Part shown: piece after piece, positions 1 through 64,000 of the stretch | Position numbering within the stretch: the first letter of the stretch is position 1 | Layout: each line of letters opens with the position of its first letter | Virus record (IMG/VR): IMGVR_UViG_3300028837_002527 | Location: 1-64,000 of that record | Strand: one strand, 5' to 3' | Length of the DNA: 64,000 nucleotides | DNA from: a virus | The notes under the pieces: generated by a model | Databases searched by the model: none | The model's input: the letters and a program-made list of their open reading frames with translations, nothing else | Told to the model about the DNA's origin: nothing | Translations under genes and position numbers: made by a program

Positions 1-75
1 TTTTTTTTTCAAGCAGAAGACGGCATACGAGATAGCGTAGCGTCTCGTGGGCTCGGAGATGTGTATAAGAGACAG
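1..75. other. Illumina P7 / Nextera adapter (assembly artefact)
   Basis: Nine T residues are followed by the Illumina P7 flow-cell oligo (10-33), an 8-base index (34-41), the Nextera transposase adapter (42-56) and the 19-bp mosaic end (57-75). This is sequencing library material, not phage DNA. The index matches, from memory, Nextera i7 N709 in the adapter orientation. Phage sequence starts at about 76, so the contig end is a read end and not a natural genome terminus. Confidence 0.98.
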
Positions 76-323
76 ATTATATGGGGGATTATAAATAGAA
101 AAAAGGATTTTTTATGTCAGAGTCAAGTAAGTAGCAAATAAACAAATAGATATTAGAAAAATAGGTATTAGCTAATAAAATATTAACCATATGTGTATTA
201 GCTCTTGTGCATTGTTATAAGGTTTTATAGGAAACAAATAATTTCGTAGTGTTTGGGTATAGTGTGTCTCTTTATATAGAATATTATAGAATAATTATTT
301 TCTTTTTGAGAAAGGAGCAAGTA
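76..323. other. Leader region without a gene
   Basis: AT-rich sequence with no long ORF. A 6-codon ATG frame at about 114 is too short to call. The segment just before the first gene (about 270-310) resembles the leader at 6058-6105: both have TATAGAATAT-type inverted repeats followed by a T-rich tract and an AAGGAG site. I see no confident sigma70 hexamer pair. Confidence 0.4.
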
Positions 324-548
324 ATGAGTAAAGAAATAATTACAAACTTACTTGGTAATCCAGTTAAAATCGTTGTGGGATATAACGACTACATTGGAAA
401 AGTAGGATTTGTTAGAACAATCTTTCAGGACAATGATGGAAACATAAAACTTCATATTGATATTAAGAAAGAATGTCTTATTGAAGTTTATGCAACAAAT
501 GTATCTGTTTGTCCTGTTATTGAATCAAAGCCCATAGATAAACTATGA
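324..548 (+). CDS. Small hypothetical protein
   Basis: A 74-residue protein of alternating beta-type segments (NPVKIVVGYNDYIGKVGFVR and IKLHIDIKKECLIEVYATNV), consistent with a small beta barrel. I recognise no family. The start at 324 is chosen over an in-frame ATG at 249 because AAAGGAG at 311-317 is ideally spaced for it and the longer N-terminus is untypical. First complete gene of the contig. Confidence 0.75.
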   Translation: MSKEIITNLLGNPVKIVVGYNDYIGKVGFVRTIFQDNDGNIKLHIDIKKECLIEVYATNVSVCPVIESKPIDKL

Positions 549-560
549 AAGGAGAAACAA

Positions 561-668
561 ATGATAAAATCAAGTATTATATTTGTCCCTTTGTATGCTA
601 TTTGTTTCATACTTGAAATAGGACGGATATTTTGTGTAACTATAACATGTTTATATAAGTTAATTAGA
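561..668 (+). CDS. Small hydrophobic protein
   Basis: A 35-codon frame with a strong AAAGGAG site a few bases upstream. The product is almost entirely one hydrophobic segment (IIFVPLYAICFILEIGRIF) with three cysteines, so it is probably a single-pass inner-membrane peptide. Below the usual length cut-off for gene calling. Function unknown. The ribosome binding site and spacing to the previous stop support translation. Confidence 0.5.
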
Positions 669-815
669 GATATAGTAATATCTCCTTGTTCATCTTACAA
701 GTTTACACGCATGTAAACAATATGAAGTATCTAAATCAGTATCAACATAAGCAAATGGTAGTGCTTATATAGGATAATAATGAAATGTTTTTAATCTTTA
801 ACAGAAGGGAAAGAC

Positions 816-1031
816 ATGAGTAACGGAAGAGCTCGAAGAATAGCCAAATGTGGTTATACATTTTTAGCACTTAGTAAAGTAAGTGCAGATAAGTTGTGTA
901 CCGAGAAACAAAAAAAACAATGCGAAAAAAGTAAGGAATGTATATTTGGAACGTGGGATGAAAAATATAAAAAGAATTATAGACAGTGTCGTCGTGTTAG
1001 AATTGTAGCTACAAAAGAATATGATTTGTAG
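816..1031 (+). CDS. Small basic cysteine-containing protein
   Basis: 71 residues, basic, with six cysteines (KCGYTF, KLCTEKQKKQCEKSKECIF, QCRRVR) that could bind zinc or form a compact cysteine fold. An AAGGGAAAG site precedes the ATG. No family recognised. Its place in the early accessory cluster suggests a host-interaction or regulatory role, but nothing in the sequence shows which. Confidence 0.7.
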   Translation: MSNGRARRIAKCGYTFLALSKVSADKLCTEKQKKQCEKSKECIFGTWDEKYKKNYRQCRRVRIVATKEYDL

Positions 1032-1048
1032 AAAGGATAGAGGAAAAA

Positions 1049-1510
1049 ATGTCAGATAGAAGAATTGATTTTGCAGAAGAAAGAAGGATAAAAGCTCTTA
1101 ATTGGAAAATACATAGATTAAGAGGTAAATGTCCTCACAACTTTAGAGCAGGAGAAAGTATAGGTTCAACTGAAGGAAATTGTATTTATTGTAATGCAAC
1201 TTTAAGTAAAGCAATGAAAGATTGGGAAGAAATTCCAGTCCTTACACGTAGGACTTATTGTTGGTATCCTAATTATACTAAAGATTTAAATGAGTGTATA
1301 GCAGCAGTAGATGATATTTACAAACAAGATTATACTATTAAAATCGTAAAAGATATTGATGATACTTTTTGTGCAGAGATACACAAGCCTATTCCAGAAG
1401 AGGAAGAAACGTATGAATGTGAAGAAGATTATTTAATAGAATGTTATTCCGGCTTTGGTAATAAAACACCGGCTGAAGCTTTAGCAATTGCACTTACAAA
1501 GGAGGAGTAA
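1049..1510 (+). CDS. Phage ABA-sandwich domain protein with zinc motif
   Basis: 153 residues. The N-terminal part has cysteines that look zinc-binding (KCPHNF ... CIYC, about 28-49). From about residue 72 it matches the small phage ABA-sandwich pattern as I know it: an aromatic start (YPNYTKDLNECIAAV), a central strand with CAEIH, and the terminal signature GNKTPAEALAIAL. That domain is common in phage early genes and has no known activity. Stop and next start overlap (TAATG). Confidence 0.7.
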   Translation: MSDRRIDFAEERRIKALNWKIHRLRGKCPHNFRAGESIGSTEGNCIYCNATLSKAMKDWEEIPVLTRRTYCWYPNYTKDLNECIAAVDDIYKQDYTIKIVKDIDDTFCAEIHKPIPEEEETYECEEDYLIECYSGFGNKTPAEALAIALTKEE

Positions 1511-1764
1511 TGCAAAAGAAAGAAACAAAAGTTTTTTGTGATTGTTGTGGCAATGAAATGACTGAAGATAGGCGTGCAACTATAGAATGTAACGTTGCTT
1601 TAAATATGATATTCACAATACGTGTAAATGTTACACTTCAAAGCGATGATGGAAAAAAACGTCATGCAGATTTATGTAAACGTTGTCGTAATGATGTGGC
1701 AGAACGTATTGCGGAAGAATTACTTATTGTGTATAAAGCAAAAGAAAGTAAAAAGAAGGAGTAG
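1510..1764 (+). CDS. Zinc-finger-like hypothetical protein
   Basis: 84 residues with a CDCC pair near residue 10 and a second CKRC pair near residue 55, a spacing typical of small zinc-binding phage proteins. Between them lie two beta-type segments (VALNMIFTIRVNVTLQ). A GGAGG site at 1501-1505 lies just before the ATG, which overlaps the previous stop by one base, so the two are translationally coupled. Function unknown. Confidence 0.75.
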   Translation: MQKKETKVFCDCCGNEMTEDRRATIECNVALNMIFTIRVNVTLQSDDGKKRHADLCKRCRNDVAERIAEELLIVYKAKESKKKE

Positions 1765-1766
1765 AA

Positions 1767-2117
1767 ATGGACTTTGATAAAATATTAGAAGAAATTTATT
1801 ATTGGATTATAATGTTAGGAAAGAGCATAAAGAAACAAGCAAAGGAATTAGAAGAAATAAATAAACATCCACAAAAAGGAGAAAGATATTTTTCAGGAGA
1901 CTCTAATAACCCTGCAACTAAAAGTAATTGGACTACTAAAAAAGCAAAGATAATTGTCTATCCTTGGACAGATAAAGATTTAGAATTTTGGAAAGGAGGA
2001 AAAAAGCCAAAAGGATTAATTTGTCCAAAGTGTAAAAGTAATAAATGGCTTATATCGGATGTTGGAATTCAATGTGTTGATTGTTCGTTTTTCTTTGATT
2101 GGAGTTTTTGGTATTAG
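1767..2117 (+). CDS. Hypothetical protein with C-terminal zinc ribbon
   Basis: 116 residues. The helical N-terminus (about 1-35) is followed by a polar linker. The C-terminus is a zinc ribbon with CPKC and CVDC knuckles separated by about 15 residues. Such ribbons bind nucleic acid or partner proteins. SD AAGGAG is directly upstream. No specific family is recognisable. Confidence 0.75.
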   Translation: MDFDKILEEIYYWIIMLGKSIKKQAKELEEINKHPQKGERYFSGDSNNPATKSNWTTKKAKIIVYPWTDKDLEFWKGGKKPKGLICPKCKSNKWLISDVGIQCVDCSFFFDWSFWY

Positions 2118-2191
2118 TATAGAAGAAATACAAAGTGAAATAAATGGACAATCACATTGGAAGGGTAACAATTACTGAAAGGAGTAAAATA

Positions 2192-2620
2192 ATGGAACAA
2201 ATCATTCAAAATCTGAAGCAGAAGTTGGAAGGGAAACAAAAGCTCCTTGACCAACAACGCAAAATGACAAACAAGACTGCAAGACAAGTTCATCGTATTG
2301 AAAAAGCACTTGAGGTACTTACTAAGGAGGACCCTCTTTTACCAAAGAAAAAGTTTGAAGTTAAATTAGAGAAATCAAAAAAGATTGGTCCTTTAAGTCC
2401 TGTTCAGCAAAAGATATTTAACTTTCTTGAATCACAAAATGGCGAATGGTGCACAGCAAAGACTATTCAAATACGAGCAGATATTAAGAGGGGTTCTGTT
2501 ACAAGTGCTCTTAATGTATTAATAAAGAAAAGTAGAGTAGAGTGTAAAGGACGGGGAGTACATTATTATCCACGTGTATATCGTATTATAGGAAGTAATA
2601 TATCGTATTATAGGAAGTAA
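2192..2620 (+). CDS. Winged-helix DNA-binding protein
   Basis: 142 residues. Residues 1-50 form a charged coiled coil. From about 74 a winged-helix pattern follows: helix 1 (SPVQQKIFNFLESQ), helix 2 (WCTAKTIQIRADI), recognition helix (RGSVTSALNVLIKKS), then a basic wing. Likely a transcriptional regulator. The start at 2192 has AAAGGAG at 2178-2184; an in-frame ATG at 2144 lacks one. The C-terminus is extended by a 22-bp tandem duplication (2579-2622). Confidence 0.75.
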   Translation: MEQIIQNLKQKLEGKQKLLDQQRKMTNKTARQVHRIEKALEVLTKEDPLLPKKKFEVKLEKSKKIGPLSPVQQKIFNFLESQNGEWCTAKTIQIRADIKRGSVTSALNVLIKKSRVECKGRGVHYYPRVYRIIGSNISYYRK

Positions 2621-2622
2621 TA
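2579..2622 (+). repeat. 22-bp perfect tandem duplication
   Basis: Bases 2579-2600 are repeated exactly at 2601-2622, spanning the 3' end of the winged-helix gene. The unit is not a multiple of three, so the second copy is read in another frame and supplies the terminal residues and the stop. This suggests a recent slip duplication that changed the C-terminus. Confidence 0.9.
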
Positions 2623-2655
2623 ATAGAGGATAAGTTGGAAGGAGAAAACTAACTA

Positions 2656-2904
2656 ATGATAATGAAACCAGAAATACCAGAAAAGATATATGATTTTGTT
2701 GTGTATTCTTGGGGTTTATATTATGCTTCGATTTGTACAAGTTTATCATTGAAAGAAACAGAAGAACGATTGAATATAGAACTTCCTACTGGAATAAAAT
2801 CACAGTGGAAAAAAGCTGAAGAGGACTTTCACACAGGACAATCTAATCCATGTCCATGTGAGAGATACCCTGAAACACACAAACATTACTTATTTGTATG
2901 TTAG
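2656..2904 (+). CDS. Hypothetical protein
   Basis: 82 residues with an aromatic N-terminal half (FVVYSWGLYYASI) and a short C-terminal CPC ... C segment. AAGGAG lies at 2639-2644. A second ATG six bases downstream is an alternative start. No family recognised. It ends a few bases before the next start, in the same operon-like run. Confidence 0.65.
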   Translation: MIMKPEIPEKIYDFVVYSWGLYYASICTSLSLKETEERLNIELPTGIKSQWKKAEEDFHTGQSNPCPCERYPETHKHYLFVC

Positions 2905-2912
2905 AAGGGATA

Positions 2913-3611
2913 ATGGGTTATTTAATTGAATTTACTTGTTGTAACTTTCATACTTGGCGGAGAGAATTTGATGTAATTGATTTTAAGGAATTACTTAACG
3001 TGTTGTGTCCAATTTGTAGTGACGAAGCCAATAAAATAGAATCTTTGGAATATGGTTTGAATGTTAATTTAAAAGAAAGGATAGTTATACCTGCTGGAAG
3101 AAGAATTAGTATAGTTGGTTTTAATTTTCAAAATTCTTCTAATTCAGTAAGTACAAGAGTAGACAGTAAGCAAAGAGATTTAGTGATGGGTAAGGTACAA
3201 GAAATTAAGGCATATGTGCAAGCATTGTTAGAACAAAGAAGAATAGGCGAAGTTACAAAAGTTCAATTAAACGTGTTGTTAGATGAATTAGCAAGTGAGA
3301 TTGTGGATGAATTGAAAATTAAGAGTAAAGATAAAGCAGCAATAGAAGCAAGATTGGATAGAGAAAAGTTAGAGCATTTGAGAAGTGGAATACAAAAAAT
3401 TATAAGAATGATAGGAGAAGGTGAATATTCATTTTCAGCTTCAACTGAATTAGTTAATATGCTTGGAGTGTTATTAAGAAATAGCAAACATATTCGTGAA
3501 ACACACAAGTCTGTAATTGAAAATGAAAATAAAGAAGGAAAAAAAGAAGTAGACATAGAAAAAAAGAAAAAGAAAATAAAAAGAATAATAGTAAGGAAAA
3601 ATGGAAGATGA
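2913..3611 (+). CDS. Hypothetical protein, N-terminal zinc knuckle and helical body
   Basis: About 232 residues. The N-terminus carries TCC and CPIC cysteines that could form a zinc site. The middle and C-terminal parts are long amphipathic helices. The last 25 residues are strongly basic (VDIEKKKKKIKRIIVRKN). The start at 2913 is preferred because AAGGG lies just upstream; 2898 in the same frame is possible. The basic tail resembles those on several other proteins here. Confidence 0.7.
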   Translation: MGYLIEFTCCNFHTWRREFDVIDFKELLNVLCPICSDEANKIESLEYGLNVNLKERIVIPAGRRISIVGFNFQNSSNSVSTRVDSKQRDLVMGKVQEIKAYVQALLEQRRIGEVTKVQLNVLLDELASEIVDELKIKSKDKAAIEARLDREKLEHLRSGIQKIIRMIGEGEYSFSASTELVNMLGVLLRNSKHIRETHKSVIENENKEGKKEVDIEKKKKKIKRIIVRKNGR

Positions 3612-3796
3612 AGAAAGGGCTTAAAAAAGGTGCACTTGTCACTTGTTACAGGTGGTATATGTTACGTCGTGTATATGGGCATGTAACGGCATATTTAGGT
3701 GATGGCGTGTGGGCAGTTACTGGAAATTTTGGGTTGGAATCCTTTTATGAGCCATCTATACGAGTTGTAAAAAAACCAAAGTGGAAGAATGACTGA
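3608..3796 (+). CDS. Small basic protein
   Basis: 62 residues, basic at both ends, with a beta-rich centre (YGHVTAYLGDGVWAVTGNF). The start overlaps the preceding stop (ATGA), indicating coupled translation. I do not recognise it. Confidence 0.6.
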   Translation: MKKGLKKGALVTCYRWYMLRRVYGHVTAYLGDGVWAVTGNFGLESFYEPSIRVVKKPKWKND

Positions 3797-3817
3797 TAAT
3801 GATGAGGAGGTGAAATA

Positions 3818-4336
3818 ATGGGAGAAAGACATAAAAACGATGATAAGACGATAAGGCTCTTTCGTGATGATTATCGTTTTTTATCTAATTTTCATATGCA
3901 CATGTTTTTTTATGGAAGATATAGATGCGCTTCAGCAGAGCATATTTATCAAGCTATGAAAGCACGATTGGAAAGAGATAAACAAAGAATTTTAAGACTT
4001 GGCACTCCTAAACTTGCAAAGATTGCAGGGCAATATACGAATTTAAAATGTCGAATGGATTGGGGAGAAGTTAAAGTTGATATAATGTATGGTATATTAA
4101 GAGCAAAGTTTAAAATACCAGTATTAAGAAAGAAATTAATTGATACATTTCCTAAAAAGCTGATAGAAGAAAACTGGTGGCATGATAATTTTTGGGGTAG
4201 ATGTACATGTAGTAAGTGTAAAAATAAAGGAAAGAATATGCTTGGAAAGCTATTAATGAAAGTAAGAGATAAAGTAATGAAAGTAAAAAAGAAAAAGAAA
4301 GTAAAAAGGAGGAAGAATGGAGAAGGAAAGAATTAA
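3818..4336 (+). CDS. NADAR (YbiA/DUF1768) family ADP-ribose glycosidase
   Basis: 172 residues. The NADAR fold covers about residues 13-155: FRDDYRFLSNFH, CASAEHIYQAMKA, a central MDWGEVKVDIMYGILRAKF, and the C-terminal WWHDNFWGRC with GKNMLGKLLMKVR. Family members cleave N-glycosidic bonds, and some NADAR proteins remove ADP-ribose from guanine placed by DarT-type toxins. In a phage this suggests defence reversal (inference). A basic tail (KKKKKVKRRK) follows the domain. A GAGGTGA site precedes the start. Confidence 0.8.
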   Translation: MGERHKNDDKTIRLFRDDYRFLSNFHMHMFFYGRYRCASAEHIYQAMKARLERDKQRILRLGTPKLAKIAGQYTNLKCRMDWGEVKVDIMYGILRAKFKIPVLRKKLIDTFPKKLIEENWWHDNFWGRCTCSKCKNKGKNMLGKLLMKVRDKVMKVKKKKKVKRRKNGEGKN

Positions 4337-4508
4337 AGAAGCTATTAGTGAAGCAAAATATTTTATTAGTAAAGCAGAATTAGCTATTAAAAAAATTAAT
4401 GAGGATTCACTTGTACTTATTTCAGGAAGTAAAGAGACTGCAGCATGTAAAAGAGCATCATTGGATTTGACAAGAACATTAGCAAAAATGAGGAGTACCA
4501 AAAGGTGA
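4317..4508 (+). CDS. Small helical protein
   Basis: 63 residues, predicted almost fully helical (ISEAKYFISKAELAIKK). It overlaps the end of the NADAR gene by 20 bases and has a GGAGGAAG site inside that gene. It may be a complete small protein or the N-terminal relic of the disrupted metallopeptidase that follows. Confidence 0.5.
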   Translation: MEKERIKEAISEAKYFISKAELAIKKINEDSLVLISGSKETAACKRASLDLTRTLAKMRSTKR

Positions 4509-4673
4509 AGAAACAATAATACACGAAGCTTTACATCTTGGTTTTGGAAATCATCCGTGGCCAATGGAAAAAAGTGGTCATTGGAGAGAATGTTTAAAAG
4601 AATGACTAAAGTATTAGAAGAACGCGGAATAGAAGTATCTATTAAAGAAACAAAGAAAAGGAGGAAAAAATGA
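4492..4673 (+). pseudogene. Frameshifted HExxH metallopeptidase fragment
   Basis: The frame open from 4492 to 4605 has no start codon but encodes EETIIHEALHLGFGNHPWP followed by EKSGHWREC: an HExxH zinc site with a downstream histidine, as in small SprT/M48-like peptidases. The continuation (RMTKVLEERGIEV) lies in the -1 frame from about 4590 to 4673. The conserved part is therefore split over two frames and lacks an N-terminus. Evolutionary decay or assembly indels are both possible. Confidence 0.6.
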
Positions 4674-4906
4674 AGAAATTATTATTGTTGGTAGTAAGTA
4701 TTGTATTACTGTCTGGATGTGGATTATTTAATACTTATGTGTATGATGAAGTAACAGTTAAAAATCTTAAAGTATTAAGAGGGATGTACATTACTGATAT
4801 TGAGAGAGCAAAACAGGGAAATCTTCCTGATGCTTTCTACAATGCTACATTAGAAGTTTTTGATTCATCTATAATAAGAGAAAAAGCCAAGAAAGGGGAT
4901 AAGTAA
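4670..4906 (+). CDS. Small lipoprotein
   Basis: 78 residues. A signal peptide (MKKLLLLVVSIVLLSGC) ends in a good lipobox, LSGC, with cysteine 17 as the lipidation site. The mature part is short, polar and helical. Next to holin-like and helical membrane proteins it could be part of the lysis cassette, for example an outer-membrane spanin subunit, or an exclusion lipoprotein. GGAGG is directly upstream. Confidence 0.75.
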   Translation: MKKLLLLVVSIVLLSGCGLFNTYVYDEVTVKNLKVLRGMYITDIERAKQGNLPDAFYNATLEVFDSSIIREKAKKGDK

Positions 4907-5271
4907 TGTCTTTAGAAGAAAAAATAGAAGATTTGGAAGATGTATTAACGGAAGAATTTCCATTTTTGTTAAATGGGTTAAGTGAATCACTTAAATCTCT
5001 TAAAGATAATGCTAAAGAAGTATCTGAAGAATTAAAAAGTAGATTGGAAGGATTAGCAGAGCAATCAATTCTTACATTGCAACAAGTTGCTAAAAAACAA
5101 ATAACAGAGGAGGATGGAAAAGAGATATTAAAAAGATTACGAATTGCATTTAATAATTATATTGATACAGCTCAAATTGAAGCAGGAAAAGCAATTGCAT
5201 CTAAATTTGAAAGTTTGATTGATGATGTATTAGTATTTGTTGGAAAATTAGTAATTGGTTTTATAGTATAA
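4906..5271 (+). CDS. Helical protein with C-terminal hydrophobic segment
   Basis: 121 residues. Residues 1-100 are charged amphipathic helices (DLEDVLTEEFPFLL ... LKSLKDNAKEVSEELKSRL). The last 16 residues are hydrophobic (DDVLVFVGKLVIGFIV), giving a tail-anchored topology. Its place between a lipoprotein and a holin-like gene hints at a role in membrane disruption or lysis timing. The start overlaps the preceding stop by one base. Confidence 0.65.
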   Translation: MSLEEKIEDLEDVLTEEFPFLLNGLSESLKSLKDNAKEVSEELKSRLEGLAEQSILTLQQVAKKQITEEDGKEILKRLRIAFNNYIDTAQIEAGKAIASKFESLIDDVLVFVGKLVIGFIV

Positions 5272-5281
5272 GGAGACACAC

Positions 5282-5656
5282 ATGGAATGGGTAGATATAG
5301 TAACAAAGTTAGTAGTAGCTATTGTAGTAACTGTTACTCCTATTGTTTGGGCATTAATTAAAAGGAAATTAAAACTTAATGAAGAAAACTGGAAAGGCGT
5401 TGTTAGAATTATAGAACAATCTGTTGAGGATGTTTATATAAATGTTGTGCGTGATTTAAAAAAGGCAAGTGCAGATGGAAAACTTACTAAGGAAGAAATT
5501 AAAGATTTACAAGAAAAGGCGTGGGTAATTGCTGAAAAAGTTGGAAGTGATAAGGGGATTGATTTAATTAAAGAATTTGCTAAAGTTGGCGGAAAAGAAT
5601 ATTTTCCTGTTTTAGTAAGTAAGGTTATTAGTGAAGTGAGAGGTAAAAGAAAGTGA
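5282..5656 (+). CDS. Holin-like membrane protein (LLH-type architecture)
   Basis: 124 residues. One N-terminal transmembrane segment (about 6-26, IVTKLVVAIVVTVTPIVWAL) is followed by a helical cytoplasmic domain (VVRIIEQSVEDVYINV ... SKVISEVRGK). This arrangement resembles the phage LL-H holin superfamily. A GGAGA site precedes the ATG. No endolysin is adjacent, so the assignment rests on architecture and context only. Confidence 0.55.
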   Translation: MEWVDIVTKLVVAIVVTVTPIVWALIKRKLKLNEENWKGVVRIIEQSVEDVYINVVRDLKKASADGKLTKEEIKDLQEKAWVIAEKVGSDKGIDLIKEFAKVGGKEYFPVLVSKVISEVRGKRK

Positions 5657-5898
5657 AATATAAAAGACCTGAAGAAACAAGGCTTATATGTCGTTTTTGT
5701 GGAAGTCTTATTTCTGAACAAAGGTGTAGGGCACTTATACGAGATAGGTGCCCTATATGTTCAAAGTGTGATGCTTTTATTCGTATTGATAATATTCTCA
5801 TTGCTTTAAGGGTTAAAAAGATTAAACTTACTTATGCACAATTTATTAAGTTATTTCCAATAAGAACACGTCCTATTCTCTTGAAGTTGATTCTTTGA
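5653..5898 (+). CDS. Zinc-ribbon hypothetical protein
   Basis: 81 residues starting at GTG, overlapping the preceding stop. CRFC near residue 13 and CPICSKC near residue 34 form a likely zinc ribbon. The C-terminal half is basic and hydrophobic. Function unknown. Confidence 0.65.
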   Translation: MKYKRPEETRLICRFCGSLISEQRCRALIRDRCPICSKCDAFIRIDNILIALRVKKIKLTYAQFIKLFPIRTRPILLKLIL

Positions 5899-5946
5899 TG
5901 GTATTTTGCCTCAAAATCATCATATGAGGACCCATAGGGCAAGATA

Positions 5947-5982
5947 GGGGAGCTTTGTCAGACCTATTGGTATGATGTAATG
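5947..5982 (-). promoter_or_regulatory. Copy D of the 36-nt dispersed motif (minus orientation)
   Basis: The reverse complement aligns without gaps to three other intergenic copies (44745-44780, 53776-53811, 54920-54955), sharing the ATCATACCA core and the AAGCTCCCC end. This copy is inverted relative to the genes and lacks the flanking left stem seen in the others. It lies in a 220-bp gap between 5898 and 6119. Confidence 0.65.
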
Positions 5983-6057
5983 GTATTGGATACATGTGAA
6001 CGTATAATGCGTTAGGATTAATATATTGTCACTTCTAATAAAACTTAAGGAATGGAT

Positions 6058-6090
6058 TTGTATAGAATATATATGTGGATTATATTCTAT
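6058..6090 (+). promoter_or_regulatory. Putative promoter overlapping a 10-bp inverted repeat
   Basis: TTGTAT (6058-6063) and TATATT (6081-6086) are separated by 17 bases, a plausible sigma70 pair. Bases 6062-6071 and 6081-6090 form a perfect 10-bp inverted repeat, followed by a T-rich tract, so the element could instead be an operator or a weak terminator. The next gene starts at 6119 with AAGGAGG at 6106-6112. Confidence 0.4.
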
Positions 6091-6118
6091 TTATTTTTTT
6101 CTTTTAAGGAGGCATAAA

Positions 6119-6358
6119 ATGGAAGAATTGTCAAAGAAACGTATTAAAAAATTAATTAAAGAAGCTCTTAAGGACGATAAGCTTCATAAAAGGTACAGGA
6201 ACTTAATAGAAAATCTCTTTAAAATCATTAAGGATTATTCTAATTTGGTACAAGGATTGTTTGAAGTACTTGAAGATGCAGGTTTAATGGACGAAAAGGA
6301 ATTACCAGAAAAAGAGTGGAAAGCTCCTACTTTCTATAACTCTGAGGACTTTGAATAG
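6119..6358 (+). CDS. Small acidic/basic helical protein
   Basis: 79 residues: a basic N-terminal helix (KKRIKKLIKEALKDDKLHKR), a hydrophobic-faced middle and an acidic C-terminus (DEKELPEKEW). AAGGAGG at 6106-6112 selects ATG 6119 over the upstream in-frame ATG at 6026. Not recognised. Confidence 0.65.
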   Translation: MEELSKKRIKKLIKEALKDDKLHKRYRNLIENLFKIIKDYSNLVQGLFEVLEDAGLMDEKELPEKEWKAPTFYNSEDFE

Positions 6359-6366
6359 GAGGTAAT

Positions 6367-7122
6367 ATGGAATCAAAATGGAGAACACTTGCAACTGCTT
6401 TTTTACTTCTTATTTTGTTAGTATTTATTACTAACTTTGTAGGATGTAAAAAAAGTAGCAGAAGTTCAAAAGGAAAAACAAATACTTCAACTAGTACTAG
6501 TTCTGGTACTGGAACGGGCACTGAAACAAATACAGGCACAAATACGAATTCCAATACTGGAACTAATACTGGGACTACATCTGGAACAGGAACTGCAACT
6601 TCTACTAATGGAGCAAGTGATTTAAAAGTTTTTTATGATGTAAGATTTAATAATGTATACGAGTTTGAGATTATTGCAGGAGTGGATATTAATTCTGATA
6701 ATTATACTGATTTTGGAATTAAGTATGATAAAGTTTGTACTTTTTATAGTGGGTTAGATAACTTTACAGAAATGTTAATGTTATTTCCACTAGATGAAAA
6801 TGGAAGTTTTATTTTATTGTTGGAAGAACCAGTTATATCAAGTCCTGTAGATGTAGATGGAGATTCAAAACCGGAATTTGTCATATATAATTACAATTCA
6901 ACTACGCTTGAAAGAACTTTAAAGATATATGATGCTGCTAATATGGTGATTAAGAGTGAAGTTGTAGTTGATTTAGGTTTGGACCATATGACTTACCGTT
7001 ATATGAAAATTGCAGATGTAAATGGAGATAGTGTGCATGATATAATTTATTGTTATTGTTACGATTATAGTGGAGATTCAAAACCTAATTCATGGAGAAT
7101 TATAATTTATAGCATAAAGTAA
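6367..7122 (+). CDS. Surface lipoprotein with FG-GAP-like calcium repeats
   Basis: 251 residues. A signal segment (about 8-27) ends at Cys27 in an imperfect lipobox (FVGC). A low-complexity Thr/Gly/Asn/Ser linker covers about 38-80. The C-terminal domain has three repeated acidic loops of FG-GAP/VCBS type (DINSDNYTDFGI, DVDGDSKPEFVI, DVNGDSVHDIIY), typical of calcium-bound beta-propeller blades. A phage lipoprotein displayed on the host surface suggests receptor masking or superinfection exclusion (inference). GAGG precedes the start. Confidence 0.7.
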   Translation: MESKWRTLATAFLLLILLVFITNFVGCKKSSRSSKGKTNTSTSTSSGTGTGTETNTGTNTNSNTGTNTGTTSGTGTATSTNGASDLKVFYDVRFNNVYEFEIIAGVDINSDNYTDFGIKYDKVCTFYSGLDNFTEMLMLFPLDENGSFILLLEEPVISSPVDVDGDSKPEFVIYNYNSTTLERTLKIYDAANMVIKSEVVVDLGLDHMTYRYMKIADVNGDSVHDIIYCYCYDYSGDSKPNSWRIIIYSIK

Positions 7123-7132
7123 AGGAGAAAAA

Positions 7133-7627
7133 ATGAAGTGTGATATTTGCAACGAAACAATTACAAATTTAGAAGAAAAAGACTTCCATGTTATTATTGG
7201 TAAAAGTGGAGACATTCCATTTGATGTTAGTAAGTTTGAATTTTTTATGTGTAGAAAATGTAAAAGAAGAATGAATGTATGTTTGAGCGATGAAAGATTG
7301 AGTGATGAATATCTTACAAGACCATTAACTTTATTGTTTAAGAGGATTATTAATGATGAAAAAGAGAGGTGGAAACCAGAAGAATCTACTGAAAGAACTT
7401 CCGTAATGTATCCTGATGACGACCACGAGGACTATTCAGGAGAATTACAAATTACTAAAGGCAATGATGGAGATTTGCATGTTATAACAACTGGTGAAAA
7501 GGCAGTTCGTCTATGCAGGAGTGGTGGAGCTTCAAGTTTGATTCCAGGAGTTACTACATTATTGGATAGAATATTTAATAAAATAGCAAAATATATGGAT
7601 GAAAAGGAAAGGAGGAAAAGTGGATAA
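7133..7627 (+). CDS. Zinc-binding hypothetical protein
   Basis: 164 residues. The N-terminus carries CDIC (about 3-6) and CRKC (about 41-44), a probable zinc ribbon. The middle is acidic and the C-terminal part helical. AAAGGAG lies upstream. Its end overlaps the following GTG start by eight bases. Confidence 0.7.
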   Translation: MKCDICNETITNLEEKDFHVIIGKSGDIPFDVSKFEFFMCRKCKRRMNVCLSDERLSDEYLTRPLTLLFKRIINDEKERWKPEESTERTSVMYPDDDHEDYSGELQITKGNDGDLHVITTGEKAVRLCRSGGASSLIPGVTTLLDRIFNKIAKYMDEKERRKSG

Positions 7628-8216
7628 ATTTTTTACTGGTGTTGGTTCAAGAAAGACACCAGAGGATAAATGTTTTTTATTGAAAAATCTTTCGGAAGAA
7701 TTAGTAAAATTGGAATACGTACTTCGTTCTGGTCATGCAGCTGGTGCTGATAGAGCTTGTGAAGAAGGGGCAAACGGGAAAGCTCATATTTATCTTCCAT
7801 GGAACAAATATGGAACTAAGCCGTATAGGGAAGATAAAGGAGCATTAGTAAATGGTCATTCTTTCATTTTTCACATGGAGCATTGGCCTGAACATGTTAA
7901 GATAATAAAAGAAGTTTGTAAATCTTTTGAATTGGATTTTAATGGAATGAGAGAAGGAATACAAAAATTGTTATTTAGAAACGTTTTTCAAGTTCTTGGT
8001 CATAGAAGAGTGGCAAAGGGTGGGAAATCAATAGCTAGTTTTATTCAATCTGATATAGTTATTTGTTATCACGAAAATACAGGTGGCACAAGATACGCTA
8101 CCGAAATTGCAAAGAAATTTAAAGTTCCAATTTTAAATGTAAAAGATTTTGGTACATTTGAAGAAGCACACGATGAAGTTCTTAATATTTTAGGTATTGA
8201 GGAGGAAACAAGATGA
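7620..8216 (+). CDS. SLOG-family nucleotide-binding protein
   Basis: About 198 residues. It begins with KFFTGVGSRKTP, followed by the family's RSGHAAGADRACEEGA glycine-rich nucleotide loop, and ends with ADIVICY-like SDIVICYHENTGGTRYA. These are the Rossmannoid SLOG/YspA signatures. SLOG domains bind nucleotide-derived ligands and occur in NAD-linked defence (for example Thoeris ThsA), so a phage copy may sense or sequester a signal (inference). Start GTG 7620 has GGAGG at 7611-7615; an in-frame ATG at 7599 is less well placed. Confidence 0.75.
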   Translation: MDKFFTGVGSRKTPEDKCFLLKNLSEELVKLEYVLRSGHAAGADRACEEGANGKAHIYLPWNKYGTKPYREDKGALVNGHSFIFHMEHWPEHVKIIKEVCKSFELDFNGMREGIQKLLFRNVFQVLGHRRVAKGGKSIASFIQSDIVICYHENTGGTRYATEIAKKFKVPILNVKDFGTFEEAHDEVLNILGIEEETR

Positions 8217-8473
8217 GTAGAAAAACAACGAAAGAAAGTGCAGTAATTATAGGATGGACTCATTATCCATTTATGACTATATTGAATGAAGGCTCAATAG
8301 TAATATGTGATGATGAAAAAAGGAAAGAATGTAATAAAGCAAAAATATGTTTGGCTCCTGAAGTTCCACATTTTGAACGTAGAGATAAATTTTGTGATTG
8401 TAAAGAAGTAAAAATGAGTTGTAAATCATTTATTAAAAAGGGTAAGAAAGATGATAATAATAAACACAAATAA
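8213..8473 (+). CDS. Cysteine-rich hypothetical protein
   Basis: 86 residues with about seven cysteines in the C-terminal two thirds (ECNKAKICL, FCDCKEVKMSCKSF), suggesting one or two metal sites. The start overlaps the preceding stop and the end overlaps the next gene by 23 bases, so the three genes are coupled. Confidence 0.65.
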   Translation: MSRKTTKESAVIIGWTHYPFMTILNEGSIVICDDEKRKECNKAKICLAPEVPHFERRDKFCDCKEVKMSCKSFIKKGKKDDNNKHK

Positions 8474-8837
8474 TTTTTGGGGTGGTATTGATGCAGAGAA
8501 TGGAATATGTGTAAGTATTGCAAGAACACAACCAAAAGAATTTAATTTACCTACTATTAAGTCTGCAATGCCCTCATCTAAATTATTGAATGATTGGAAT
8601 TATAAGTTGAGATATAAAGGAAAATTAGGAGAAGAAATATATAAACAAAGATTTTTAAGAGATTTTGACCCACTTTGGTTTATTAAAGAAATAAAGAATT
8701 TTATGTTAACTGAAAAAAATAAAAAAGTTACTTTGTGTTGTTGGTGTAGAGGTAGATTTTGTCACAGAAAATTAATAATTGAAAGGATAAAAAAGAACGC
8801 AGAATTATATGGCATTAGAATAGGAGAAGTGAAATGA
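8451..8837 (+). CDS. DUF488-like protein
   Basis: 128 residues. The C-terminal VTLCCWCRGRFCHRKLIIE matches the diagnostic DUF488 signature, a cysteine loop followed by FCHR and a helix. The N-terminal part resembles the family's first strand. DUF488 proteins have no settled biochemical role. It lies directly after the SLOG gene. Confidence 0.65.
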   Translation: MIIINTNNFWGGIDAENGICVSIARTQPKEFNLPTIKSAMPSSKLLNDWNYKLRYKGKLGEEIYKQRFLRDFDPLWFIKEIKNFMLTEKNKKVTLCCWCRGRFCHRKLIIERIKKNAELYGIRIGEVK

Positions 8838-9370
8838 CTAACGCGAGAATAAGAGGGATTGAAACAGAATCATTTATAGATATTATTTGTTGGATGCGAG
8901 AATATTGTAGATTATTTCCAATTAAACACTCATTTGATAAGAGATTTGCAATTGGTGTTTATCAAATACACCAAATAATGGGTTATGGTATTGAAATTGG
9001 AAGAATAGAATATGAACCATTAGCAGCTGCTTGTTTACATTTTATAGGAGTTGCAGAAATGTTAGATTTAGATTTGGAAACTTTTTTTTCAAATACTGAT
9101 ATAAGGGCAATTAAAAAAACACATCGTGGTACAGATGATATAAGTTATTCAGGTTGGGACTATGTTTTATATAATGTTAGTAAAGCACAACAAATGATTT
9201 TTTATCGTTCTTTAATTTACAAAGGTATAAAGAGAAAAAAAAGATATAGTAAGACTTTGTTAGTTATATGTCTTGCAAATTTAATCATGTTTTTTATGGA
9301 CAGAATTCCAGTAGATAAAAGAAAACAAGCATTTTATCTTGCAATGGAAACAATGTGTGGTTCTTTATAA
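8834..9370 (+). CDS. Hypothetical all-helical protein
   Basis: 178 residues, largely helical, with aromatic-rich segments (FAIGVYQIHQIMGYGIEIGR, SKTLLVICLANLIMFFMD). It starts in an ATGA overlap with the DUF488-like gene and ends six bases before the tRNA. I recognise no domain; the hydrophobic stretch near residue 145 could be membrane-associated or buried. Confidence 0.65.
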   Translation: MTNARIRGIETESFIDIICWMREYCRLFPIKHSFDKRFAIGVYQIHQIMGYGIEIGRIEYEPLAAACLHFIGVAEMLDLDLETFFSNTDIRAIKKTHRGTDDISYSGWDYVLYNVSKAQQMIFYRSLIYKGIKRKKRYSKTLLVICLANLIMFFMDRIPVDKRKQAFYLAMETMCGSL

Positions 9371-9375
9371 ACAAA

Positions 9376-9459
9376 GCTCGTGTGACGGAATTGGAATACG
9401 TGAAGGATTTAAAATCCTTTGCTCGACGGAGTATGTGGGTTCGACTCCCATCACGAGCA
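9376..9459 (+). tRNA. tRNA-Leu (anticodon UAA)
   Basis: The acceptor stem GCTCGTG (9376-9382) pairs with CACGAGC (9452-9458). The D arm has a 3-bp stem and GG in the loop. The anticodon stem AAGGA/TCCTT closes loop TTTAAAA, giving anticodon TAA at 9410-9412. A long variable arm (GCTC/GAGT) marks a class II tRNA, and the T arm closes TTCGACT. CCA is not encoded. It reads UUA, a codon heavily used in this AT-rich genome. Confidence 0.93.
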
Positions 9460-9472
9460 GAAAGGAAAGTAC

Positions 9473-9817
9473 ATGAGTAATAGATGTCCATATTGTAATT
9501 TAGTTATTTTAGCACCAAGAGAATTAGAAATTGTGTCTATATTAGAAAAAGAAATGTCGAGTCACATGATATTGGAAAAGATGATAGAGAAAAAGTATGT
9601 TTTACCTAATAGGGATTTAGTTGATATAAAAGTGCAATTGAGAAGACTTATGAAGTGGGGAGTTATAGTAAAGCGTAAAATGACAGAAAAAGAAAAAGTA
9701 AGAAGAGGTGATAAATTTATGTATAAAGTTAGTTCAAAATATATTTTTCTTGTTGGAATGTTAGATGAAAAACAAAAGGAGTATTTAGGAAAAAAGACTA
9801 AGTATTTTAGTAGTTAA
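9473..9817 (+). CDS. Winged-helix protein with N-terminal zinc knuckle
   Basis: About 114 residues: CPYC at residues 5-8, then a winged-helix-like segment (RELEIVSILEKEMSSHMILE ... VQLRRLMKWGVIVKRKM). AAAGGAAA lies between the tRNA end and ATG 9473, supporting this start over an upstream in-frame alternative inside the tRNA. As a small DNA-binding protein upstream of TerL it could be a regulator or, less likely, a terminase small subunit. Confidence 0.65.
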   Translation: MSNRCPYCNLVILAPRELEIVSILEKEMSSHMILEKMIEKKYVLPNRDLVDIKVQLRRLMKWGVIVKRKMTEKEKVRRGDKFMYKVSSKYIFLVGMLDEKQKEYLGKKTKYFSS

Positions 9818-9877
9818 AGTACTTTTATAGCTATTATTATAAATAGATGGATTTTTTTAAAAAGGAGATATATTATA

Positions 9878-10186
9878 ATGAAAAAGAAAGTAAAAAAAGT
9901 AAAGAAAATAAAAAAGGTTAAGATAAAAATAAAGAAAGTGAAAAAAGTAAAGAGGGATAAAGTAAAAATAAAGAAAGTAAAAAAAATAAAGAAAGTTAGA
10001 AAGATTAAGAAGATAAAAAAAGATGTATATATAGACAAAATTAATTACGATAGAAAGTATCAAACAAGGAGAGTTATAGAATGCATGGAGTGTAAGAGAA
10101 ATGTTCTTGTTGCTATTGAAGCAAAAAGAGTTACTTGTCATATATGCTTGTTAAGAAAATTAAAGAACAAAAAAGAAAGGGCTTGA
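9878..10186 (+). CDS. Lysine-repeat protein with zinc ribbon
   Basis: 102 residues. Residues 1-48 are an almost pure run of K-(K/V/I) repeats. The C-terminal part has CMEC and CHIC knuckles. The N-terminus is probably a non-specific nucleic-acid binder. The same repeat opens the terminase large subunit and the replication initiator, so it looks like a shared basic module. AAAGGAG precedes the start. Confidence 0.7.
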   Translation: MKKKVKKVKKIKKVKIKIKKVKKVKRDKVKIKKVKKIKKVRKIKKIKKDVYIDKINYDRKYQTRRVIECMECKRNVLVAIEAKRVTCHICLLRKLKNKKERA

Positions 10187-10189
10187 AGA

Positions 10190-10567
10190 ATGGACAATAA
10201 ACAAAAGTGTATAGAAAAAATAAAGAAAGTTTTTAATAAGTTTTATGAAAATAAATATGAAATGGAAATTTTTGATGAGGAAAAAATGTATCATTTGGAG
10301 GAAGAATTTCTTGAGTTATTAGTAAATCTTTCAGAGTTATATTTGTGTTATGAAGTATTTAAAAACAAAGCAAAAAAAGTATCGAAAGATAAAATAGGTG
10401 GAGCTAAATTACTTATAAGAAACGTGCCAGTGTTAAAAACTATGTCAGAAGCATTTGAATTTAGGTTTGCTCGTTTTTGTACATTTATTTCTGGTTTGCC
10501 TCGTACTCCAAAAATATTTGAAGAGTATATGCAAAAAGTTAATATGAAAATAAGAGAACTCTTCTAA
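10190..10567 (+). CDS. Hypothetical helical protein
   Basis: 125 residues, helical and charged, starting four bases after the previous gene. It ends just before the late terminator/promoter junction. A position two genes before TerL would suit a terminase small subunit, but no helix-turn-helix is evident. Confidence 0.6.
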   Translation: MDNKQKCIEKIKKVFNKFYENKYEMEIFDEEKMYHLEEEFLELLVNLSELYLCYEVFKNKAKKVSKDKIGGAKLLIRNVPVLKTMSEAFEFRFARFCTFISGLPRTPKIFEEYMQKVNMKIRELF

Positions 10568-10605
10568 AGAAAAAATAAATATAATAAAAAGATAAAAGAA
10601 GGACT

Positions 10606-10639
10606 GGGGAGTTTTGTAATTGAACTCTCCTATTTTTTT
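10606..10639 (+). terminator. Rho-independent terminator
   Basis: GGGGAGTT (10606-10613) pairs with AACTCTCC (10623-10630) with one G-U wobble, followed by T-A-T7. It ends the early accessory transcription unit. Its right arm overlaps the -35 box of the following promoter. Confidence 0.8.
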
Positions 10640-10648
10640 GTCTATAAT
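10620..10648 (+). promoter_or_regulatory. Sigma70-type promoter before the packaging genes
   Basis: TTGAAC (10620-10625) and a perfect TATAAT (10643-10648) are 17 bases apart. Predicted initiation at about 10655 leaves a short leader with GGAG at 10661-10664. This is the best candidate for the start of late transcription. Confidence 0.75.
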
Positions 10649-10670
10649 ATATGGATAGATGGAGATAAAC

Positions 10671-10913
10671 ATGGATGAATCTAAATTTTATGCTGTAAAG
10701 ACTAATGATAAATGTAAATGTTGTGGAAAGAAGTTTGGGTATTTAACAAGTAGACATAGAATTATAGTTGCAGAAGGTAATTCTGTATATTTTTTGAAGA
10801 AATTTTTGGACAATAAAAAGAGCGGAGAATTGATTGAAATTGATATGAAAGATTTAATAAAAAAAGAAGTTCAGTTTGTTTTATTTTCGGATATGATTAA
10901 AGAAAAAACATGA
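10671..10913 (+). CDS. Small zinc-knuckle protein
   Basis: 80 residues with CKCCGKKF near residue 13 and a beta-rich body (RIIVAEGNSVYFLKKFL). ATG 10671 has GGAG seven bases upstream; an in-frame ATG at 10659 would sit on the predicted transcription start. First gene of the late operon; role unknown. Confidence 0.65.
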   Translation: MDESKFYAVKTNDKCKCCGKKFGYLTSRHRIIVAEGNSVYFLKKFLDNKKSGELIEIDMKDLIKKEVQFVLFSDMIKEKT

Positions 10914-10934
10914 GCTTAGATAAGGGGTGATTAA

Positions 10935-13049
10935 GTGGTAAAAAAAATAAAGAAAATAAAGAAAGTAAAAAAAGTTAAAAAGAAAAAGAGAGTTATTGTA
11001 AAGAAAAAGAATTATTGGGGTGGTTCAAGAGAAGGCGGAACACAGCAATACATAACAGATGAGAAACAGTGTATGTGGAGAGACGAAGATGGAGAGAGAT
11101 GTGGCAAATTTAGAGTAGAGCCTGATATTTACTGTGAACATCATGGTGGTGTTGTATACAAAGATACTCCATGGATTGATTTTAATTTGTTGAAATGGAT
11201 AAAAGAAAATGAGTTTCAACAAGACGAAGAGGGTTACTCATTAGATGAATATCCACATATGATTCAAATCTATCAAGACAAACATCCCAATAAAAGAATA
11301 ATGAAAGCAGCTCAAGTTGGCATTACACATTTTGGTGTAATATTTTCTCTTGCATTTCTTGAAACACATAATGGACGAAAAGTTATATATACACTTCCAA
11401 CTCGCACTGAAGCTTCTCGTATATCTAAAGAAAGGGTAGATGCTTTATGTACGGAAAACAGCGATATATTTTATGGAGGAAATGGAGATTCAAGTAAAGA
11501 AAAAAGTAAGTATGATTCAGTAATGGAAAAACAATTTGGTCGTTCTTTCTTATTTTTACAAGGAACTTGGTCCAGAAAACAAGCAATGTCTACTCCAGCA
11601 GATTTATTGATTCACGATGAGTTAGATGAATGTAAAGGAGATGTTGTTACAATGTTTAGAAGTAGAATTGGAAATTCAGATTATAAATGGAAAGTTGTAT
11701 TTTCTACACCAACATATGCAGACAATCCTATTCATAAAGCATTTTTAGAGTCAGACCAACATCATTGGTGGTATAAATGTGAACATTGTGAACATGTGTT
11801 TATGTTATGTTGTTCTTTTCCTGAAGTAATTCAGTTAAATGAAGAAACAAACGAATATTACTTTGGGTGTGTAAAATGTAAAAAGGAAATTAAAAGAGAT
11901 AAAGGATGGTGGAAAGCAGAAAATCCTAGTTCAAAGTATAGAGGTTATCATGTTACTAAGTTAATAGCTCCAAGAGTATCCGCAAATGATATAATGAATG
12001 CGAAAAATGATTATAAATTTGAGAGAGACTTTTTTAACTTTGAATTGGGACAACCATATGCTGGTGAGGAGGATAGATTAGTAAGAGCAGATTTAGAAGG
12101 TTGCGAGGATGGAAGATATACTTTGATTTATAGCGGAGAGTTAAATACATGCATGGGAGTAGACCAAGGAGGAGAAGATTTATATGTTTTAATATTAAAG
12201 CCAATGCATAATAAGTTACGATTAATTTATGTAGACCATATTATTGGTATGAATTGTTGGAGAGAGTTATATACATTAATGACACAATTTAAGGTAGTAA
12301 GATGTGTTGTTGATGCAATGCCTGATACTTTTAAAGCACGAGAATTTCAACAAGATTGGAAAACAAAAGTGTTTCTTTGTTATTATAATAAGAAACGTAA
12401 AGAAATGATAGATTGGCAACCTAATAAGGGAATGGTGTTGGCAGATAGAAGTTTAACACTTGATTTAATGTGTCAAAATATAAAAGATGTGAAAAAGAGA
12501 AAATATATATTTCCTATTTCTGATAAGTTGGTTCCTGTTTATTTTCATATTCTTGCATTAATAAGACAAAAAATTGAAGGTGCTGATGGAGAATCTCATT
12601 ATGAATATAAAAAAGTAAGAAATGACCACTTTGCACACGCTCTTAATTATGCAACGATTGCCTCAGAAAATCTTACTATGGATTCATTTAATATTTTTGT
12701 AACAAAAGAAAGAGAAGAAGACAAAACTAAAATAATTGGATTAGGTAAGCATTCAGATGAGATATTAAATCGTTTGGCTATATATATATTGACTGAAAAA
12801 ATATCATTTGAGACTCTTATTAATTATCGTTGTAACAGAGTAAACGGGAAACTTGTAGAAAATATGACTAATTTAAATGATTTAGAGAGAAAGATAATGT
12901 TTAAATTAGAAATGAAGTATACTGTGAAAGATATGATTGTTACTTTGAGTAACATTCAATTTTGCAGAGATAGAGTTAATATGTTAATTGAAAGGAGAAT
13001 TGAAAAGCAAATGAGTAGTTTATTAGGTAAAGAGGAAATAGTAACATAG
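10935..13049 (+). CDS. terL: Terminase large subunit
   Basis: 704 residues, the DNA-packaging motor and genome-cutting nuclease. Order: basic N-terminal repeat (2-30); a small zinc motif (CMWRDEDGERCGK ... YCEHH, about 47-70); ATPase with a deviant Walker A KAAQVGITH (about 123-131) and Walker B LLIHDELDE (about 225); a second zinc ribbon (CEHC ... CVKC); and a nuclease with acidic residues in MGVDQGGED (about 405), VVDAMPD (about 458) and NDHFAHA (about 563). The pattern suggests the GpA-like terminase group. GTG start with AGGGG upstream. Confidence 0.92.
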   Translation: MVKKIKKIKKVKKVKKKKRVIVKKKNYWGGSREGGTQQYITDEKQCMWRDEDGERCGKFRVEPDIYCEHHGGVVYKDTPWIDFNLLKWIKENEFQQDEEGYSLDEYPHMIQIYQDKHPNKRIMKAAQVGITHFGVIFSLAFLETHNGRKVIYTLPTRTEASRISKERVDALCTENSDIFYGGNGDSSKEKSKYDSVMEKQFGRSFLFLQGTWSRKQAMSTPADLLIHDELDECKGDVVTMFRSRIGNSDYKWKVVFSTPTYADNPIHKAFLESDQHHWWYKCEHCEHVFMLCCSFPEVIQLNEETNEYYFGCVKCKKEIKRDKGWWKAENPSSKYRGYHVTKLIAPRVSANDIMNAKNDYKFERDFFNFELGQPYAGEEDRLVRADLEGCEDGRYTLIYSGELNTCMGVDQGGEDLYVLILKPMHNKLRLIYVDHIIGMNCWRELYTLMTQFKVVRCVVDAMPDTFKAREFQQDWKTKVFLCYYNKKRKEMIDWQPNKGMVLADRSLTLDLMCQNIKDVKKRKYIFPISDKLVPVYFHILALIRQKIEGADGESHYEYKKVRNDHFAHALNYATIASENLTMDSFNIFVTKEREEDKTKIIGLGKHSDEILNRLAIYILTEKISFETLINYRCNRVNGKLVENMTNLNDLERKIMFKLEMKYTVKDMIVTLSNIQFCRDRVNMLIERRIEKQMSSLLGKEEIVT

Positions 13050-13059
13050 GAGAGAAAAA

Positions 13060-14541
13060 ATGTCTGATAAAATGGCTGATAGCCAAACTGAACGGGACGA
13101 GGTTCAGTTAGTTAAGGAAGAAAAATTACCATCTACTATTAATATTGAAACGTATGTACCAGAAGCAGACAGAAAGGGATATCGTTTTCGTTCTACTGGT
13201 TTTACTACTGTACATCAAGTTAAACGTTTGAAACAACTTCACTATGACATGTATAAAAAGCACCCGTGGCTTCGTGCTGCTGTTGAGAAGATTGCAAAGG
13301 TTGCAGTTACTGTTGGACACGATATAAAGTATGTAGGTAAAGGTGAAGTTGATGAAAATGCTAAAATGTTAATTGAGAATTTTTTTAAATCTCCTAATCA
13401 AACTGAGTCATTTGCAGACATTATGTGGGTAACTGTTATTCAATTAAAATTAAATGCAGAATGTTTTTGGGAAGTAGTTAAAGCTTCAGCAGGTTATCCT
13501 AAAGACTTTTACACATTAAATGGGGATATTTCCCCTAATGTTGATTTACACGGATATCCAATTAAAGGTAAACCTGCTTATGTTCAAAAAGTTATGTCAG
13601 AAGAGGCTAATTTTGATTATGATGAAGTAATATGGATAAAGTTTTCAGACCCATTTGGAAAATTGCGTCCTACATCTCAATTTGAATCACTTGAACAATC
13701 GACATTACTTGACATATATGCAATGAAACTAAATAAGTCAATATTTACTAGAGGAGTTAAAAAGGGAAAAGCATTTATTTTTCCTGGACAATTAGGTGAA
13801 GAACAAATAAAAAGGAATAGAGCGCAAATATCAATGTTACATGAAGGAATTGAAGGTGCGTATAGTGCTTTTATTGCTTTGGAAGGGGAGTGTGAAATTA
13901 AAGATTTAAAATTGGAAGAAACGAAAATGGAAGGAAAGGATTTAAGAGAATATGTAAGAGACGAGATGCTTGGAGTTATTGGAACTCCTATATCTAAATT
14001 AGGTATTTCTCAAACGCAAGTAAAAGAGTCTCAATATATAAATAAAACCTTTTTTCAAGAAGAAATAAAACCTATTCTTGATTTGATTCAAAATAAAATT
14101 AATAGTTATTTGGATTTACTTGGTATTTACGATTATCGTTTTATATTTAAGAAGACTTCAATGAGTGACCAAAAAGATGTTGCGCGTTTGGTAGATGTTT
14201 TATCTAAGCATGGAGCAGTTAGTTTGAATGAAATAAGGGAAATGGTTGGTTTATCTCCAAAACATAATACAACATTTAATAAACCTTTTATTATGTTTAA
14301 GGACGGAACATTTATATTTTGTGAGGAGATGTATGATAATAGAAAGAAAATTATTGAAGAAAGACAAAAGAAAAAGAAAGAACAGCCAACGTTTAGTTTT
14401 GATATTGGACCAAGGAGGATTACAAGGAAAGGAACAGAATTTCCGTCTCTTGTGGATGATATTAATTGGGAAGAGGAAGATACAAAAGACGAAATAGTTA
14501 TAAGTGAAAAGGAAGGGGAAGATGTTCACCCTTTTCCTTAA
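13060..14541 (+). CDS. Portal protein
   Basis: 493 residues, the dodecameric ring at the capsid vertex. The sequence has the portal layout: an N-terminal arm, a clip/stem region, and the conserved wing segment with EYVRDEMLGVIGTPISKLG near 305-325, followed by a long helix (PILDLIQNKINSYLDLL). It lies directly after TerL and before a MuF-like frame. Its last codons contain a CCCTTTT slippery heptamer (14529-14535), so a fraction may be made as a portal-MuF fusion of about 800 residues. Confidence 0.88.
   Translation: MSDKMADSQTERDEVQLVKEEKLPSTINIETYVPEADRKGYRFRSTGFTTVHQVKRLKQLHYDMYKKHPWLRAAVEKIAKVAVTVGHDIKYVGKGEVDENAKMLIENFFKSPNQTESFADIMWVTVIQLKLNAECFWEVVKASAGYPKDFYTLNGDISPNVDLHGYPIKGKPAYVQKVMSEEANFDYDEVIWIKFSDPFGKLRPTSQFESLEQSTLLDIYAMKLNKSIFTRGVKKGKAFIFPGQLGEEQIKRNRAQISMLHEGIEGAYSAFIALEGECEIKDLKLEETKMEGKDLREYVRDEMLGVIGTPISKLGISQTQVKESQYINKTFFQEEIKPILDLIQNKINSYLDLLGIYDYRFIFKKTSMSDQKDVARLVDVLSKHGAVSLNEIREMVGLSPKHNTTFNKPFIMFKDGTFIFCEEMYDNRKKIIEERQKKKKEQPTFSFDIGPRRITRKGTEFPSLVDDINWEEEDTKDEIVISEKEGEDVHPFP
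14529..14535 (+). promoter_or_regulatory. Putative -1 ribosomal frameshift site (portal to MuF)
   Basis: CCCTTTT fits X XXY YYZ in the portal frame (CAC CCT TTT, two codons before the TAA). A -1 slip enters the frame that stays open to 15464 and encodes the MuF-like protein. An AGGAAGGGG stretch at 14510-14518 sits about ten bases upstream, where dnaX-type sites carry a stimulatory SD. No obvious downstream stem-loop. Confidence 0.6.
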
Positions 14542-15464
14542 TCGGAACAATATTAGGTTATTTTAAAATTGCACCAGAGAATATTGCAAACTTTCTTACT
14601 GAGTATTATCATATTTTATTTTCAAATAAAACAGTTCAGACTGATACTGCATTTAAGTTTATAAGGTCAAAAAAATTAGAAGATATAGTTGAAAAAGCAA
14701 CACGAAATTTAGAGAAGGATTACGATAGAATAAAAAACAAAACAATTAAAGTTTTTAATAAGGCTGTGAAAGAAAGAAAGTTAGCTAAAGGCGATGATGA
14801 AGCAACAATTGTTATTGAAAGTTCTATAACAGGAAAAGAATTAAATGTTTCTCTTATTCAAGGAAATAAAGAATCGTATCTTTTTGGTTATAAAGAAATA
14901 GCAAAAGCACTTGGATACAAAGATGGTGATAGAGGTAAAGTAGGGATATTTAAATTTAATTATTTATCTCCAGAAACATTTGAAGCAACAAAGAGCGCTG
15001 CTTCAAGACTGTCTAATAAAACTATAAGGGATATGATGAATGGAGTATCTCCAAAATTTGCAAAAAGAAATGTTAAAAATATAATTCGTACAGGTATTAA
15101 AGAAGGGAAACCAGCAACAGATATTGCAGCAGAATTATCTAAATTTTTTGATGATACTAAGTTTTGGAAAGTAGCAGAAATTGTAAGAACGGAGATACCA
15201 AAAGCTTATAATATAGGAAGGATAAATGCAGCAAGAACTGATGGGATAAAAAAAGCAAAGATTGAACTTGGCGCTAAACCTTGTCAATGGTGTGTTGATA
15301 ATTCTCCAGATGTACGAACGTTAAGACAAGCAGAAGAGTATATGAACGCTCACCATGTTAACAACAATTGTACGGTGATACCGTTAATTGATTTTAGCTA
15401 TTATGGCATTAAACCTCCACCTGGTTATTTACCAAGTGAGAAGGAAGGACCATTGCTAACATGA
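14535..15464 (+). CDS. MuF-like head morphogenesis protein, probably made by -1 frameshift
   Basis: The frame is open for about 309 codons but has no ATG, GTG or TTG before GTG 14766, although the roughly 80 upstream codons look fully coding (LIGTILGYFKIAPENIANF). The C-terminal part has the MuF signature: CQWC near the end, then HHVNNNCTVIPL. MuF proteins are minor head proteins involved in assembly or ejected with DNA. Alternatives are an independent GTG start at 14766, or an assembly indel joining the frame to ATG 14522. Confidence 0.8.
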   Translation, partial: SLIGTILGYFKIAPENIANFLTEYYHILFSNKTVQTDTAFKFIRSKKLEDIVEKATRNLEKDYDRIKNKTIKVFNKAVKERKLAKGDDEATIVIESSITGKELNVSLIQGNKESYLFGYKEIAKALGYKDGDRGKVGIFKFNYLSPETFEATKSAASRLSNKTIRDMMNGVSPKFAKRNVKNIIRTGIKEGKPATDIAAELSKFFDDTKFWKVAEIVRTEIPKAYNIGRINAARTDGIKKAKIELGAKPCQWCVDNSPDVRTLRQAEEYMNAHHVNNNCTVIPLIDFSYYGIKPPPGYLPSEKEGPLLT

Positions 15465-16102
15465 AAAGGGGAATGACAACAAATAGATTTATAAATCAAA
15501 TTAAAGCTGATGGATTAGGTTTTAAAGTTTGTATTAAGTGTAAAGTTAAAAAATTAGTAAGTGAATTTTGGTTGTATGGTGGAGATAGATTGGGGAGAAG
15601 AGCAAAGTGTAAAAATTGTATGAAAAAGGATAGTGAAGGGTGGCTTAAAAAAGATGGTAATAAAGAAAAGCGTAAGGAGATAGCAAAAAAGTATCGTGAT
15701 AGAAATCCGAAAAAAATTTATAAGAGAATTAGAAAGTGTATAATGAAGAATAGAGACCATTATAGAGCATATGGTAAAAAGTACGATGAAAAGAGAGTAA
15801 AAGAAGTACCAGATAAACTTAAAGAATGGAATACAAAAGCTACTGAAAAATATGCAAAGGAAAATTTAGAAAAAAGGATTGTTTACGGTATTGTACAAGA
15901 AGCTTTAAGAAGCGGAGAGTTAATTCGTCCTAATAGATGTTCAAGATGTAATAAGAAGTGTAAACCACAAGGACATCACGAAGATTATTCAAAACCACTT
16001 GAAGTAGAATGGTTATGTGATTTGTGTCATAAGGATATTCATTATGAAAAAAGGCGTTTGGTAGAAAGAGAATTGAGAAAGTCCATAAAGAAATATGGAT
16101 AG
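15461..16102 (+). CDS. HNH endonuclease (homing type)
   Basis: 213 residues. An N-terminal CIKCKVKK ... CKNC zinc motif (about 24-50) is followed by a basic helical linker and a C-terminal HNH nuclease (CSRCNKKC, GHHEDYSKPLEVEWLC, CHKDIHYEK, about 160-200). It is inserted between head genes and overlaps the MuF stop, typical of free-standing phage homing endonucleases. It probably plays no structural role. Confidence 0.85.
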   Translation: MKRGMTTNRFINQIKADGLGFKVCIKCKVKKLVSEFWLYGGDRLGRRAKCKNCMKKDSEGWLKKDGNKEKRKEIAKKYRDRNPKKIYKRIRKCIMKNRDHYRAYGKKYDEKRVKEVPDKLKEWNTKATEKYAKENLEKRIVYGIVQEALRSGELIRPNRCSRCNKKCKPQGHHEDYSKPLEVEWLCDLCHKDIHYEKRRLVERELRKSIKKYG

Positions 16103-16116
16103 GAAGGAGATTTAAG

Positions 16117-17034
16117 TTGCCGTTTCCTACTCAACATTCCGCTCGTATTAGAACTCCAGGTCAGTTTAAGAGAATTAGACAAGAAAAGAAAGGGCAGAAT
16201 AAATTTGGTTCAGGAATTAAGATAGTGTGGGGAGTTAAAGATGTTGATGGAAAAGAAAAAGCAATAATTCAATCAATTAGATTTGACAAAAGTAAATTTA
16301 CTGCTGGAAAAGCAAGAGCATGGTTAAAAAGTCATGGATATAAGCCAATTAAATTTGAACCTGCATTAAGTCAAGAATTGTTTGAAGAATTACTTTTGGA
16401 ATTAAGCAAAAGGGACAAGTATTCAATATGGAGCCAAGTAAGAAGAATAGAAGAAATAGATGATTTAAGAGTTGAGTATATGTGGTATGAGATTTCCAAT
16501 TTATATGAAAGAATTGCAGATGGTAGAGAAACAGAATATAGTGAGAAAGAAGTATTACTTATGGCAGAAATAGTTGTTAAAGAAGTTCTTGCAAGAAATA
16601 AGATTACTTTTGAGTTTGGTCAACAGGATAATGAAGGTTCACAAGAATTATATTTGGAAGTGTTAGGTATAATTGTGGATAAGAAGATAAAGTTAGAAAA
16701 TCCACATGGGGATTTAGTATTACAAAGGAAGGAGAAGGCAGTATTACTTGGTGAAAATATAGAGCTACCAGATATTTACTTAATGACTCAAAATGGAACT
16801 GCGTTGGGATATGTAAGGTTTGGTCCACTTCCAAATGAGGAAAACGACCCATCTAAAGGTGCTAAGTTTGGAACTTATAGATACAGAGTTGATACTAAAA
16901 TGTTTAAGGAAACTCAAGAATTACATCATGTATCCGATGAAGAAAAAGAAGCAAGATGGCCAAATCGAGGTTTTCTTTTCTTGTATCCAATTCGCGAATT
17001 TAATTCACTTAAAAAATCAGTTAAATTAAAGTAA
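16117..17034 (+). CDS. Head-associated protein with XkdF-like N-terminal segment
   Basis: 305 residues, TTG start with GGAAGGAG at 16102-16109. The first 85 residues follow a pattern seen at the start of several head-maturation or protease-linked proteins (HSARIRTPGQF ... FDKSKFTAGKARAWLKSHGY). The middle is helical and the C-terminus ends in a compact beta-rich domain with RWPNRGFLFLYPI. Its position between MuF and protease-scaffold supports a head assembly role. Exact activity unknown. Confidence 0.6.
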   Translation: MPFPTQHSARIRTPGQFKRIRQEKKGQNKFGSGIKIVWGVKDVDGKEKAIIQSIRFDKSKFTAGKARAWLKSHGYKPIKFEPALSQELFEELLLELSKRDKYSIWSQVRRIEEIDDLRVEYMWYEISNLYERIADGRETEYSEKEVLLMAEIVVKEVLARNKITFEFGQQDNEGSQELYLEVLGIIVDKKIKLENPHGDLVLQRKEKAVLLGENIELPDIYLMTQNGTALGYVRFGPLPNEENDPSKGAKFGTYRYRVDTKMFKETQELHHVSDEEKEARWPNRGFLFLYPIREFNSLKKSVKLK

Positions 17035-17086
17035 ATAAAAAATTGTTTTTACATGATAAAATAAAAAAATTTTGAATGTATGAAAT

Positions 17087-17122
17087 AAAAGGTTGTGAGA
17101 CTTATTTTACATAACACCTTTT
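17087..17122 (+). terminator. Possible weak terminator
   Basis: AAAAGGTTGTG (17087-17097) can pair with CATAACACCTTTT (17110-17122) with one two-base bulge, ending in a short T run. It lies in the 240-bp gap after the head-associated gene and upstream of a clear promoter, which makes partial termination plausible. Confidence 0.4.
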
Positions 17123-17220
17123 CTAAAGAAAGTTAATAGTGTGTAATGTACATATGATTAATGCTTAGAAATTTATGCATGTACTGAATGAAAGATTGAA
17201 GTATTTGTCAAATTATTCAG

Positions 17221-17249
17221 TTGACTTCATCTAAATTTTCTGATAATAT
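17221..17249 (+). promoter_or_regulatory. Sigma70-type promoter for the capsid genes
   Basis: TTGACT (17221-17226) and TAATAT (17244-17249) are separated by 17 bases, in a 240-bp non-coding gap. It would boost the scaffold and major capsid transcripts. The next gene starts at 17275 with GGAGG upstream. Confidence 0.7.
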
Positions 17250-17274
17250 AATATAAGAATGGAGGTAAACTAAA

Positions 17275-17475
17275 ATGGTATTTGATTTAGATGGTAATGA
17301 TGTTGTTATTAATGTTAGACAAAAAGGAGAGGAGAAATTTAAGCAAATTATTGTTTCTGATTTGATGGTTGATGAAAAGTTTGATTGTATTGTTATTAAG
17401 TTAAAGACACGTTCAGGTGAGATTAAAAAATATTTGTTAAGAAAGACTAAAAGGGACAAGTTGGTACTTACTTAG
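17275..17475 (+). CDS. Small beta-rich protein
   Basis: 66 residues composed of beta-type segments (NDVVINVRQKGEEKFKQIIV, DCIVIKLKTRSGEIKKYLL) with a basic C-terminus. GGAGGTAAAC precedes the ATG. First gene after the capsid promoter. Function unknown; it could be a small head accessory protein. Confidence 0.7.
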   Translation: MVFDLDGNDVVINVRQKGEEKFKQIIVSDLMVDEKFDCIVIKLKTRSGEIKKYLLRKTKRDKLVLT

Positions 17476-17543
17476 GCACCCGGTAGCAAGACACCCCTTG
17501 TAGTGACAGGTGACCTGATTATATTTTCAAAAGGAGGTTGCCT

Positions 17544-18896
17544 GTGGCTGTTAAAGTCAAACCCTTTTTTATCGTAAGAGACAAATTGGTTCTTAAAGTG
17601 GGTATTCATAATGGAGTGGAGTATTCCGAAGAAGAAGTTAAAAAGTTATACGATTATTATAAGGTAGTTGAAGCAAAAAAATATAAGGAACGTTCTATTG
17701 ATGAGATTCATGCCTTTGACGTTCACAGGGGAGGTTCAGAGGACCACCAGGATTCATCTGGTACATGGATTGGAGATGCCGAAGGGATTTATTGGGATGA
17801 TTCTGCTAATGGATTTGGGTTTCATAAAATTAATATAATTGAAGAGGATTTTGCTAATAAAATTAAGTATCAGAAACAAAGAGGTAAAGCTTCATTTGGC
17901 ATATCTCCAAGGTTAAACGTTCTTCGTGTTGGAACACATGCGACGGATATAATCCCGAAAAATATTTCTGTTGTTCTTACACCTGCGGGTGGAGAGGAAT
18001 TGTTGTTGAGTGAGGGTGATGAACAAGAATCTGGTGGGGAATTAGAGGATAAGGATATTCATTCGCATTATGTACAGCCAGTTACAGAAAAGGACTTACA
18101 AGCAATTAGGTCGCAAAGTAAAGAAGGAGACGACGAAATGAGTAAAGAAGAATTGGAAGGATTGCAAGCTCGCATTGCACAGCTTGAAAAAGAAAAAGAA
18201 GAAGAAGCTGCAAAAAGACGAGAAGCAGAACTAAAAGCAAAGGAAGAAGAATTTAAGAAGAAGGAAAAGGAATTTGAAAAAAGACTTGCTAAGTTGGAAG
18301 AAGGAATAAAGAAAGATAATAGCAAAGACAATAAAAAGGGTGATGAGGATTTGAAGAAAGATGATAAGAAGAAAGAAGATGATAAAAAATTAGAAGATGA
18401 AAAGAAAAAAAAAGAAGGAAGTGATAAGTATTTTGGTCCAAGTATTAAGTCTGATATTGCTCTTAAAGATTTTAAGGTTAAACCAGATTTGAGTAGACTT
18501 GATGCAAAATCAATCAATCGTGTTACTGATGATGTTCTTGCTGCTGTTAAACCTCTTAGCAACGAAAAAGGTTTTTCTCTTGAAGAAGCACAGAAAAGTA
18601 TTGAAGAAATTTTTGTTATTTTAAGCTCAATTCCAGTGGATAAGAAGGAAGAAGAAGAATTAACAAAAAGAGTTGAAGAGGCATTGTCAAAGTCCATTAC
18701 AAAGTTTAATCCATCTAAATCCGAAGAGACTAAGCAAACTACTCGCAAGGGACTTATTGTTGATGGTTCAACAGTGGTGAGGGAAGATAAAGCCCTTTCC
18801 AAGCAGCCAGATGACAAGCAAAAATTGGCAACCAAAGACGATATTCTCGGAAGTATTAGAGGTAGTTTGATGGGTGCACTCGGGTTGAAGGATTAA
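17544..18896 (+). CDS. Prohead protease-scaffold fusion
   Basis: 450 residues. The N-terminal domain (about 1-155) looks like a head maturation protease: HAFDVHRGGSEDHQDSSGTW carries candidate histidines and RGKASFGISPRL a candidate serine. From about 205 a long Glu/Lys coiled coil, then a Lys/Asp linker and helical C-terminus, match a scaffold that is degraded after assembly. GTG 17544 is six bases after AAGGAGG (17531-17537); TTG 17538 is too close. It directly precedes the major capsid gene. Confidence 0.75.
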   Translation: MAVKVKPFFIVRDKLVLKVGIHNGVEYSEEEVKKLYDYYKVVEAKKYKERSIDEIHAFDVHRGGSEDHQDSSGTWIGDAEGIYWDDSANGFGFHKINIIEEDFANKIKYQKQRGKASFGISPRLNVLRVGTHATDIIPKNISVVLTPAGGEELLLSEGDEQESGGELEDKDIHSHYVQPVTEKDLQAIRSQSKEGDDEMSKEELEGLQARIAQLEKEKEEEAAKRREAELKAKEEEFKKKEKEFEKRLAKLEEGIKKDNSKDNKKGDEDLKKDDKKKEDDKKLEDEKKKKEGSDKYFGPSIKSDIALKDFKVKPDLSRLDAKSINRVTDDVLAAVKPLSNEKGFSLEEAQKSIEEIFVILSSIPVDKKEEEELTKRVEEALSKSITKFNPSKSEETKQTTRKGLIVDGSTVVREDKALSKQPDDKQKLATKDDILGSIRGSLMGALGLKD

Positions 18897-18958
18897 CTAA
18901 TTAAACAAGTAAAGTTACAAATGCAGTAATAGAGAAAATAAAAAGGAGGAAAGTAAAA

Positions 18959-20290
18959 ATGGCTCAAGATATTTGGGACTTAATTCAAGAAAGAGCAGTT
19001 TATAAAGGAACAAGAGAGGAACTTGCTCTTGCTCTGAGTACTACTGAAGGAAGCGCATTATCTCCAGAGTCTTTAGAACCAAAGATTGTGGAACTTGTTC
19101 GTTTCCTTTCACCACTTGTAGCTGGGCTTAAAATTGTTCAATCAAATGGCAAAACTCACGAATTTAATGATAGGACTGCAATTCCATCAGCTAACTTTGA
19201 AGGTGAAAAAGCTGTTACGACTGATTCACAATCAACTTACAATAGACGTACAGCACCACTTAAGATTATTCGCGCAAAGGGCGGAGTAACTGGTTTTCAA
19301 CAAGCATCTTCAAAATCATTTGTTAATTCTTACGCAAATGAAGTTCTTGGCGCTGCACAAGCAATGGCGTATGCTATGGAATTTGGAGTAATGTGGGGCA
19401 ATTTAGCTGCAGACCAATATCAGTATGATGGACTTGATACTAAAATTATTACTAATAGAGTTGATGTAGCAGGTGTTGTTAAATTAAGTGATTTGGATGA
19501 TATGTTAGACCCAATTATTGGAAAGGGTCCCATTAATAGAGGAGATATGGCATTTTTTATGAGTCCAATGATGCATTCCAAAATTAATACACTACAATCA
19601 GAAGTTCGTAAATCAATTACGAAAGTAATGTATGCTGGTGGAATTGAAATGACTTCATATCGGGATATTCCGATTGTGGATACATCTTTCTGTCGTCCAA
19701 CTTCAAAAATGGGTGTTATTGCTGTTGCTAATAGTGCAACAGCAGGCAATCTTGTTGGAGGTCAAACTTATAGATGGAGAGTTGCAGCAGTTACTAAATA
19801 TGGTGAACAATGGGCAAGTACTGCAGTTACTCATACATTAGGTGGAGGTAATACTTCGGTGGATATTACCTTTACAGCTGTTGCAGGAGCAGAACTTTAC
19901 AAAGTGTATCGTACTCTTCAAGCTGGTGCTGCAAGTTCAGAAGTATTTTCAAAAAGAAATGCTGCTAAAACCTATGATGGCGCTGGTACTATTGGTGCTG
20001 CTGTTGTTAGTATAAATGATGGAACTTTGGATGCTTCTCTTGGTACAGATAAACCTTTGGACCAAGATGATAAAGATGAAGTAATTTTCTTGTTGAATAT
20101 GAACCAAGATATTTCGCTTGAAATTGCATCTCTGCTTAATGAGCAAGGTGAGAAAGTTAAGAATCTTATTCAAATGCTTCCTCTTGCAAGAACTATTGAC
20201 CAAGAACAATTCTTACTACTTTCTTATCAAGCTCTTGTTTATAAGGGTGATATTTTCAATGCGCTTTCAAGACGACTTCGTATTTCTTAA
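18959..20290 (+). CDS. Major capsid protein with inserted Ig/FnIII-like domain
   Basis: 443 residues with a very strong AAAAGGAGG site. Position after protease-scaffold and before connectors, together with the helical E-loop-like N-terminus and Ala/Thr composition, indicate an HK97-fold capsid protein. Residues about 257-355 look inserted: GGQTYRWRVAAVTKYGEQW and FTAVAGAELYKVYRTL are FnIII-type strands. The capsid core resumes with DEVIFLLNMNQDISLEIAS. The inserted domain probably projects from the shell surface. Confidence 0.82.
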   Translation: MAQDIWDLIQERAVYKGTREELALALSTTEGSALSPESLEPKIVELVRFLSPLVAGLKIVQSNGKTHEFNDRTAIPSANFEGEKAVTTDSQSTYNRRTAPLKIIRAKGGVTGFQQASSKSFVNSYANEVLGAAQAMAYAMEFGVMWGNLAADQYQYDGLDTKIITNRVDVAGVVKLSDLDDMLDPIIGKGPINRGDMAFFMSPMMHSKINTLQSEVRKSITKVMYAGGIEMTSYRDIPIVDTSFCRPTSKMGVIAVANSATAGNLVGGQTYRWRVAAVTKYGEQWASTAVTHTLGGGNTSVDITFTAVAGAELYKVYRTLQAGAASSEVFSKRNAAKTYDGAGTIGAAVVSINDGTLDASLGTDKPLDQDDKDEVIFLLNMNQDISLEIASLLNEQGEKVKNLIQMLPLARTIDQEQFLLLSYQALVYKGDIFNALSRRLRIS

Positions 20291-20310
20291 AAACTGAAAG
20301 GGGAGAAGCT

Positions 20311-20850
20311 ATGGCTTGGTTCGTTTGTGAAAATACAAGGGAAGGGTCGGTTTTTAATTATGTTATTAAGAACTATCTTGTAGAAGTTACAGACCTATCT
20401 CATGTGGAAGAGCTGCGAAAAGAGTCTTGCTTCAAGGAGATTTCTGAAGAGGAGGCAATCGGTAGTAAGGTTGCCTCCTTGAAATCTCCTATAGAAGCTA
20501 CAGACTTAAATAAGATTAAGGAAGAAGCAATAAAAAAAGCGAGAGAAGAAGCACAAGCAGAATTAAAAAAAGAAAAAGAAGAAATGAAAAAAGGAATTAG
20601 AGAAACGATGGAAAAAGTGAATCAAAATGCAACAAAGGAATTAGAAGATTTAAAGAAAAAAGTTAGAGAAGAAGCAAGAAAAGAAGTAGCGACAGAATTA
20701 GAAGTGGAAAAAGAAAAGATTGTGAAAAAGATTAGAAAACAAATTGAAGAGGAAGAAGAAAAAAGTCTTAAAATACCTAAAGTGAGAAAGAAAGTTGCAA
20801 AGAAAAATATTGTAAAAAAAACTATTAAAAAGAAAAAAGTGAAAGAATGA
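20311..20850 (+). CDS. Coiled-coil protein with basic tail
   Basis: 179 residues. The short globular N-terminus (1-55) is followed by a long Glu/Lys coiled coil (about 68-155) and a basic tail with KKVAKKNIVKKTIKKKK. It lies between capsid and connector genes, so it could be a head decoration or neck component. GGGGAG precedes the ATG. Confidence 0.65.
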   Translation: MAWFVCENTREGSVFNYVIKNYLVEVTDLSHVEELRKESCFKEISEEEAIGSKVASLKSPIEATDLNKIKEEAIKKAREEAQAELKKEKEEMKKGIRETMEKVNQNATKELEDLKKKVREEARKEVATELEVEKEKIVKKIRKQIEEEEEKSLKIPKVRKKVAKKNIVKKTIKKKKVKE

Positions 20851-20855
20851 CATAA

Positions 20856-21503
20856 ATGAATGTTTGGATTACACAACAAGATGTTATTGATGAATTAAAG
20901 GACCTTGGTATTGACACTGAAGAGTGGAAACAAGGTTCTTATTCAAAATTAAATAAAGTAATATTAAGAGCACAAAGAGATTTTGAAAGATTAACACGAA
21001 GAAAATTTGAGAAAGTTACTATAACGGAAAAAATAAGCGGAAGTGGAAAGCCTACCATTGTACTTAGGTATTTTCCAATTGTATCAATTACTAGTATTAT
21101 TGTAACAGATGTTCCAAGTTATCAACAAGATGTGACAGTAACTGAATATAGAGTTGATGAAGAAACAGGTGTTATTCATTTAGTTTCTACATTGCCTGTT
21201 TCTATGGCATATTTTCCAGAAGGACATTTAAATATAGAAGTAATTTATATGTATGGATATGAGTTAGCGGATATTCCAGATGACATAAAGGATTGTATTT
21301 TAAAAATGGTTTTAATACGCATAATTATGAGAAGCCCGGCAGAATGGGAAAGTGAAGGATTAAAGAGTATAAAAATATCTCAATACGCAGAAGCGTATAA
21401 TGTAAATAAAACTTCAGGAGGGTTATTTAGTACACAAAGAGAGCAGTGGCAAAACGATATAAATGATATAATTATGAGATTTAAAAGAACTCTTATTGCT
21501 TAA
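20856..21503 (+). CDS. Head-tail connector (gp6-like adaptor)
   Basis: 215 residues. An N-terminal helical hairpin (KLNKVILRAQRDFERLTRRKF), a beta middle (TIVLRYFPIVSITSIIVTD) and C-terminal helices (DDIKDCILKMVLIRIIMRSP) match the gp6/gp15-type adaptor that docks under the portal. Neighbouring head-completion genes agree. Six bases separate it from the previous gene and its SD is weak. Confidence 0.75.
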   Translation: MNVWITQQDVIDELKDLGIDTEEWKQGSYSKLNKVILRAQRDFERLTRRKFEKVTITEKISGSGKPTIVLRYFPIVSITSIIVTDVPSYQQDVTVTEYRVDEETGVIHLVSTLPVSMAYFPEGHLNIEVIYMYGYELADIPDDIKDCILKMVLIRIIMRSPAEWESEGLKSIKISQYAEAYNVNKTSGGLFSTQREQWQNDINDIIMRFKRTLIA

Positions 21504-21530
21504 TTATTTATTTGTTTATGGAGGTGAGAT

Positions 21531-21914
21531 GTGAAAGCGCGAGAGATTCCCTTGAGATTATTGCCTTTGAGAGCTGCTGTATCGCGTTATAATGAGGTTA
21601 CGGAAGAATATGATAATGTCTATATAGATGTTCCATGCAGATTAGGAATTAAGTCTCCGTCCACTCATGGTGGAATGGAACAAGACAAAGTATCTTCTAC
21701 TGTTGAAACACCGTTACTAATTACTCGCTATTATGAAATAAAGGATACTCCTTATAATTTTAGAATGGAAGATAGATTTACTATTGGAAATGAAGTATAT
21801 CGTTGTTTAAATGCGGATAATGCAGAAAGTGCAGACCATCACTTTGAAATAAACGTTCAGCATGTTAAAACAATGAATACTTCTCCGTTAAGCGGTGAAA
21901 CATCAGAAATATAA
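21531..21914 (+). CDS. Head-closure protein
   Basis: 127 residues from GTG 21531 with a TGGAGGTGA site. Beta-rich sequence (PLRAAVSRYNEVTEEYDNVY, FRMEDRFTIGNEVYRCLNAD) typical of the small stopper/head-closure proteins found between the adaptor and the Mu gpG-like gene. Identified by size, order and fold type rather than a motif. Confidence 0.6.
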   Translation: MKAREIPLRLLPLRAAVSRYNEVTEEYDNVYIDVPCRLGIKSPSTHGGMEQDKVSSTVETPLLITRYYEIKDTPYNFRMEDRFTIGNEVYRCLNADNAESADHHFEINVQHVKTMNTSPLSGETSEI

Positions 21915-21917
21915 ATC

Positions 21918-22421
21918 ATGGCAGAAGTATACATCACTATCAATAAAATGCAATTAGCAAAAATTAGAAGAAAGTTTGGAAACTTAAAAAGATTGGAATG
22001 GCTAAAAAGACCAATAAAAGATTCAGCTTGGTACATGATTAATTCAGTTCATATGAATTTTACAAGAGAAGGACGTCCCAAAAAATGGGCTCCATGGGGA
22101 TTTGCATATAGAAAATTAGTTCGTGAAAGAATAAATTATCCATTAATAATATTACAATTGGCAGGTAGATTAGGAAATAGAGTTTTTGCATTACAACTTA
22201 AACGTTCAATATCTCGTGGAAAAGGATTAAAGATAAAAAGAAATGGTTTTTTTCTTGGAACAAATGTAAGTTATGCAAGTATATTACAGAAGGGCGGATA
22301 TGTTGGTCCAGGGAGAAGGTTTAGAATTCCTGCAAGACCGTTTCTTATGTTTCAAAGGCAAGACATTACAATAATACGAAAAATGTTTCAGAAACATGTT
22401 AACAAAGTATTAAGGAGTTAA
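21918..22421 (+). CDS. Virion morphogenesis / tail completion protein (Mu gpG-like)
   Basis: 167 residues. It carries the family's landmarks: WAPWGFAYRKL, ILQLAGRLGNRV, a GTNVSYASILQKGGYVGPG loop and the C-terminal RIPARPFLMF. These are typical of the phage virion morphogenesis family that completes the tail or neck. Four bases after the head-closure gene; no clear SD, so translation is probably coupled. Confidence 0.8.
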   Translation: MAEVYITINKMQLAKIRRKFGNLKRLEWLKRPIKDSAWYMINSVHMNFTREGRPKKWAPWGFAYRKLVRERINYPLIILQLAGRLGNRVFALQLKRSISRGKGLKIKRNGFFLGTNVSYASILQKGGYVGPGRRFRIPARPFLMFQRQDITIIRKMFQKHVNKVLRS

Positions 22422-22422
22422 A

Positions 22423-22929
22423 ATGGCTCTTAAAGAATATGACCATGAAGATTTAATTGATGAGGTAAGAACTATTTTAACAAATAATTTAAATACTGAA
22501 ATAGCAACAATAAATGCTGTAAAAAATGATGCTTTTGTAATATCAAACCCAAAAGCAATTTACTTTGGTTTAAGACAAATAGACCCAAATGTTGCAGAAG
22601 GAAAGTCTATTATAATTGTAACACCTTCAACTATTGAAGGTGTTGATTTTAATCCCGGAGTAACTGAAGATGAAACGATGATTGATGTAATAGTAGTATT
22701 GTGGGAAAATAAGTCAGAGAAAGCTGAAAGAAAAGTATTAAGATATGTAAAAGCAATAAGAAGTGTATTAGACAAACATGCTCTTCATATAGAATTATCT
22801 CCATATCCTAGTAATGTTAGTGACTCAGTTGTTTCTGGTATAGATTTTACTCCGACAGACTTTGAAGGAGATTTATATTTTAAATCTGCAAGCATTCACT
22901 TAAGAGCAAAGACTAAATTTGGATATTAG
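22423..22929 (+). CDS. Tail terminator protein
   Basis: 168 residues, alpha/beta, in the canonical position between the gpG-like protein and the tail structural genes. Terminators cap the tail tube and join it to the head. Segments such as EDLIDEVRTILTNNL and KVLRYVKAIRSVLDKHALHI fit the usual helix-strand layout. Function assigned from position and size. Confidence 0.6.
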   Translation: MALKEYDHEDLIDEVRTILTNNLNTEIATINAVKNDAFVISNPKAIYFGLRQIDPNVAEGKSIIIVTPSTIEGVDFNPGVTEDETMIDVIVVLWENKSEKAERKVLRYVKAIRSVLDKHALHIELSPYPSNVSDSVVSGIDFTPTDFEGDLYFKSASIHLRAKTKFGY

Positions 22930-22942
22930 AAAGGGTTGTAGC

Positions 22943-22970
22943 TTGACAACAATCGCCGCTCTAGTACAAT
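22943..22970 (+). promoter_or_regulatory. Sigma70-type promoter before tail genes
   Basis: A perfect TTGACA (22943-22948) and TACAAT (22965-22970) with a 16-base spacer, placed right after the tail terminator stop. The spacer is GC-rich, unlike its surroundings. It should drive the tail gene block. Confidence 0.75.
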
Positions 22971-23023
22971 ACACTCTTACAACTTAAATAGTTGAGGGGG
23001 ACTATGGCGTGAAAGGAGAAAAA

Positions 23024-23290
23024 ATGGATAAGAAAGTGAAAGTAACATTCAAAGCTCCTGGAGAATCAAAAGCACATTTAAGAGGAGTAACATTAAGGTC
23101 AGGCGAAACATTGGAAATGTTAGAAAAAGATGTACCTAATGGATTATTCAATAGCAAATATTATATAATTACTGATATGAAGGATAATATAATTACGAAG
23201 ATTATAGAGAAACCAAAAATAAAAGCAAGGGTTGGTATATCTCGTACTTCAAGTAAGAAAAAGAAGGTAATAAAAAAGAAAAAGAAATAA
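23024..23290 (+). CDS. Small beta protein with poly-lysine tail
   Basis: 88 residues. A beta-rich body (VKVTFKAPGESKAHLRGVTL) ends in a strongly basic tail (SSKKKKVIKKKKK). AAAGGAG sits eight bases before ATG 23024; the upstream GTG at 23009 overlaps that site. First gene after the promoter; possibly a tail or neck accessory protein. Confidence 0.65.
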   Translation: MDKKVKVTFKAPGESKAHLRGVTLRSGETLEMLEKDVPNGLFNSKYYIITDMKDNIITKIIEKPKIKARVGISRTSSKKKKVIKKKKK

Positions 23291-23305
23291 TTTTAAGGTT
23301 TTAAA

Positions 23306-25090
23306 ATGGCAGTAACATACTGGGATGTAGGTGACGATAAACCTTATACTACACTAACAGCAGTTAGAGCAGCTATTCTTGCTGCTACACCAGCTGGTGG
23401 TGGTAATCTTGCTGGTATGGGTGAACAGAGAATACGAGTATTTGCTAAAGTAACTACGGGTAATATATATATGGAGTTTGTTGACTTTTCAACAAATTTT
23501 TTTGGCGAAACAGCAAATGATTTTATTAGCATGTATGCAATGGTTTTACATTATGGCATGTTAAATCAAGGTATACAGATATTCTATAGTGGAGCCGCTA
23601 AAGCTTTTGCTATTCTTCCAGGACCATACAGCAGAATTGTTGGATTTCGAGTTAAATGTATAAATCTTAATCCTTTTGGTTTAAGTGCTCCTATTTATAT
23701 ACTTAATGTTAATAATGTATTAATTGATGAATGTATTATTCAAGATAGTACACAGACTGCTAGTTCTGATGTTAAAGGTATTAATATCTTTAATTCACCA
23801 AATGTAGAAATTCGCAATTTTATTATTAACAATCTATATGCAAGTAGCGACGTTGTTCATGGCGTAGTTAGTCAGCAGTCGAATGGAACTGTGATAAGCA
23901 ATGGAACGATATGGAATCTATCACCCGGGCCACATGCTTATGGTATTTATGCCAATTTAAACTTTGGAACTTGTATTATTCGTAATGTTTATGCAGGTAA
24001 TTGTGGCGCTGGAACTGGAGGTCAGGCATTTAAAAAGCACATGGGGACTTTTAACATAGATTATTGTACATCAGATGATGGGTCTGCCGCTCTTTATGGT
24101 GGAGCACACAATAAAACGAATAAGGCTGGAGCAAACCAATTTGTTTCTATTGTGAGTGGAAGTGAAGATTTTAGACCTTTAATTGGTTCGGATATTTGGA
24201 GAGCAGCTGAAAGTTTATATGGACAATTTCAAAGTGATGTAGCAGGAAAGAAACGACCAACATGGGGTCCTTGGACAATTGGAGCATTTAGAGAACAAGA
24301 AAAAAACGGACAAATTCAAATATGGGACTGTCTTGACTTAATAGATTCAATGGTAGCACAATCAATAGAATTTGCTAAAAAATTAGGTACTGGAGTTGAA
24401 GCAGCTTCCGCTTCTCTCGGTGCACAAAATAATATTAATAGAATAAAAGCAAATGCTGACTCTGATGTTCAGTTAGCTTTATTAAAAGCGTTTAAAAAAC
24501 AGATGGTAAAAGTAACAACTCATCCTAATGCTTTTGAGGGATTTTATACTTCAGCAAAAGCATTAAAAAATCATCTTGGTAATATTGGACATTATTTAGA
24601 AGAAAACTTACAAAGAGCGCCATTTCAATTTAAGACAATGGTTGAGTTATTTGCAATAGAAAAAATAAAATCAGAAAGTATTTTTTCTCCTGTAATTTCT
24701 AATATGGGAGAGATTACGATAGATGATGTAGACCCTCCAGGAGGTGGAGGTGCTACGAGTACGTTTGTGGATGGAAACGCAATAAATATTCGTCATTACT
24801 ATGCAAGTAATTTAGTTTTGCATAAAACTACTGCTTCTTCAGGAGTTGGAGACCCATTTACTATTACTGTAACACTTACAAAGTGGGACATGACCTCTGA
24901 AGATAAAGATGTAGCAGTTGATGGACTTCATATAATTAATTTAGAATATGATATTGGTACACATGGAACAGATATGTATATTGACATTACTGATATGATA
25001 ATTAAGGTTGGAGCTGAACCTGTTAATGCAAATACAATTAATCAGAAATGGAAAGGAATGTCAGAACTTGAGAGAAGTGTTGCCTTATAA
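23306..25090 (+). CDS. Virion protein: beta-helix domain fused to a duplicated structural domain
   Basis: 594 residues. Residues 1-335 form a right-handed beta-helix-like domain (ILNVNNVLIDECIIQDS, NVEIRNFIINNLYASSD) beginning with the module start seen again at 35805. Residues about 338-594 are paralogous to the whole next gene: shared GTGVEAASASLGAQNNI, MGEITIDDVDPPGG and TINQKWKGMSELER. Function unknown; the position between tail terminator and tail tube suggests a virion surface or tail decoration protein. A tail sheath is not indicated. Confidence 0.65.
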   Translation: MAVTYWDVGDDKPYTTLTAVRAAILAATPAGGGNLAGMGEQRIRVFAKVTTGNIYMEFVDFSTNFFGETANDFISMYAMVLHYGMLNQGIQIFYSGAAKAFAILPGPYSRIVGFRVKCINLNPFGLSAPIYILNVNNVLIDECIIQDSTQTASSDVKGINIFNSPNVEIRNFIINNLYASSDVVHGVVSQQSNGTVISNGTIWNLSPGPHAYGIYANLNFGTCIIRNVYAGNCGAGTGGQAFKKHMGTFNIDYCTSDDGSAALYGGAHNKTNKAGANQFVSIVSGSEDFRPLIGSDIWRAAESLYGQFQSDVAGKKRPTWGPWTIGAFREQEKNGQIQIWDCLDLIDSMVAQSIEFAKKLGTGVEAASASLGAQNNINRIKANADSDVQLALLKAFKKQMVKVTTHPNAFEGFYTSAKALKNHLGNIGHYLEENLQRAPFQFKTMVELFAIEKIKSESIFSPVISNMGEITIDDVDPPGGGGATSTFVDGNAINIRHYYASNLVLHKTTASSGVGDPFTITVTLTKWDMTSEDKDVAVDGLHIINLEYDIGTHGTDMYIDITDMIIKVGAEPVNANTINQKWKGMSELERSVAL

Positions 25091-25114
25091 GGATATAGAA
25101 ATAAGGAGAAAAAC

Positions 25115-25906
25115 ATGGGAACTATTGCAAAGGCGGACTTTATATTATTGGCAGATTCAATTGCAGCACAATCCTATGAACTTGACCAGAAATTAGGAAC
25201 AGGAATTGAAGCAGCTACAGCATCTCTTGGAGCGACAAACAATATTGCTAGGATAGTTGCTTATGCTGATGCAGAAGTCATTGATGATTTGATTGAAGGA
25301 TTTAGAAATCAATTAGCTGAATGTTTGTCAATTCCTGTTGCATTTGATAGGTTTGTAACTTCAATGAGAGCACTTTCCAGACATGTTGGTGGCATGAGTG
25401 CTTATTTAGTTGCACAAGATGAAAGGGTTGGCCCTGATTTTAAAGTTGCATGTGAGATGTTAGCAATTGAAATATTAACACCAGCAGCAACATTTTCTCC
25501 TGTTGTTCCGGCAATGGGAGAGATTACAATAGATGCTGTAGACCCTCCGGGTGGAGCAGGTGCTTCGTCTACTTTTGTAGATGGCAGTGCAATTGATATT
25601 ACTCGGTATTATGCAAGTAATTTAGTTCTTGAAAAAACAACTGCAGCTGTTGCAGCTGACGCACTTACTCTTACTGTATCGTGCACAAAATGGGATACAA
25701 CTTCTGAAGATAAAGACGTACCAGTTGATGCAAGTGATGCAATTAATAATGAAGATGATATTGGTGTACATGGAACTGATATGTACACTGATATTACTGA
25801 TATTGTTATTAAAGCTGGTAGCGAACCTACAGTTGCTACTACAATTAATCAGAAGTGGAAGGGTAAATCTGAAGTTGAAAGAGTGATTGATACAGCTGAC
25901 CTTTAA
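25115..25906 (+). CDS. Structural protein, paralogue of the preceding C-terminal domain
   Basis: 263 residues with a helical N-terminal half (ADSIAAQSYELDQKLGTGIE) and a beta-sandwich-like C-terminal half with GEITIDAVDPPGGAGASSTF and YASNLVLEKTTA. Close similarity to residues 338-594 of the preceding protein, visible also at DNA level, shows tandem duplication. A strong AAGGAG site predicts abundant expression, as expected for a virion component. Confidence 0.65.
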   Translation: MGTIAKADFILLADSIAAQSYELDQKLGTGIEAATASLGATNNIARIVAYADAEVIDDLIEGFRNQLAECLSIPVAFDRFVTSMRALSRHVGGMSAYLVAQDERVGPDFKVACEMLAIEILTPAATFSPVVPAMGEITIDAVDPPGGAGASSTFVDGSAIDITRYYASNLVLEKTTAAVAADALTLTVSCTKWDTTSEDKDVPVDASDAINNEDDIGVHGTDMYTDITDIVIKAGSEPTVATTINQKWKGKSEVERVIDTADL

Positions 25907-25932
25907 GTAAAAAGTGAAAAAGGAGTAGAAAC

Positions 25933-26439
25933 ATGGCAACTGATATAAGAAACATTTTACATGGTATTGTACAAATATTTTTAGATGGAGCTGACATGGG
26001 ATACACCAGTGATGGTGTTGCAGTTGAAAAGACAATGGATATTTTTGAAAAGGAAGTTGACCAAGAATTAGATGCAACGGATATATGTCCCACTAAATTT
26101 ACTCTTACTGTTAAAACACAACTTGCAGAAGCAACACTTGTAAATCTTAAACGTGTCTGGGAAGAACCCGATGCAATAGTAACTAATCCAGGAGTTACTG
26201 ATACTCTTTATCTTGGAGCGTTCCAAGATTTACCAGAGCATCAATTAATATTTACTGGTAGAAATCGTTTAGGGTTAGCAAGGACTTATACTTTCTTTCG
26301 TGCTAAAAAGATGGAAACATCAGAACACACTCTTCAAAAAGGTGATAAGGTTGTATTCCCCATTACTTTCCGTTGTCTTATGGAGTTCTCGCAGACACTT
26401 GGAAAACGTTATGGTCATGTTGTCGATAGTTTGGTATAA
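25933..26439 (+). CDS. Major tail tube protein
   Basis: 168 residues, directly upstream (apart from one homing remnant) of the tail chaperones and tape measure, which is the conserved position of the tube protein. Beta-rich with a conserved-looking N-terminus (GIVQIFLDGADMGYTSDGV) and the tube-type segment TKFTLTVKTQLAEAT. AAGGAG is upstream. It polymerises into the tail tube. Confidence 0.75.
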   Translation: MATDIRNILHGIVQIFLDGADMGYTSDGVAVEKTMDIFEKEVDQELDATDICPTKFTLTVKTQLAEATLVNLKRVWEEPDAIVTNPGVTDTLYLGAFQDLPEHQLIFTGRNRLGLARTYTFFRAKKMETSEHTLQKGDKVVFPITFRCLMEFSQTLGKRYGHVVDSLV

Positions 26440-26453
26440 ATGAGGAAAATAAA

Positions 26454-26786
26454 ATGAAAGAAGTTATTGAAAAGGGGTACTTAAGGGACAGAAAGTATTT
26501 GAAAGGTAAAGGACAAAGATTTAAAGGTAATATGTTACCTTTATTAAGTTGGCACAACATTGACTTATATAATATGGAATATGAGAAGTTTAAAAATGGA
26601 AATGGAAAAAGAATAGAATGTAAAATAACTGTTCCTGTTAAATGCCCAAAATGTAGAAAGTGGAGAATGTTGCATATTGAAAGTGTAATAGGTGCTATAG
26701 AAAAAAGAGAATTTACAGGATATTGCAATGAATGTCGTGGTAAATATTTGAATTACGGAGATAGAAGTGGATTTTGGAGAAATTGA
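26454..26786 (+). CDS. Orphan zinc-binding domain related to the homing endonuclease
   Basis: 110 residues. VKCPKCRKWRMLHIESVIGA, then EFTGYCNECRG, matches the zinc domain of the HNH protein at 32598-33497 (VKCPKCKEKRY ... TFSGYCIKC). The HNH nuclease part is absent. It sits between tail tube and chaperone genes, a usual site for mobile elements, and is probably a truncated homing endonuclease relic or a free DNA-binding domain. Confidence 0.65.
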   Translation: MKEVIEKGYLRDRKYLKGKGQRFKGNMLPLLSWHNIDLYNMEYEKFKNGNGKRIECKITVPVKCPKCRKWRMLHIESVIGAIEKREFTGYCNECRGKYLNYGDRSGFWRN

Positions 26787-26836
26787 AGAAATTATTATCT
26801 TTGGCAAATTGTAATGAAGGAAAGGGGTAAGTGAAA

Positions 26837-27340
26837 ATGAGTAAAGAAGATAAAAGCAAAAAAAATAAAAGTGATAGTGTTGCAAAAGAAGTTATTAGTG
26901 AAGATGAATTGGGTATGTTGATTGGAAAGACAAAAACTTATTTAATTGGAAAAAAGAAATTTATTGTAAAACCATTAGTAATAGGAGAATTTTATTCATT
27001 ATTTCAACATATTGTTGAGGTTGTTAGTATTGTAATTTCAGCAAATCCAGAATTAATGACAGGAGACATTGGAGCAAAGAAAATTTATGAACCTGAAGTA
27101 ATATTTGGGTTTATAAAATCTTCAGAAAAAGCTTTAGATAAAGTGTATGATATTGTAGCAATGGTATTAAAGGCAGATAAGAAGTTTCTTTTAGAAAATC
27201 TTAAGATTAGCCTGTTTGTGAGTATTATTGGAGATATTATTGAATTAAATGATATTTCGGAGATTGTTGCAAATTTTACGAGAATTGGCTCTGGGATAAA
27301 AAAGGAATTGAAGAAGATAGCCAAGCCACCTGGAGCATGA
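26837..27340 (+). CDS. Tail assembly chaperone (G-like)
   Basis: 167 residues, helical, with a charged N-terminus. It precedes the tape measure and has an A AAA AAG slip site (27298-27304) near its 3' end, the hallmark of gpG/gpGT chaperones that coat the tape measure during tail assembly. ATG 26837 is preferred to GTG 26831 because AAAGGGG lies nine bases upstream. Confidence 0.8.
   Translation: MSKEDKSKKNKSDSVAKEVISEDELGMLIGKTKTYLIGKKKFIVKPLVIGEFYSLFQHIVEVVSIVISANPELMTGDIGAKKIYEPEVIFGFIKSSEKALDKVYDIVAMVLKADKKFLLENLKISLFVSIIGDIIELNDISEIVANFTRIGSGIKKELKKIAKPPGA
27298..27304 (+). promoter_or_regulatory. -1 ribosomal frameshift site (tail chaperone)
   Basis: AAAAAAG reads A AAA AAG in the frame of the first chaperone, the most efficient bacterial -1 slip. 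The shifted frame (GIEEDSQATWSMIFEHF...) is open into the second chaperone gene at 27337. Gene order matches the conserved G/GT arrangement in tailed phages. Confidence 0.85.
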
Positions 27341-27588
27341 TATTTGAACATTTTGCCAATTACGGATGGACTAAAGAATACATTATTAAAAATATGACTT
27401 ATAAACAAGTTAAGTTATATTTGCAAGCATTTTATAAAAAGAAGGAAATAGAATATAATGCAATGGTTAAATCTATGGGTTCAGGTGTTTCGCAACCTGA
27501 AAGCGCATTTTCAGGTGGAATTAAACCTATGCAAGATTTTGAACTTTTGGATTTTGGATTATCTCACGATAAAGGAAATAAAAAATAG
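27337..27588 (+). CDS. Tail assembly chaperone, T extension
   Basis: 83 residues if started at ATG 27337, which overlaps the previous stop. It is more likely expressed mainly as a -1 frameshift extension of the upstream protein. The WSMIFEHFANYGWTKEYI segment, with YGW followed by a helix, is typical of the T domain that binds the tape measure. The helical YKQVKLYLQAFYKKKEI follows. Confidence 0.8.
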   Translation: MIFEHFANYGWTKEYIIKNMTYKQVKLYLQAFYKKKEIEYNAMVKSMGSGVSQPESAFSGGIKPMQDFELLDFGLSHDKGNKK

Positions 27589-27597
27589 GAAAGAGTA

Positions 27598-30500
27598 ATG
27601 GCTGATGTAAATCAAAAATTGAATATAGTACTTAGAGTTATAACTAAGTCCTTTTCTGCAGGGTTAAGTGTAGCGGGTGGTGCACTTGGGACATTTGTTG
27701 CTGGAGTTCAATTAGTAGGTAGAGTATTAGGTGGAATAGTTAGAAGGTTAAAGTTAATAGCACTTGCTGCTTCTGCTTTATTTGTAATGTTAATAAAACA
27801 AGCAGCAGACTTTGAATATCAAATGGCATTTGTTTCTACAATGATTAAGGATACTGGGAAATGGATTGGTAATTTTACTAAGGAAATTAAAAGATTAGCA
27901 ACTAAAACTGGTGAATCTTTAGAGAGCATATCTAAATCTATGTATGATATTTTGTCTGCTCGAGTACCTCCAGAATTTGCAGCAAAAGTTTTAGAGACTA
28001 CTACTAAAGCGGCAGTTGCTGGTTTTACTGATGCATCAGAAACGGGTAAGTTATTTGTTACTATTATGAATGCAATGGGAATTTCGTTTAACCAAGTTGA
28101 TAAAGTTGCAGATGTATTGTTTAGAACGGTTGAAAAAGGACAGTTAACATTTAGAGAATTACCAGGACACATGTCTCGTTCCATGGTTGCTGCAAGAGCT
28201 GCAAGAATGCCTTTTGAAGAACTTGCAGCAACTTATGCTTTTTTGACAAGAAATGGATTTAACGCTGCTCAAGCTGAGACTGCTATTGCTCAAGCACTTA
28301 CAAAAGTTATGGCTCCAACAGAAGAATCAATTGAAGCAGCAACTCAGTTGGGTGTAAGTATTGGTGAAACAGAAATTGCAACAAAAGGATTATTAGGAGT
28401 AATACAAGAATTAGCAAAAGCAAAGTTAAGTCCTGAAGAAGTACAAAGAATATTTCCTTCCATTCGCGCTCAGCGAATGATTTCTGCATTGATTAACAAT
28501 GTTGAAGCATTTACTAAAGATGTTAATGACATGTATAATTCAGCAGGTGCAGCAACACGTGCATTTGCTAAGGGAATGGATACATTAACTCGTACTTGGA
28601 TGAGATTTAAACAAGAAATGAAAGTTTTATTTCTTGAGATAATTACTCCAATGATTCCTGCTATAAGACAATTATTTGAGAGAGTAAAACAATTAGGAAG
28701 TTATTTGAAAGGACTTATATCTGCAGGTTCTGCAGATAAAATAAGAGATGTTGCGTTTTCAGTTGTTAAGTGGATTGAAGGCGCAATTTTTTGGTTAATA
28801 AAATATGTTCCTTATATTTTTGGCAAAATATGGGGGTATTTAAAGTTAACTTATAAAATGATTGGGGAAATATTAGATTTTGGTCCAATAGGATTATTTG
28901 GATTTGCAATACTTTCTTTCTTTAAGAATATTTTTAAAAATTTGTGGAATATGGTTACTACTTTTGTAACTAATACAGCAAAAGCTATAAGTGTAGGAGC
29001 GAAATTAGCTTATTATTATATAAAAGGTCAGTTTGTTGATACTACAGAAGACATAATGAGAGTATTAAGTGAAGTACCGAAAAGTGCATTTGAGAAATTT
29101 AAATTTATTTGGGAGGTTGAATGGCCTAAATCATTTAAAAGAGGTATGGAAAAAGTAGTGGGTGAATTTAAAATTCATAGTGATGAATTAGAAAAAGAAC
29201 TTAAAAATAGAGAAAAGTTTGTAAGAGAAATTAAAGAAAAAGAATTATTACAAGAATTTAAGAAATTAAAAGAAACTATGGAAGATGCAATAAAAATAAG
29301 ACATAAGTTTGAAGATGAAGAAATTAGAAAAAAAAGAAAAACCGATGCAATAATTCTTAAAGAGGAACTTTTAAAAATAAAGAGATTAAAAGAAATTGGC
29401 CAGTTATCTTTAGAAGATGAGGCAAAAAGATTAGGAAGATTATTAAAGTATACAAGAGAAAATACTGAAAGTAGAATTAAATTAGAAAAAAGATTGTACG
29501 AAATAGGAAAGAGATTGAGAAAAGAACGAATGGAAAGAATATTTCAATTTATAGATGGATACACAGATTATGAAAAAAGGAGAACACTCGATAGTGAAAG
29601 AAATAAAATTTTGGTTAGAATGAAGTATCTTAAAAAGTTTATTGATTATGAAGCAAAAAGTTATGAAGAAAGAAAGGAAGCATTTGAGAAATTAGTTAAG
29701 CTTAGAATTAAACTATATAAACATGAATATGATGAAATGAAAAAAGTACATGATGAACTTATATCTGATAGGTGGAAAGCTTTACGAGACCAAGAAAAAC
29801 AAATTAAAAAAATAATATTTGAATATGGAAATTATGAAAATGTTCGTAAAAATCAAGAACGTGCATTAACAATAAATTTAAGACAACAAACTTTGGAAAG
29901 ATGGAAATTTATTCGGAATTTAGTAAGGAAAGATGGAAAAGAGTGGGATTTGGAAGGATTAAGGAAATTGAAAGTTGCAGAAAGACATATTAATGAAAGC
30001 ATAAAATATGATAAATTGTCGAAGAAAGAAAAGGAACAAGCAGAGAAGGATTTAGATAGAATATCGAGAAAGATTAAGGAAGCTGAGTTTGATGTATTTA
30101 AAAATAATGAAGAAAAGAAAAAAGAGATGTTAAAAGAAGGAAGTGATTTTAAAAAACAAATAGATAAAGAGTTTGAAGAATCAACAGGAAAACAGACAGA
30201 TAGAGAATTAGAAGAGCATAAAAGTAGACTTGAACACATGAAAGAATTAGAGAAGAAATCTGGAGCTGCCTTAAAATCTGCTGGTGAAAAAGTAAAAGAA
30301 TTTGCTGGTAAAATACAAAATGAAATAGTCAACGCAGTAAATGTTGCTATTAAAGCTTTGGATAAATTGGAAGGAAAAACAACTTCAACATTAGGAGAAT
30401 TGTTGAAATTTATGATGGGTGCAGGTGAATTTCCAGCGCCTAAAGCAGGAGGCGGAATTACTGATGAAGTTAGCAAAATAGGAGGTATTGTTGCTCCTCA

Positions 30501-30624
30501 AACTAAAATCGGTAACATTAAAGTTCAAGTTGGTCAAATAAGTTCGGAAGTTGATTTTATGAAGATGTCTGAAAAAATGTCAGAAAAAGTAGCGGAAGAA
30601 GTTTTTACTAAATTTAGACCATAG
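27598..30624 (+). CDS. Tail tape measure protein
   Basis: 1008 residues. It sets tail length, roughly 150 nm by the usual 0.15 nm per residue. An N-terminal hydrophobic segment (about 18-65) precedes a TP901-type core (LATKTGESLESISKSMYDIL ... FNAAQAETAIAQALTKVM). A second hydrophobic region lies at about 385-440. A long charged coiled-coil region (about 520-930) follows. The C-terminal segment with KIGNIKVQVGQ probably contacts the tail tip. Largest protein of the tail block except for the spike. Confidence 0.9.
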   Translation: MADVNQKLNIVLRVITKSFSAGLSVAGGALGTFVAGVQLVGRVLGGIVRRLKLIALAASALFVMLIKQAADFEYQMAFVSTMIKDTGKWIGNFTKEIKRLATKTGESLESISKSMYDILSARVPPEFAAKVLETTTKAAVAGFTDASETGKLFVTIMNAMGISFNQVDKVADVLFRTVEKGQLTFRELPGHMSRSMVAARAARMPFEELAATYAFLTRNGFNAAQAETAIAQALTKVMAPTEESIEAATQLGVSIGETEIATKGLLGVIQELAKAKLSPEEVQRIFPSIRAQRMISALINNVEAFTKDVNDMYNSAGAATRAFAKGMDTLTRTWMRFKQEMKVLFLEIITPMIPAIRQLFERVKQLGSYLKGLISAGSADKIRDVAFSVVKWIEGAIFWLIKYVPYIFGKIWGYLKLTYKMIGEILDFGPIGLFGFAILSFFKNIFKNLWNMVTTFVTNTAKAISVGAKLAYYYIKGQFVDTTEDIMRVLSEVPKSAFEKFKFIWEVEWPKSFKRGMEKVVGEFKIHSDELEKELKNREKFVREIKEKELLQEFKKLKETMEDAIKIRHKFEDEEIRKKRKTDAIILKEELLKIKRLKEIGQLSLEDEAKRLGRLLKYTRENTESRIKLEKRLYEIGKRLRKERMERIFQFIDGYTDYEKRRTLDSERNKILVRMKYLKKFIDYEAKSYEERKEAFEKLVKLRIKLYKHEYDEMKKVHDELISDRWKALRDQEKQIKKIIFEYGNYENVRKNQERALTINLRQQTLERWKFIRNLVRKDGKEWDLEGLRKLKVAERHINESIKYDKLSKKEKEQAEKDLDRISRKIKEAEFDVFKNNEEKKKEMLKEGSDFKKQIDKEFEESTGKQTDRELEEHKSRLEHMKELEKKSGAALKSAGEKVKEFAGKIQNEIVNAVNVAIKALDKLEGKTTSTLGELLKFMMGAGEFPAPKAGGGITDEVSKIGGIVAPQTKIGNIKVQVGQISSEVDFMKMSEKMSEKVAEEVFTKFRP

Positions 30625-30633
30625 GATAGATTG

Positions 30634-32598
30634 ATGGGTATACATAGAAGATTTGAAGTAACACCTCCAGGAGCAGGACAAGAACCTATTCCTTTTCCAC
30701 CAAAAGTTGGTAAGGTAACAGAAAGCTGTGAAGAAGTATCGACGTGTGATTTAATCGTTAACGTTTCAGCAGGTGAGGAGTGGAAAGGTGCTGATGGATT
30801 TGATTTAAGTTCTTTGGAAATAATAAATTTATTTAGAACTGGTGCGATTATAACACTTCGTACACATGAAAGTTGGTACGGAGTGCCATATCCTCCAGAT
30901 GTGGATGGAGACGAAGAAGCTAAAGTAGAATCAGGTGAGGACTCTCCTGGAACATTAATAGATGATGAACCTAACAAATTAAGAAGAATGGGAACGTCAG
31001 ACCAAGAAGAATACTATGGGGAAAAGGATGATGAGTTTATATTTAAAGGTACGGGAGTAGAATTACCTAAAAAGTTAGTTAAGAGAGAAGAATACGAAAT
31101 TAAAAAGAAAGTGGAAAAAGTAAATGCAAAAGGTGAAATAAATGTTGATGTTGAAATTCACGCAGAAAATAAGAAAGAGAATTTGTTAGAGAAAAAAGTA
31201 AATAAAAAAGAAGGAGTGTCTCCAATTGAGAATTTAGTACAAGGTATTATTGATAAAGTGAACGAAGGTGTAGACATTGAGGACCAAATATTAACTCAAA
31301 TTGATAAAACAGACGTTGTAACTGATGGTGTTGAATGGAACGAGATGTATGCACATGAATGTCTTGATATATGTGCCAAACTTGCAGGAGCAAATTGGAC
31401 TATAACAGATGGAACACTTCATTTTTTTAAACCAGATTCTCGTCCACATCCAGTTTTATGTACAACTGCTCCTTATGGTTTAACTCCTGAAAGAGCAGGA
31501 CAATATGATAGAGATAACTTTCAATATACAGGAACTTATTTAGAAGATGGAGCTTTACCCGGTGAAGGAGAAATAGAACAAAATTCAATAAGAAAAAGTT
31601 CAATTGAAATTACTGAAGATGCATCTAATCTAACAAATAAATTTCAGATTGCAAACTCAGGAGAGCCAACACCTCCTACATGTCCAAGAGAAGAAGTATT
31701 TGTTGGTAACGGAAAAACTGACGAGTTTCATCTTTCATATGAACCTACTGGTGATGAAATTGATATACAAATTGACGATATTCCAAATGGAGGTTATGTT
31801 GACCCTTATTTTGTTAAACAAGATTGGGGTGATAGTAAAGAAATGCAACATGCATTAGGAGACGGTGACCCTTATGACTCTCCTGATTTTGATGCAGATA
31901 CTGATGTTGCTTCTGATTTTGGTGTATATGTTAATAAGAAACAAAAAACAATTAGATTAGTTGATAAAGATGATGGAACATCAAAAGAATTGTCAAATGG
32001 AGGTAAACTTAAAGTAATATATAGTCATAAGGACCCTATTTTTGAAGAAATGCAAGTAGATGCTTCTGTCGATGAGTGGGGTTCAAGAGAAAGAATGATG
32101 GTTATTCCTGATAACAAACATGCAAGTGAAATTAGAGAATTAGCATTGGCAGAACTTCGTGATAATAGTCAACCTTTATTAAATGTTGATATAGAAGTAT
32201 ATAATGACATTTATCAAGTTGGGGATTATATTCGTATTTATATTCCAGAAGTAGGAATGGACAAAAGATTATGTGTTTTCAAAGTAGAAAGAAAGTTTGA
32301 TGCTGTTAGAAGAAGTAATTATCCAAATGAAGATTTTGGTCAGTCTGTAAGGTTAAGATTAGGAAATAAATGTCCAAAGAAATTATCAGATATTCTTTTT
32401 TCTATGGACAAAAGAATAAGAGCATTGGAAAGAGCATATAATTTAACAGATTTAAGTATGACAACTGGATTTTTAGTTCCACTAAAGAACACGAGAATTT
32501 ATGAAGAAAAAATTAGTGTAAGTGAGAAAGTTTCATTCTTATTAGAACAAGCGGCAAGAGTCGACTTTGGAAGAGTTGGTATTTCGAGGACAATATAA
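30634..32598 (+). CDS. Tail tip / baseplate hub protein
   Basis: 654 residues from ATG 30634. It follows the tape measure, the position of distal-tail/tail-associated proteins. The C-terminal half resembles the hub fold: LAGANWTITDGTLHFFKPD, YNDIYQVGDYIRIYI and VFKVERKFDAVRRSNYP. A Lys/Glu-rich insertion lies at about 135-200. No lysozyme or peptidase motif seen. Stop and next start overlap (TAATG). Confidence 0.65.
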   Translation: MGIHRRFEVTPPGAGQEPIPFPPKVGKVTESCEEVSTCDLIVNVSAGEEWKGADGFDLSSLEIINLFRTGAIITLRTHESWYGVPYPPDVDGDEEAKVESGEDSPGTLIDDEPNKLRRMGTSDQEEYYGEKDDEFIFKGTGVELPKKLVKREEYEIKKKVEKVNAKGEINVDVEIHAENKKENLLEKKVNKKEGVSPIENLVQGIIDKVNEGVDIEDQILTQIDKTDVVTDGVEWNEMYAHECLDICAKLAGANWTITDGTLHFFKPDSRPHPVLCTTAPYGLTPERAGQYDRDNFQYTGTYLEDGALPGEGEIEQNSIRKSSIEITEDASNLTNKFQIANSGEPTPPTCPREEVFVGNGKTDEFHLSYEPTGDEIDIQIDDIPNGGYVDPYFVKQDWGDSKEMQHALGDGDPYDSPDFDADTDVASDFGVYVNKKQKTIRLVDKDDGTSKELSNGGKLKVIYSHKDPIFEEMQVDASVDEWGSRERMMVIPDNKHASEIRELALAELRDNSQPLLNVDIEVYNDIYQVGDYIRIYIPEVGMDKRLCVFKVERKFDAVRRSNYPNEDFGQSVRLRLGNKCPKKLSDILFSMDKRIRALERAYNLTDLSMTTGFLVPLKNTRIYEEKISVSEKVSFLLEQAARVDFGRVGISRTI

Positions 32599-33497
32599 TG
32601 TTAATGAGATTTAATCCTGTTGATAAAAGATTTGCATTGATATGTTTAAATTGTAATAAAGTATTTAGAACATATAATCGTAAAAATGATAGAAATAAAA
32701 GATTTTGTTCTATGGAATGTTTTAGACTATGACAAGCTGAACATAGAGTTTTACATGAAAAGACATGCGAAGTGTGTAATAAAGTTTTTAAAGTAAATAA
32801 GAAAAATGCAAGGATGTGTTCTATTAAATGTGCACAGAAATACACGAAGAAAAAAATAGCTTTACGTTATAAGGGTACAGGAAATTATAAAAAAGGCAAT
32901 ATTTTAGCATTATTTAATGAGTGTTGGAATGATATAGTTGATAGAGACGATATAAGAGTTATGAAAAAAAATGCAAAATGTCGAAAGTATACAAGAATAT
33001 ATGTTTCGGTTAAATGCCCAAAGTGTAAGGAGAAACGTTATCGTTCTATTAAAGATTTAATTTATTCTATTGAGGAAGGAACTTTTTCTGGATATTGCAT
33101 AAAGTGTTATGTTAGCAAAGGAAGGTCCTTACATTTACAAAAAAATGGAAAAAGAATTATTGGAAAAAGAAGATATATTGATGAAAGAGGATATATAAGT
33201 GTTAGAATTAAGCGAAATAGTAAATTTTATGATATGTCAGGAAATGGAATTATTTTAGAACACAGACTTATAATGGCAAAATATCTTGGTAGAAGTTTAA
33301 AGAGTTGGGAACATGTTCATCATATTGATGGAAACAAATCAAATAATGATATTGATAATTTAGAATTAAAGGATGGTTCAATACACTTAAGCATGCATAA
33401 AAGAACGAGAGATATGTATGCAGCAGAAAGAGAACAATTAAATCGTGTTAAAAAAGATTTAGAAAGAAGCAAAGCTAAACTTAAGGGAAGTGCTTAA
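32598..33497 (+). pseudogene. HNH homing endonuclease interrupted by an in-frame TGA
   Basis: The frame from ATG 32598 encodes two zinc knuckles (CLNCNKVF ... CSMEC; CEVCNKVF ... CSIKC) but is broken by TGA at 32730-32732. Reading resumes in the same frame to 33497 with a zinc domain (VKCPKCKEKRY) and an HNH nuclease (WEHVHHIDGNKSNNDIDNL). An internal ATG at 32772 could give a 241-residue active protein without the first knuckles. TGA is a normal stop elsewhere here, so this is a nonsense mutation or sequence error. Confidence 0.75.
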
Positions 33498-34010
33498 ATG
33501 AAAGATAAATTTAAAATTAAAGGAACAGTAAGATTCACTTTGAAAAATAAAAGTGGAAAAGTTATTAAAGAATATGTTAAGGAAAATCTAATTACTAATA
33601 CAGGATTAGCAACAATAGCAAAAGCATTACTTCAAGCAGGTGGGGATACTTCCATTGCTTTAGGAACTATTTATATTGGTGTTGGTGATAATTCAGTAGC
33701 AGTTCCAGCTCCATCTGTTACAGATATGACTTTAGCAAATGAACTTGCTAATGTTGCAGTTCCAAGAAAAGCAATTAATTATTGGAGAATAAATAATTAT
33801 TCTGCTATTTTTCAAACGGACTGGATGCCAACAGAAGGAAATTCAACACCACCAAATAAACTTGCAGATGCTGGTTTGTTTTGGAATGGTGCAACAGCAA
33901 ATAGAAATACAGGTGATTTAGTTTCAAGAGTGTTAATGATTCCTACACTTGCAAAAGACGGAAATAAAACCTTGACAATCACGTGGATATACACATTTGG
34001 TAGAATTTAA
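33498..34010 (+). CDS. Tail fibre-associated structural protein
   Basis: 170 residues. The N-terminus (RFTLKNKSGKVIKEYVKENL) followed by ITNTGLATIAKALLQAG is a recurring pattern in phage tail/fibre accessory proteins. The rest is beta-rich. It starts immediately after the homing endonuclease, so it was probably contiguous with the tail tip gene before the insertion. Confidence 0.65.
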   Translation: MKDKFKIKGTVRFTLKNKSGKVIKEYVKENLITNTGLATIAKALLQAGGDTSIALGTIYIGVGDNSVAVPAPSVTDMTLANELANVAVPRKAINYWRINNYSAIFQTDWMPTEGNSTPPNKLADAGLFWNGATANRNTGDLVSRVLMIPTLAKDGNKTLTITWIYTFGRI

Positions 34011-34027
34011 AGTGAGGAGATAAAGAT

Positions 34028-35395
34028 ATGGCTGAAGCAGTAAATCCAGAAAATGATGCAGGATTATTTCCCAATTATGGTAAAGATGATACACACAAAA
34101 TTTGGGGACATGGTCATATAATAAATCGTCATAGATTAAATGGGCATGAATTCTGGATGGGAGATGGAATAACTCAAGTTGATGTTATTCCAGAAAGCAA
34201 TGACCCTGATGTAAACCCACTTGATTCAATGTATATTTATGGAGGTGGTACAGATTTAAAAGTTAGAAAAATAATAGGAAATGTTGATGGATATAACTTT
34301 AAGTTTGATGTTGAAACAGCTATAGGAAATCCAGGAGCAATAAATACTTATTTTATAATGATAGCATATGATGAAGATGATGACCCGCAATATGCTGGGT
34401 CTGTTGAAGATGTTGATTTTGACGTTATCACAGCGTTAAATAAGACCATTCCAGGAACGTATGATGGTGCTTTGGTTCTTGGCTATGCAGATTGGAATGG
34501 AGTGGATACTTGGTCTAATATTGTTGTTTATCCACATTATAATACACTTGCAATGAGAAGGTTGCCACCAAGTTGGCATACAAGACAAGCAGGTGCTTTC
34601 GGAAATGGACAAGATGGAGATTTAACTGTTGCTGCTCCAGCATCTTTGACAAAAGATACATATTGTAGAAGAGTTACAATTAGTTCGTCATTAACTACTG
34701 CTGGATATAGACTATTTGCATCCGAGTATATATGGATAAAAAATGGAGGTTCAATAAATAGAAATGGAGTTCAAGGAAATCCGGGTGGAGGTTTATCAGA
34801 ACAAGAATTAGGTGGCAGTGGTAGTGGAGGAGCTGGTGCAGTAGGTGTTGGAAATCCAGGTTCTTCAGCAACACCTGGAACAGAAGAATCACTGGGGGGG
34901 GATGGTGGAAAAGGTGGAGACGGTAATAATGCGGGTGGAGCAAAAGGAGACGGAACAGAAAGAGACCCAATTTATAATGTACCTCAAGGAATTATGCTTG
35001 AGAAAAAGGGAAACTTATATCAAGGTGGTTCTGGTGGCGGCGGAGGAGGTGGAGATGGAGCTGCTGCTGTTGGTGGGGGTGGCGCTTCTGGTGGAGGTAT
35101 TGTACTTGTGTCTGCTCCTTTAATTTATATAGAAAATGGTGGTTTTATTAGAGCACAAGGAGGTGATGGACAACCAGGTTCAGGACCTAACACTGGTGGA
35201 GGTGGAGGAGGCGGAGGAGGAGCAGTTATTCTAATTATGAAAAAATTAGAATATACTGTTGCTGGAAATCCGCTTAATGTAAATGGAGGTTTGGGTGGTG
35301 CTGGTCAAAATGGAAGTCCAGCTAACGGAGACCCAGGAGTTACTGGACAGATTATAAAAATTTTCTTGGATGAAGTAAATGAGGTCTTGAATTAA
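34028..35395 (+). CDS. Glycine-rich tail fibre
   Basis: 455 residues. The N-terminal 190 residues are a beta-rich attachment domain. From about 235 the sequence is dominated by Gly-rich stretches (GGGLSEQELGGSGSGGAGAV, GGSGGGGGGGDGAAAV, NTGGGGGGGGGAV), like polyglycine-sandwich tips of receptor-binding fibres. GAGGAG precedes the ATG. Likely involved in host recognition. Confidence 0.7.
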   Translation: MAEAVNPENDAGLFPNYGKDDTHKIWGHGHIINRHRLNGHEFWMGDGITQVDVIPESNDPDVNPLDSMYIYGGGTDLKVRKIIGNVDGYNFKFDVETAIGNPGAINTYFIMIAYDEDDDPQYAGSVEDVDFDVITALNKTIPGTYDGALVLGYADWNGVDTWSNIVVYPHYNTLAMRRLPPSWHTRQAGAFGNGQDGDLTVAAPASLTKDTYCRRVTISSSLTTAGYRLFASEYIWIKNGGSINRNGVQGNPGGGLSEQELGGSGSGGAGAVGVGNPGSSATPGTEESLGGDGGKGGDGNNAGGAKGDGTERDPIYNVPQGIMLEKKGNLYQGGSGGGGGGGDGAAAVGGGGASGGGIVLVSAPLIYIENGGFIRAQGGDGQPGSGPNTGGGGGGGGGAVILIMKKLEYTVAGNPLNVNGGLGGAGQNGSPANGDPGVTGQIIKIFLDEVNEVLN

Positions 35396-35830
35396 ATGAA
35401 AGCAATACTCAGAGTAGCAATTGACGACAGTAAATTTTTATCTGGAACGGTCCTCAACGCCTATTCAGACGATGAAGAACTTGGACCAGGCCAACTTGGG
35501 AATCAACTCTGCATAATGGTCAGGACGGAAAAGAGTCTTGGCGAACTCAGGGCTATGAGGATATATAAGAGAATCAGGATTGAACAATTTATGAGCGATG
35601 ATTCCATTGCAATCAGGATACAACAGAAGGCAAGGCTTCTGAAGATAATGCAGAATAAGAAAGACCCCGTCATTGAACATGATGACGTTACTATCAAACC
35701 GCGTTTCGACAAGGTCGTGGACTTGATATTACAACCGGGATTGCTCCAAGACACGCCGGAGGCCCAGTGGCCGAAGGCGGATGATTTGGAAATAGAGGAA
35801 AGAGATGGCGACGTACTACGACTGCGGTGA
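35396..35830 (+). CDS. Hypothetical protein, GC-rich cassette
   Basis: 144 residues, alpha/beta, starting directly after the fibre stop and overlapping the next gene by 26 bases. Its DNA is close to 50 percent GC (for example 53-55 percent over 35701-35820), far above neighbouring genes, so it looks recently acquired. No domain recognised; the position suggests a tail fibre partner or chaperone. Confidence 0.6.
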   Translation: MKAILRVAIDDSKFLSGTVLNAYSDDEELGPGQLGNQLCIMVRTEKSLGELRAMRIYKRIRIEQFMSDDSIAIRIQQKARLLKIMQNKKDPVIEHDDVTIKPRFDKVVDLILQPGLLQDTPEAQWPKADDLEIEERDGDVLRLR

Positions 35831-36815
35831 TGGTAAAACTTACACGAGCGTGACTGCCGTACAGGATGCTGTGGACGATATGCCCGGAGATATGAATGGG
35901 CAGAGTATTCATGCGGCGAGGGTTTTTACAAAAACACCCACGTTGAATTACAATGGTGTTGATGCCAGAACTGGATTTACGAATACAAGCGCTGCTGACC
36001 ATCCGGAGATTATAGGCCAAATTTATCACGGCGGATTGGCTGGGGTTGCGCCTAAATTTTTCAATAATTATTCTGGGGGAGTAGTTGCAATATTAATGAT
36101 TAATTATGGGGTGATAGAAAATATCGAGATTGGTGATATTGGTGCTTGTAGAGAAGGTGTTTATATCCACCAGGGAAATGTTAATAATTGCATTATACAT
36201 GATTTGGCCTACGTTAGTCATCGTTGCAGGGCTATTGCTGCTATAACAGGTGGCAATTTAATTTATAATAATTTTATATACGGCATCCATTGTACAAATC
36301 CCAGTCAATTTGCAGCAGGAATATATTCTCACGGCACGGGGAACAAAATTTACGCAAATTCAATTTATAATGTTACGCACATAGGCACAAAAGCATATGG
36401 TATTCAAAGTGTTGATGACAGTTCTATAATAAAAGACAATATTTCGACGGCGACAGCAAATAATGACTTTAAATGGAACGGCGGTGAGTCTGCTGCAAAC
36501 ACCGACTACAACTGCTCGGAAGATGCAACGGCGGACGACCGCGGGGCCACGCACGCGCTTATCAACCAGGACCCGACAAACGATATTAAATTTGTGAACC
36601 TCGGGGCCGGAACCGAGGACTTGCATATACAGTCGGGTTCGTCCTGTATAGGTGCAGGAGTTGACCTTTCGGGCGAAGGCGTAACAGATGATATAGACGG
36701 AGACGCGAGACCCGCTACTCCATGTATGGGGGCGGATGAATATAGAGTGAGCTACATTCCACAACATAAAATCGGAAAAGGAATAAGAACTGGTGTCGGA
36801 ACGGGGATAGGATAA
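35805..36815 (+). CDS. Beta-helix tail protein (horizontally acquired)
   Basis: 336 residues of right-handed beta-helix character (NYGVIENIEIGDIGACREGV, NCIIHDLAYVSHRC, GNKIYANSIYNVTHIGTKAY). It ends with DGDARPATPCMGADEYR, a terminal cap common in such proteins. The N-terminus (YDCGDGKTYTSVTAVQDAV) parallels that of the virion protein at 23306. GC content is high at both ends and low in the middle, suggesting mosaic ancestry. Probable polysaccharide-binding or degrading function (inference). Confidence 0.65.
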   Translation: MATYYDCGDGKTYTSVTAVQDAVDDMPGDMNGQSIHAARVFTKTPTLNYNGVDARTGFTNTSAADHPEIIGQIYHGGLAGVAPKFFNNYSGGVVAILMINYGVIENIEIGDIGACREGVYIHQGNVNNCIIHDLAYVSHRCRAIAAITGGNLIYNNFIYGIHCTNPSQFAAGIYSHGTGNKIYANSIYNVTHIGTKAYGIQSVDDSSIIKDNISTATANNDFKWNGGESAANTDYNCSEDATADDRGATHALINQDPTNDIKFVNLGAGTEDLHIQSGSSCIGAGVDLSGEGVTDDIDGDARPATPCMGADEYRVSYIPQHKIGKGIRTGVGTGIG

Positions 36816-38117
36816 ATGAAATACTACGATAAGACAAAGAATGTAGGCTGTACGATAGAATTTCCTTTGATGGATAATGCTAATCCTCAAAGAGCATTTA
36901 CTGGAACTGCTTGGGGAGCATTGACAAATGAAGTTTTATCAGCGGTTTATAATGATGGAACTCCTGACCAAGTCCTTACTTTAAGTGGTACTCCTACTGA
37001 ATCTGCAAATGTAATTGGGCTTTGGTTATTGACACTTACAAATGGCGAGATGAATCACGATGAGATTGCTATTAAGTTAACAGCGGATGAAATAGATGAC
37101 CAGTTTTTGCTAATTTCAACAAAGTTGTACACAAATCTTCTTGCAATAAAAACTAAGACGAACGGGATGAATTTCACGGGAACAGATATAAAGTCTACGT
37201 TAGATGGAGAGAAAGTTGCTGTTTCCAGCATGAACGCAAATTCTATAAATGCAGCTGCTATTGCGGCCGCTGCTGTTACTAAGATTCAAGCTGGGTTGGC
37301 AGTACCGGGTGATGCGATGGATTTGATTACAGACGCTCTTGATGCAGCTGCTGTAAAAGCTGACGCTGTTACTAAAATCCAAGCTGGACTGGCAACAGGG
37401 GCAAATATAACTAGTGTGTTAGCAGCAATAGCAAATAATTTAACAGCAATTAGTGGTAACTTAACAGCGATTGGTGGTAACTTAACAGCAATACAAATAA
37501 ACACTGCAGTGTTGGTAATAATAGATACAGTTGTGGATGCAATCAAATTAAAAACTGATAAATTACCAACAAATCCTGCTGCTACCGGTGATAAGATGGA
37601 TTTAGTTAATAACGCTGTTGATGCTGATGTTTGGGCTGATAGTGCTACAACAGAACTTATAGATGCAATTATAGCTCGAGTAGGTGCAATAAAACTTATT
37701 GATAATGCTTTTGTGATTATACTTGACGAAGATGTAAATATATTACAAACACCAAGAATAAATTATGTTCGTGGTGATACACATCCGTATGTGATTTCAG
37801 TTGTTGACAATGATGGAACTCCTGTAAACTTGACAGGTTGTAAAATATACTTTACAGTTAAAGAGGAATATTCCGATTTAGATTCAGCTGCAATACTTCA
37901 AAAGACAAGTGCTGATGTTGCAGAAATTGAAATAACTGATTTTGCAGGTGGAATATTTGAAATTAAGTTTTTAGCTGATGATACTGAAGATGAAGAAACT
38001 GGTAGTTTTAATGATTATAAATATGATATTCAAATAAAAGATTCTTCTAATTTAATATGGACTAGGACTCGTGGAGTATTTCGTTTATATGGAGATGTAA
38101 CAAAGAAAGATGATTAG
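36816..38117 (+). CDS. Tail fibre with BppU-like C-terminal domain
   Basis: 433 residues. The middle (about 120-290) is Ala/Val/Ile-rich with repeats such as NLTAISGNLTAIGGNLTAI and paired VTKIQAGLA units, typical of trimeric fibre shafts. The C-terminal part (about 310-433) has RGDTHPYVISVVDNDGTPVN and IYFTVKEEY, an Ig-like domain found in baseplate BppU-type proteins. The GC content returns to the genome norm here. Confidence 0.65.
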   Translation: MKYYDKTKNVGCTIEFPLMDNANPQRAFTGTAWGALTNEVLSAVYNDGTPDQVLTLSGTPTESANVIGLWLLTLTNGEMNHDEIAIKLTADEIDDQFLLISTKLYTNLLAIKTKTNGMNFTGTDIKSTLDGEKVAVSSMNANSINAAAIAAAAVTKIQAGLAVPGDAMDLITDALDAAAVKADAVTKIQAGLATGANITSVLAAIANNLTAISGNLTAIGGNLTAIQINTAVLVIIDTVVDAIKLKTDKLPTNPAATGDKMDLVNNAVDADVWADSATTELIDAIIARVGAIKLIDNAFVIILDEDVNILQTPRINYVRGDTHPYVISVVDNDGTPVNLTGCKIYFTVKEEYSDLDSAAILQKTSADVAEIEITDFAGGIFEIKFLADDTEDEETGSFNDYKYDIQIKDSSNLIWTRTRGVFRLYGDVTKKDD

Positions 38118-38132
38118 GGATAAGGAGGAATC

Positions 38133-38516
38133 ATGTCTTTACATCAAAGAAAATTTTTATATTCCAGTGTTAAACAAGTAGCTCATGGTGCTGCTGCAAT
38201 TGAAAGTGATGTTGAAATTGATGTATCTCATGTTCATCATGCAAGAGTTCAAGCAAAAATTATAGGAAAAGATGGAGCTTCTAATGGAACATTTACTTTG
38301 GAAGCTTTTGGAGTAATAAATGCCTTACAAGATACTAAATTATTTGATTCATTTACAATGACAGCTAATGGACTTACTGAAGTTATTGAAAGTAAATTAA
38401 TGGATGTAAGGGGCTTTTCTTCAATTAAAGTAGAAATCTCTTATGTAAAAGCAGGTGATTATTGTGTAGCGGAAATACAGTGTGGTTTGCCATTTGCTGC
38501 AGGTTCACGTGGATAG
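38133..38516 (+). CDS. Small beta-sandwich structural protein
   Basis: 127 residues. Beta-rich (VEIDVSHVHHARVQAKIIG, SKLMDVRGFSSIKVEISYV) with an AAGGAGGAA site upstream. It lies between fibre genes and probably is a fibre or tail accessory. Not recognised as a known family. Confidence 0.6.
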   Translation: MSLHQRKFLYSSVKQVAHGAAAIESDVEIDVSHVHHARVQAKIIGKDGASNGTFTLEAFGVINALQDTKLFDSFTMTANGLTEVIESKLMDVRGFSSIKVEISYVKAGDYCVAEIQCGLPFAAGSRG

Positions 38517-38581
38517 CTAATTGTAACTGGTAAGTGGAACGTGATTAGATTAAGCCAAACCAATATGAAAGGAAAAGAAAA

Positions 38582-41500
38582 ATGGCTGAAGAAATTTTTG
38601 GAACTAAATTGAGATATGTTGAAATGTTAAATCTTCAATGTCCAGCAAGTAAGATTTGTGAACTTGGTACAATGCTCAGAAAAGCGGAGAGACGTGTAGG
38701 TCCTCCAGTAACAGATATTGCTGCTTTGAAGTTAGTTGATGCAAATAATCGTTATGATGGCAAAGTAATTATGGTAAAGAATCGTGGTTTTTACGTATTT
38801 GATGCTGAAAGCACTGAAACTGAAGATTTAGAAAGAATAGTAGCTCCTACTGTAGGAACTGGTCGTTGGCACGCTGCTGGTGGCCAAGAATCAGGTGGCG
38901 GAATTATTTGGGAACGTGGTGTTATTGATAAGGATATTGTAGATTCAGCAGGAGCTGTAGCTACTGAAGGAAATCGTTATCTTATTGGTGGTGTTGGTCT
39001 TAATGATTGGGCTGGACATAATTGGGATATTACAGAATACACTTCAGATGCTGAATGGATATTTACTGAACCAAGAGAAGGAATGGTAGTTCATATTGCA
39101 GACGAAGATAAAATTATGATTTACAATGGAACTAGTTGGACTGACTTTGGTTTAGTAGTTCAAATTAATAGAAAAAATATTGCATGGGTTGATAAGGATG
39201 GAAGTGATACTACTGGACAAGTTGGTAGTTTTACTCGTCCATATTTAACTATTGGAGCAGCACTTACTGCAATAACTACAGCAGCTGCAGATGATAGATT
39301 TGCAATTATTGTTGGTTCTGGTGAATATGCTGAAAATGTCGTGTGTAAACCATTTGTTGATTTATATCTTGGTACAGCGAGAATTATTCCTGCTGCTGGA
39401 GATGGAATTAAATTTGATGATGACATGTCTGTTCATGATGGAATAGTTTCAGCAGCAGCTGGATATTGTTTTGATGTAACTGCTGTTGGTGTTACTTCTG
39501 CAAATTGTTACAATACTCAATATGCTGCTGGTAAAGTATTAAAAAGTGGTGGTGGAGCATTTGTTAATTTTTACAATATTCAACCACTTCCAGGAGCAGC
39601 AATTGCTACCTTTGCTGATGTTGCTGGTGGAGCATTGGGTGGAATATTTTATGATTCACAACTTGATGGTGCAGCAGGTACAGATGATGAAATTCAACTT
39701 TATGGTTGTTATTGCAATGGAGCTTGGACTACTACAGATACTATTATAGCTAATGCAACTACTTTTGTAGGAGCATTTAGTTTAACTACTCCTTCAGCTG
39801 CAAGTCATTTTCAAGGATGTAATTTTGTTGCAAGTCTTACTGCGCTTGAAGGTTCTGCAATATTTGAGGGTTGTCAAATAGGAACTTCAATTACTGTTAA
39901 TCATGCAAATGCAGATATAATATTTAATGGTTGTTATGTAGGAACTACATATACTGTTACACTTGGAATAGCGCAGTTTAATGGAGGCGGCATTAGTACA
40001 GATGTGTCTTTTGCGGGTACTAATGTAAATAGTTTTAATGGAGTTCGAGTTGGTGGAACTACCACTATTCTTGAAGCAACACTTCACGCTGAAGGATGTA
40101 GATTTGTTGGAGCTTTTCTTGTAAATCATGCAAATGCAATATTTGTTGGAAATGGTAATAAATTTGATGACACTTACACTGTTACACTTGGGGAAGCGAC
40201 TTCAGATGGTTCTACAATAACTGGAGCAGTTTCTCTTGAAGGAACAAATGTAAATCGTTTTGGTGGCTGCACATTAGAAAGTTCTTTAACAATACTTGAA
40301 GCAACTGCAATAGCAACTGGTGGAAGCATTGAAGGAGCAGTAACAGTTAATCATGCTAATGCTGTGCTTGAAAGTTCTGGCTGTCATTTTGAGAGTACTT
40401 ATACTATTACTCTTGGAACTGGAAATATTGAAGGCGGGAGAATTCAAGGAGCAACTTCAATAGCTGGAACTAATACTAATAGATTAACAAGTACGATGTT
40501 GGCAGCTGTTACAGTACTTGAAGCAACTGTAATTATTACTGGTAGTTCAATAACTGGTGCACTACTTGCAAATCATGCAAATGCTGTACTACGAGTTGAA
40601 GGTACAGATTTTGCAGGAACATTTACAGTTACATTGGGAGTTGCAACTGTAAATGGAGGTTTAATTGTAGGTGCAACTTCACTTGAAGGTACCAATGCTA
40701 ACTTCTTTGAAGGTGTACGATTTGGTGATACTTTTACACTTCTTGAAGCTACTGCAAATCTTGCGGGATGTTCAGTAGCAGGTGCTGTACTTGTAAATCA
40801 TGCTGCTGCTATTTTAGTTGCTACTGGTAGTGATTTTCAAAATACTTTCACAGTTACACTTGGAGAAGCAACTGTTGATGGCACAATTATTTCTGGTGCA
40901 GTTTCCGTTGAAGGAACTAATACAAACCGACTTGCCGGATGTACACTCGAAGGTGCTTTGACAGTTCTTGAAGCAACTGTGATTTTAGCTGGAAGTTCAG
41001 TTGAAGGTGCAGTAGATACTAATCATGCAAGTGCAGTGTTATATGACATCGGTTCAATACTTGAGAGTACTCTAACTACTACACTTGGAGCAGCAGTTGT
41101 TTCAGGCGGAAGTATTAGAGGTGCAATTGATGTAGCCGCTGGTGCAATTGAGATGTCCAATGACACTGACTTGGGTGGTGCTATTACAGGTGCTCCTACT
41201 TATCTTGGAACTCCAATAAGAGATATTGGCGGAGTTGGGCTTACCTTTATTCGATTTACTGGTGTTCCACTTGCAAACGATACTTTTACTATTGATGGTA
41301 GAATTCACATGTTTGATGGTGGTGGAGACGTTCCTATTGTTCGTGTTCCGGGTAATGTGGATGGGACACTTGATAATGCAGTAACAGCTATTAATGCTGA
41401 TGCAGCTGGTGTTGGTGTTACTTATGCAATTAAAGCTGCTGGTGCAGGAGCTGCTAACGGAGTTCTAATAATTGTCCATGAGACTGTAGCGACTGACTTT

Positions 41501-41860
41501 GCTTTAGTTATTACTGTAAATGTTGGTGGATTTATGACTGCTAGTCACGCCAACGCAGTCGGTGATTTTGTAGCTGCTCGTCAAGACAATTATAAGTTCC
41601 GTCGTGTAATGGTTGCTCAGGACATTCTTGCTCTAGCAGCAGTTGAAGGTATTGTTCTTGGATGTGTACCGTCAACTGTAGCACCAAGATATATTAACTT
41701 ATTTGCGACAGATGCTGCTGGTGTTATTTTACCAATGGCAACTTATAGGATTAATGCTAATCAGGTTGGAGGTGCGTGGTATGAGATTGAACTTTTAGAC
41801 CCACTTGGTGCGGCTCAGTTTGCTGCTGGTGACCTTGCATATGTTGAGGCCCAGGTCTAA
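38582..41860 (+). CDS. Giant repeat-containing tail spike
   Basis: 1092 residues. The N-terminal ~420 residues include an attachment region and a tail-spike-like start (LTIGAALTAITTAAADDRF). Residues about 420-860 carry six 75-residue repeats, each with the markers NHANA, TVTLG, GTN and LEAT. Each unit divides into four coils of 18-20 residues, so they should build about 24 beta-helix rungs. The C-terminal ~220 residues resemble the next gene. Probable receptor-binding spike; AAAGGAAAAG upstream. Confidence 0.75.
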   Translation: MAEEIFGTKLRYVEMLNLQCPASKICELGTMLRKAERRVGPPVTDIAALKLVDANNRYDGKVIMVKNRGFYVFDAESTETEDLERIVAPTVGTGRWHAAGGQESGGGIIWERGVIDKDIVDSAGAVATEGNRYLIGGVGLNDWAGHNWDITEYTSDAEWIFTEPREGMVVHIADEDKIMIYNGTSWTDFGLVVQINRKNIAWVDKDGSDTTGQVGSFTRPYLTIGAALTAITTAAADDRFAIIVGSGEYAENVVCKPFVDLYLGTARIIPAAGDGIKFDDDMSVHDGIVSAAAGYCFDVTAVGVTSANCYNTQYAAGKVLKSGGGAFVNFYNIQPLPGAAIATFADVAGGALGGIFYDSQLDGAAGTDDEIQLYGCYCNGAWTTTDTIIANATTFVGAFSLTTPSAASHFQGCNFVASLTALEGSAIFEGCQIGTSITVNHANADIIFNGCYVGTTYTVTLGIAQFNGGGISTDVSFAGTNVNSFNGVRVGGTTTILEATLHAEGCRFVGAFLVNHANAIFVGNGNKFDDTYTVTLGEATSDGSTITGAVSLEGTNVNRFGGCTLESSLTILEATAIATGGSIEGAVTVNHANAVLESSGCHFESTYTITLGTGNIEGGRIQGATSIAGTNTNRLTSTMLAAVTVLEATVIITGSSITGALLANHANAVLRVEGTDFAGTFTVTLGVATVNGGLIVGATSLEGTNANFFEGVRFGDTFTLLEATANLAGCSVAGAVLVNHAAAILVATGSDFQNTFTVTLGEATVDGTIISGAVSVEGTNTNRLAGCTLEGALTVLEATVILAGSSVEGAVDTNHASAVLYDIGSILESTLTTTLGAAVVSGGSIRGAIDVAAGAIEMSNDTDLGGAITGAPTYLGTPIRDIGGVGLTFIRFTGVPLANDTFTIDGRIHMFDGGGDVPIVRVPGNVDGTLDNAVTAINADAAGVGVTYAIKAAGAGAANGVLIIVHETVATDFALVITVNVGGFMTASHANAVGDFVAARQDNYKFRRVMVAQDILALAAVEGIVLGCVPSTVAPRYINLFATDAAGVILPMATYRINANQVGGAWYEIELLDPLGAAQFAAGDLAYVEAQV
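39897..41150 (+). repeat. Six tandem 225-bp repeats in the spike gene
   Basis: Near-identical landmarks (the NHANA codons) recur at about 39.90, 40.12, 40.35, 40.57, 40.80 and 41.02 kb, a period of 225 bp or exactly 75 codons. Copies differ at many positions, so the expansion is not brand new, but the exact spacing is kept. In-frame unequal exchange could change spike length. Confidence 0.85.
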
Positions 41861-41893
41861 TTCGTAACTTTTAAGGAAAGGAAAGGAATAAAC

Positions 41894-42571
41894 ATGGCTG
41901 GACCAGTAGCAGACGTTCAGATTGACTCTGAACTCTCAAAAGACTTAGGTGGGATTGGAGTTGGATATGTTTCTTTCTCCAAACAACCCGCAGCTAATGA
42001 CATTATAACAGTCGGTGCAAGAGGTATTGAGTTTGATGGTGTTGGTGCTAATATTAATGTAGCCATTGGTGGAACTCTTGCCTTAACACTTGCAGCCGCT
42101 GTTGCTGCTATTAATGCAGATGGCACAATTCTTGCGGATGCTATCGTTGGAGCAAACGATGCTTGTTTGAACTTTGTTGCGCGGTCTCCAGGTACTGCAG
42201 GAAATCTTGGAATTGTCGATACTGTTGACAGTGGCGCAGCAATGATTTGTTCAGCCGCTCTTATGGTTGGTGGAAAAGCAACTGCAATTACGGAATCATA
42301 TCGTGAATCCTATACAATAACTGCAATAGATGTACAAGAAATGGCGGCAGGAGCGCAGGATGCGGAAATTTGCATTGCAGCTATTCCAAAAACTACTGCT
42401 CCTACTTCAACTCAAATAACAGTTTGGGATACAACGGGCTTAATACACCCGTTCGCAAGTCTGTTGTTTGTTTGGAGACAAATCAATGCTAATTATTATG
42501 GTTTGTTTCTGGAAGATAATGGACCTTTATTAGCCGCTGGCGACACAATAGAAATAATTGCAGCGTATTAG
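41894..42571 (+). CDS. Spike C-terminal domain paralogue
   Basis: 225 residues. It aligns with the last 220 residues of the spike: IGGVGLTFIRFTGVPLANDTF corresponds to GIGVGYVSFSKQPAANDII, then AAVAAINAD, and near the end LFVWRQINANYYGLFLED. It is therefore a stand-alone copy of that domain, perhaps a cap or adaptor for the spike trimer. GGAAAGGAA upstream. Confidence 0.65.
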   Translation: MAGPVADVQIDSELSKDLGGIGVGYVSFSKQPAANDIITVGARGIEFDGVGANINVAIGGTLALTLAAAVAAINADGTILADAIVGANDACLNFVARSPGTAGNLGIVDTVDSGAAMICSAALMVGGKATAITESYRESYTITAIDVQEMAAGAQDAEICIAAIPKTTAPTSTQITVWDTTGLIHPFASLLFVWRQINANYYGLFLEDNGPLLAAGDTIEIIAAY

Positions 42572-42603
42572 TAAAATTAACGCATGAATGAAGGAGAATA
42601 GAT

Positions 42604-43011
42604 ATGGCATTTTCAGAAGAAGATAAAGAATTTTTAAGTGGAATATTTGTCAATCAAAAAAAAGACATAACTAAAATTGCAGATGAAAGAGATAAAAAAA
42701 TAAAAAAAGATGTTCAGGAAGTAGTAACGAAAGTTACTATAAAAGTGGATAAACTATGTGACAATTTTAAAGCACACAAGAAAGAAGCTTTTGAACGCGT
42801 GGCACAACATGATATACAAATTGCGCTAAATGAAAAATCAATTAATGGAAATAAAGAATTAGTTGAGTCAAAATTGGAACAAGGAGCAATTCAACTTAAG
42901 GAAATAAAAGATGTAAATAAAAGTTTATCCAATAGGATTTACTGGCTGATTGGATTAATAATAATGGCATTAATAATGTTAGCTGTTGCTCTTTTTGGAA
43001 AAATTTTATAA
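42604..43011 (+). CDS. XhlA/holin-like coiled-coil membrane protein
   Basis: 135 residues. Residues 1-110 are a charged coiled coil (DITKIADERDKKIKKDVQEV); the C-terminus is one transmembrane helix (SNRIYWLIGLIIMALIMLAV). This is the layout of hemolysin XhlA-type proteins that act with holins. It is the last gene of the late operon, before the terminator, a normal place for a lysis gene. AAGGAG upstream. Confidence 0.6.
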   Translation: MAFSEEDKEFLSGIFVNQKKDITKIADERDKKIKKDVQEVVTKVTIKVDKLCDNFKAHKKEAFERVAQHDIQIALNEKSINGNKELVESKLEQGAIQLKEIKDVNKSLSNRIYWLIGLIIMALIMLAVALFGKIL

Positions 43012-43117
43012 ATCAGAAAAAAATTATATTGTGCAATAAAAATTGTTTTTTCTAATAAGCATTTATAAATTTTATTAAAGAAACACTCTCCGTCACTTTT
43101 ATACTTATCTTCATTTT

Positions 43118-43146
43118 AGGTCCCAGAAATGGGACCTTTTATTTTG
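43118..43146 (+). terminator. Rho-independent terminator ending the late operon
   Basis: AGGTCCCA (43118-43125) and TGGGACCT (43130-43137) form a perfect 8-bp stem with a GAAA tetraloop, followed by TTTATTTT. It separates the structural genes from the replication genes in the 186-bp gap. Confidence 0.92.
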
Positions 43147-43197
43147 TAGTGATAAAGCTAATTAAATTGTGATAGTAACTATTATAGAGAATATTAT

Positions 43198-44634
43198 ATG
43201 GCAAAGAAAAAGAAAATTCTTAAAGTAAAAATTACTAATTCAATTTCAATTAGCGCTTCTGATGTAAGTAGAAAAAAGTTAATTGAATTGAAAAAAGAAT
43301 TCTCTGTACACAATCCTGAATATTATAAGATAAAAGGAATGGGATTTTCAACAAGAGGAATTAAACCCGTATATCAGCTCTATGAGCACTGGAAAGGTAG
43401 AATTTGGTTTCCAAGAGGTTTGATGGATAAGTTAAAAAAGTTATTACCTGATTTTAAATTTAAAGTTAAAGATGAAAGAATTGAAGTTTCTTTAAATAAA
43501 AAAGTAAAGTTAAAATCTGGATTTAAATTTTGGGAATCTCAAATAAATGCAATAAATATTTCAGTAATAAAGGAGCAAGGAATAATTCATGGTGTTTGTG
43601 GTTCTGGTAAAACTGAAATACTTCTTGGTATTTTTGAGAGATTACAACAAAAAACACTTGTAATAGTTGATAAGCTTGAATTGATGAAACAATGGGTATC
43701 AAGAATTAACAAAAGATTCACAAATATTAATGTTGGTGAGATAGGCGGAGGTAAATGGAAAATTGGAAGGGATATAACAATTGGCTCTCAACAGACACTT
43801 ATTAAACATGTTGATAAAATAAGAAATGAATTTGGAATTATCATAGCAGATGAGGTGCATCATTTTTCTTCACCTTCCTTCCTGGAATTAATTTCAAAAT
43901 TAAATGCAAAGTACAGAATAGGAGCATCTGCAACTTTAAAGAGGAAAGATAGAAAGGAATTTTTAATGTTTGCTGCTTTTGGAGATATTTTATATAAAAT
44001 TACAGATGAGGATTTAAGTAAAAAGGGTAAAATATTTATAACACAGTTTATTGTTATTCCTACTAACTTTAAATCTGAATTATATGTCCAAGAGAAAAAA
44101 AAACTTGATGGAGAAATAGAATATTATGGATACAACTTTCATGCTTTGTTAGGAGAGTTAAAAGAAGATAAAGAAAGAAATGAATTAATATTAAAGTTTA
44201 TAAAAAGAGAAGTAAAAAATGGACATAAGTGCCTTATTATGGCTGATAGAGTTTCTCATTGTATTTATTTTAGAAATTTATTACTTTCAAACAATATAAG
44301 TGCAGGGATGATGGTTGGAGAAAAGGAATATGAAAATGAAAGAAAGAAAGCTCCTGAATTGCTTAAACAAGGAAAGTTCTTTTGTATTGTTGTTTCTCCA
44401 TTGGTACGTGAGGGCTTTGATTTACCAGAACTTGATAGAGCATTCATTATTAATCCATCTGCAAGTAATGAATTAAAAATACAACAGCAATCAGGTAGAG
44501 TGAAAAGGATTGCAAAAGGTAAAAAAGATGCTAAAGTTTATTACTTTTGGGATAAAGAAGTAGTTGGATTTGATAGACATATTAAACTGCTTCAAAAGTT
44601 GTTTAAAAATTTGAAGATTTATAGAGAAAAGTGA
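43198..44634 (+). CDS. SF2 DNA helicase (UvsW-like)
   Basis: 478 residues. Motif I GVCGSGKTE (about 131-139), motif II DEVHH (about 217-221), motif III SATLKRKD (about 242), and motif VI QQSGRVKR near 430 define an SF2 helicase. Phage enzymes of this group unwind or branch-migrate DNA during replication and recombination. The N-terminal ~110 residues contain a beta-rich domain. First gene of the replication block; the SD is weak. Confidence 0.87.
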   Translation: MAKKKKILKVKITNSISISASDVSRKKLIELKKEFSVHNPEYYKIKGMGFSTRGIKPVYQLYEHWKGRIWFPRGLMDKLKKLLPDFKFKVKDERIEVSLNKKVKLKSGFKFWESQINAINISVIKEQGIIHGVCGSGKTEILLGIFERLQQKTLVIVDKLELMKQWVSRINKRFTNINVGEIGGGKWKIGRDITIGSQQTLIKHVDKIRNEFGIIIADEVHHFSSPSFLELISKLNAKYRIGASATLKRKDRKEFLMFAAFGDILYKITDEDLSKKGKIFITQFIVIPTNFKSELYVQEKKKLDGEIEYYGYNFHALLGELKEDKERNELILKFIKREVKNGHKCLIMADRVSHCIYFRNLLLSNNISAGMMVGEKEYENERKKAPELLKQGKFFCIVVSPLVREGFDLPELDRAFIINPSASNELKIQQQSGRVKRIAKGKKDAKVYYFWDKEVVGFDRHIKLLQKLFKNLKIYREK

Positions 44635-44700
44635 AAGTTAGAAAATTATTCTCTTTAGAGAAATATGCTTAATGTTTCTTACGTGAACGCTCATTAAATT

Positions 44701-44782
44701 CTGGGGAGATTTTAGATGATTTTCTTTATAGAAGGTAGCCAAGACGTTGATTTATACCACGGGGACAAAGATAGCTCCCCAG
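44701..44782 (+). promoter_or_regulatory. Copy C of the dispersed structured motif
   Basis: The 36-nt core (44745-44780) shares TTTATACCAC and AGCTCCCC with the other copies. CTGGGGAG (44701-44708) pairs perfectly with CTCCCCAG (44775-44782) to close the loop. AGCTCC (44773-44778) can instead pair with GGAGCT (44785-44790), giving two mutually exclusive folds upstream of the initiator gene. Confidence 0.6.
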
Positions 44783-44797
44783 GAGGAGCTTTCTGGC

Positions 44798-44840
44798 GCA
44801 CAGGGGATATGAATATGGGTATATTTAATATCCCCTGTGC
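44798..44840 (+). promoter_or_regulatory. Perfect 13-bp hairpin before the initiator gene
   Basis: GCACAGGGGATAT (44798-44810) pairs fully with ATATCCCCTGTGC (44828-44840) around a 17-base loop. It lacks a T tract, so it is not a standard terminator. It ends four bases before the TGGAG ribosome binding site of the gene at 44858 and could control its translation or bind a regulator. Confidence 0.8.
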
Positions 44841-44857
44841 AATGTGGAGATAAATTT

Positions 44858-46006
44858 ATGAAAAAAATAAAGAAAGTAAAAAAAGATAAAAAGTTTGAGT
44901 TTACAATAGATAGATTGGAAGAGTTACTTATATTTAACAAGACTGGTAATTATTCAAGTAATTTAATGAGACTGCTTGCTTATATAATCATTAAATTTAA
45001 TGGAAGCAAGTCTATTCAACTTTGGTACCAAGAAGATAGATGGTTGAAAAGAAATTTTTTTAAAACCAAATTTAATCGTTGTTTAGGATTTTTAAAACAA
45101 AAAGATATTATTCAGACTATTTTTTCCAGAAAGAAAACTTATAGAATAAATTATAGACTTTTAGGAGAATTGATTACTAACGATTTGGACATTGATATTT
45201 TGTTAGAGATTAAAGAACATTATGAGGAAATGTTTGATTTTTTAGCAGAAAGAAGAAAAAATACAAAGTTAATTAAATTACAAGATGAAAAATTGAGTGA
45301 GAGCGAGAGAAAATCGGTCAAGGAAAAAGGAGTAAACTCCTTTTCCTTTTTAACTCCTAAACACTCTAACTCTCTAATAAATAATAATATAATAGCTAAT
45401 AGAGATAAGGGGGGGATATATAAGGGGGGGAAAGGAGATGTTAAGTTAAAGAAGATAAAAAAGATAAAAGGAATAGAAAGTGGGAGTGATTTTAGAAAGG
45501 AAACAAGAAAAAGAGAAGGATTTTATAAGGGTAGTAATAAGAATAAAAAGTTAAGAAAGGACTCAACTGTATTGTATGGTGAGTATAGGCGCAATCCTTC
45601 AGAGAATCCTAAGTTAAATTCTTGGAGAAATAGAAATATTAGAGATTGGAGACCTATTGAGTTTCTTGGATATTATATTTATTTATATAGGGAAGAAGTA
45701 GGACGTGAAAATGTTGCAATGCAAGATGACCAAACTTACATTAAATTTAAAAATGCAATTAGAAAAATATTACGTAATTGGTTTGACAATGATAGAAAAG
45801 AAATGAAAGAATATTTGGAGTGGGCAGTTTATTACTTTACAAATGAGATGGATGAAAGATACATGCCTTCAGTAAATCTTATTTTTGATTTATATGGTAA
45901 AGTAAGTTGGGTATTTGATACTTATATTGGAACAAAAGTAAAAAGAAAAAAGAAAAAAAGAAAAGATAGCGACTGGGCATCTAACGATAAGTGGAAAGGA
46001 AATTAA
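44858..46006 (+). CDS. Replication initiator (winged-helix, DnaD/O-like)
   Basis: 382 residues. A basic N-terminus (MKKIKKVKKDKKFEF) leads into a winged-helix domain (about 14-115: LMRLLAYIIIKFNGSKSIQL, FNRCLGFLKQKDIIQTIF). A low-complexity linker (about 150-225) precedes a helical C-terminal domain (RNWFDNDRKEMKEYLEWAVY). Followed by loader, helicase and primase, it fits an origin-binding initiator. The linker DNA contains a strong hairpin, an AT tract and two G7 runs, an origin candidate. ATG 44858 has TGGAG upstream. Confidence 0.7.
   Translation: MKKIKKVKKDKKFEFTIDRLEELLIFNKTGNYSSNLMRLLAYIIIKFNGSKSIQLWYQEDRWLKRNFFKTKFNRCLGFLKQKDIIQTIFSRKKTYRINYRLLGELITNDLDIDILLEIKEHYEEMFDFLAERRKNTKLIKLQDEKLSESERKSVKEKGVNSFSFLTPKHSNSLINNNIIANRDKGGIYKGGKGDVKLKKIKKIKGIESGSDFRKETRKREGFYKGSNKNKKLRKDSTVLYGEYRRNPSENPKLNSWRNRNIRDWRPIEFLGYYIYLYREEVGRENVAMQDDQTYIKFKNAIRKILRNWFDNDRKEMKEYLEWAVYYFTNEMDERYMPSVNLIFDLYGKVSWVFDTYIGTKVKRKKKKRKDSDWASNDKWKGN
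45322..45440 (+). other. Possible replication origin inside the initiator gene
   Basis: A hairpin (GGAAAAAGGAGT and ACTCCTTTTCC around AA, 45322-45346) is followed by a pyrimidine-rich segment with repeated ACTC units, a pure AT stretch (about 45377-45395), two G7 runs and AAAGGAG. Read as protein it is a low-complexity linker. Lambda and several Firmicutes phages keep their origin inside the initiator gene. The region could also be a fossil intergenic spacer. Confidence 0.4.
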
Positions 46007-46007
46007 A

Positions 46008-46109
46008 ATGAATAAGAAAAATATTATAAAGGGAATACTTTGGGGAGTTGTATTTGCTTTAGTAATGTGGGCATGTCTTGGTTTATTAGTATGCGTGATA
46101 TGGAGGTAG
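46008..46109 (+). CDS. Small membrane protein
   Basis: 33 residues: KK-rich start and a single transmembrane helix (GVVFALVMWACLGLLVCVI). AAAGGA precedes the ATG by about eight bases and the frame fits exactly between two replication genes. Too short for routine calling. Function unknown. Confidence 0.6.
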   Translation: MNKKNIIKGILWGVVFALVMWACLGLLVCVIWR

Positions 46110-46110
46110 A

Positions 46111-46821
46111 ATGGAAACAAAGTTATCTTTTGAAGAAGTAAAAAAAGAAACAAGGTTATTATCAACAAAGATAAATTGTTTAACTACGAAGAAAAAAACT
46201 ATTCCAAAAATTTTAAATGAAGATGACAAATGTAATTTAATTGAGAAGGATATGCCAAGACGATTTATTGATTTGTATTTTGGAGATTTTGAAAAAGTAA
46301 TATCAGAAGAAAATTTTGAAAAGATAAAAAAGTATATAAAGGATTTTTGGAAGAACTTGATAAATGGAAAAGGAATGATATTTGTTGGACCAGTAGGAAC
46401 TGCAAAAACAGCTGCTGCTTGTTTACTAATGAAGTATGCTTATTCATTTTTTTTAAATGAAAAGTTTTATTTTCAATATAAAAAATATAATAAGGGAGTT
46501 TTGACTTTAGAAGAATCTGTTCAGTTTGTTTTATCAGGAAAAATGCTTTTTGATTATTTTGGCGATAAAGAATCGTTTTTAAAATTAAAAGATAAGTCGT
46601 TTTTAATTATAGATGATATTACTAAGCCAACACAGAACTTTTTTGTAGAGGTATTTGATTTTGTAATAAGACATAGGGAATTGAATAATTTACCAACTAT
46701 ATTAACATCTCAACTTCCAATGAAAAAATTAAAGGAATTTTTTGGATTACCAGTATATGACTTAATAAAAGGAAATTATAAAGTTCTTAAATTTCTTGGT
46801 AAATCGAAAAGATGGCAGTAA
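46111..46821 (+). CDS. DnaC-like helicase loader ATPase
   Basis: 236 residues. Walker A FVGPVGTAKTAAA (about 90-102) and Walker B FLIIDDI (about 164-170) identify an AAA+ ATPase of the DnaC/DnaI type. The arginine-bearing FVIRHRELNNLPTILTSQLP follows. It lies between initiator and DnaB-like helicase, as expected of a loader. TGGAGG upstream. The Walker A has Ala in place of the usual Gly before Lys. Confidence 0.82.
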   Translation: METKLSFEEVKKETRLLSTKINCLTTKKKTIPKILNEDDKCNLIEKDMPRRFIDLYFGDFEKVISEENFEKIKKYIKDFWKNLINGKGMIFVGPVGTAKTAAACLLMKYAYSFFLNEKFYFQYKKYNKGVLTLEESVQFVLSGKMLFDYFGDKESFLKLKDKSFLIIDDITKPTQNFFVEVFDFVIRHRELNNLPTILTSQLPMKKLKEFFGLPVYDLIKGNYKVLKFLGKSKRWQ

Positions 46822-46880
46822 GTTTTGTAGGTTGTAGTTTAAAGGATAAGAATTTGCTTTGTGCATGTAAGGAGGAAAGA

Positions 46881-47087
46881 GTGTGCGATAAAAGGAAAAA
46901 AGAAGAAGTGAAAAGTAAAAGAGAAAGAATAGTTAAAATATTGTTTAAAGGAATAGGCCCATCATACTGGCACAGAGGAGATGGAAGAATAGTGTTTCCA
47001 GGAGAAACTGTAATATTTAGAGAATCAGAGTTACCAAAGACTTTATTTGATAGGTTGTTAAAAAAAGAGAAAAAGAATGAAAAGTAA
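46881..47087 (+). CDS. Small hypothetical protein
   Basis: 68 residues with a basic N-terminus and a compact beta segment (GIGPSYWHRGDGRIVFPGET, VIFRESELP). GTG 46881 is preferred because AAGGAGG sits six bases upstream; an in-frame ATG at 46812 would add 23 cysteine-rich residues without an SD. It lies between the loader and helicase genes. Not recognised. Confidence 0.6.
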   Translation: MCDKRKKEEVKSKRERIVKILFKGIGPSYWHRGDGRIVFPGETVIFRESELPKTLFDRLLKKEKKNEK

Positions 47088-48402
47088 AAGAGAGAAATTT
47101 CTTGAATACGAAGTCAATGTTGCTAATGAGCAAACTATTATAGCATCTGCTGTCAAATCAAAAAAGAAAAAGGAAAAGATATTTAGTAAGATAGAACCAA
47201 AAGATTTTGTAGCAAGGAGGCATAGAAATATTTTTCAAGTCTTATTGTGGATGAGGAGAAGGGATTTAAAGTTTAATGAAGATACTTTTATGCAAATGGC
47301 AGGAGATTTGGATGTTGGTAAAGTTAGATATGTAAGAAAGATAATTAGTACGTTTGATGCAAATACTAATATTAATTTTCATATAGAACAACTGAAAGCA
47401 GATAGATTGAAGTTTGATTTATATAGAGGTCCGGTTCCTGAATTAATGGATATTACTGCAACAAGAAGTTCTGACAAAGAATCAATTATAGAAATAGCAA
47501 ATAAGATAAGTGAGAGAATAAGAAAAGAAACAGGGTTAGATGGTACGTTAGATAAAGAAGAATTAAGAAAAATGTATTTAAAAGACTTTAAGGAAAGAGC
47601 AAAGATAAAGTTTATTGGTACAGGTTTAAAGGAATTAGACGATAAGTTGATTGAAGGATTTTCTCCTAGTACAGTTTCCATTATTGCTGGCAGACCTTCA
47701 ATGGGTAAAACGATATTTATGCTTAATGTTATATTTAATTTATCTCATTCAAAGAAGATGTTAATATGTGAAATTGAAATGGGGACACTGATGATAATGG
47801 ATATGTATATTTCATTGTGTACAGGAATTAAACTTGATAAACTAATAAAAGAATCTGCACAATTAACACTTAGTGAAAGAAAAAGAATTAGAAGAAAAGC
47901 AAAGCAAATAACAGAGAATGAAAACTTAATATTTATGGATGACCCTAAATTAACTCTTGATAGATTAGAAATAGAGTTGAAGAATAATAAGTATGATATT
48001 TGCTTTATAGACTTATTTAGTAGGTTAAATGATGTAGTTCCAAGTCCAGAAGGATTTACAAGAAAGTTGTATCAAGTAAAGAGAATAGTAAGAATGACTG
48101 GTACACATATTTGTTTAATACATCAAATGAAAAGAAGGACAGGGAAGGAATCAAAAAGACCAACATTAGAAAAGTTGAAAGATAGTGGTACGTTTGAAGA
48201 AGCAGCAGATTTAGTTTTGGGTGTACATAGAGAAAAATATTATCGTCCTCAGTTAGCAAAAGATATTGCTGAAATAATTGTACTAAAACAGAAAAGAGGA
48301 GAGAGCGGTGTAAGTGTTCCGTTTAGGTTTAATGGTCATATATGTGAACTTGGTGAATATGAAAAGGATTACGCTTATGGCAGAGATTTCACAGAATTTT
48401 AA
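47077..48402 (+). CDS. dnaB: Replicative DNA helicase (DnaB-like)
   Basis: 441 residues. The N-terminal helical domain (about 10-110) carries EQTIIASAVKS and HRNIFQVLLWMRRRDLKF as in DnaB. The RecA-like core begins with FIGTGLKELDDKLIEGFSPS. Walker A is AGRPSMGKT (about 203-212) and Walker B is DICFIDLFS. The C-terminal ETADLVLGVHR-type motif appears as EEAADLVLGVHREKYY. It unwinds the phage replication fork and is presumably loaded by the adjacent DnaC-like ATPase. Confidence 0.9.
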   Translation: MKSKREKFLEYEVNVANEQTIIASAVKSKKKKEKIFSKIEPKDFVARRHRNIFQVLLWMRRRDLKFNEDTFMQMAGDLDVGKVRYVRKIISTFDANTNINFHIEQLKADRLKFDLYRGPVPELMDITATRSSDKESIIEIANKISERIRKETGLDGTLDKEELRKMYLKDFKERAKIKFIGTGLKELDDKLIEGFSPSTVSIIAGRPSMGKTIFMLNVIFNLSHSKKMLICEIEMGTLMIMDMYISLCTGIKLDKLIKESAQLTLSERKRIRRKAKQITENENLIFMDDPKLTLDRLEIELKNNKYDICFIDLFSRLNDVVPSPEGFTRKLYQVKRIVRMTGTHICLIHQMKRRTGKESKRPTLEKLKDSGTFEEAADLVLGVHREKYYRPQLAKDIAEIIVLKQKRGESGVSVPFRFNGHICELGEYEKDYAYGRDFTEF

Positions 48403-48472
48403 AAGATGTCCAATTTGTTGGGGTAATGCAAATATGTGTGATTTGAAATTGAAGAAAAATATTATAAGATAG
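48377..48472 (+). CDS. Possible small zinc peptide
   Basis: 31 codons overlapping the helicase end: MAEISQNFKRCPICWGN, then another Cys. CPIC suggests a zinc knuckle, but only three cysteines are present. The SD (AAAGG) is distant. Could be a real coupled peptide or chance. Confidence 0.35.
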   Translation: MAEISQNFKRCPICWGNANMCDLKLKKNIIR

Positions 48473-48512
48473 TTATTCAAAGAATATAGAAATATAAGCA
48501 AGAGAAAAGAAA

Positions 48513-49538
48513 ATGATTAAAGATATAAAATACAGACGAGTAATGAGGAGTGCTGATTTAAGATTAGTATTGCAGCATCTTAATATTGAGTACGAAGAAA
48601 TAGGCAAAGAATTAAGAATTGAATGTCCAAATCCAAATCATAATGATAAACATCCATCTTGTACATTACATTTTGATAATAAGTCAAATAAATTTGGATG
48701 GTGTTCCTGTTTTGGTTGTGGATTTCATGGTACAATAAAAACATTAATTTCTGTAGTTGAAAATATTTCTATTGATAAAGCACAAAGTTATTTAATTAAT
48801 TTTTATATAAAAAACAAAGGAAAGAAGATTATAACAAACTATGGAAGTATAAGAGAAAAAGAAAGTAAAAAGAAAATAAAAATAAAATTGCCTGAAGAAT
48901 TTAAATTAATAGAAATAGGTTCAAATAGTTCATATGAAAAGTATTTGTTAGGTCGTGGATTAACTAAAAAAGAAATAGTAAAATATGGTTGGGGATATTG
49001 TTTTAGTGGAATATATCGTAAGAGAGTAATTTTACCGGTATATAAAAAGAAAAGATTAGTAAATTTTTATACAAGACATATCACCACAGATATAGAAGAA
49101 AGAAAAGCATGGAATGCTAAGTTCTCAATTATAGCAGAAGTAATTTTTCCTTATAATGAAATAGATTTTAATTTACCTTATATTTGGATAACAGAATCTG
49201 TTTTTAATTTTTTTAGTTTAAGAAAGTTAAAATTAAAAAATATTATTTGTATTTTTGGTAATAAAATAACTGATTGGAAAGTTGATTTAATGAGAAAGTT
49301 TTATGAAATAAGAATAGTGCCCGATGGAGATAAGGGTGGAGACGAATTAGTTCAAAGTATTTTTTTAGCATTGAAAAAGGATTGTTTAGTTAAATCTGTT
49401 AAGATGATTCAAGGAGAGGATGCGAATTCCATAACAACGAAACAAACAATAAAACAATTAGAAAATGTTATAAAAACTTTGAATATAGTTAAACGAAAAA
49501 AGTCAAAAGTTAAACTGAGTTATAAAATTGATAAATAA
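48513..49538 (+). CDS. dnaG: DNA primase (CHC2 zinc finger and Toprim)
   Basis: 341 residues. The CHC2-type zinc domain (about 37-68) carries ECPNPNHNDKHPSCTLHF and CSCFGCG. A Toprim-like catalytic part follows, with WITESVFNFFSLRKL (about 224) and acidic RIVPDGDKGGDE (about 267-279). Shorter than DnaG, lacking the helicase-binding C-terminal domain, as is usual for phage primases. Last gene of the core replication set. Confidence 0.87.
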   Translation: MIKDIKYRRVMRSADLRLVLQHLNIEYEEIGKELRIECPNPNHNDKHPSCTLHFDNKSNKFGWCSCFGCGFHGTIKTLISVVENISIDKAQSYLINFYIKNKGKKIITNYGSIREKESKKKIKIKLPEEFKLIEIGSNSSYEKYLLGRGLTKKEIVKYGWGYCFSGIYRKRVILPVYKKKRLVNFYTRHITTDIEERKAWNAKFSIIAEVIFPYNEIDFNLPYIWITESVFNFFSLRKLKLKNIICIFGNKITDWKVDLMRKFYEIRIVPDGDKGGDELVQSIFLALKKDCLVKSVKMIQGEDANSITTKQTIKQLENVIKTLNIVKRKKSKVKLSYKIDK

Positions 49539-49843
49539 TAGATAAATTATAATAAGTTACAAGTGGTCCGCCCTTGTCTTTATATTTTTGAGACTTACAC
49601 TTGAAAAAATATATTTTTTTAAAAGTTTTTTAAATTATTTTAAGTAAAGGACTTATGATAAATCTTGAAAAATATTACAAAAGTTTTAGTGGACTCATGG
49701 CTCATATTTGTTATAATAAAGGCAAAAGATGGAACCTAAAGAAAGGAGGATGAATGAAACAAAGATTTCTAAAGAGAATTAAAAAGAAAAGGCACGGACA
49801 AATGCTTGCACTTTTATAGCAAGAGCAAAAAGGGGATAAAATA
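49539..49843 (+). other. Intergenic region with an extended -10 element
   Basis: About 305 bp without a recognised long gene. A short imperfect stem (ACAAGTGG/CCCTTGT, about 49559-49577) followed by a T-rich run may be a weak terminator. TGTTATAAT at 49709-49717 is an extended -10 hexamer with no good -35, a plausible promoter for the downstream AAA+ module. A 21-codon frame with AAAGGAGG lies at 49754. Confidence 0.5.
49754..49819 (+). CDS. Possible basic micro-peptide
   Basis: A 21-codon frame (MKQRFLKRIKKKRHGQMLAL) directly after a near-perfect AAAGGAGG. The product is highly basic. It may be a translated leader or small nucleic-acid binder, or the SD may serve another frame (ATG 49750). 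Confidence 0.35.
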   Translation: MKQRFLKRIKKKRHGQMLALL

Positions 49844-50344
49844 ATGAGAGGATATTATCGTACATATTTGGAATATAGAGGTGAATATTCAAATAGAAAA
49901 TTACAGAAAGAATGGGATAGAAAATTACAGAAAGAATGGGAGTTTGGTTATTGTATTAAAAGAGTTGTTGAAGAAAATATAATAAATACTCTTGTTCTTG
50001 GAGGAGATAAGGAAAAGGCAAAAAAGAATATAGGAAAATTTTATAGTTACATTGTTTGTCGGGGATACAAAAACAAAAGTTACAAAATAATTAAAGAAAG
50101 ATATTTTAGCAGAAAATGGAAAGCAAAAGACTGGTGCTACAAAGAATATTGTAAAAAGAAAGGAATTGAATTTGAATCTTTACATCATGTTTCAGAAAAA
50201 AGAAAGGAGCAAGGCAAAAAACTTTACAAAAAACTTCAGGAAAAGAAACAGCAAAAACAAACAAATCGTGCCAGATTATCTGGTAAAATAATTCGTAGAA
50301 TTATTAGAAGAAAGGAGTCACACAATGACGAAAGCAGTATCTGA
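49844..50344 (+). CDS. Hypothetical basic protein
   Basis: 166 residues, Lys/Arg-rich, with a tandem RKLQKEWDRKLQKEWEF near the N-terminus and a basic C-terminus (GKIIRRIIRRK). AAAAGGGG precedes the ATG. It overlaps the next gene by 20 bases and so belongs to the AAA+ module operon. Function unknown. Confidence 0.65.
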   Translation: MRGYYRTYLEYRGEYSNRKLQKEWDRKLQKEWEFGYCIKRVVEENIINTLVLGGDKEKAKKNIGKFYSYIVCRGYKNKSYKIIKERYFSRKWKAKDWCYKEYCKKKGIEFESLHHVSEKRKEQGKKLYKKLQEKKQQKQTNRARLSGKIIRRIIRRKESHNDESSI

Positions 50345-51389
50345 AAAAGATAGGGATGTCCTTAATCAGATTTTTCAAAAAGGAGTTTTAATTGATTTGG
50401 ATGTTTCATGGTGGATGGGACAAACAAAACTTCGTCCTGAAGATTTGGGAATTCCTGGAAAAAATATTAATCTGGATTTGTTTTCTCTTGGTAGAAAAAG
50501 GTATATACCTAAAACATGGATTGGAAAATTTAGAAAATATGAGCAATTAGCAAGACAGAATGTTGCTAGATATTGTTTTAAATACAAAAATCTTGGAGGG
50601 TGGTACATTCCAATGGGGGCACTTCGAAAATTGGTTGGAGAGTTGGAGTATTGTAAAGGAGAATTTTACAAAGTAGTTGAAGAATTTAGAAAAAACTATC
50701 CAAGAATAAAAGAAAAAATGATTAAAGAATACGAGAAAGAAACAGATACAATTTATAAAAGGTTAAGGACGTTAACACGTCAGTTACCTGCACAAGAAGA
50801 TTTTAGAAAAATCTTTATGAAAAAGATAAAAGATTTCTATCCTGTAGACCCAACAGATTACTTTAAATTTACTTTTACTTTTTTTGAAATTACAATTCCT
50901 CGTGACTTTCAGGCAAAAGTAACAAATATTAAAAAGAAATTAACAAAAGAGGAACAAAAAACACAAAGAGAAGAATTAAGGAAACAAACATTAATAAATC
51001 AATATAGGAATTCATTTCAAACACAAATTAATGAGTTTCTTGGTTCAGTTGTATTACAGTTAAGAAGTTCAACAGTTGAATTTGCAGAAAGAGTAAGAAA
51101 GCAAATTGAGGGAGGTAAAGTAACAGAACCGAGATTAAATCGAATACGAGAGTATATAGAAAGATTTAAAATGATAAATTTTATAGATGACAGGGAAGTT
51201 CAGAAAGAGTTAGAAACACTTAAAAAACATGTAACAAAGAAGTCAGCAGATGATTTCAACTCTAATCAGGATTTAGAAACACGTCTTCGTGAAACACTTG
51301 GAAAAGTAGTTCAAGCAGCTTCCAAGAATGGAAGTGATGTAATTAAAAAGTCGTTTAGCTACAAACGGCGTATAGTCAGAAAAAAGTAA
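50325..51389 (+). CDS. DUF3150-like partner of the AAA+ ATPase
   Basis: 354 residues, mainly helical, with a conserved-looking N-terminus (FQKGVLIDLDVSWWMGQTKL) and LGGWYIPMGALRKL. The layout (variable N-terminal strand, then long helices) resembles DUF3150 proteins that neighbour AAA+ ATPases in phages; the match is from memory and tentative. Ends 12 bases before the ATPase. AAAGGAG upstream. Confidence 0.5.
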   Translation: MTKAVSEKDRDVLNQIFQKGVLIDLDVSWWMGQTKLRPEDLGIPGKNINLDLFSLGRKRYIPKTWIGKFRKYEQLARQNVARYCFKYKNLGGWYIPMGALRKLVGELEYCKGEFYKVVEEFRKNYPRIKEKMIKEYEKETDTIYKRLRTLTRQLPAQEDFRKIFMKKIKDFYPVDPTDYFKFTFTFFEITIPRDFQAKVTNIKKKLTKEEQKTQREELRKQTLINQYRNSFQTQINEFLGSVVLQLRSSTVEFAERVRKQIEGGKVTEPRLNRIREYIERFKMINFIDDREVQKELETLKKHVTKKSADDFNSNQDLETRLRETLGKVVQAASKNGSDVIKKSFSYKRRIVRKK

Positions 51390-51401
51390 GGAGGTACATT
51401 A

Positions 51402-52964
51402 ATGTCTTTTAAAGAAGAGTTTAAAGCTCACATAAGTGCAGGTTATCCTCTTTTGTATGTAAAAACGTACGAAGAGAAACGTGCACAAATCACAATAAGA
51501 GAAGTTGCTAAGAGTATTCCAAAACAATGTTTTTTTTGGACAGTAACAGTAGGTCTTTGTGAAGTGGAGTTGAAGGCTGAGGGAACAGGTGAACCTATTC
51601 CAGAGACAATATCTCCAGATGATTTAGTTCGGCATCTGGCAGAAAGTTTTAAGGAGGACCTTGCAATTGTTGTTCTTTTTGATTATCACGAATTTCTTAA
51701 TGACCCAGTAATTAAAAGGAGAATAAGAGATTTGGAAGGAAAGTTTAAAGAGAAAGGAAATAATTTAGTTTTTCTTTCTCCAATTTTAAAAATTCCAGAT
51801 GAGCTTCAGAAGGATATGACATACTTAGAATTTGAGCTTCCAAATCAAAAAGAGCTTGAAAAAGTTGTTAAGGAAATTTCAAAGGATAATGATGTAAAAA
51901 TTGGAAAGGATAAAGTTGAAGCAATTGTAGATTCAATCAAAGGATTGACTACAATGGAAACAGAAAATGCTGTTTCACTTTCTATTTACAAACACAATGG
52001 TATTATTCCAAATGAATTAAGAAAGAGTAAAGTTCAGATAATAAAGAAATCAGGAATACTTGAATATCGTGAAGCAGATACAAACATGAATGATGTAGGA
52101 GGATTTGGAAAGTTAAAAGAATGGCTCCAATTTAGAAAAAGAGCCTTCACAAAAGAGGCAAGAGAATACGGAATTGTTCCTCCAAAAGGGGCTTTACTTC
52201 TTGGATTGCCAGGATGTGGAAAGTCTTTGGTAGCAAAATCAATATCAAGTGAATGGGGTTATCCTCTACTCATTCTTGATATTGGTAAAATATTTGGAAG
52301 TCTTGTTGGACAATCTGAAGAAAACACAAGGCAAGCTCTTCAATTAGCAGAAGCAGTAGCACCATGTATTATGATGGTAGATGAAATAGAAAAAGGGCTT
52401 GCTGGTTCTGCTTCAGGTGGAAAACACGATTCAGGTGTTACTTCTCGTGTTTTTGGAACGATTCTTAATTGGATGCAAGAGAGACAGGCAGATGTCTTTG
52501 TTGTGGCAACTGCAAATCAAATTAAAATGCTTCCACCTGAATTTTTAAGAAAAGGTAGATTTGATGAAATCTTTTTTGTTGACCTTCCTTTTCCAAACGA
52601 AAGAGAAGAAATATTTAAGATACATTTAAAGAAAAGGAAGAGGAAGCCGAATAGCTTTAATATAGATGAATTGGTGGAAGCGACAGAGAAGTTTACTGGC
52701 TCTGAAATAGAAGAAGCGATAAATTCAGCTTTATTTTACTCTTTTGAAAAGAAAAGAGAATTAAAAACAGAAGATATTTTAAGAGCGGTAGAATCAACAA
52801 CGCCACTGTCTAAAACAATGGCAGAAGATTTAAACATTCTTCGTGACTGGGCCAGAGATAGAGCAGTTAATGTTTCTGGTAAAAGGATTAAGAAGATTAA
52901 AAAATTAAGTGGTAAAAGAAGGATTCAAAGGTCAAAAGACGAAGATTCATTTAACCTTAATTAG
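51402..52964 (+). CDS. AAA+ ATPase, Ycf46-like
   Basis: 520 residues. The N-terminal domain (1-210), starting FKAHISAGYPLLYVKTYEEK, matches the degenerate ATPase half of Ycf46. The active half has Walker A LLGLPGCGKSLVAKS (about 265-278), Walker B CIMMVDEIEKG (about 322) and the sensor/arginine region ATANQIKMLPPEFLRKGRFDE. The C-terminal helical lid and basic tail (KRIKKIKKLSGKR) follow. Ycf46 is conserved in cyanobacteria and plastids with poorly known function. Confidence 0.8.
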   Translation: MSFKEEFKAHISAGYPLLYVKTYEEKRAQITIREVAKSIPKQCFFWTVTVGLCEVELKAEGTGEPIPETISPDDLVRHLAESFKEDLAIVVLFDYHEFLNDPVIKRRIRDLEGKFKEKGNNLVFLSPILKIPDELQKDMTYLEFELPNQKELEKVVKEISKDNDVKIGKDKVEAIVDSIKGLTTMETENAVSLSIYKHNGIIPNELRKSKVQIIKKSGILEYREADTNMNDVGGFGKLKEWLQFRKRAFTKEAREYGIVPPKGALLLGLPGCGKSLVAKSISSEWGYPLLILDIGKIFGSLVGQSEENTRQALQLAEAVAPCIMMVDEIEKGLAGSASGGKHDSGVTSRVFGTILNWMQERQADVFVVATANQIKMLPPEFLRKGRFDEIFFVDLPFPNEREEIFKIHLKKRKRKPNSFNIDELVEATEKFTGSEIEEAINSALFYSFEKKRELKTEDILRAVESTTPLSKTMAEDLNILRDWARDRAVNVSGKRIKKIKKLSGKRRIQRSKDEDSFNLN

Positions 52965-52978
52965 AAAGGAGAAGTAAC

Positions 52979-53371
52979 ATGTCTCATTGGACAACAGTCA
53001 AGACAAAAATTAGTGTTAAGAACATAGGAGCGTTGAAAGACGCTCTTAAAGAACTTTTTCCTGAAAATGAGATTCAGGAAAATTCTACAGTGAGAGGTTA
53101 TCGAAGTCCTCAAACTGCACGTCTTGTTTTGAGGGGGAAACGAGGAAATTATGACATTGGATTTACTGAGGGTGAAAAAGGAACACTTTCAATTGTAACA
53201 GATTGGTGGGGGGCCGCTCGAGAGTTTGGGCAACGAGAAAATACTATTAATAAGATTAAACAAGGTTATTCCAAGCATGTGATAGTGAGACAGGCAAAAA
53301 CAAAAGGTTTTTTTATAAAAGAAACTAAAACTAAAGAAGAAGGTATTCGCCTTCATCTTACAAAGTACTAA
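52979..53371 (+). CDS. DUF1257 / Ycf35-like protein
   Basis: 130 residues. The N-terminal MSHWTTVKTKISVKNIGALK and the centre (TARLVLRGKRGNYDIGFTEG, LSIVTDWWGA) are characteristic of DUF1257 (Ycf35). The C-terminal half has YSKHVIVRQAKTKGF. In cyanobacteria this family sits near Ycf46-type and DUF2997 genes; the same set is present here. AAAGGAG upstream. Confidence 0.75.
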   Translation: MSHWTTVKTKISVKNIGALKDALKELFPENEIQENSTVRGYRSPQTARLVLRGKRGNYDIGFTEGEKGTLSIVTDWWGAAREFGQRENTINKIKQGYSKHVIVRQAKTKGFFIKETKTKEEGIRLHLTKY

Positions 53372-53382
53372 GGAGGTGTACA

Positions 53383-53574
53383 GTGGCAAAAAAAGAAATC
53401 ATCGTTGATATTGATAAGACTGGAGAAGTTCAGATTGAAGCAAGGGGATATTCAGGTAATGAATGTCTTAAAGCAACAAAGTCCATTGAACAAGCACTTG
53501 GTGGAGGAGTAGAAGAAAGAAAGATGAAAAAGAATCACGAAATTCGTGTAGAAAGAGAAAGTCTTAATGAGTAA
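53383..53574 (+). CDS. DUF2997-like small protein
   Basis: 63 residues, GTG start with AAGGAGG. KEIIVDIDKTGEVQIEARGY followed by GNECLKATKSIEQALG matches the DUF2997 pattern, a beta hairpin and helix. It follows the DUF1257 gene, as in cyanobacterial neighbourhoods. A related protein follows immediately. Confidence 0.75.
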   Translation: MAKKEIIVDIDKTGEVQIEARGYSGNECLKATKSIEQALGGGVEERKMKKNHEIRVERESLNE

Positions 53575-53734
53575 AAAACATATCATATTTGATATTGGAG
53601 AAGAAGGAGAAATTACGTTTTGGTTTTCTTCTGAAGCAGAAGAAATGCTTCAAGACGAGATTGACGAAAGAACTCCAGGTCCAGTTCCAATAAAAGGAAC
53701 AGAGAATTTGTTTCATCCTGAATTTTGTGGATGA
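53567..53734 (+). CDS. DUF2997 paralogue
   Basis: 55 residues, overlapping the previous gene by eight bases. Its start, SKKHIIFDIGEEGEITFWF, parallels KKEIIVDIDKTGEVQIEA of the preceding protein, so it seems a tandem duplicate that diverged. It ends in GTENLFHPEFCG. Too short for a default gene call, but the homology and coupling support it. Confidence 0.65.
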   Translation: MSKKHIIFDIGEEGEITFWFSSEAEEMLQDEIDERTPGPVPIKGTENLFHPEFCG

Positions 53735-53753
53735 AGTAATAGTAAATCAAAAT

Positions 53754-53812
53754 AGGGGAGTCCTGATAAAAAATTCATTGATTCATACCAATGGACATAT
53801 CAGGGCTCTTCT
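53754..53812 (+). promoter_or_regulatory. Copy A of the dispersed structured motif
   Basis: Left arm 53754-53768 pairs over 15 bp (three G-U) with 53798-53812 around a 29-nt loop. The loop holds CATTGATTCATACCA and a small inner stem (CATTG/CAATG). The loop sequence and length match copy B at 54903-54952 while the stems differ by compensatory changes. It precedes the small membrane gene at 53845. Confidence 0.7.
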
Positions 53813-53844
53813 ATGGGTTTTAAATCTTAAAGAAAGGGGGAAAC

Positions 53845-53973
53845 ATGAAATCATTATTTGAATGGCTGCATTATACTAATGCAGAATTATTTGGATTTGT
53901 ATCATATTTATATATTTTCTCTTTGATTATTGGAATGATTTTCTCAATTAAATTCAAGAGAGAAAGAGAATAA
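53845..53973 (+). CDS. Small membrane protein
   Basis: 42 residues with one transmembrane helix (GFVSYLYIFSLIIGMIFSI) and a basic end (KFKREREN-like). AAAGGGGG lies upstream. Too short for a default gene call. Function unknown; it lies downstream of copy A of the structured motif. Confidence 0.6.
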   Translation: MKSLFEWLHYTNAELFGFVSYLYIFSLIIGMIFSIKFKRERE

Positions 53974-54001
53974 TTTGTATGAAAGAAAAAAAAAAAAGAG
54001 A

Positions 54002-54029
54002 TTGAAATTTAAAATTTTTTCTATAAAAT
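54002..54029 (+). promoter_or_regulatory. Candidate promoter
   Basis: TTGAAA (54002-54007) and TAAAAT (54024-54029) with a 16-base spacer. It lies in the 114-bp gap before the gene at 54088. In such AT-rich DNA, chance matches are common. Confidence 0.4.
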
Positions 54030-54087
54030 ATTATCATTCTATTTATAGGAGTCTAACACTTTTTTACAGGAGTCAATGGAGGTGAGT

Positions 54088-54828
54088 ATGGTCAATCTAC
54101 TGTTTGAAAAAATGAGTAAAAAACTAAGGAAATTTATTGAATATAATTCTTGGAAATTTTCAAATTTTTCAAGATATAATGATAAGTGTGATTTTGAAAA
54201 TATTGCACTCATTGTGATTTGGGAGAAGATTCCAGATTTTAGGTATGTGTGTGGCATATGTGAGAAAAAGTTCAGAGAAGAAAAAGCGTATAGAAAGCAT
54301 AAGCATAGTAAGTATCAGCAGGGAAAAAAGATTAAATTTAAAAAGCCAAAAATTATTTTAGAGTCGTATCTCATGTCGCGAATTCTTTCAAAATATCAAG
54401 CAGTGTTGAAGGAAGAAAATGCTTTAAAAAGGTATCCAAGTAATAGGCAAGTTTTTCAAATGAACAATTTAGACTCTACTTTTGAGATTAGTAACGAGAG
54501 TAATAACAAAGATTTTAATAGGTCTGTAAAAACTGATAAATTGGGGGGACGTCAAAATGCAGATGATTTTAGGATTAATAGATTACATTTAAAATTTGAT
54601 GAGCATGCAGAATATGACTTAATGGAAGTAATAGAGTTAGTGTCAAAGGACTTTACTGACACTGAAATTGAGGTAATGAATATGTTGCTTAACAAGTATA
54701 GAATTTATCAGATTATTCTTGGTTTTGAAGAAAAGAACAGAGGAGATATTCATACTGTTAAAAAAGCTGTAAGAAACATTCGTAAGTACATAAAAACATA
54801 TTTAGAAAAAATAGAGAATGTTGTATAA
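54088..54828 (+). CDS. C2H2-like zinc-finger protein
   Basis: 246 residues. The N-terminal helical region precedes a C2H2-type finger (VCGICEKKFREEKAYRKHKH, about 54-73). The C-terminal part (about 165-246) is helical (DLMEVIELVSKDFTDTEIEV). ATG 54088 is chosen because GGAGG at 54078-54082 is well spaced; ATG 54076 overlaps that site. Probably a DNA- or RNA-binding regulator. Confidence 0.65.
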   Translation: MVNLLFEKMSKKLRKFIEYNSWKFSNFSRYNDKCDFENIALIVIWEKIPDFRYVCGICEKKFREEKAYRKHKHSKYQQGKKIKFKKPKIILESYLMSRILSKYQAVLKEENALKRYPSNRQVFQMNNLDSTFEISNESNNKDFNRSVKTDKLGGRQNADDFRINRLHLKFDEHAEYDLMEVIELVSKDFTDTEIEVMNMLLNKYRIYQIILGFEEKNRGDIHTVKKAVRNIRKYIKTYLEKIENVV

Positions 54829-54902
54829 CTTTTTATATAGTATATCTATGATGATTCTTTGAAAGTAAGATTTTATTCAAGTTAAATCTGATATGATTTA
54901 AA

Positions 54903-54952
54903 GAGTTTGATAAGAAAATCATTAAATCATACCAAGGAACATATTAAAGCTC
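54903..54952 (+). promoter_or_regulatory. Copy B of the dispersed structured motif
   Basis: GAGTTTGATA (54903-54912) pairs with TATTAAAGCTC (54942-54952) with one bulge, closing a 29-nt loop nearly identical to copy A. AGCTCC at 54949-54954 can alternatively pair with downstream GGAGCT copies (54969-54985), suggesting switching structures before the gene at 55062. Confidence 0.7.
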
Positions 54953-55061
54953 CCCTATGGGCTTTTAAGGAGCTCCAGAGGAGCTGATTTTGAGTGAAAG
55001 GAGACATGGTTGTCTCATAAAAATTTTCGGTCCACAATTCAAAGGAATGGAGGTAAGTAAC

Positions 55062-56051
55062 ATGGACATGAAAGTACTCAAAAAAACAGCTAAAGATTTT
55101 GGAATTAAGGTCTTAAAAAAAGACGATGAGGAATCTTTAGCAGAGAAAATTCGGGGTTACTTTAGTGAGAAGGATTTTGAGCTTGATGCTCAATGTCCTG
55201 AGTGTGGAGAGGATATTCCAGACGAGGATATGTGTCCTTTTTGCGGGGTGTCTTTTGAGGATGAGGATGAGGATGAGGATGAGGATGAGGATGAGGATGA
55301 GGATGAGGATGAGGATGAGGATGAGGATGACGAGGAAGATGAGGATGAGGATGAGGATGAGGATGAGGATGAGGATGAGGATGAGGATGAAAAACCTAAA
55401 AAGAAAAGAGGTAGACCTAAAAAAGAATCAAAAAAGACAGAAAAGGAAGGAAAGAAGAAAAAAGGGAAAACTGGAAGAAAAAAGGGTTCTCGTAGTTTGA
55501 AGTCAACAATTAAGAAAAAAGGAAAAGAGGCAAGAGGAGCAAAAAAAGGTTCTTTCAATTATAAGGATGCAGTTGAAAAGGTATCCGATATTGTGGAAAA
55601 GGAAGGATATGAAATTAAGGAAAGAGCCAACTGGAATGGTTATTTCCTTGATGGGCTTAAAGTATTTCATGTAGCAAAATCTACAAGGTCGTTTCAACTG
55701 ATGATTACAGTTGAAGGATTTGTTGCTCCAAAGAAAGGTGAATACAGAGAATTTACCAATGAAGAAATTACAAGTGGACACTTAGCTACTTGTATTGGAA
55801 TTCTAAAAACAACAAGTCTTGACGTTGTTGAATCTGCGGTTGCACAGTTAACAAAAATTGCTAAAAAGATTCTTAAGGAAAGGAAGGAAGAAAAGAAAGA
55901 AAAGAAAGAATCAAAAAAGAAGTCAAAGAAAAAAGATACAGAAAAAAAGAAGTCAAAGAAAAAAGATACAGAAAAAAAGAAGTCAAAGAAAAAAGATACA
56001 GAAAAAAAGAAGTCAAAGAAAAAAGATACAGAAAAAAAAGAAGGATATTAA
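55062..56051 (+). CDS. Zinc-ribbon protein with acidic and basic repeat tracts
   Basis: 329 residues. A short SAP-like N-terminus (MKVLKKTAKDFGIKVLKKDD) leads to a zinc ribbon (CPECGEDIPDEDMCPFC, about 46-62). About 45 Asp/Glu residues follow, encoded by GATGAG repeats, then a basic linker, a folded domain (about 165-275: GYEIKERANWNGYFLDGLKV) and four KKKSKKKDTE units. Alternating charge blocks suggest a nucleoid or protein-condensing role. GGAGG at 55049 selects ATG 55062; an in-frame GTG/TTG upstream is possible. Confidence 0.7.
   Translation: MDMKVLKKTAKDFGIKVLKKDDEESLAEKIRGYFSEKDFELDAQCPECGEDIPDEDMCPFCGVSFEDEDEDEDEDEDEDEDEDEDEDEDDEEDEDEDEDEDEDEDEDEDEKPKKKRGRPKKESKKTEKEGKKKKGKTGRKKGSRSLKSTIKKKGKEARGAKKGSFNYKDAVEKVSDIVEKEGYEIKERANWNGYFLDGLKVFHVAKSTRSFQLMITVEGFVAPKKGEYREFTNEEITSGHLATCIGILKTTSLDVVESAVAQLTKIAKKILKERKEEKKEKKESKKKSKKKDTEKKKSKKKDTEKKKSKKKDTEKKKSKKKDTEKKEGY
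55257..55390 (+). repeat. GATGAG hexanucleotide microsatellite
   Basis: About 22 copies of GATGAG, interrupted once near 55328-55340 (GACGAGGAAGAT). It encodes alternating Asp-Glu. The six-base unit keeps frame, so copy-number change alters only tract length. Confidence 0.95.
55921..56040 (+). repeat. Four 30-bp tandem repeats
   Basis: Identical 30-bp units at 55921, 55951, 55981 and 56011 (last two bases of the final copy differ), encoding the ten-residue unit with KKKSKKKDTE. Near-perfect identity points to recent expansion. Confidence 0.95.
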
Positions 56052-56112
56052 GGGGAAGGCAAAGAAGAAAAGCAAATCAAAGAAAAAGAAATAATTTTAT
56101 CTTCTTACGTTA

Positions 56113-56141
56113 AGGACCATTAAATAAATGGTCCTTTTTTT
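56113..56141 (+). terminator. Rho-independent terminator
   Basis: AGGACCATT (56113-56121) pairs perfectly with AATGGTCCT (56127-56135) around AAATA, followed by seven T. It ends the AAA+ module operon and isolates the nucleotide-metabolism cluster. Confidence 0.92.
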
Positions 56142-56201
56142 ATGCTCGTATAAAAGTATATTTACTTTTATAGATATATTAAGATAGAATGGAGGTATTG
56201 C

Positions 56202-57551
56202 ATGAAAGAAAATATTATTTTAGGAGGAGGTATCTCCGGTTTAATTTTTCAATTTTATAATCCTGAATTTTTATTAATAACTGATTCGTTTGGCGGTATG
56301 CTTGAAAATGAAAAAGATTTTGGTGTAATGACATTGTGGGATACAAAAACAACAAGGCAATTACTCACTGACCTTGAAATAGAAATAAAACCAAAACATT
56401 CAGATATTCATTATTATTTTAATGGAAAAATTTATAAGGAAGCTCCTTCTCTGTTAAGAGAAGAGCACATAAGAAAAAAAATGGGACCATTAAGTTCTCT
56501 TATTGATTTTAAGGATTTGACTCTTTCTACAGATAAAACGAACTATATTCCATCTCTTAAAGTTGATTTTATTGAATTGTTGAAAAAGTTACGTAATAAA
56601 TTAAATAGACATATTGTAGGAAGAGTTACTAAAATAAATGATGAATATGTGATAGTTAATATAGGAGAAGAAAACAAACTTGATTATCATACACACATGT
56701 TTAAGTATAATGCATTAATCTCTACATTACCTGCTTTTGTTTTTTGGGATATATGGAATGGTAAAAATTGCAAAGAAATATGTAACTTAGATGAATTTAA
56801 TTATACATCAACTACAAATATATCAATGAAAAAGCTTGAAGGCAAATTGAAATCAAAGTTAATAGATTCAGGATGTTTGTCAGAAAATTTTCAACATTAT
56901 GTTTATTTTATGGATGATAGTCCATATCATAGATTATCTCGCACAACATCTGGAAAATATTGTATTCAATTTCCTGGTGAATATTCCATTGAAAAAGTAA
57001 GTAAAATTTTAGATATTCCTATTAGTAAATTAAAAATAAGAATTAACAAAATAGGACAATTTGTTTCTCATAAAGGGAACATACCTCCAGATAATATTAT
57101 GTTTCTTGGCAGACATGCTCAATGGGATTATAAAATTAAAGTTCAAGATATAGTTAGATTTTCTATGTTTTCAAAGTTCATGTGGCATCGTATGAGACAA
57201 GTACAAACAAGATTTAATAAAAATTTTATAAAGTTTAATGAAATTACATTTGAAGAAAGACAAAGGAAAACAGAGAAGTGGTTGCTTCATTTATTTAGTG
57301 AAGTAAATGAATTTCTCAATGAAATAAATTGGAAAATGCACAGAACTCATAAAGAAGTATTTAGACAGAAAATAATTGAAGAATGGATTGATATATTTAA
57401 ATTTTTATTGGGATTAGCAGATGTCTGGGGAATAACTTCTTTAGAAATTTTCAATATGTTTATGGAAAAAAGTAAAATAGTAGAACAAAAATATTATAAA
57501 GAAATGGAGGAAAAAGATGAAGGAGTTTCAAGAGAAGAAAGTTCTAAATAA
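56202..57551 (+). CDS. FAD oxidoreductase fused to all-alpha NTP pyrophosphatase
   Basis: 449 residues. Residues 1-335: a flavin amine oxidase/UDP-galactopyranose-mutase-like enzyme with dinucleotide loop GGGISG (8-13) and a C-terminal FAD loop (NIMFLGRHAQWDY). Residues about 345-440: an all-alpha NTP pyrophosphatase (MazG/dUTPase type) with the metal motif EVNE ... EWID. The fusion precedes ThyX and a dTMP-kinase-like gene, so the pyrophosphatase probably hydrolyses dUTP to dUMP. TGGAGG upstream. Confidence 0.7.
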   Translation: MKENIILGGGISGLIFQFYNPEFLLITDSFGGMLENEKDFGVMTLWDTKTTRQLLTDLEIEIKPKHSDIHYYFNGKIYKEAPSLLREEHIRKKMGPLSSLIDFKDLTLSTDKTNYIPSLKVDFIELLKKLRNKLNRHIVGRVTKINDEYVIVNIGEENKLDYHTHMFKYNALISTLPAFVFWDIWNGKNCKEICNLDEFNYTSTTNISMKKLEGKLKSKLIDSGCLSENFQHYVYFMDDSPYHRLSRTTSGKYCIQFPGEYSIEKVSKILDIPISKLKIRINKIGQFVSHKGNIPPDNIMFLGRHAQWDYKIKVQDIVRFSMFSKFMWHRMRQVQTRFNKNFIKFNEITFEERQRKTEKWLLHLFSEVNEFLNEINWKMHRTHKEVFRQKIIEEWIDIFKFLLGLADVWGITSLEIFNMFMEKSKIVEQKYYKEMEEKDEGVSREESSK

Positions 57552-58446
57552 AGTTTGTTTTGGAGAAAAACCAGCTTTTGGAATTAAAGATGCAGTTACA
57601 AGTATTTCTGTTGAGTTAGTAGATTATCCAGAAGAAAGTTCTTTATATAGTACTATGTTTCAATTTATTATGGGTTCTTATGGGAATGAACCAAATAAAT
57701 TAATAGAATACGTCCCAAGTGATGAGGAGATAGAAGAAGTAGTTGAGGCGTCATTGAAAGGAGAAGCATTACCATTAGCGATGGAAATTCCAAAGTTTAC
57801 ATTTCGAGTTAATGGAATTGATAGAATTATAACACATCAAATTGTAAGAAGCAGAATTGGAGTTGTTTATTCGCAGCATTGTACTGGTGATAATGATATT
57901 AGGCATGTTAATTATCTTATACCACATGCAATAGCGAAGTTAAGAAAGAAAAGTCCAGCATGGAATGAAAGAATAGGTAAATTTTTAGTAGAATCTAAAG
58001 AGATTTATGCTGATTTGATTGATAAAGAAAATATAAGTATTCAGGATGCAAGAGGATTTATTTTACCTCTTATGGAAACTTACATTTATATGAGTTGTAA
58101 TTATATGATGATAAGAAATTTTGTAGCAAGAAGATTATGTGCAAATGAAACACATCAAATGCAGTTTATTGCACATTCAATGAGGGAATTAATAAGAATT
58201 AGGTTTCCTTTACTTGGTAAGTATTTACAAGGCACTTGTGATAAAATAAAAAAATGTGTGTTTAAAAAAAATGATTCGATATTTGCTGGTTCTGTTTATT
58301 ATCCATGTGGAAAATATCCGAGATTTGATAATGAAGGAAAAGAAATACCAGTCGACCCAGAAAAATTTATACACAAAGAACCTTCAAGTTCTATGAGGGG
58401 AATACAATCAGTTGCAGAAAAATATAAGGAGGATTTAGCATTATGA
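57517..58446 (+). CDS. thyX: ThyX-like flavin-dependent thymidylate synthase (divergent)
   Basis: 309 residues. The core aligns with ThyX: FTFRVNGIDRIITHQIVRSR and downstream ETHQMQFIAHSMRELIRIRF. The signature normally written RHRxxSxNExSxR appears as RSRIGVVYSQHCTGDNDIRH, so the second Arg-His and the Ser/Asn-Glu positions are altered. It may make dTMP or a modified pyrimidine such as a hydroxymethyl derivative (inference). It overlaps the preceding gene by 35 bases. Confidence 0.75.
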   Translation: MKEFQEKKVLNKVCFGEKPAFGIKDAVTSISVELVDYPEESSLYSTMFQFIMGSYGNEPNKLIEYVPSDEEIEEVVEASLKGEALPLAMEIPKFTFRVNGIDRIITHQIVRSRIGVVYSQHCTGDNDIRHVNYLIPHAIAKLRKKSPAWNERIGKFLVESKEIYADLIDKENISIQDARGFILPLMETYIYMSCNYMMIRNFVARRLCANETHQMQFIAHSMRELIRIRFPLLGKYLQGTCDKIKKCVFKKNDSIFAGSVYYPCGKYPRFDNEGKEIPVDPEKFIHKEPSSSMRGIQSVAEKYKEDLAL

Positions 58447-59003
58447 TAATAGCTGTTGAAGGTCCTGATTGTTGTGGAAAAACAACATTTGGAAATGAGT
58501 TAAGTAAAATATTAGATATACCAATTTTAAAATTGAAACAATTTGCTATATGCAAAAAAAGAAGTGAGACAAAATGTTGGGCACAAGTATCTTCAATGGA
58601 AAATTTTTCGCATAAGTTAAATTTTATATTGGATAGATTTTTGTTAACTAATTTAGTATATAACCAAATTTATTATAATATAAAGTCATGTAAAAGATAT
58701 TTCAATTTAATTGAAAAAATGGATGTTATTATTATAATGATAAGTGTATCATTTAAAGAATTAAGAGAAAAAATAAAGGAGCGAAAAGACAATAAAGATG
58801 TAATGAAAGATATTAAACAAATACATCTTATTTACAATATGTGGTATCAGAAAATTAAAGAAAAATATAAATATCAAGATAGAATAATTTTACTAAATGG
58901 ATTTCAACCTATGAAAGACATGTTATGGGAATTAGTTAATAAAAAAGAGTGTTCATTTTGGATAAAAAGTAAGATTTCTCCATGGTTAGAGAAATATTTG
59001 TAA
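58443..59003 (+). CDS. dTMP-kinase-like P-loop enzyme
   Basis: 186 residues. The P-loop VEGPDCCGKTTFGNEL (about 5-20) and the DRFLLTNLVYNQIYY segment (about 63) match the thymidylate kinase DRY motif. A basic lid-like region (REKIKERKDNKDVMK) follows. It would phosphorylate the product of the ThyX-like enzyme. ATGA overlap with thyX. Confidence 0.75.
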   Translation: MIIAVEGPDCCGKTTFGNELSKILDIPILKLKQFAICKKRSETKCWAQVSSMENFSHKLNFILDRFLLTNLVYNQIYYNIKSCKRYFNLIEKMDVIIIMISVSFKELREKIKERKDNKDVMKDIKQIHLIYNMWYQKIKEKYKYQDRIILLNGFQPMKDMLWELVNKKECSFWIKSKISPWLEKYL

Positions 59004-59012
59004 GAGGATAAA

Positions 59013-60065
59013 ATGAAAAAATATACAAAACAAAAATTTAAAAAGTTGTTTCCTTGGTTTTATGCAATAGAAAAAGGATTAAAAGCGCCAATTTCTTTTT
59101 TCCTATTGCCAACTGATAAATGTTTTTGTAAGTGTAATATGTGCACTCATTGGAAAATGAAAGAAAAAAAAGAACTTGATTATGAAACTGTAAAGTCAAT
59201 ATTAGTTGAAGCTCAGAAAAATGGAAGTCAATCTGTTTCACTTTCAGGTGGAGATATATTTGCATGGAAACATGTTGAGAGATTATTTTGTGATAAAAGT
59301 ATTACATTAGATTTTCAAGTAACTACTCCATTAATTTTTCCTATTAAATTTGATTTATCTTTGTTAAAAAGGATAAAATGGTTACGTATATCTTTTGATG
59401 CAATTGATAACAATACATACAAAGAAATAAGAGGAGTAAATAAAGTACATAGAGTTATAGAGAATATTAGAAATATAATTAATAATAATTTAATTAAGGA
59501 TATAGGAATTGCAACAGTACTTCAAAAGAAAAATTTAAATCAAATAGATGTTTTAGCTGACTTTATTAAATCTTATGAAATAAAAAGATGGATAGTTCAT
59601 CCAGTTGATTTTAATCCTGATTTAAGTTTAGATACACAAACTATACATGATGTTTTTAGATATTTAGTTGAAAAATATAGTAAGAGTATTCCTATAAATA
59701 ACTGGGATGTTTATTTGAAAGAAAATAATGAATATGAAAAGGCGAATGATTTACCATGTTACATTGCAAAAATGAAAGCATTTATTGATGCAAGTCTTCG
59801 TATATGGCCTTGTTGTAATTTAGCAATGGACTCAAGAGGCGATGAAGAAAGGGCGGAACATTTAATGATGGGTAGATTAAAACCTGGAAGATATGCAGGA
59901 TTAAGATTTATTAAGATATGGCAAAATAAAAGAAATTATTTAGATAAATTTAATAGTTTTAAAGACATTCATCCTTTATGTAAAAGTAATTGTAGATTTA
60001 AATATTTTTATTACAATCTTGGTTATCATTATTGTAAACAAAGATTGAGCACAATATATCTTTAG
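59013..60065 (+). CDS. Radical SAM enzyme with C-terminal cysteine cluster
   Basis: 350 residues. The radical SAM motif CFCKCNMC places Cys37, Cys41 and Cys44 in CxxxCxxC; the GGD-type loop follows (SVSLSGGDIFAW). C-terminal cysteines (WPCCNL, HPLCKSNCRF, YHYCK) may hold an auxiliary SPASM-like iron-sulfur cluster. It follows ThyX and the kinase in the same operon, which suggests action on a pyrimidine nucleotide or DNA base. Such enzymes also modify peptides, so the substrate is open. Confidence 0.8.
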   Translation: MKKYTKQKFKKLFPWFYAIEKGLKAPISFFLLPTDKCFCKCNMCTHWKMKEKKELDYETVKSILVEAQKNGSQSVSLSGGDIFAWKHVERLFCDKSITLDFQVTTPLIFPIKFDLSLLKRIKWLRISFDAIDNNTYKEIRGVNKVHRVIENIRNIINNNLIKDIGIATVLQKKNLNQIDVLADFIKSYEIKRWIVHPVDFNPDLSLDTQTIHDVFRYLVEKYSKSIPINNWDVYLKENNEYEKANDLPCYIAKMKAFIDASLRIWPCCNLAMDSRGDEERAEHLMMGRLKPGRYAGLRFIKIWQNKRNYLDKFNSFKDIHPLCKSNCRFKYFYYNLGYHYCKQRLSTIYL

Positions 60066-60075
60066 GAGTAAGTGT

Positions 60076-63000
60076 ATGAGTTTAAATTTACCAAATGCTT
60101 TTCCTAAAAAGTTAGATTTAACTCCACCAAAATATAAAAAGGAAAAGAAAACATATGTTCCAATTCATGTTCATTCATCGTTTTCAACATATGATGGATG
60201 TTCTACTATAAAGGAATTAGTAGAAGTTGCAGACAGTCTTGGTATGCATGCAATTTCTTTGTCAGACCACGGAACAATGAGTGGAGTGTTTTCTTTTGTT
60301 CAAGAGTGTAAAGAAAGAAAGATAAAACCAATTGTTGGATGTGAATTATATATTAATGAAAACAGACGTGCAGAAAAGAAAGATGCTTCAAATGAACATT
60401 TATGTTTATTTGCTATGGATATAAGGGGGTATAAAAATTTATTAAAAATTATGTATGATGCTGCTACAAATGGATTTTATTATCGTCCAAGAACTGATTT
60501 AAATTTTATAGAAGAAAATTCTAAAGGACTTATTTGTACAACTGCTTGTTTAAGTTCACCAATAATAAAACCAAGTCTTGAAGGAAATGATGAGAAAGCA
60601 ATAAAGAATTTAAAAAAGTTAAAGAGAATATTTGATGATAGATTGTATATAGAGTTTAATTTTAATGAAATGGATGTGCAAAAAGAGGCTAATAGCAAAT
60701 TAAAAAAATTAGCAAAAAAGTATAGAGTTAAAGGTGTTTATGGACTTGATGTTCATTATACATATAAGGAAGATGTTTGGGTTCAAGATATTTTAAAGTT
60801 AAATCAGAGAAAGACAACAATACATGATTCAAATTGGAAGGATTATGTATTTTCAGCTAGAAGATTATTTTTAAAGCCATATAAAATTGCTTTAAAGGAG
60901 CCAAAATTATTAGGATACGATGATTTTAATTTAAAATATGTTGAGTCGTTACTTGAAGCAACGAATGAAATAGCGGATAGAGTAAACTTTGATTTAGAAT
61001 TTGGAGTGCACGCACCTTATTACACTTATAAAGGAAAAAGAGTAAACGCAAAAAAGTTTTTAAAGACATTAATAAATAGATTTTTTATGAAAAAAATAGA
61101 ACAGAAAATTATTTCAAAAGATAAAAAACAAATTTACAAAAAAAGGATGGAATACGAATACAATTTAATAGTTGAATGCAAATATTGTAATTATTTTCTT
61201 ATTATTTGGGATATGGTAAAAAATTCAAGAAACAAAGGAATTTTTAGAGGAATTGGGAGAGGTTCTGCGGCTGGTTGTTTAATATCCTTTTTGTTAGATA
61301 TTACTGGTGTTGACCCAATAAAATATGGTTTACTGTTTGAGAGGTTTATGGATATTCAGAGGAAGGACCCACCAGATATTGATTTAGACTGGGAGCATGA
61401 ACGCGGCGAAGAAATTGAAGATTATTTAAGGAAGAAATATGGTGAAAAGAAAGTAGCGCATGTATGCACATATTCTTGGTGGAGAACTAAATCTTCCATT
61501 GGAGAAGTGTTTAAAACAACAGGAGAGAAGATAGAAGATATATTTAAATTAAAAAAGATGATTAGGTTTGATGAGGGAGATAACAGAGATAGCAAAAATG
61601 TCGATGCTGCATTAAAGTATGTAAGAGAAAATTTTAATGATAAAACAGTAATGGATATGTTAAATAGGCAGAAAAAGATTGGAATTCCTATTGTAAAGAG
61701 ATTGGTTAATAACATTAAAAATGTAGGAATGCATCCTGGTGGAGTAGTAGTTTCTCCTAAACCTATTTTTAATTATATACCAGTTGTTCGACATAAAGAC
61801 AATATATTGACTGGATTTTCTCAAGGTAGCGATGGAAGAACAGAACTTGAGTGGATTGGATTAATAAAGATTGATAATTTAAGAGTTAAAGCAGTAACTG
61901 TAGTAAAAGAAACATTGAGGTTAATAAAAGAACGACGAGGTATAGATTTATTTGAAGGAATATGGAATATTAATGTAGAAGAAAAAGAAGTTTATAAGTA
62001 TTATCAAGAAGGAAAAACAGAGGGGGTATTTCAAGTAGAATCAGAAGAAATAAATGCATTTATGAAGAGGTTGAAACCAGAATGTTTTGATGATTTAAGA
62101 GCAATTGTAGCGTTATTTAGACCTGGTTCTTTAGCATCTGGTGAAGCAGATAAATTTATAAAGAGGAAACATGACGAGGAAAAAGTTTTGTATGTTCATC
62201 CGATATTAAAAAAGTATGTTGGTAGCACATATGGATGTTTTGTTTATCAAGAACAAATAATGAACATAATGAACGAGTTATGCGGGTTTCCGCGGAGTAA
62301 AACTATGAGATACATGAAATTAATGAAAAAGGTGTATGATACGAGTGATAAAAGAATAATTGGTGTTGTTAATAAAATGAAGAAAGGATTGATAAAACTT
62401 TCTAAATTTACAAAAGAACAAGCTGATAAGTTATGCGATGTAATGTTAGAAAGTTATAATTATATTTTTAATAAATCTCATTCAACATCGTATGCTTTGT
62501 TTTCATATCAGATGATGTGGTTAAAATATCATTATCCTTTGGAATTCTTTTGTGCATTATTATCAAAGACAGAAAACAAAAGAACTGAACATAAGGGTGG
62601 AAAAATAGATATTAAAATAAAGAAATATATTAGTGGTGCAAAAAAAATTGGTATCAATGTTTTACCTCCTAAATTTGGTAAGTCTCAACAAGAATTTATA
62701 ATTGAAAATGATAATGTTCTTCGTGCGGGTACTAATGTTGTTGTTGGATTAGGTAAGTCTGGTGATGAATTATATAAAGTCAAATCAAGAAAAAATGGAA
62801 AGTATTATATTGAAGATATGGTTGAGTGTAAAGATATTAGTTGGGCAAGGTTAAATAAGAGAAAAGTTGAAACGTTAATTAGCATAGGGTTTTTTGATGG
62901 TTGTGTTAAAGTGATTAAAAAAGTGACAAACAAACAATTAATGTATGCTTGGAAAAAGTTTAATGAAAGAAAAAAGAAGAAAGGAGATGTTAAATTATTT

Positions 63001-63534
63001 ATAGAGTGTTTAAGGGAATCTATAAAGGAAGTTGAAGGAAAGTTTAAAAAGAGAGAGCAGATAGCATTTCAAATTCAAGCATTTCGTTTTTTCTTTTCAA
63101 AGCACCCATTAGATTCTAAAAGATTAAGAAAAGTTATAGAACGATATAATAATGATGTGAGCAAAAGCACATTAAAAATAAAAGATGTAAATTCAATGAA
63201 TAAATCAAAAAATAATAGAGGTACTATTATAGGATATATTAATGAGATAAGAATTACAAAGCCCAGAAGAGGGCCATCTGCTGGTGAGAAAATGGCTATT
63301 GTTGGAATTGAGGATTCAAAGGATAAAGCAAAAATATTAATTTGGCCTGAGTTTTATTCAATAGACAGGTATAAAAAGATATTAGTTGAGGGAAATATAG
63401 GTATTTTTAGGGTTAAAAGAAAATATAGCAATGATGAGGATGAATCAAGTACTTGGGAATTATTGAGTGTTGGTAATAGAGCGCATTTAATATCTGATAA
63501 AGATTTAAAGAAAATAGTAAGTAAAAGAGGTTGA
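60076..63534 (+). CDS. dnaE: DNA polymerase III alpha subunit (DnaE-like)
   Basis: 1152 residues, about full length. An N-terminal PHP domain (HVHSSFSTYDGCSTIKELV ... SLSDHGTMSGVF, about 27-290). The palm has GIGRGSAAGCLISF (about 392) and the catalytic PPDIDLDWEHERG (about 431-443). Fingers carry KSHSTSYALFSYQMMWLKYH. The C-terminal part includes an OB fold. Most phages use family A or B polymerases, so a phage-encoded replicase of this class is less usual. It acts with the helicase and primase upstream. Confidence 0.92.
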   Translation: MSLNLPNAFPKKLDLTPPKYKKEKKTYVPIHVHSSFSTYDGCSTIKELVEVADSLGMHAISLSDHGTMSGVFSFVQECKERKIKPIVGCELYINENRRAEKKDASNEHLCLFAMDIRGYKNLLKIMYDAATNGFYYRPRTDLNFIEENSKGLICTTACLSSPIIKPSLEGNDEKAIKNLKKLKRIFDDRLYIEFNFNEMDVQKEANSKLKKLAKKYRVKGVYGLDVHYTYKEDVWVQDILKLNQRKTTIHDSNWKDYVFSARRLFLKPYKIALKEPKLLGYDDFNLKYVESLLEATNEIADRVNFDLEFGVHAPYYTYKGKRVNAKKFLKTLINRFFMKKIEQKIISKDKKQIYKKRMEYEYNLIVECKYCNYFLIIWDMVKNSRNKGIFRGIGRGSAAGCLISFLLDITGVDPIKYGLLFERFMDIQRKDPPDIDLDWEHERGEEIEDYLRKKYGEKKVAHVCTYSWWRTKSSIGEVFKTTGEKIEDIFKLKKMIRFDEGDNRDSKNVDAALKYVRENFNDKTVMDMLNRQKKIGIPIVKRLVNNIKNVGMHPGGVVVSPKPIFNYIPVVRHKDNILTGFSQGSDGRTELEWIGLIKIDNLRVKAVTVVKETLRLIKERRGIDLFEGIWNINVEEKEVYKYYQEGKTEGVFQVESEEINAFMKRLKPECFDDLRAIVALFRPGSLASGEADKFIKRKHDEEKVLYVHPILKKYVGSTYGCFVYQEQIMNIMNELCGFPRSKTMRYMKLMKKVYDTSDKRIIGVVNKMKKGLIKLSKFTKEQADKLCDVMLESYNYIFNKSHSTSYALFSYQMMWLKYHYPLEFFCALLSKTENKRTEHKGGKIDIKIKKYISGAKKIGINVLPPKFGKSQQEFIIENDNVLRAGTNVVVGLGKSGDELYKVKSRKNGKYYIEDMVECKDISWARLNKRKVETLISIGFFDGCVKVIKKVTNKQLMYAWKKFNERKKKKGDVKLFIECLRESIKEVEGKFKKREQIAFQIQAFRFFFSKHPLDSKRLRKVIERYNNDVSKSTLKIKDVNSMNKSKNNRGTIIGYINEIRITKPRRGPSAGEKMAIVGIEDSKDKAKILIWPEFYSIDRYKKILVEGNIGIFRVKRKYSNDEDESSTWELLSVGNRAHLISDKDLKKIVSKRG

Positions 63535-63535
63535 T

Positions 63536-64000
63536 ATGAGAAAATTAAAATGGAGAGATAAGCCATATAAGACATTTCGTAAAGATATTGAGGATTTAAA
63601 AGTACGTATTGCATATAAGAAATTAAGAAATAAATTGTCATTAAAATCACATCGTGAAAGTGACGAAGCGTTAATTGAAGCAAACGATTCAAGTGCTGAA
63701 GATTATTCTTTAGCATCTGATTTATTTTTAATTGCTAAAGATGAATACGATAAGTTTGCAACATATTATGAAATAGAGATGTCAAGGTTAAATTTTTTGG
63801 CACAAAGTAAATTAGAGAAGAAAAAAAAGAAGAAAGAATTATCCTCACAAATAACTAAGGATTTAAAAAAGGATTGGATAATAAAAAATCGTACAGAAGA
63901 ATACGAATATTTAGAAAGAAAAAAAAGAGAATTGAAAACAATAATGAATCGTATGGAGATTATAAAAGAGAGTTGGAAACAACGTATGTCGAGTTTACAG
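63536..64000 (+). CDS. Helical protein, truncated by the window end
   Basis: 155 codons, no stop before the window edge. Helical throughout: SLASDLFLIAKDEYDKFATY, a KKKKKK run, and RKKRELKTIMNRMEIIKESW. Two bases separate it from dnaE. The size and helical order after the replicase loosely recall UvsY-type recombination mediators, which often follow replication genes, but I see no diagnostic motif. Confidence 0.55.
   Translation, partial: MRKLKWRDKPYKTFRKDIEDLKVRIAYKKLRNKLSLKSHRESDEALIEANDSSAEDYSLASDLFLIAKDEYDKFATYYEIEMSRLNFLAQSKLEKKKKKKELSSQITKDLKKDWIIKNRTEEYEYLERKKRELKTIMNRMEIIKESWKQRMSSLQ

Follow-up and report, generated by a model that had tools for sequence, protein, structure and literature searches.

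A conserved candidate −1 frameshift site joining portal and MuF genes in uncultured bacterial viruses

How does a virus make a MuF-like head protein whose reading frame opens inside the portal gene and offers no start codon at the junction? Portals are rings of twelve subunits, and a head contains a few MuF proteins, some three in the case of SPP1 gp7. The arrangement stands in a stretch of 64,000 nucleotides, here called the window, from virus record IMGVR_UViG_3300028837_002527 (full record 68,767 bases). An earlier sequence-only reading had proposed a −1 slip that fuses the two proteins, and this proposal is supported by a conserved heptamer, a MuF frame at −1 and a junction without a start. 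Together, this makes it very probable that a conserved programmed −1 ribosomal frameshift yields a portal–MuF fusion in these uncultured bacterial viruses.

Reading frames at the portal–MuF junction

The portal ORF, which follows a terminase gene, matches Pfam Phage_portal over the portal core (PF04860; E 1.8e-27, residues 72–397), and its 3′ end reads GTT CAC CCT TTT CCT TAA. The sequence-only reading had placed CCCTTTT in frame at this end, with the TAA one codon on, and had described the MuF frame as open from 14508 with GTG 14766 as its first start; all of these positions hold (Table 1). The −1 frame is free of stops from 14508 to 15464 and contains no ATG, GTG or TTG between 14508 and GTG 14766. 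A zero-frame heptamer that a stop soon follows, while the −1 frame stays open, is the layout of a dnaX-type −1 site. Portal and MuF do not share a single continuous frame: TAA or TAG separates the two domains in the window and in the three divergent lineages described below.

Table 1. Features of the portal–MuF junction, in window positions.
Feature	Position	Strand	Description	Profile matches
Portal protein gene	13060..14541	+	493 aa, 0-frame product ending ...HPFP-TAA	Pfam Phage_portal PF04860, phrog_12, phrog_2662
SD-like purine stretch AGGAAGGGGA, putative stimulator	14510..14519	+	~9–10 nt upstream of slip site	
Slippery heptamer C_CCT_TTT	14529..14535	+	in X_XXY_YYZ register; invariant in four lineages	
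0-frame stop TAA	14539..14541	+	one codon past heptamer (L025: TAG, two codons past)	
−1 frame extension, MuF-like head protein	14535..15464	+	309 aa after portal Phe492	PHROG 2468, 115, 2662

The downstream protein matches PHROG 2468 (E 5.5e-8), as well as phrog_115 and the MuF (C-terminal) part of phrog_2662; its 15.3 bits against Pfam Phage_Mu_F (PF04233) fall short of the cut-off (29.6 bits). The gene order terminase–portal–MuF–capsid fits the MuF assignment. An AlphaFold model of the MuF part (mean pLDDT 46) was too poor to use. The phrog_2662 profile, 717 positions long, spans portal and MuF; the 801-aa fusion scores 133.6 bits against it in two stretches, compared to 113 and 24 for the separate parts. 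A free-standing endonuclease gene (phrog_2340; 15461–16102) overlaps the end of the MuF frame by four bases and lies before the next head gene.

Conservation of the heptamer and of the −1 frame

Over the 68.8-kb record, the + strand has two copies of CCCTTTT and the other strand 18; among the predicted genes on the + strand (18,664 codons), a single copy is in slippery register. Two further IMG/VR records from other samples are 100% identical to the window over more than 11 kb spanning the slip site. Our comparison set comprised four lineages, all metagenomic: the window, L016 and L017 (found by a terminase scan; L016 is identical in two samples) and L025 (found by a portal-alignment scan). 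Their portals share 40–55% pairwise identity. The search at the DNA level found no match among phage records, scans with single MuF, portal and capsid sequences returned identical records or nothing, and a genome collection scanned with MuF and portal yielded no relatives. A further record, L044, with a 29% capsid match, has a portal without MuF behind it and without a slip site there.

In the window, L016, L017 and L025, respectively, the codons CAC, GAC, GAC and AAC are each followed by CCT TTT, then by one codon and TAA in three lineages and by two codons and TAG in L025. MuF lies in the −1 frame, without a usable start at the junction, in all four. In the portal codon alignment (1,524 positions), no other nucleotide stretch identical in all four lineages matches ACCCTTTT in length, and the last 40 codon columns of the portal are poorer in invariant nucleotides than the whole (18% vs 30%). 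Among eight invariant Pro columns, only the slip-site CCT keeps the same codon in all four lineages. Given the amino acids, the probability that codon usage would yield NNC CCT TTT in every one of the four lineages is ~4e-5, on the only roughly valid assumption of independent lineages; the slip-site amino acids are themselves unexpected in so variable a portal tail. The heptamer is therefore more than a chance occurrence, being invariant across lineages this divergent, and its conservation goes beyond protein constraint. That a chance heptamer was unlikely had been argued from the window; the comparison of homologues proposed at the time bears this out, with three divergent lineages keeping the heptamer, the −1 MuF frame and the absence of a start codon.

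The −1 frame, in turn, is conserved as protein from the slip site on (PFSLI, PFSLI, PFYVI and PFWAI, then PE....FL...Y), and shows no protein conservation across the four lineages before it. From this point, the MuF of the window is 55%, 47% and 35% identical to those of L016, L017 and L025. Over the 77 codons past the slip site, window and L016 share 30 identical residues, and their codon-position differences (33/28/51) are distributed as in a reading frame under selection. The roughly 80 startless codons that had looked coding in the window alone thus prove to be conserved as protein in four lineages. Two of the homologues have peculiarities further downstream. In L016 (11403–13130), MuF carries a Pro-rich linker and a C-terminal extension bearing a HEYGHH zinc-peptidase-like motif, with weak Pfam matches, below cut-off, to metallopeptidase-type families; this would be an effector-like domain on MuF, and in a fusion it would be tethered to the portal. 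In L017 (~10080–10115), the MuF frame breaks downstream of a duplicated SDTEIANEIS stretch, which has the look of faulty assembly or of an expanded repeat.

Other routes to MuF and signals around the slip site

Could MuF be made as a separate protein instead? Termination–reinitiation might occur at a near-cognate ATC or ATA overlapping the portal stop (TA-ATC, 14541–14543), a geometry like that of coupled TAATG junctions, and the −1 codon at the stop is indeed ATC, ATC, ATC and ATA in the four lineages, encoding an invariant Ile. However, ATC and ATA are very poor bacterial starts, and these codons have no SD at a workable distance (−1.4, −3.2, −1.6 and −2.0 kcal/mol). Alternative MuF starts pair with −1.4 to −3.5 kcal/mol as compared to −4 to −11 kcal/mol for most genes of the module; since most of these genes have an SD and the Ile codon does not, reinitiation is unlikely. 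It would also leave the invariant heptamer and the SD-like stretch far upstream unexplained, and the portal stop of L025 differs in place and kind. We consider this route improbable, if the least so of the alternatives.

Still less credible is a one-base sequencing or assembly error that hides the true MuF start, ATG 14522, after AGGAAGGGG. This ATG stands 8 nt past AGGA, opens a 14-codon ORF and is a one-base change away from the MuF frame, but three records are identical across the site, and the three divergent lineages show the same frame relation with no such ATG, for which reason we rejected it as the MuF start. The identity of three records and the same anatomy in four lineages rule out a local sequencing error as well as a recent mutation. 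Nor do we give any real weight to a MuF that starts at the internal GTG 14766, its first canonical in-frame start, with the ~77 codons upstream as a remnant: the codons before this GTG are conserved as protein (17–32 identities over 76–77 positions, with a third-position excess in most pairs), the first canonical start falls 36–79 codons past the slip site at four different places in the four lineages, and the SD of GTG 14766 is weak. RNA polymerase slippage on the T-run would likewise give a fusion and is equally hard to credit, as known transcriptional slippage needs homopolymers longer than the TTTT found here and the conserved unit is the entire X_XXY_YYZ heptamer.

Ribosomal −1 slippage at the heptamer, the reading we favor, might be stimulated from upstream. 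SD-like sequences lie 6–12 nt upstream of the heptamer across the four lineages. In the window, AGGAAGGGG (14510–14518) ends 10 nt before it, and the best anti-SD pairing of the purine stretch reaches −7.9 kcal/mol at 9 nt spacing; the values at the homologous place are −11.7 (L016), −11.7 (L017) and −6.1 kcal/mol (L025). Positions that pair equally well make up 5% of the portal in the window, 0% in L016 and L017, and 10% in L025. The putative stimulator thus appears convincing in L016 and L017 and only plausible in the window and L025. Of the dnaX-like signal about 10 bases upstream that had been pointed out in the window, the presence stands, but its strength is moderate there and weak in L025. 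Downstream, no stem-loop is common to the four lineages, and folding is ordinary (z-scores of −0.5, −0.1 and −1.4 in the window, L016 and L017), except perhaps in L025 (−2.1); these scores refer to nested folds, with pseudoknots outside the model. Help from a phage-encoded tRNA was rejected, the only one found being for Leu.

Predicted products and known systems

What would the junction produce? On CAC CCT TTT CCT TAA, the majority of ribosomes would terminate with the 493-aa portal. Some would pause with tRNA-Pro and tRNA-Phe on CCT TTT, probably assisted in pause and slip by pairing of AGGAAGGGGA with 16S rRNA, shift by one base so that the tRNAs sit on CCC TTT, and continue in the −1 frame (TCC TTA ATC ...) through the MuF ORF to 15464. 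The predicted minority product is an 801-aa portal–MuF fusion with the junction peptide ...EDVHPFSLIGTILGYFK / ...EGEDVHPFSLIGTILGYFK. One gene would then supply two portal forms at a set ratio. The fusion loses no part of the portal and should for this reason enter the twelve-subunit ring, and fusions borne by the ring would bring MuF domains, in limited number, into the head interior. We infer that a frameshift of roughly 10–25% would place one to three fusions in each ring of twelve. If true, a slip site that turns a share of the portals into portal–MuF is a direct and testable answer to the unequal portal:MuF ratio.

In measurements on E. coli, motifs of the type H_HH.U_UU.Y, to which C_CC.U_UU.U belongs, rank with the −1 motifs that slip most efficiently (PMC4066793), and C_CCU_UUU is the slip site used by West Nile virus (PMC11507841), to which these phages would add a conserved natural example from a bacterial virus. 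The window also holds a second recoding site of the phage group, in the tail-chaperone G/T pair (26831–27588). These genes have the classical frameshift layout, and A_AAT_TTT occupies the equivalent position in three lineages (window, 27271; L043, 6963; L047, of the L016/L018 lineage, 4513), which suggests that slipping by −1 at a UUU codon is probably commonplace in this group.

Recoding at a portal gene combines two things that are already known, −1 frameshifting in phage virion genes and single-gene portal–MuF fusions. The latter are found in Parageobacillus phage JGon-2020a, whose portal belongs to the same Pfam family as that of the window, and in Microbacterium phages of clusters EA3, EA5, EA8 and EB (PMC7302621). 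As in the window group, portal is followed by MuF in one polypeptide (phrog_2662 included); in contrast to it, the ORF is continuous and puts MuF on every portal subunit. That such fusions exist argues that the portal ring tolerates an attached MuF. E. coli dnaX resembles our site in its heptamer, the SD-like sequence ~10 nt upstream and the close stop, but has a defined downstream hairpin, and frameshifting shortens its product whereas it would lengthen the portal. Lambda G/GT (Xu et al. 2004) and SPP1 17.1/17.1* are, like the portal gene here, recoded virion or assembly genes with two forms at a set ratio; they are other genes, however, and the window group has its own G/GT with A_AAT_TTT.

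The closest parallel is Brevibacillus phage Emery, whose gp4/gp5 (KC595516, 3171–5350) entered the literature not as a portal but as a head morphogenesis protein, SPP1 gp7-like and annotated with ribosomal slippage (PMC4168068, PMC4909266). Emery gp4 matches Portal_T4 (PF07230) just below the cut-off (E 4.8e-4), and an annotated relative likewise points to a T4-type portal; gp4 is probably the portal of this phage, and gp5 would then be a recoded portal–MuF fusion. Its slip site, T_TTT_TTA at 4718, lies near a stop, the −1 MuF ORF has no start until ATG 4880, and an SD-like GCGGAGGAAG stands ~11 nt upstream of the heptamer (−9.5 kcal/mol). Emery thus shares with the window group a gene at the portal position, a terminal heptamer, an upstream SD-like stretch, a near stop and a startless −1 MuF, but differs in its unrelated portal type and in its heptamer. 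In the two relatives of the Emery portal that we found, the head gene downstream stands by itself, and neither shares the recoded arrangement. This suggests at least two separate origins of portal–MuF recoding, in the window group and in Emery. Such recoding had been thought new when the site was first described; that part needs softening, as Emery gp4/gp5 was already annotated as ribosomal slippage, whereas the comparative evidence and the phage group are additions. Emery is the one annotated recoded portal–MuF pair found in the open-licence literature (an earlier report elsewhere is possible), the main texts of recoding surveys of 2013 and 2014 do not mention portals, and, within that literature, the window group would be the first with comparative evidence. 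Recoding of head genes may be missed in phages when MuF is annotated with a late start or as a separate gene.

We lean toward the view that frameshift frequency sets the number of MuF-tethered portals per twelve, giving mixed rings and metered internal proteins, and that this device recurs, at least twice with Emery included. In SPP1, the portal gp6 binds the MuF protein gp7 and takes a few copies of it along into the head, three for each virion by estimate (PMC6316719, PMC4493119). The functional pair, portal and MuF, is the same; there, it is encoded by separate genes and held together non-covalently, whereas in the window group a slipping ribosome would make the link covalent.

Follow-up and report, generated by a model that had tools for sequence, protein, structure and literature searches.

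A bipartite 36-nt element in four intergenic copies in a tailed phage genome, conserved in sequence and lacking a shared fold

The analysed window comprises bases 1-64000 of a virus record of 68,767 bp and contains the genome of a tailed phage. Genes for the terminase, portal protein, major head protein, tape measure protein, DnaB helicase and primase were recognised, in addition to genes encoding a DNA polymerase III alpha-type polymerase, Thy1 and thymidylate kinase, and every long ORF accepted as a gene runs rightward. The left arm encodes a NADAR-domain protein (3818-4336), and the tail-region genes at 39833-41126 and 24343-25882 feature internal 225-nt repeats and a tandem pair of ~730-nt stretches, which are 69% alike and lie ~810 nt apart. 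Consecutive genes for an AAA ATPase, DUF1257 and DUF2997 occupy positions 51402-53574 and, together with a DUF3150 gene located earlier (at 50325), constitute a gene set that is unusual in phage. ORF 55062-56051 encodes a protein that combines a zinc-ribbon-like motif at its N-terminus with a long acidic (GATGAG)n tract and lysine-rich 30-nt repeats. The record opens (window 1-75) with an assembly artefact in the form of an Illumina Nextera P7 adapter (CAAGCAGAAGACGGCATACGAGAT...AGATGTGTATAAGAGACAG), and an identical contig (G001) opens with the same adapter carrying a different index. The record shares 100% identity with two other IMG/VR contigs, over 45.4 and 29.2 kb; as such they add no variation, and they carry two copies of the element described here, confirming copies A and D on separate contigs.

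Four copies of a 36-nt block align in a single ungapped register, as noted in a preliminary description of this DNA (its copies A, B and C correspond to copies B, C and A here). Copy A (44745-44780, + strand) lies 78 nt upstream of the start of ORF 44858-46006, copy B (53776-53811, + strand) 34 nt upstream of a 42-aa ORF (53845-53973) and copy C (54920-54955, + strand) ~107 nt upstream of ORF 55062-56051. Copy D (5947-5982, - strand), which is reversed with respect to all genes, is located 137 nt upstream of ORF 6119-6358. When each copy was held out and scored with a matrix of the other three, copies A, B, C and D reached 26.7, 31.5, 37.2 and 32.5 bits, respectively, compared to 9-16 bits for the next-ranking site of the 68,767-bp record. 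Pairwise identity among the copies is 22-27/36, and 16 of the 36 columns are invariant (C1, T3, T4, T8, A10-A15, A27, G30-C33 and C36), where our own calculation from composition (~32% G+C) predicts about one such column among the 36 by chance. These include the TT (3-4), ATACCA (10-15) and GCTC (30-33) motifs previously singled out as common to all copies. Positions 16-26 contain no invariant column, and the element is bipartite, consisting of a left block (CrTTnnnTyATACCA) and a right block (rGCTCyyC) with centres ~20 bp apart. After the 36-nt block, a TAT is common to copies B, C and D, which in B and C reads CTATGGG, and the latter two copies agree over 61 ungapped nt.

All four copies are intergenic, which has a probability of ~1e-5 by chance given that intergenic DNA accounts for 3,689 of 68,692 bases (5%) as counted with our own gene set. 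Copy A overlaps a possible 45-aa ORF (44716-44853), which was dismissed as a gene since both the element and a perfect 13-bp inverted repeat fall within it. This inverted repeat (GCACAGGGGATAT/ATATCCCCTGTGC, 44798-44840) immediately precedes the ribosome binding site of that downstream ORF (44858-46006) and is not followed by a T-run. Adjoining copy C at a distance of 32 bp, an inverted partial second copy of the left block (CTTTAAATCATATCAG, 54888-54903, - strand) overlaps with the extended -10-like + strand sequence TGATATGAT. Neither the record nor the 2.8 kb by which a second contig extends it to the left contains a fifth copy. A protein-coding explanation was rejected, as the frame YQ.T..SSP seen in the copies is broken by stops in C and D and third positions are conserved; likewise, CsrA-like ANGGA sites were discarded as an explanation, being found in B and C only.

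The element had been proposed to represent a structured cis-regulatory RNA family or, alternatively, a set of asymmetric operator sites. Copy B is associated with a 17-bp hairpin on the + strand (53752-53814; arms 53752-53768 and 53798-53814), which encloses a 29-nt loop, reaches a z of about -6.7 in the tightest window and involves significant complementarity of the right block to upstream DNA (p 0.0005). Due to three G-U pairs on the + strand, it is much more stable on this strand (-29.7 kcal/mol) than on the - strand (-19.3 kcal/mol). The copy B hairpin is real, and an RNA hairpin is probably formed there as well. Copy C features a weaker related stem (GAGTTTGATA/TATTAAAGCTC, 54903-54952, + strand) with a bulged 10-bp partner (p 0.06), which differs from that of copy B by two C-G to U-A changes. 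Several structural details of the preliminary description are borne out, including the equal length (29 nt) of the loops in B (53769-53797) and in C (54913-54941), the AGCTCC/GGAGCT alternative hairpin options and the perfect 8-bp pairing of copy A (CTGGGGAG/CTCCCCAG, 44701-44782, + strand; arms 44701-44708 and 44775-44782; p 0.01). For copy D, no pairing partner was found in either direction (p 0.6 and 0.8). Folding z values in ~100-nt windows are +0.2 for A, -5.4 for B, -3.3 for C and +0.6 for D, with A and D near zero in most windows. Strong folding is thereby confined to copy B, the partners in A and C being weak.

When the copy B structure was imposed on the alignment of all four copies, 59.6% of cells were paired vs 57.7% in shuffles, and four pairs were changed on both sides vs 3.0 in shuffles, 170 of 500 of which reached four. 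A common secondary structure kept by compensatory changes, as characteristic of a cis-regulatory RNA family, is not present: the copies share no fold, and neither pairing nor covariation rises above shuffles. The right block GCTCyyC is kept in copy D without any partner (as GCTCCCC, which in copy C has at most a weak upstream partner), and it is therefore the sequence, not the pairing, that is conserved. The 3' arm thus persists even where a 5' partner is missing. Equally strong conservation of the stem bases themselves had been named in the preliminary description as pointing to a DNA site. One strongly folding copy can thus make a sequence motif resemble an RNA family, which calls for caution.

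A role as cis-acting leader RNA, in which transcripts start just upstream of the element and a 5' stem-loop displaying AUACCA is bound by a protein or alters access to the ribosome binding site, appears doubtful. The hairpin of copy B with its preference for the + strand, the common loop length and the two C-G to U-A changes of B and C, and the perfect partner of copy A speak for such an RNA. Furthermore, the extended -10-like TGATATGAT (54889-54897) ends 5 nt before the copy C stem and would start a transcript close to it; however, given how AT-rich the window is, promoter-like matches are no commoner than in shuffles. Neither copy A nor copy D folds, the partners in the alternative hairpins differ from copy to copy, and copy D is antisense to every long ORF accepted as a gene, all of which, in addition to the absence of pairing and covariation in excess of shuffles, argues against a leader RNA. 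Moreover, a covariance model of the four copies, searched against the window and 57 phage loci (0.91 Mb), recovered only those copies and the complement of copy B, with no homologue in the 0.9 Mb of related phage loci. That the element is a phage-specific RNA, with a 5'-terminal AUACCA stem-loop recognised by a phage protein and the antisense copy D acting as a trans RNA, is unlikely. An RNA role for copy B, and perhaps copy C, in addition to a DNA site is possible.

The simplest and best account, to which we give about even odds, is that the 36-nt block serves as an asymmetric site on the DNA recognised by a single sequence-specific regulator. This reading builds on the conservation of sequence instead of pairing, on the presence of all four copies in the 5% of intergenic DNA at 34-137 nt before start codons, and on the two-block pattern at helical spacing with an extra inverted left block near copy C. 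In addition, copy D is fully conserved despite its reversal, which suits a DNA site but sits poorly with a leader RNA, as all accepted long ORFs run the opposite way. Of the two readings originally offered, the asymmetric operator accordingly fits the conservation, intergenic placement and reversed copy, whereas the RNA family fails the tests applied to it. As an operator, the element would sit in intergenic control regions before four transcription units, and the ~20-bp distance between its conserved blocks (about two helical turns) would place these on the same helix face, where a putative regulator could grip them with two domains or two subunits. Such binding may repress or activate the adjacent promoter, and a precedent exists in phage repressors that use two domains to bind asymmetric sites (PMC9283540). 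In copy B, and perhaps in copy C, the same DNA may also encode an RNA hairpin as a local addition, functioning as a 5' leader hairpin or being terminator-like.

The putative regulator is most likely encoded by the phage itself. Pfam and PHROGs searches recognised no regulator gene in the proteins scanned, which counts against the operator reading. ORF 54088-54828, located between copies B and C, contains a weak C2H2-like finger (E 0.003, below the curated cut-off), and its AlphaFold model is unusable (pLDDT 40); this weak hint makes it only a lead as a regulator candidate. The very significant hairpin of copy B, with G-U pairs on one strand only, also speaks against an operator and points to RNA, and all four copies derive from one virus lineage and thus permit no phylogenetic test.

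On the complementary strand the element reads GGGGAGCT - N - TGGTATRAW, which resembles an extended -10 box ~17-18 nt from a conserved box and might function as a promoter for a phage-modified or alternative polymerase. TGGTAT is followed by R-A-W in 4/4 copies, with exact TGnTATRAT in copies C and D, and the second block lies at a promoter-like spacing. Nevertheless, we regard a promoter as distinctly unlikely, since transcription from copies A-C would head away from the genes downstream and be antisense to those upstream, no -10-like hexamer is conserved on the + strand and neither a sigma factor nor an RNA polymerase gene was recognised in the proteins scanned. Furthermore, GGGGAG is not known as a sigma-70 -35 box. 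The copies could also mark the borders of an intergenic cassette that moves or duplicates, having spread by recombination without a regulatory role, in which case B and C would border a small acquired gene cassette (53845-54828). These two copies are indeed 61-nt direct repeats on either side of two orphan genes, and phage genes with short bordering repeats have been documented (PMC4351075). However, the DNA flanking copies A and D is not shared with the other copies, and two sharp conserved blocks around a freely varying middle require selection acting on the sites in addition to common descent; we thus hold a cassette origin to be very improbable.

In agreement with the preliminary description, the element has no Rfam match and appears to be undescribed. 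The Rfam gathering threshold was reached in the window by tRNA-Leu only, and E-value scans of the four regions returned chance-level scores only. Exact and degenerate DNA patterns searched in IMG/VR identified this virus only, plus chance matches of <=22 bits, mostly apparently inside genes. A pattern fitting all four copies yielded 10 scattered matches in 84,980 genomes, nine of them inside long ORFs and the sole intergenic one in an archaeal MAG (L152); these were taken as chance because their number is at or below the ~15 matches that we estimate to occur by chance in these genomes. One further candidate, in L004, contains CATACCA within a GGGAGCTT/AAGCTCCC hairpin and was likewise taken as chance (22 bits, no Rfam match). 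Searches for relatives with the DNA polymerase and AAA ATPase returned identities of 38% at most, and the terminase search revealed one true relative (L159, IMGVR_UViG_3300035698_019872; 45% identical), a 23.7-kb contig. Its structural module is collinear with window positions 10.7-26 kb, and its left arm is unrelated and carries leftward genes in its place, which points to modular exchange at the terminase boundary. No copy of the element was detected in this contig (best score 9), the aligned part of which comprises the structural module alone, so that it cannot test copies A-C. None of the collections searched yielded a homologue of the element from outside this virus.

If the element is an operator, it marks the genes under one putative regulator, namely the units starting from ~6119, 44858, 53845 and 55062, and could serve as bait for finding its protein. 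It would also add to the dispersed asymmetric control sites that have so far been best described in mycobacteriophages. Like the stoperators of cluster A mycobacteriophages (L5, TipsytheTRex), the element is asymmetric, repeated in intergenic spaces of a tailed phage and mostly in one orientation relative to transcription. Stoperators are 13 bp in length, occur in more than twenty copies and are bound by a recognisable immunity repressor (PMC9283540). In contrast, this phage shares the asymmetric intergenic site but, in place of >20 transcription-oriented 13-bp sites, contains four 36-nt copies, one of which is reversed, and no repressor was recognised in the proteins scanned. The SAS and extended SAS (ESAS) of cluster K mycobacteriophages are similarly asymmetric repeats before a subset of genes with unproven function; several genomes contain a single reversed copy, as observed here, and some SAS have upstream inverted repeats, as does copy C. 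The SAS is a 13-bp sequence (GGGATAGGAGCCC) located 3-7 bp from the start codon, where it coincides with the ribosome binding site and holds the Shine-Dalgarno sequence (PMC3203893), whereas the element is unrelated in sequence and lies 34-137 nt upstream. The 17-bp repeats of cluster O mycobacteriophages (Corndog) are likewise dispersed, conserved, confined to one phage group and not known in function. They exhibit perfect dyad symmetry and number more than 30, one in three being located inside genes (PMC4351075), while the element is asymmetric and present in four copies, none inside genes. On present evidence, the element resembles the stoperator/SAS class in kind and, because of its differences in size, number, start-codon distance and symmetry, is a member of none of these groups. 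It is ordinary in kind, as a putative dispersed phage regulatory site, and new in sequence.

Follow-up and report, generated by a model that had tools for sequence, protein, structure and literature searches.

The four-gene operon that lies directly upstream of a DNA polymerase gene in this phage combines thymidine-nucleotide functions with a flavoenzyme and a radical SAM enzyme, and it raises the question of whether these genes supply ordinary dTMP or a modified thymine. The window, the whole stretch of 64,000 nucleotides that was analyzed, belongs to a viral contig of 68,767 bases, and its ORF list features four plus-strand ORFs at 56202-60065 that overlap or nearly abut. Gene 1 (56202-57551, 449 aa) encodes a FAD-dUTPase_2 fusion, gene 2 (57517-58446, 309 aa) a ThyX-like protein, gene 3 (58443-59003, 186 aa) a thymidylate-kinase-like P-loop nucleotide kinase, and gene 4 (59013-60065, 350 aa) a radical SAM protein. 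They are followed on the same strand by the gene for the DNA polymerase III alpha subunit (60076-63534; Pfam DNA_pol3_alpha 8.1e-64, PHROG 2.4e-250). A purine-rich, Shine-Dalgarno-like stretch is located immediately 5' of each of the four genes. The entire operon is kept in the same order in the phage contig L001, with identities of 54% for the FAD-dUTPase, 52% for ThyX, 34% for the kinase, and 52% for the radical SAM protein, and the codon differences between the two at the third position (0.60-0.65) far exceed those at the first and second. The conservation and the third-position excess indicate that the ORFs are real genes under selection at the protein level. The gene content proposed in the first-pass annotation, a FAD oxidoreductase-NTP pyrophosphatase fusion with ThyX-like, dTMP-kinase-like, and radical SAM proteins, is borne out by the ORFs, the Pfam and PHROG matches, and the predicted structure.

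The N-terminal FAD-type oxidoreductase domain of gene 1 (56202..57161, plus strand) is assigned from its predicted structure, its motifs, and its homologues in Pbunavirus and Wifcevirus. The N-terminal 320 residues match no Pfam family, and sequence searches of the domain against solved structures gave no detectable matches. The domain features GGGISG at residue 8 and GRHAQW at residue 303. An AlphaFold2 model of moderate confidence (pLDDT 68, pTM 0.61, from an alignment of 5 sequences) resembles, in a Foldseek comparison (E 5.6e-12), the FAD-dependent amine oxidases as well as protoporphyrinogen oxidase and UDP-galactopyranose mutase, and it aligns with 4dsg over 282 residues (VIA-align Z 14.8, rmsd 4.4). 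The GxGxxG motif and the modeled amine-oxidase/protoporphyrinogen oxidase/UDP-galactopyranose mutase fold point to a GR2-type FAD oxidoreductase; a model of the full-length fusion from three sequences (pLDDT 47.8) was too poor for use. The C-terminal dUTPase_2 domain (57162..57551, plus strand) scores 26.5 bits against a cut-off of 22.9 with Pfam PF08761 at residues 328-436, matches PHROG dUTPases, and carries the metal-binding motif EVNE...EWID (ExxE...ExxD), so that it is predicted to be an all-alpha NTP pyrophosphatase of this family.

The ThyX-like protein (plus strand) was characterized by Pfam, by profile alignment to solved ThyX structures, and by a table of motifs. It passes Pfam Thy1 (PF02511) with 68.6 bits against 24.8 (8e-19), but fails the TIGR02170 equivalog with 37.9 bits against a cut-off of 87.9; the ThyX of another relative, L005, scores 65 and is likewise below it. 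The canonical motif RHRX7SxR is replaced by RSR-IGVVYSQHCTGD, an example of a degenerate type with R(S/N/Q)R...CTGD at this position. Arg78, Arg80, Ser88, and Arg90 contact dUMP in ThyX (PMC3498832), and the profile alignment shows that two of these four direct contacts, Arg78 and Arg80, are kept, with the RHR histidine replaced by Ser, Ser88 by Cys, and Arg90 by Gly. The protein lacks the signature and two of the four dUMP contacts, and it is a degenerate ThyX.

The loss of the histidine accompanies the flavoenzyme. A FAD enzyme partner was found for 11 of 11 ThyX rows that lack the central RHR histidine and for one of five RHR rows (Fisher p 0.0027 over 16 rows, which are not independent of one another). 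This supports an explanation in which the operon makes ordinary dTMP, with the degenerate ThyX, which lacks the flavin-site histidines, using the separate FAD enzyme as its redox partner, the dUTPase_2 domain and the kinase completing the path from dUTP to dTDP, and the radical SAM protein being an unrelated accessory. Such a split or assisted thymidylate synthase is a serious possibility, although we hold it to be somewhat improbable. Every partner fits the path from dUMP to dTDP, but the FAD enzyme has the fold of amine oxidases, protoporphyrinogen oxidase, and UDP-galactopyranose mutase, which counts against a split synthase even if a fold does not by itself fix function, and in L005 the fusion accompanies a ThyX that retains RHRX7SxR, which shows that the FAD/ThyX pair does not need a degenerate ThyX and weighs against the modified-thymine reading as well. 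Additionally, ThyA-family proteins are also encoded by L001 and L034, in which dTMP would be made twice.

The kinase resembles SPbeta YorR and matches PHROG thymidylate kinase (6.7e-18). Its score on Pfam Thymidylate_kin is weak (21.8 bits, cut-off 27), the L001 orthologue passes at 33.8, and on NCBIfam TIGR00041 the window protein misses the dTMP kinase cut-off (25.2 vs 83.25 bits). The radical SAM protein passes PF04055 (42.3 vs 29.5 bits), and features a CX3CX2C motif at C37, C41, and C44 and SPASM-like cysteines at its C-terminus. The L001 orthologue (52% identity) occupies the equivalent place in its operon. No radical SAM gene is present in the whole contigs of two of the four relatives, and the radical SAM protein of a third shows no detectable sequence similarity to that of the window; PA4, Bas101, Ss1, TM40, Dryad, and Onyinye likewise yielded none. 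Among the five contigs, two thus have no such gene and a third has an unrelated one, which places it outside the conserved core, and the idea that it defines the system was dropped. The first-pass annotation had regarded it as one of two surplus enzymes that hint at a modification pathway, a reading that this distribution weakens. Its dispensability among the relatives suits a split synthase.

The conserved core was traced through relatives of the window. Scans of viral contigs with single-protein, two-row, or three-row queries recovered L001 and L005 only, and L034 and L057 were recovered through the genes next to the polymerase and by scanning with a four-row alignment of the FAD enzyme. Genome contigs scanned with alignments of the FAD and radical SAM proteins gave no matches, nor did the phage collection when queried by tblastn with the FAD-dUTPase and the radical SAM protein of the window. 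L005, L034, and L057 share the FAD enzyme, dUTPase_2, and ThyX with the window. The fusion is found in four divergent contigs (the window, L001, L057, and L005), and in L034 the FAD enzyme and dUTPase_2 are separate genes within a single dNTP operon of dCMP deaminase, ThyA-like, FAD, HAD/NT5C-like, TMK, dUTPase_2, PolIII, and ThyX genes. The connection to Pbunavirus was first seen in a structure search, through a match to phage PA5. The homology of the FAD enzymes in Pbunavirus and Wifcevirus is supported by hhalign (97.6%, E 2.7e-12), as is that of the Dryad and Onyinye proteins labelled 'oxidoreductase', which lie near a 'phosphatase' (97.1%, E 6e-11; unrelated controls at most 0.5%). The homologue adjoins or sits near ThyX in Pbunavirus PA4, Wifcevirus Bas101, Cronobacter Ss1, where the two genes overlap, Rhizobium TM40, and L026. 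FAD homologues with ThyX-like enzymes are found in about 480 public phage records, among them Pbunavirus, Wifcevirus, and many actinophages. Co-occurrence was assessed by comparing totals per host genus and by reading twelve loci directly. The counts of FAD and ThyX records are 291/291 for Pseudomonas, 27/29 for Escherichia, 9/9 for Serratia, 8/10 for Rhizobium, 36/36 for Microbacterium, 26/26 for Mycobacterium, and 46/50 for Gordonia, and in some of these phages the two genes are kilobases apart.

Phage dNTP genes often cluster next to the polymerase. The locus could on that account simply supply ordinary dTTP, with the FAD and radical SAM enzymes being independent auxiliaries that have no common substrate, and the variable presence of the radical SAM gene is in keeping with this. 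We regard it as unlikely, given the recurrence of the fusion in divergent contigs and the near-equal FAD and ThyX counts, which hold even where the genes are not neighbours. A product other than a DNA precursor, such as the removal of host dTMP/dTTP or the alteration of free pyrimidine nucleotides as counter-defence, is less probable still. L034, Dryad, and Onyinye encode HAD/NT5C-like phosphatases alongside the pair, but a profile of those phosphatases detected no HAD protein at the loci of the window, L001, or L057, and the kinase and polymerase genes lie directly downstream.

The core is a widespread pair of a FAD enzyme and a ThyX-like protein at the dUMP/dTMP step, and the two probably act together, as a phage thymidylate module in which a flavoenzyme of the UDP-galactopyranose mutase/amine oxidase type would be coupled to a degenerate ThyX. 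Judging from family and motif, the dUTPase_2 domain would supply dUMP, and the ThyX-like protein, going by its family, would bind a dUMP-type nucleotide and transfer a one-carbon unit to C5. The dUTPase_2 fusion, the gene adjacency, and the near-matching distribution suggest a redox role for the FAD enzyme, acting on the product or an intermediate of ThyX. The TMK-like kinase may phosphorylate the resulting product to the diphosphate level, and incorporation by the phage polymerase would follow. In the leading reading, to which we give close to an even chance, this product is a modified thymine: a C5-modified dUMP (a hydroxymethyl or oxidized derivative) rather than plain dTMP, which the radical SAM protein may tailor further here. 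The fuller proposal, in which an undescribed C5-modified deoxyuridine replaces some or all of the thymine in hundreds of phages, including Pbunavirus and Wifcevirus, and is further decorated by the radical SAM protein in the window phage, is put forward tentatively.

Wifcevirus is insensitive to restriction-modification with no known protection mechanism (PMC11990801), which fits a modified thymine and is left without explanation by a split synthase, but a scarcity of sites or the action of anti-restriction proteins, among other causes, could also produce such insensitivity. Pbunavirus DNA is cut by HindIII at AAGCTT (PMC11945000), which counts against a modified thymine and agrees with a split synthase. 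JG024 DNA is cut by SacII (PMC3008698), a result that is uninformative because T is absent from the SacII site. The UDG gene adjoins or is fused with the polymerase gene in L001 and L005 and lies beside ThyX in L057; these genes fit ordinary exclusion of uracil from DNA, as expected with a split synthase. The hypermodification proposed in the first-pass annotation is favoured by the link between the FAD enzyme and a divergent ThyX in about 480 records and by the restriction resistance of Wifcevirus, and it loses the radical SAM protein as a core component and any similarity to proteins from the first 50 kb of phage M6; it stays a hypothesis.

The FAD enzyme has no known role in these records, and the phages of the host genera concerned also carry divergent ThyX proteins. 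Its homologues are annotated as 'hypothetical protein' or 'oxidoreductase', and the Pbunavirus one once as 'UDP-galactopyranose mutase'. The literature searched on ThyX hydroxymethylation, phage ThyX-radical SAM combinations, and Pbunavirus DNA modification, a search whose coverage excludes most subscription journals, holds no description of the pair. A modified thymine, possibly serving to protect phage DNA, would explain the restriction insensitivity of Wifcevirus and would bear on the DNA of the Pbunavirus phages widely used in P. aeruginosa therapy. Plain dTMP would mean a two-protein flavin thymidylate synthase, a previously unseen way of carrying out an essential reaction.

The hypermodification derived from 5-hmdU in M6, ViI, and SP10 resembles the window in that a phage encodes a thymidylate-synthase superfamily enzyme together with a kinase, a FAD enzyme, and a radical SAM enzyme. 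Unlike M6, no ThyA-family protein (PF00303) is found in the 68.8 kb record, possibly a fragment, and the radical SAM proteins are unrelated beyond the superfamily. BLASTP of ORFs from the first 50 kb of M6 against the window ORFs (E 1e-4) gave no matches, and no sugar-transfer gene was found among the proteins scanned. The window thus appears to lack a ThyA-type dUMP hydroxymethylase and homologues of the M6 hmdU DNA kinase, transferase, and radical SAM proteins, which argues against a modified thymine; direct kinship with the M6 genes was dropped. A ThyX-type enzyme in such a phage had been taken as a new variant, but SP-15, whose DNA contains dihydroxypentyluracil (DHPU), encodes two Thy1-family proteins, one of which is a proposed hydroxymethyluridylate synthase (PMC5977210). 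Like the window, SP-15 features ThyX-family enzymes, and it also encodes a deoxynucleoside kinase and UDG; unlike the window, no homologue of the FAD enzyme was found in its record. One of its Thy1 genes adjoins an SDR gene, and in L026 and Bas101, too, an SDR gene comes after ThyX. Canonical ThyX (T. maritima TM0449) shares the Thy1 domain with the window protein, which has counterparts of Arg78, Arg80, and the conserved Arg174 late in the sequence but differs in lacking the RHR histidine, Ser88, and Arg90 and in falling under the TIGR02170 cut-off. The GR2 flavoproteins (UDP-galactopyranose mutase, protoporphyrinogen oxidase, and amine oxidase) share the modeled fold over FAD residues 1-312 (Z 14.8 and 14.7), whereas the window enzyme is fused to dUTPase_2 and sits in pyrimidine dNTP operons. 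The Pbunavirus, Wifcevirus, and actinophage pairs feature a homologous FAD enzyme with a ThyX-like partner, as in the window, although theirs is unfused and that of the window is joined to dUTPase_2.

The window is part of a 68,767-base viral contig whose products include terminase-, portal-, capsid- and tail-like proteins, a helicase, a primase, a DnaB-type helicase and RecA. The first-pass annotation placed a four-gene operon at 56202-60065, and these coordinates and the enzyme assignments are correct: successive plus-strand genes encode an FAD enzyme fused to dUTPase_2, a ThyX-like protein, a TMK-like kinase and a radical SAM protein. The genes overlap or are separated by short gaps, each is preceded by a Shine-Dalgarno-like stretch, and the next gene is DNA polymerase III alpha at 60076-63534 (Pfam, PHROG). 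Elsewhere, the window features a NADAR-domain protein at 3818-4336 (PF08719, 5.7e-21), a family linked to ADP-ribose/NAD metabolism and possibly to counter-defence, one tRNA-Leu (TAA) gene at 9376-9459, and successive genes at 50325-53371 for a DUF3150 protein, an AAA ATPase (PHROG 8638, 1.7e-134) and a DUF1257 protein, whose order is kept in the related phage contig L001. Two very long Glu-Asp repeat proteins with zinc-ribbon-like cysteines lie on either flank of the module (window 54990-56051 and L003:4298-5650), and both have counterparts in L001.

Residues 328-436 of gene 1 form a dUTPase_2 domain that scores over the curated cut-off and features an intact ExxE...ExxD metal motif. For residues 1-320, searches of Pfam, PHROG, NCBIfam and the sequences of solved structures gave no match. 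An AlphaFold2 model built from five diverse homologues is usable at moderate confidence (pLDDT 68, pTM 0.61). The structures most similar to it are those of L-amino acid oxidase, with a Foldseek E of 5.6e-12, and of UDP-galactopyranose mutase and protoporphyrinogen oxidase, with Z of 14.8 and 14.7. The model assigns the N-terminal domain to the GR2 flavoprotein fold, and this predicted fold together with a GxGxxG motif suggests that the domain binds FAD.

Gene 2 clearly belongs to the Thy1 family and scores below the NCBI equivalog cut-off. In T. maritima ThyX, Arg78, Arg80, Ser88 and Arg90 form direct hydrogen bonds to dUMP (PMC3498832); profile alignment shows that gene 2 retains both Arg78 and Arg80, while Ser88 is replaced by Cys and Arg90 by Gly. 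The His of the canonical RHR motif is replaced by Ser in the window and by Asn, Gln and Thr in the related contigs L001, L057 and L034, respectively. The stretch CTGDNDIRH is identical in the window, L001 and L057 proteins, and this invariance indicates that the site has been kept in an altered form and has not decayed. The gene 3 product is a P-loop kinase that counts SPbeta YorR and the PHROG thymidylate kinases among its relatives. Gene 4 features a CX3CX2C motif and a SPASM-like C-terminal cysteine set, and its top NCBIfam scores are far under every curated functional cut-off.

The complete operon is present in the same order in L001 (88.6 kb), with a uracil-DNA glycosylase (UDG) between the radical SAM and polymerase genes. 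L057 (95.9 kb) encodes FAD-dUTPase_2, ThyX, UDG and a TMK-like gene. A further phage contig, L005 (92.8 kb), has a gene for FAD-dUTPase_2 and two genes of unknown function, as well as a radical SAM/SPASM protein that BLASTP does not significantly match to gene 4, and a ThyX in which RHRX7SxR is intact. Its DNA polymerase III alpha (1515 aa, L005:15199-19746) has a UDG-like domain at the C-terminus and carries an intein-like insertion that contains HNH; a UDG-like segment likewise ends the polymerase of the metagenomic contig L026. In L034 (51.3 kb) the FAD and dUTPase_2 genes are not fused, and their operon also contains dCMP deaminase, ThyA-like, NT5C-like HAD, TMK, polymerase and ThyX genes. 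Whole-contig searches found no radical SAM protein in L057 or L034, which are possibly fragments, and found ThyA-family proteins in L001 and L034. Phages with a ThyX-like protein thus far listed for such proteins (PF00303 above cut-off) encode them at L074:3799-4551, L074:5281-5991 and L034:5138-5782, and in L034 the FAD gene is directly downstream of one ThyA-family gene.

The pairing of FAD enzyme and ThyX-like protein extends beyond these relatives. A Pbunavirus protein matched the FAD-domain structure, which located a homologue in Pbunavirus PA4, where it lies ~1.2 kb upstream of the ThyX gene, and the same pair is present in Cronobacter Ss1, Rhizobium TM40, Wifcevirus Bas101 and L026. The two groups of FAD enzymes match with 97.6% probability (E 2.7e-12) when their profiles are compared. 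A further branch, annotated "oxidoreductase", lies near "phosphatase", DnaE and ThyX-like genes in actinophages Dryad and Onyinye (hhalign 97.1%, E 6e-11; unrelated controls <=0.5%); the ThyX tree marks both phages as lacking the enzyme, which was found in them later. The FAD enzyme was found by tblastn in 359 and 120 records, and, tallied per genus, its host genera match those of ThyX-like proteins, with nearly equal counts. FAD-partnered ThyX sequences are spread over separate well-supported tree groups, so the association is either old or of multiple origin. The partner accompanies 11/11 R(S/T/N/Q)R sequences and 1/5 RHR sequences, that of L005 alone (Fisher p 0.0027, indicative because the sequences are related). 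FabG-like short-chain dehydrogenases also occur near ThyX-family genes in three phages (L026:8049-8732, L081:12194-12877 and Bacillus phage SP-15 gp129, L061:27026-27670).

Family, fold, motifs, fusion, adjacency and distribution are the observed grounds for a function of the module. The fused dUTPase_2 would convert dUTP to dUMP, the ThyX-like protein would transfer one carbon onto C5, the FAD enzyme would carry out a redox step on the resulting product, and the kinase would phosphorylate it for use by the polymerase. We tentatively favour a C5-modified dUMP that enters DNA, since dTMP synthesis would not need an extra flavoenzyme and two relatives encode ThyA paralogues. Two further arguments are indirect: SP-15, with hypermodified uracil in its DNA, encodes a pair of Thy1 proteins, of which one is proposed as its hydroxymethyluridylate synthase (PMC5977210), and Wifcevirus Bas98-101 resist the tested RM systems except EcoP1_I with no known mechanism (PMC11990801). 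A somewhat less probable product is dTMP itself, with the FAD enzyme providing redox chemistry lost by the degenerate ThyX; all core partners belong to the dUMP-dTDP path, UDG is common among the relatives, and Pbunavirus DNA is cut by HindIII (PMC11945000).

The M6/ViI 5-hmdU pathway features a ThyA-type enzyme, which is absent from the window's record, and comparison with the first 50 kb of M6 found no M6-like proteins in the window. As judged by these comparisons the module is not a member of that pathway, although it could still function like it. A hypothesis published for SP-15 already puts ThyX in the place of ThyA, an exchange taken at first as a new variant. No description of the FAD enzyme and ThyX-like pair was found in the literature searched; the novelty lies in having a GR2 flavoenzyme as partner, in the fusion of this enzyme to dUTPase_2 and in how far it has spread.
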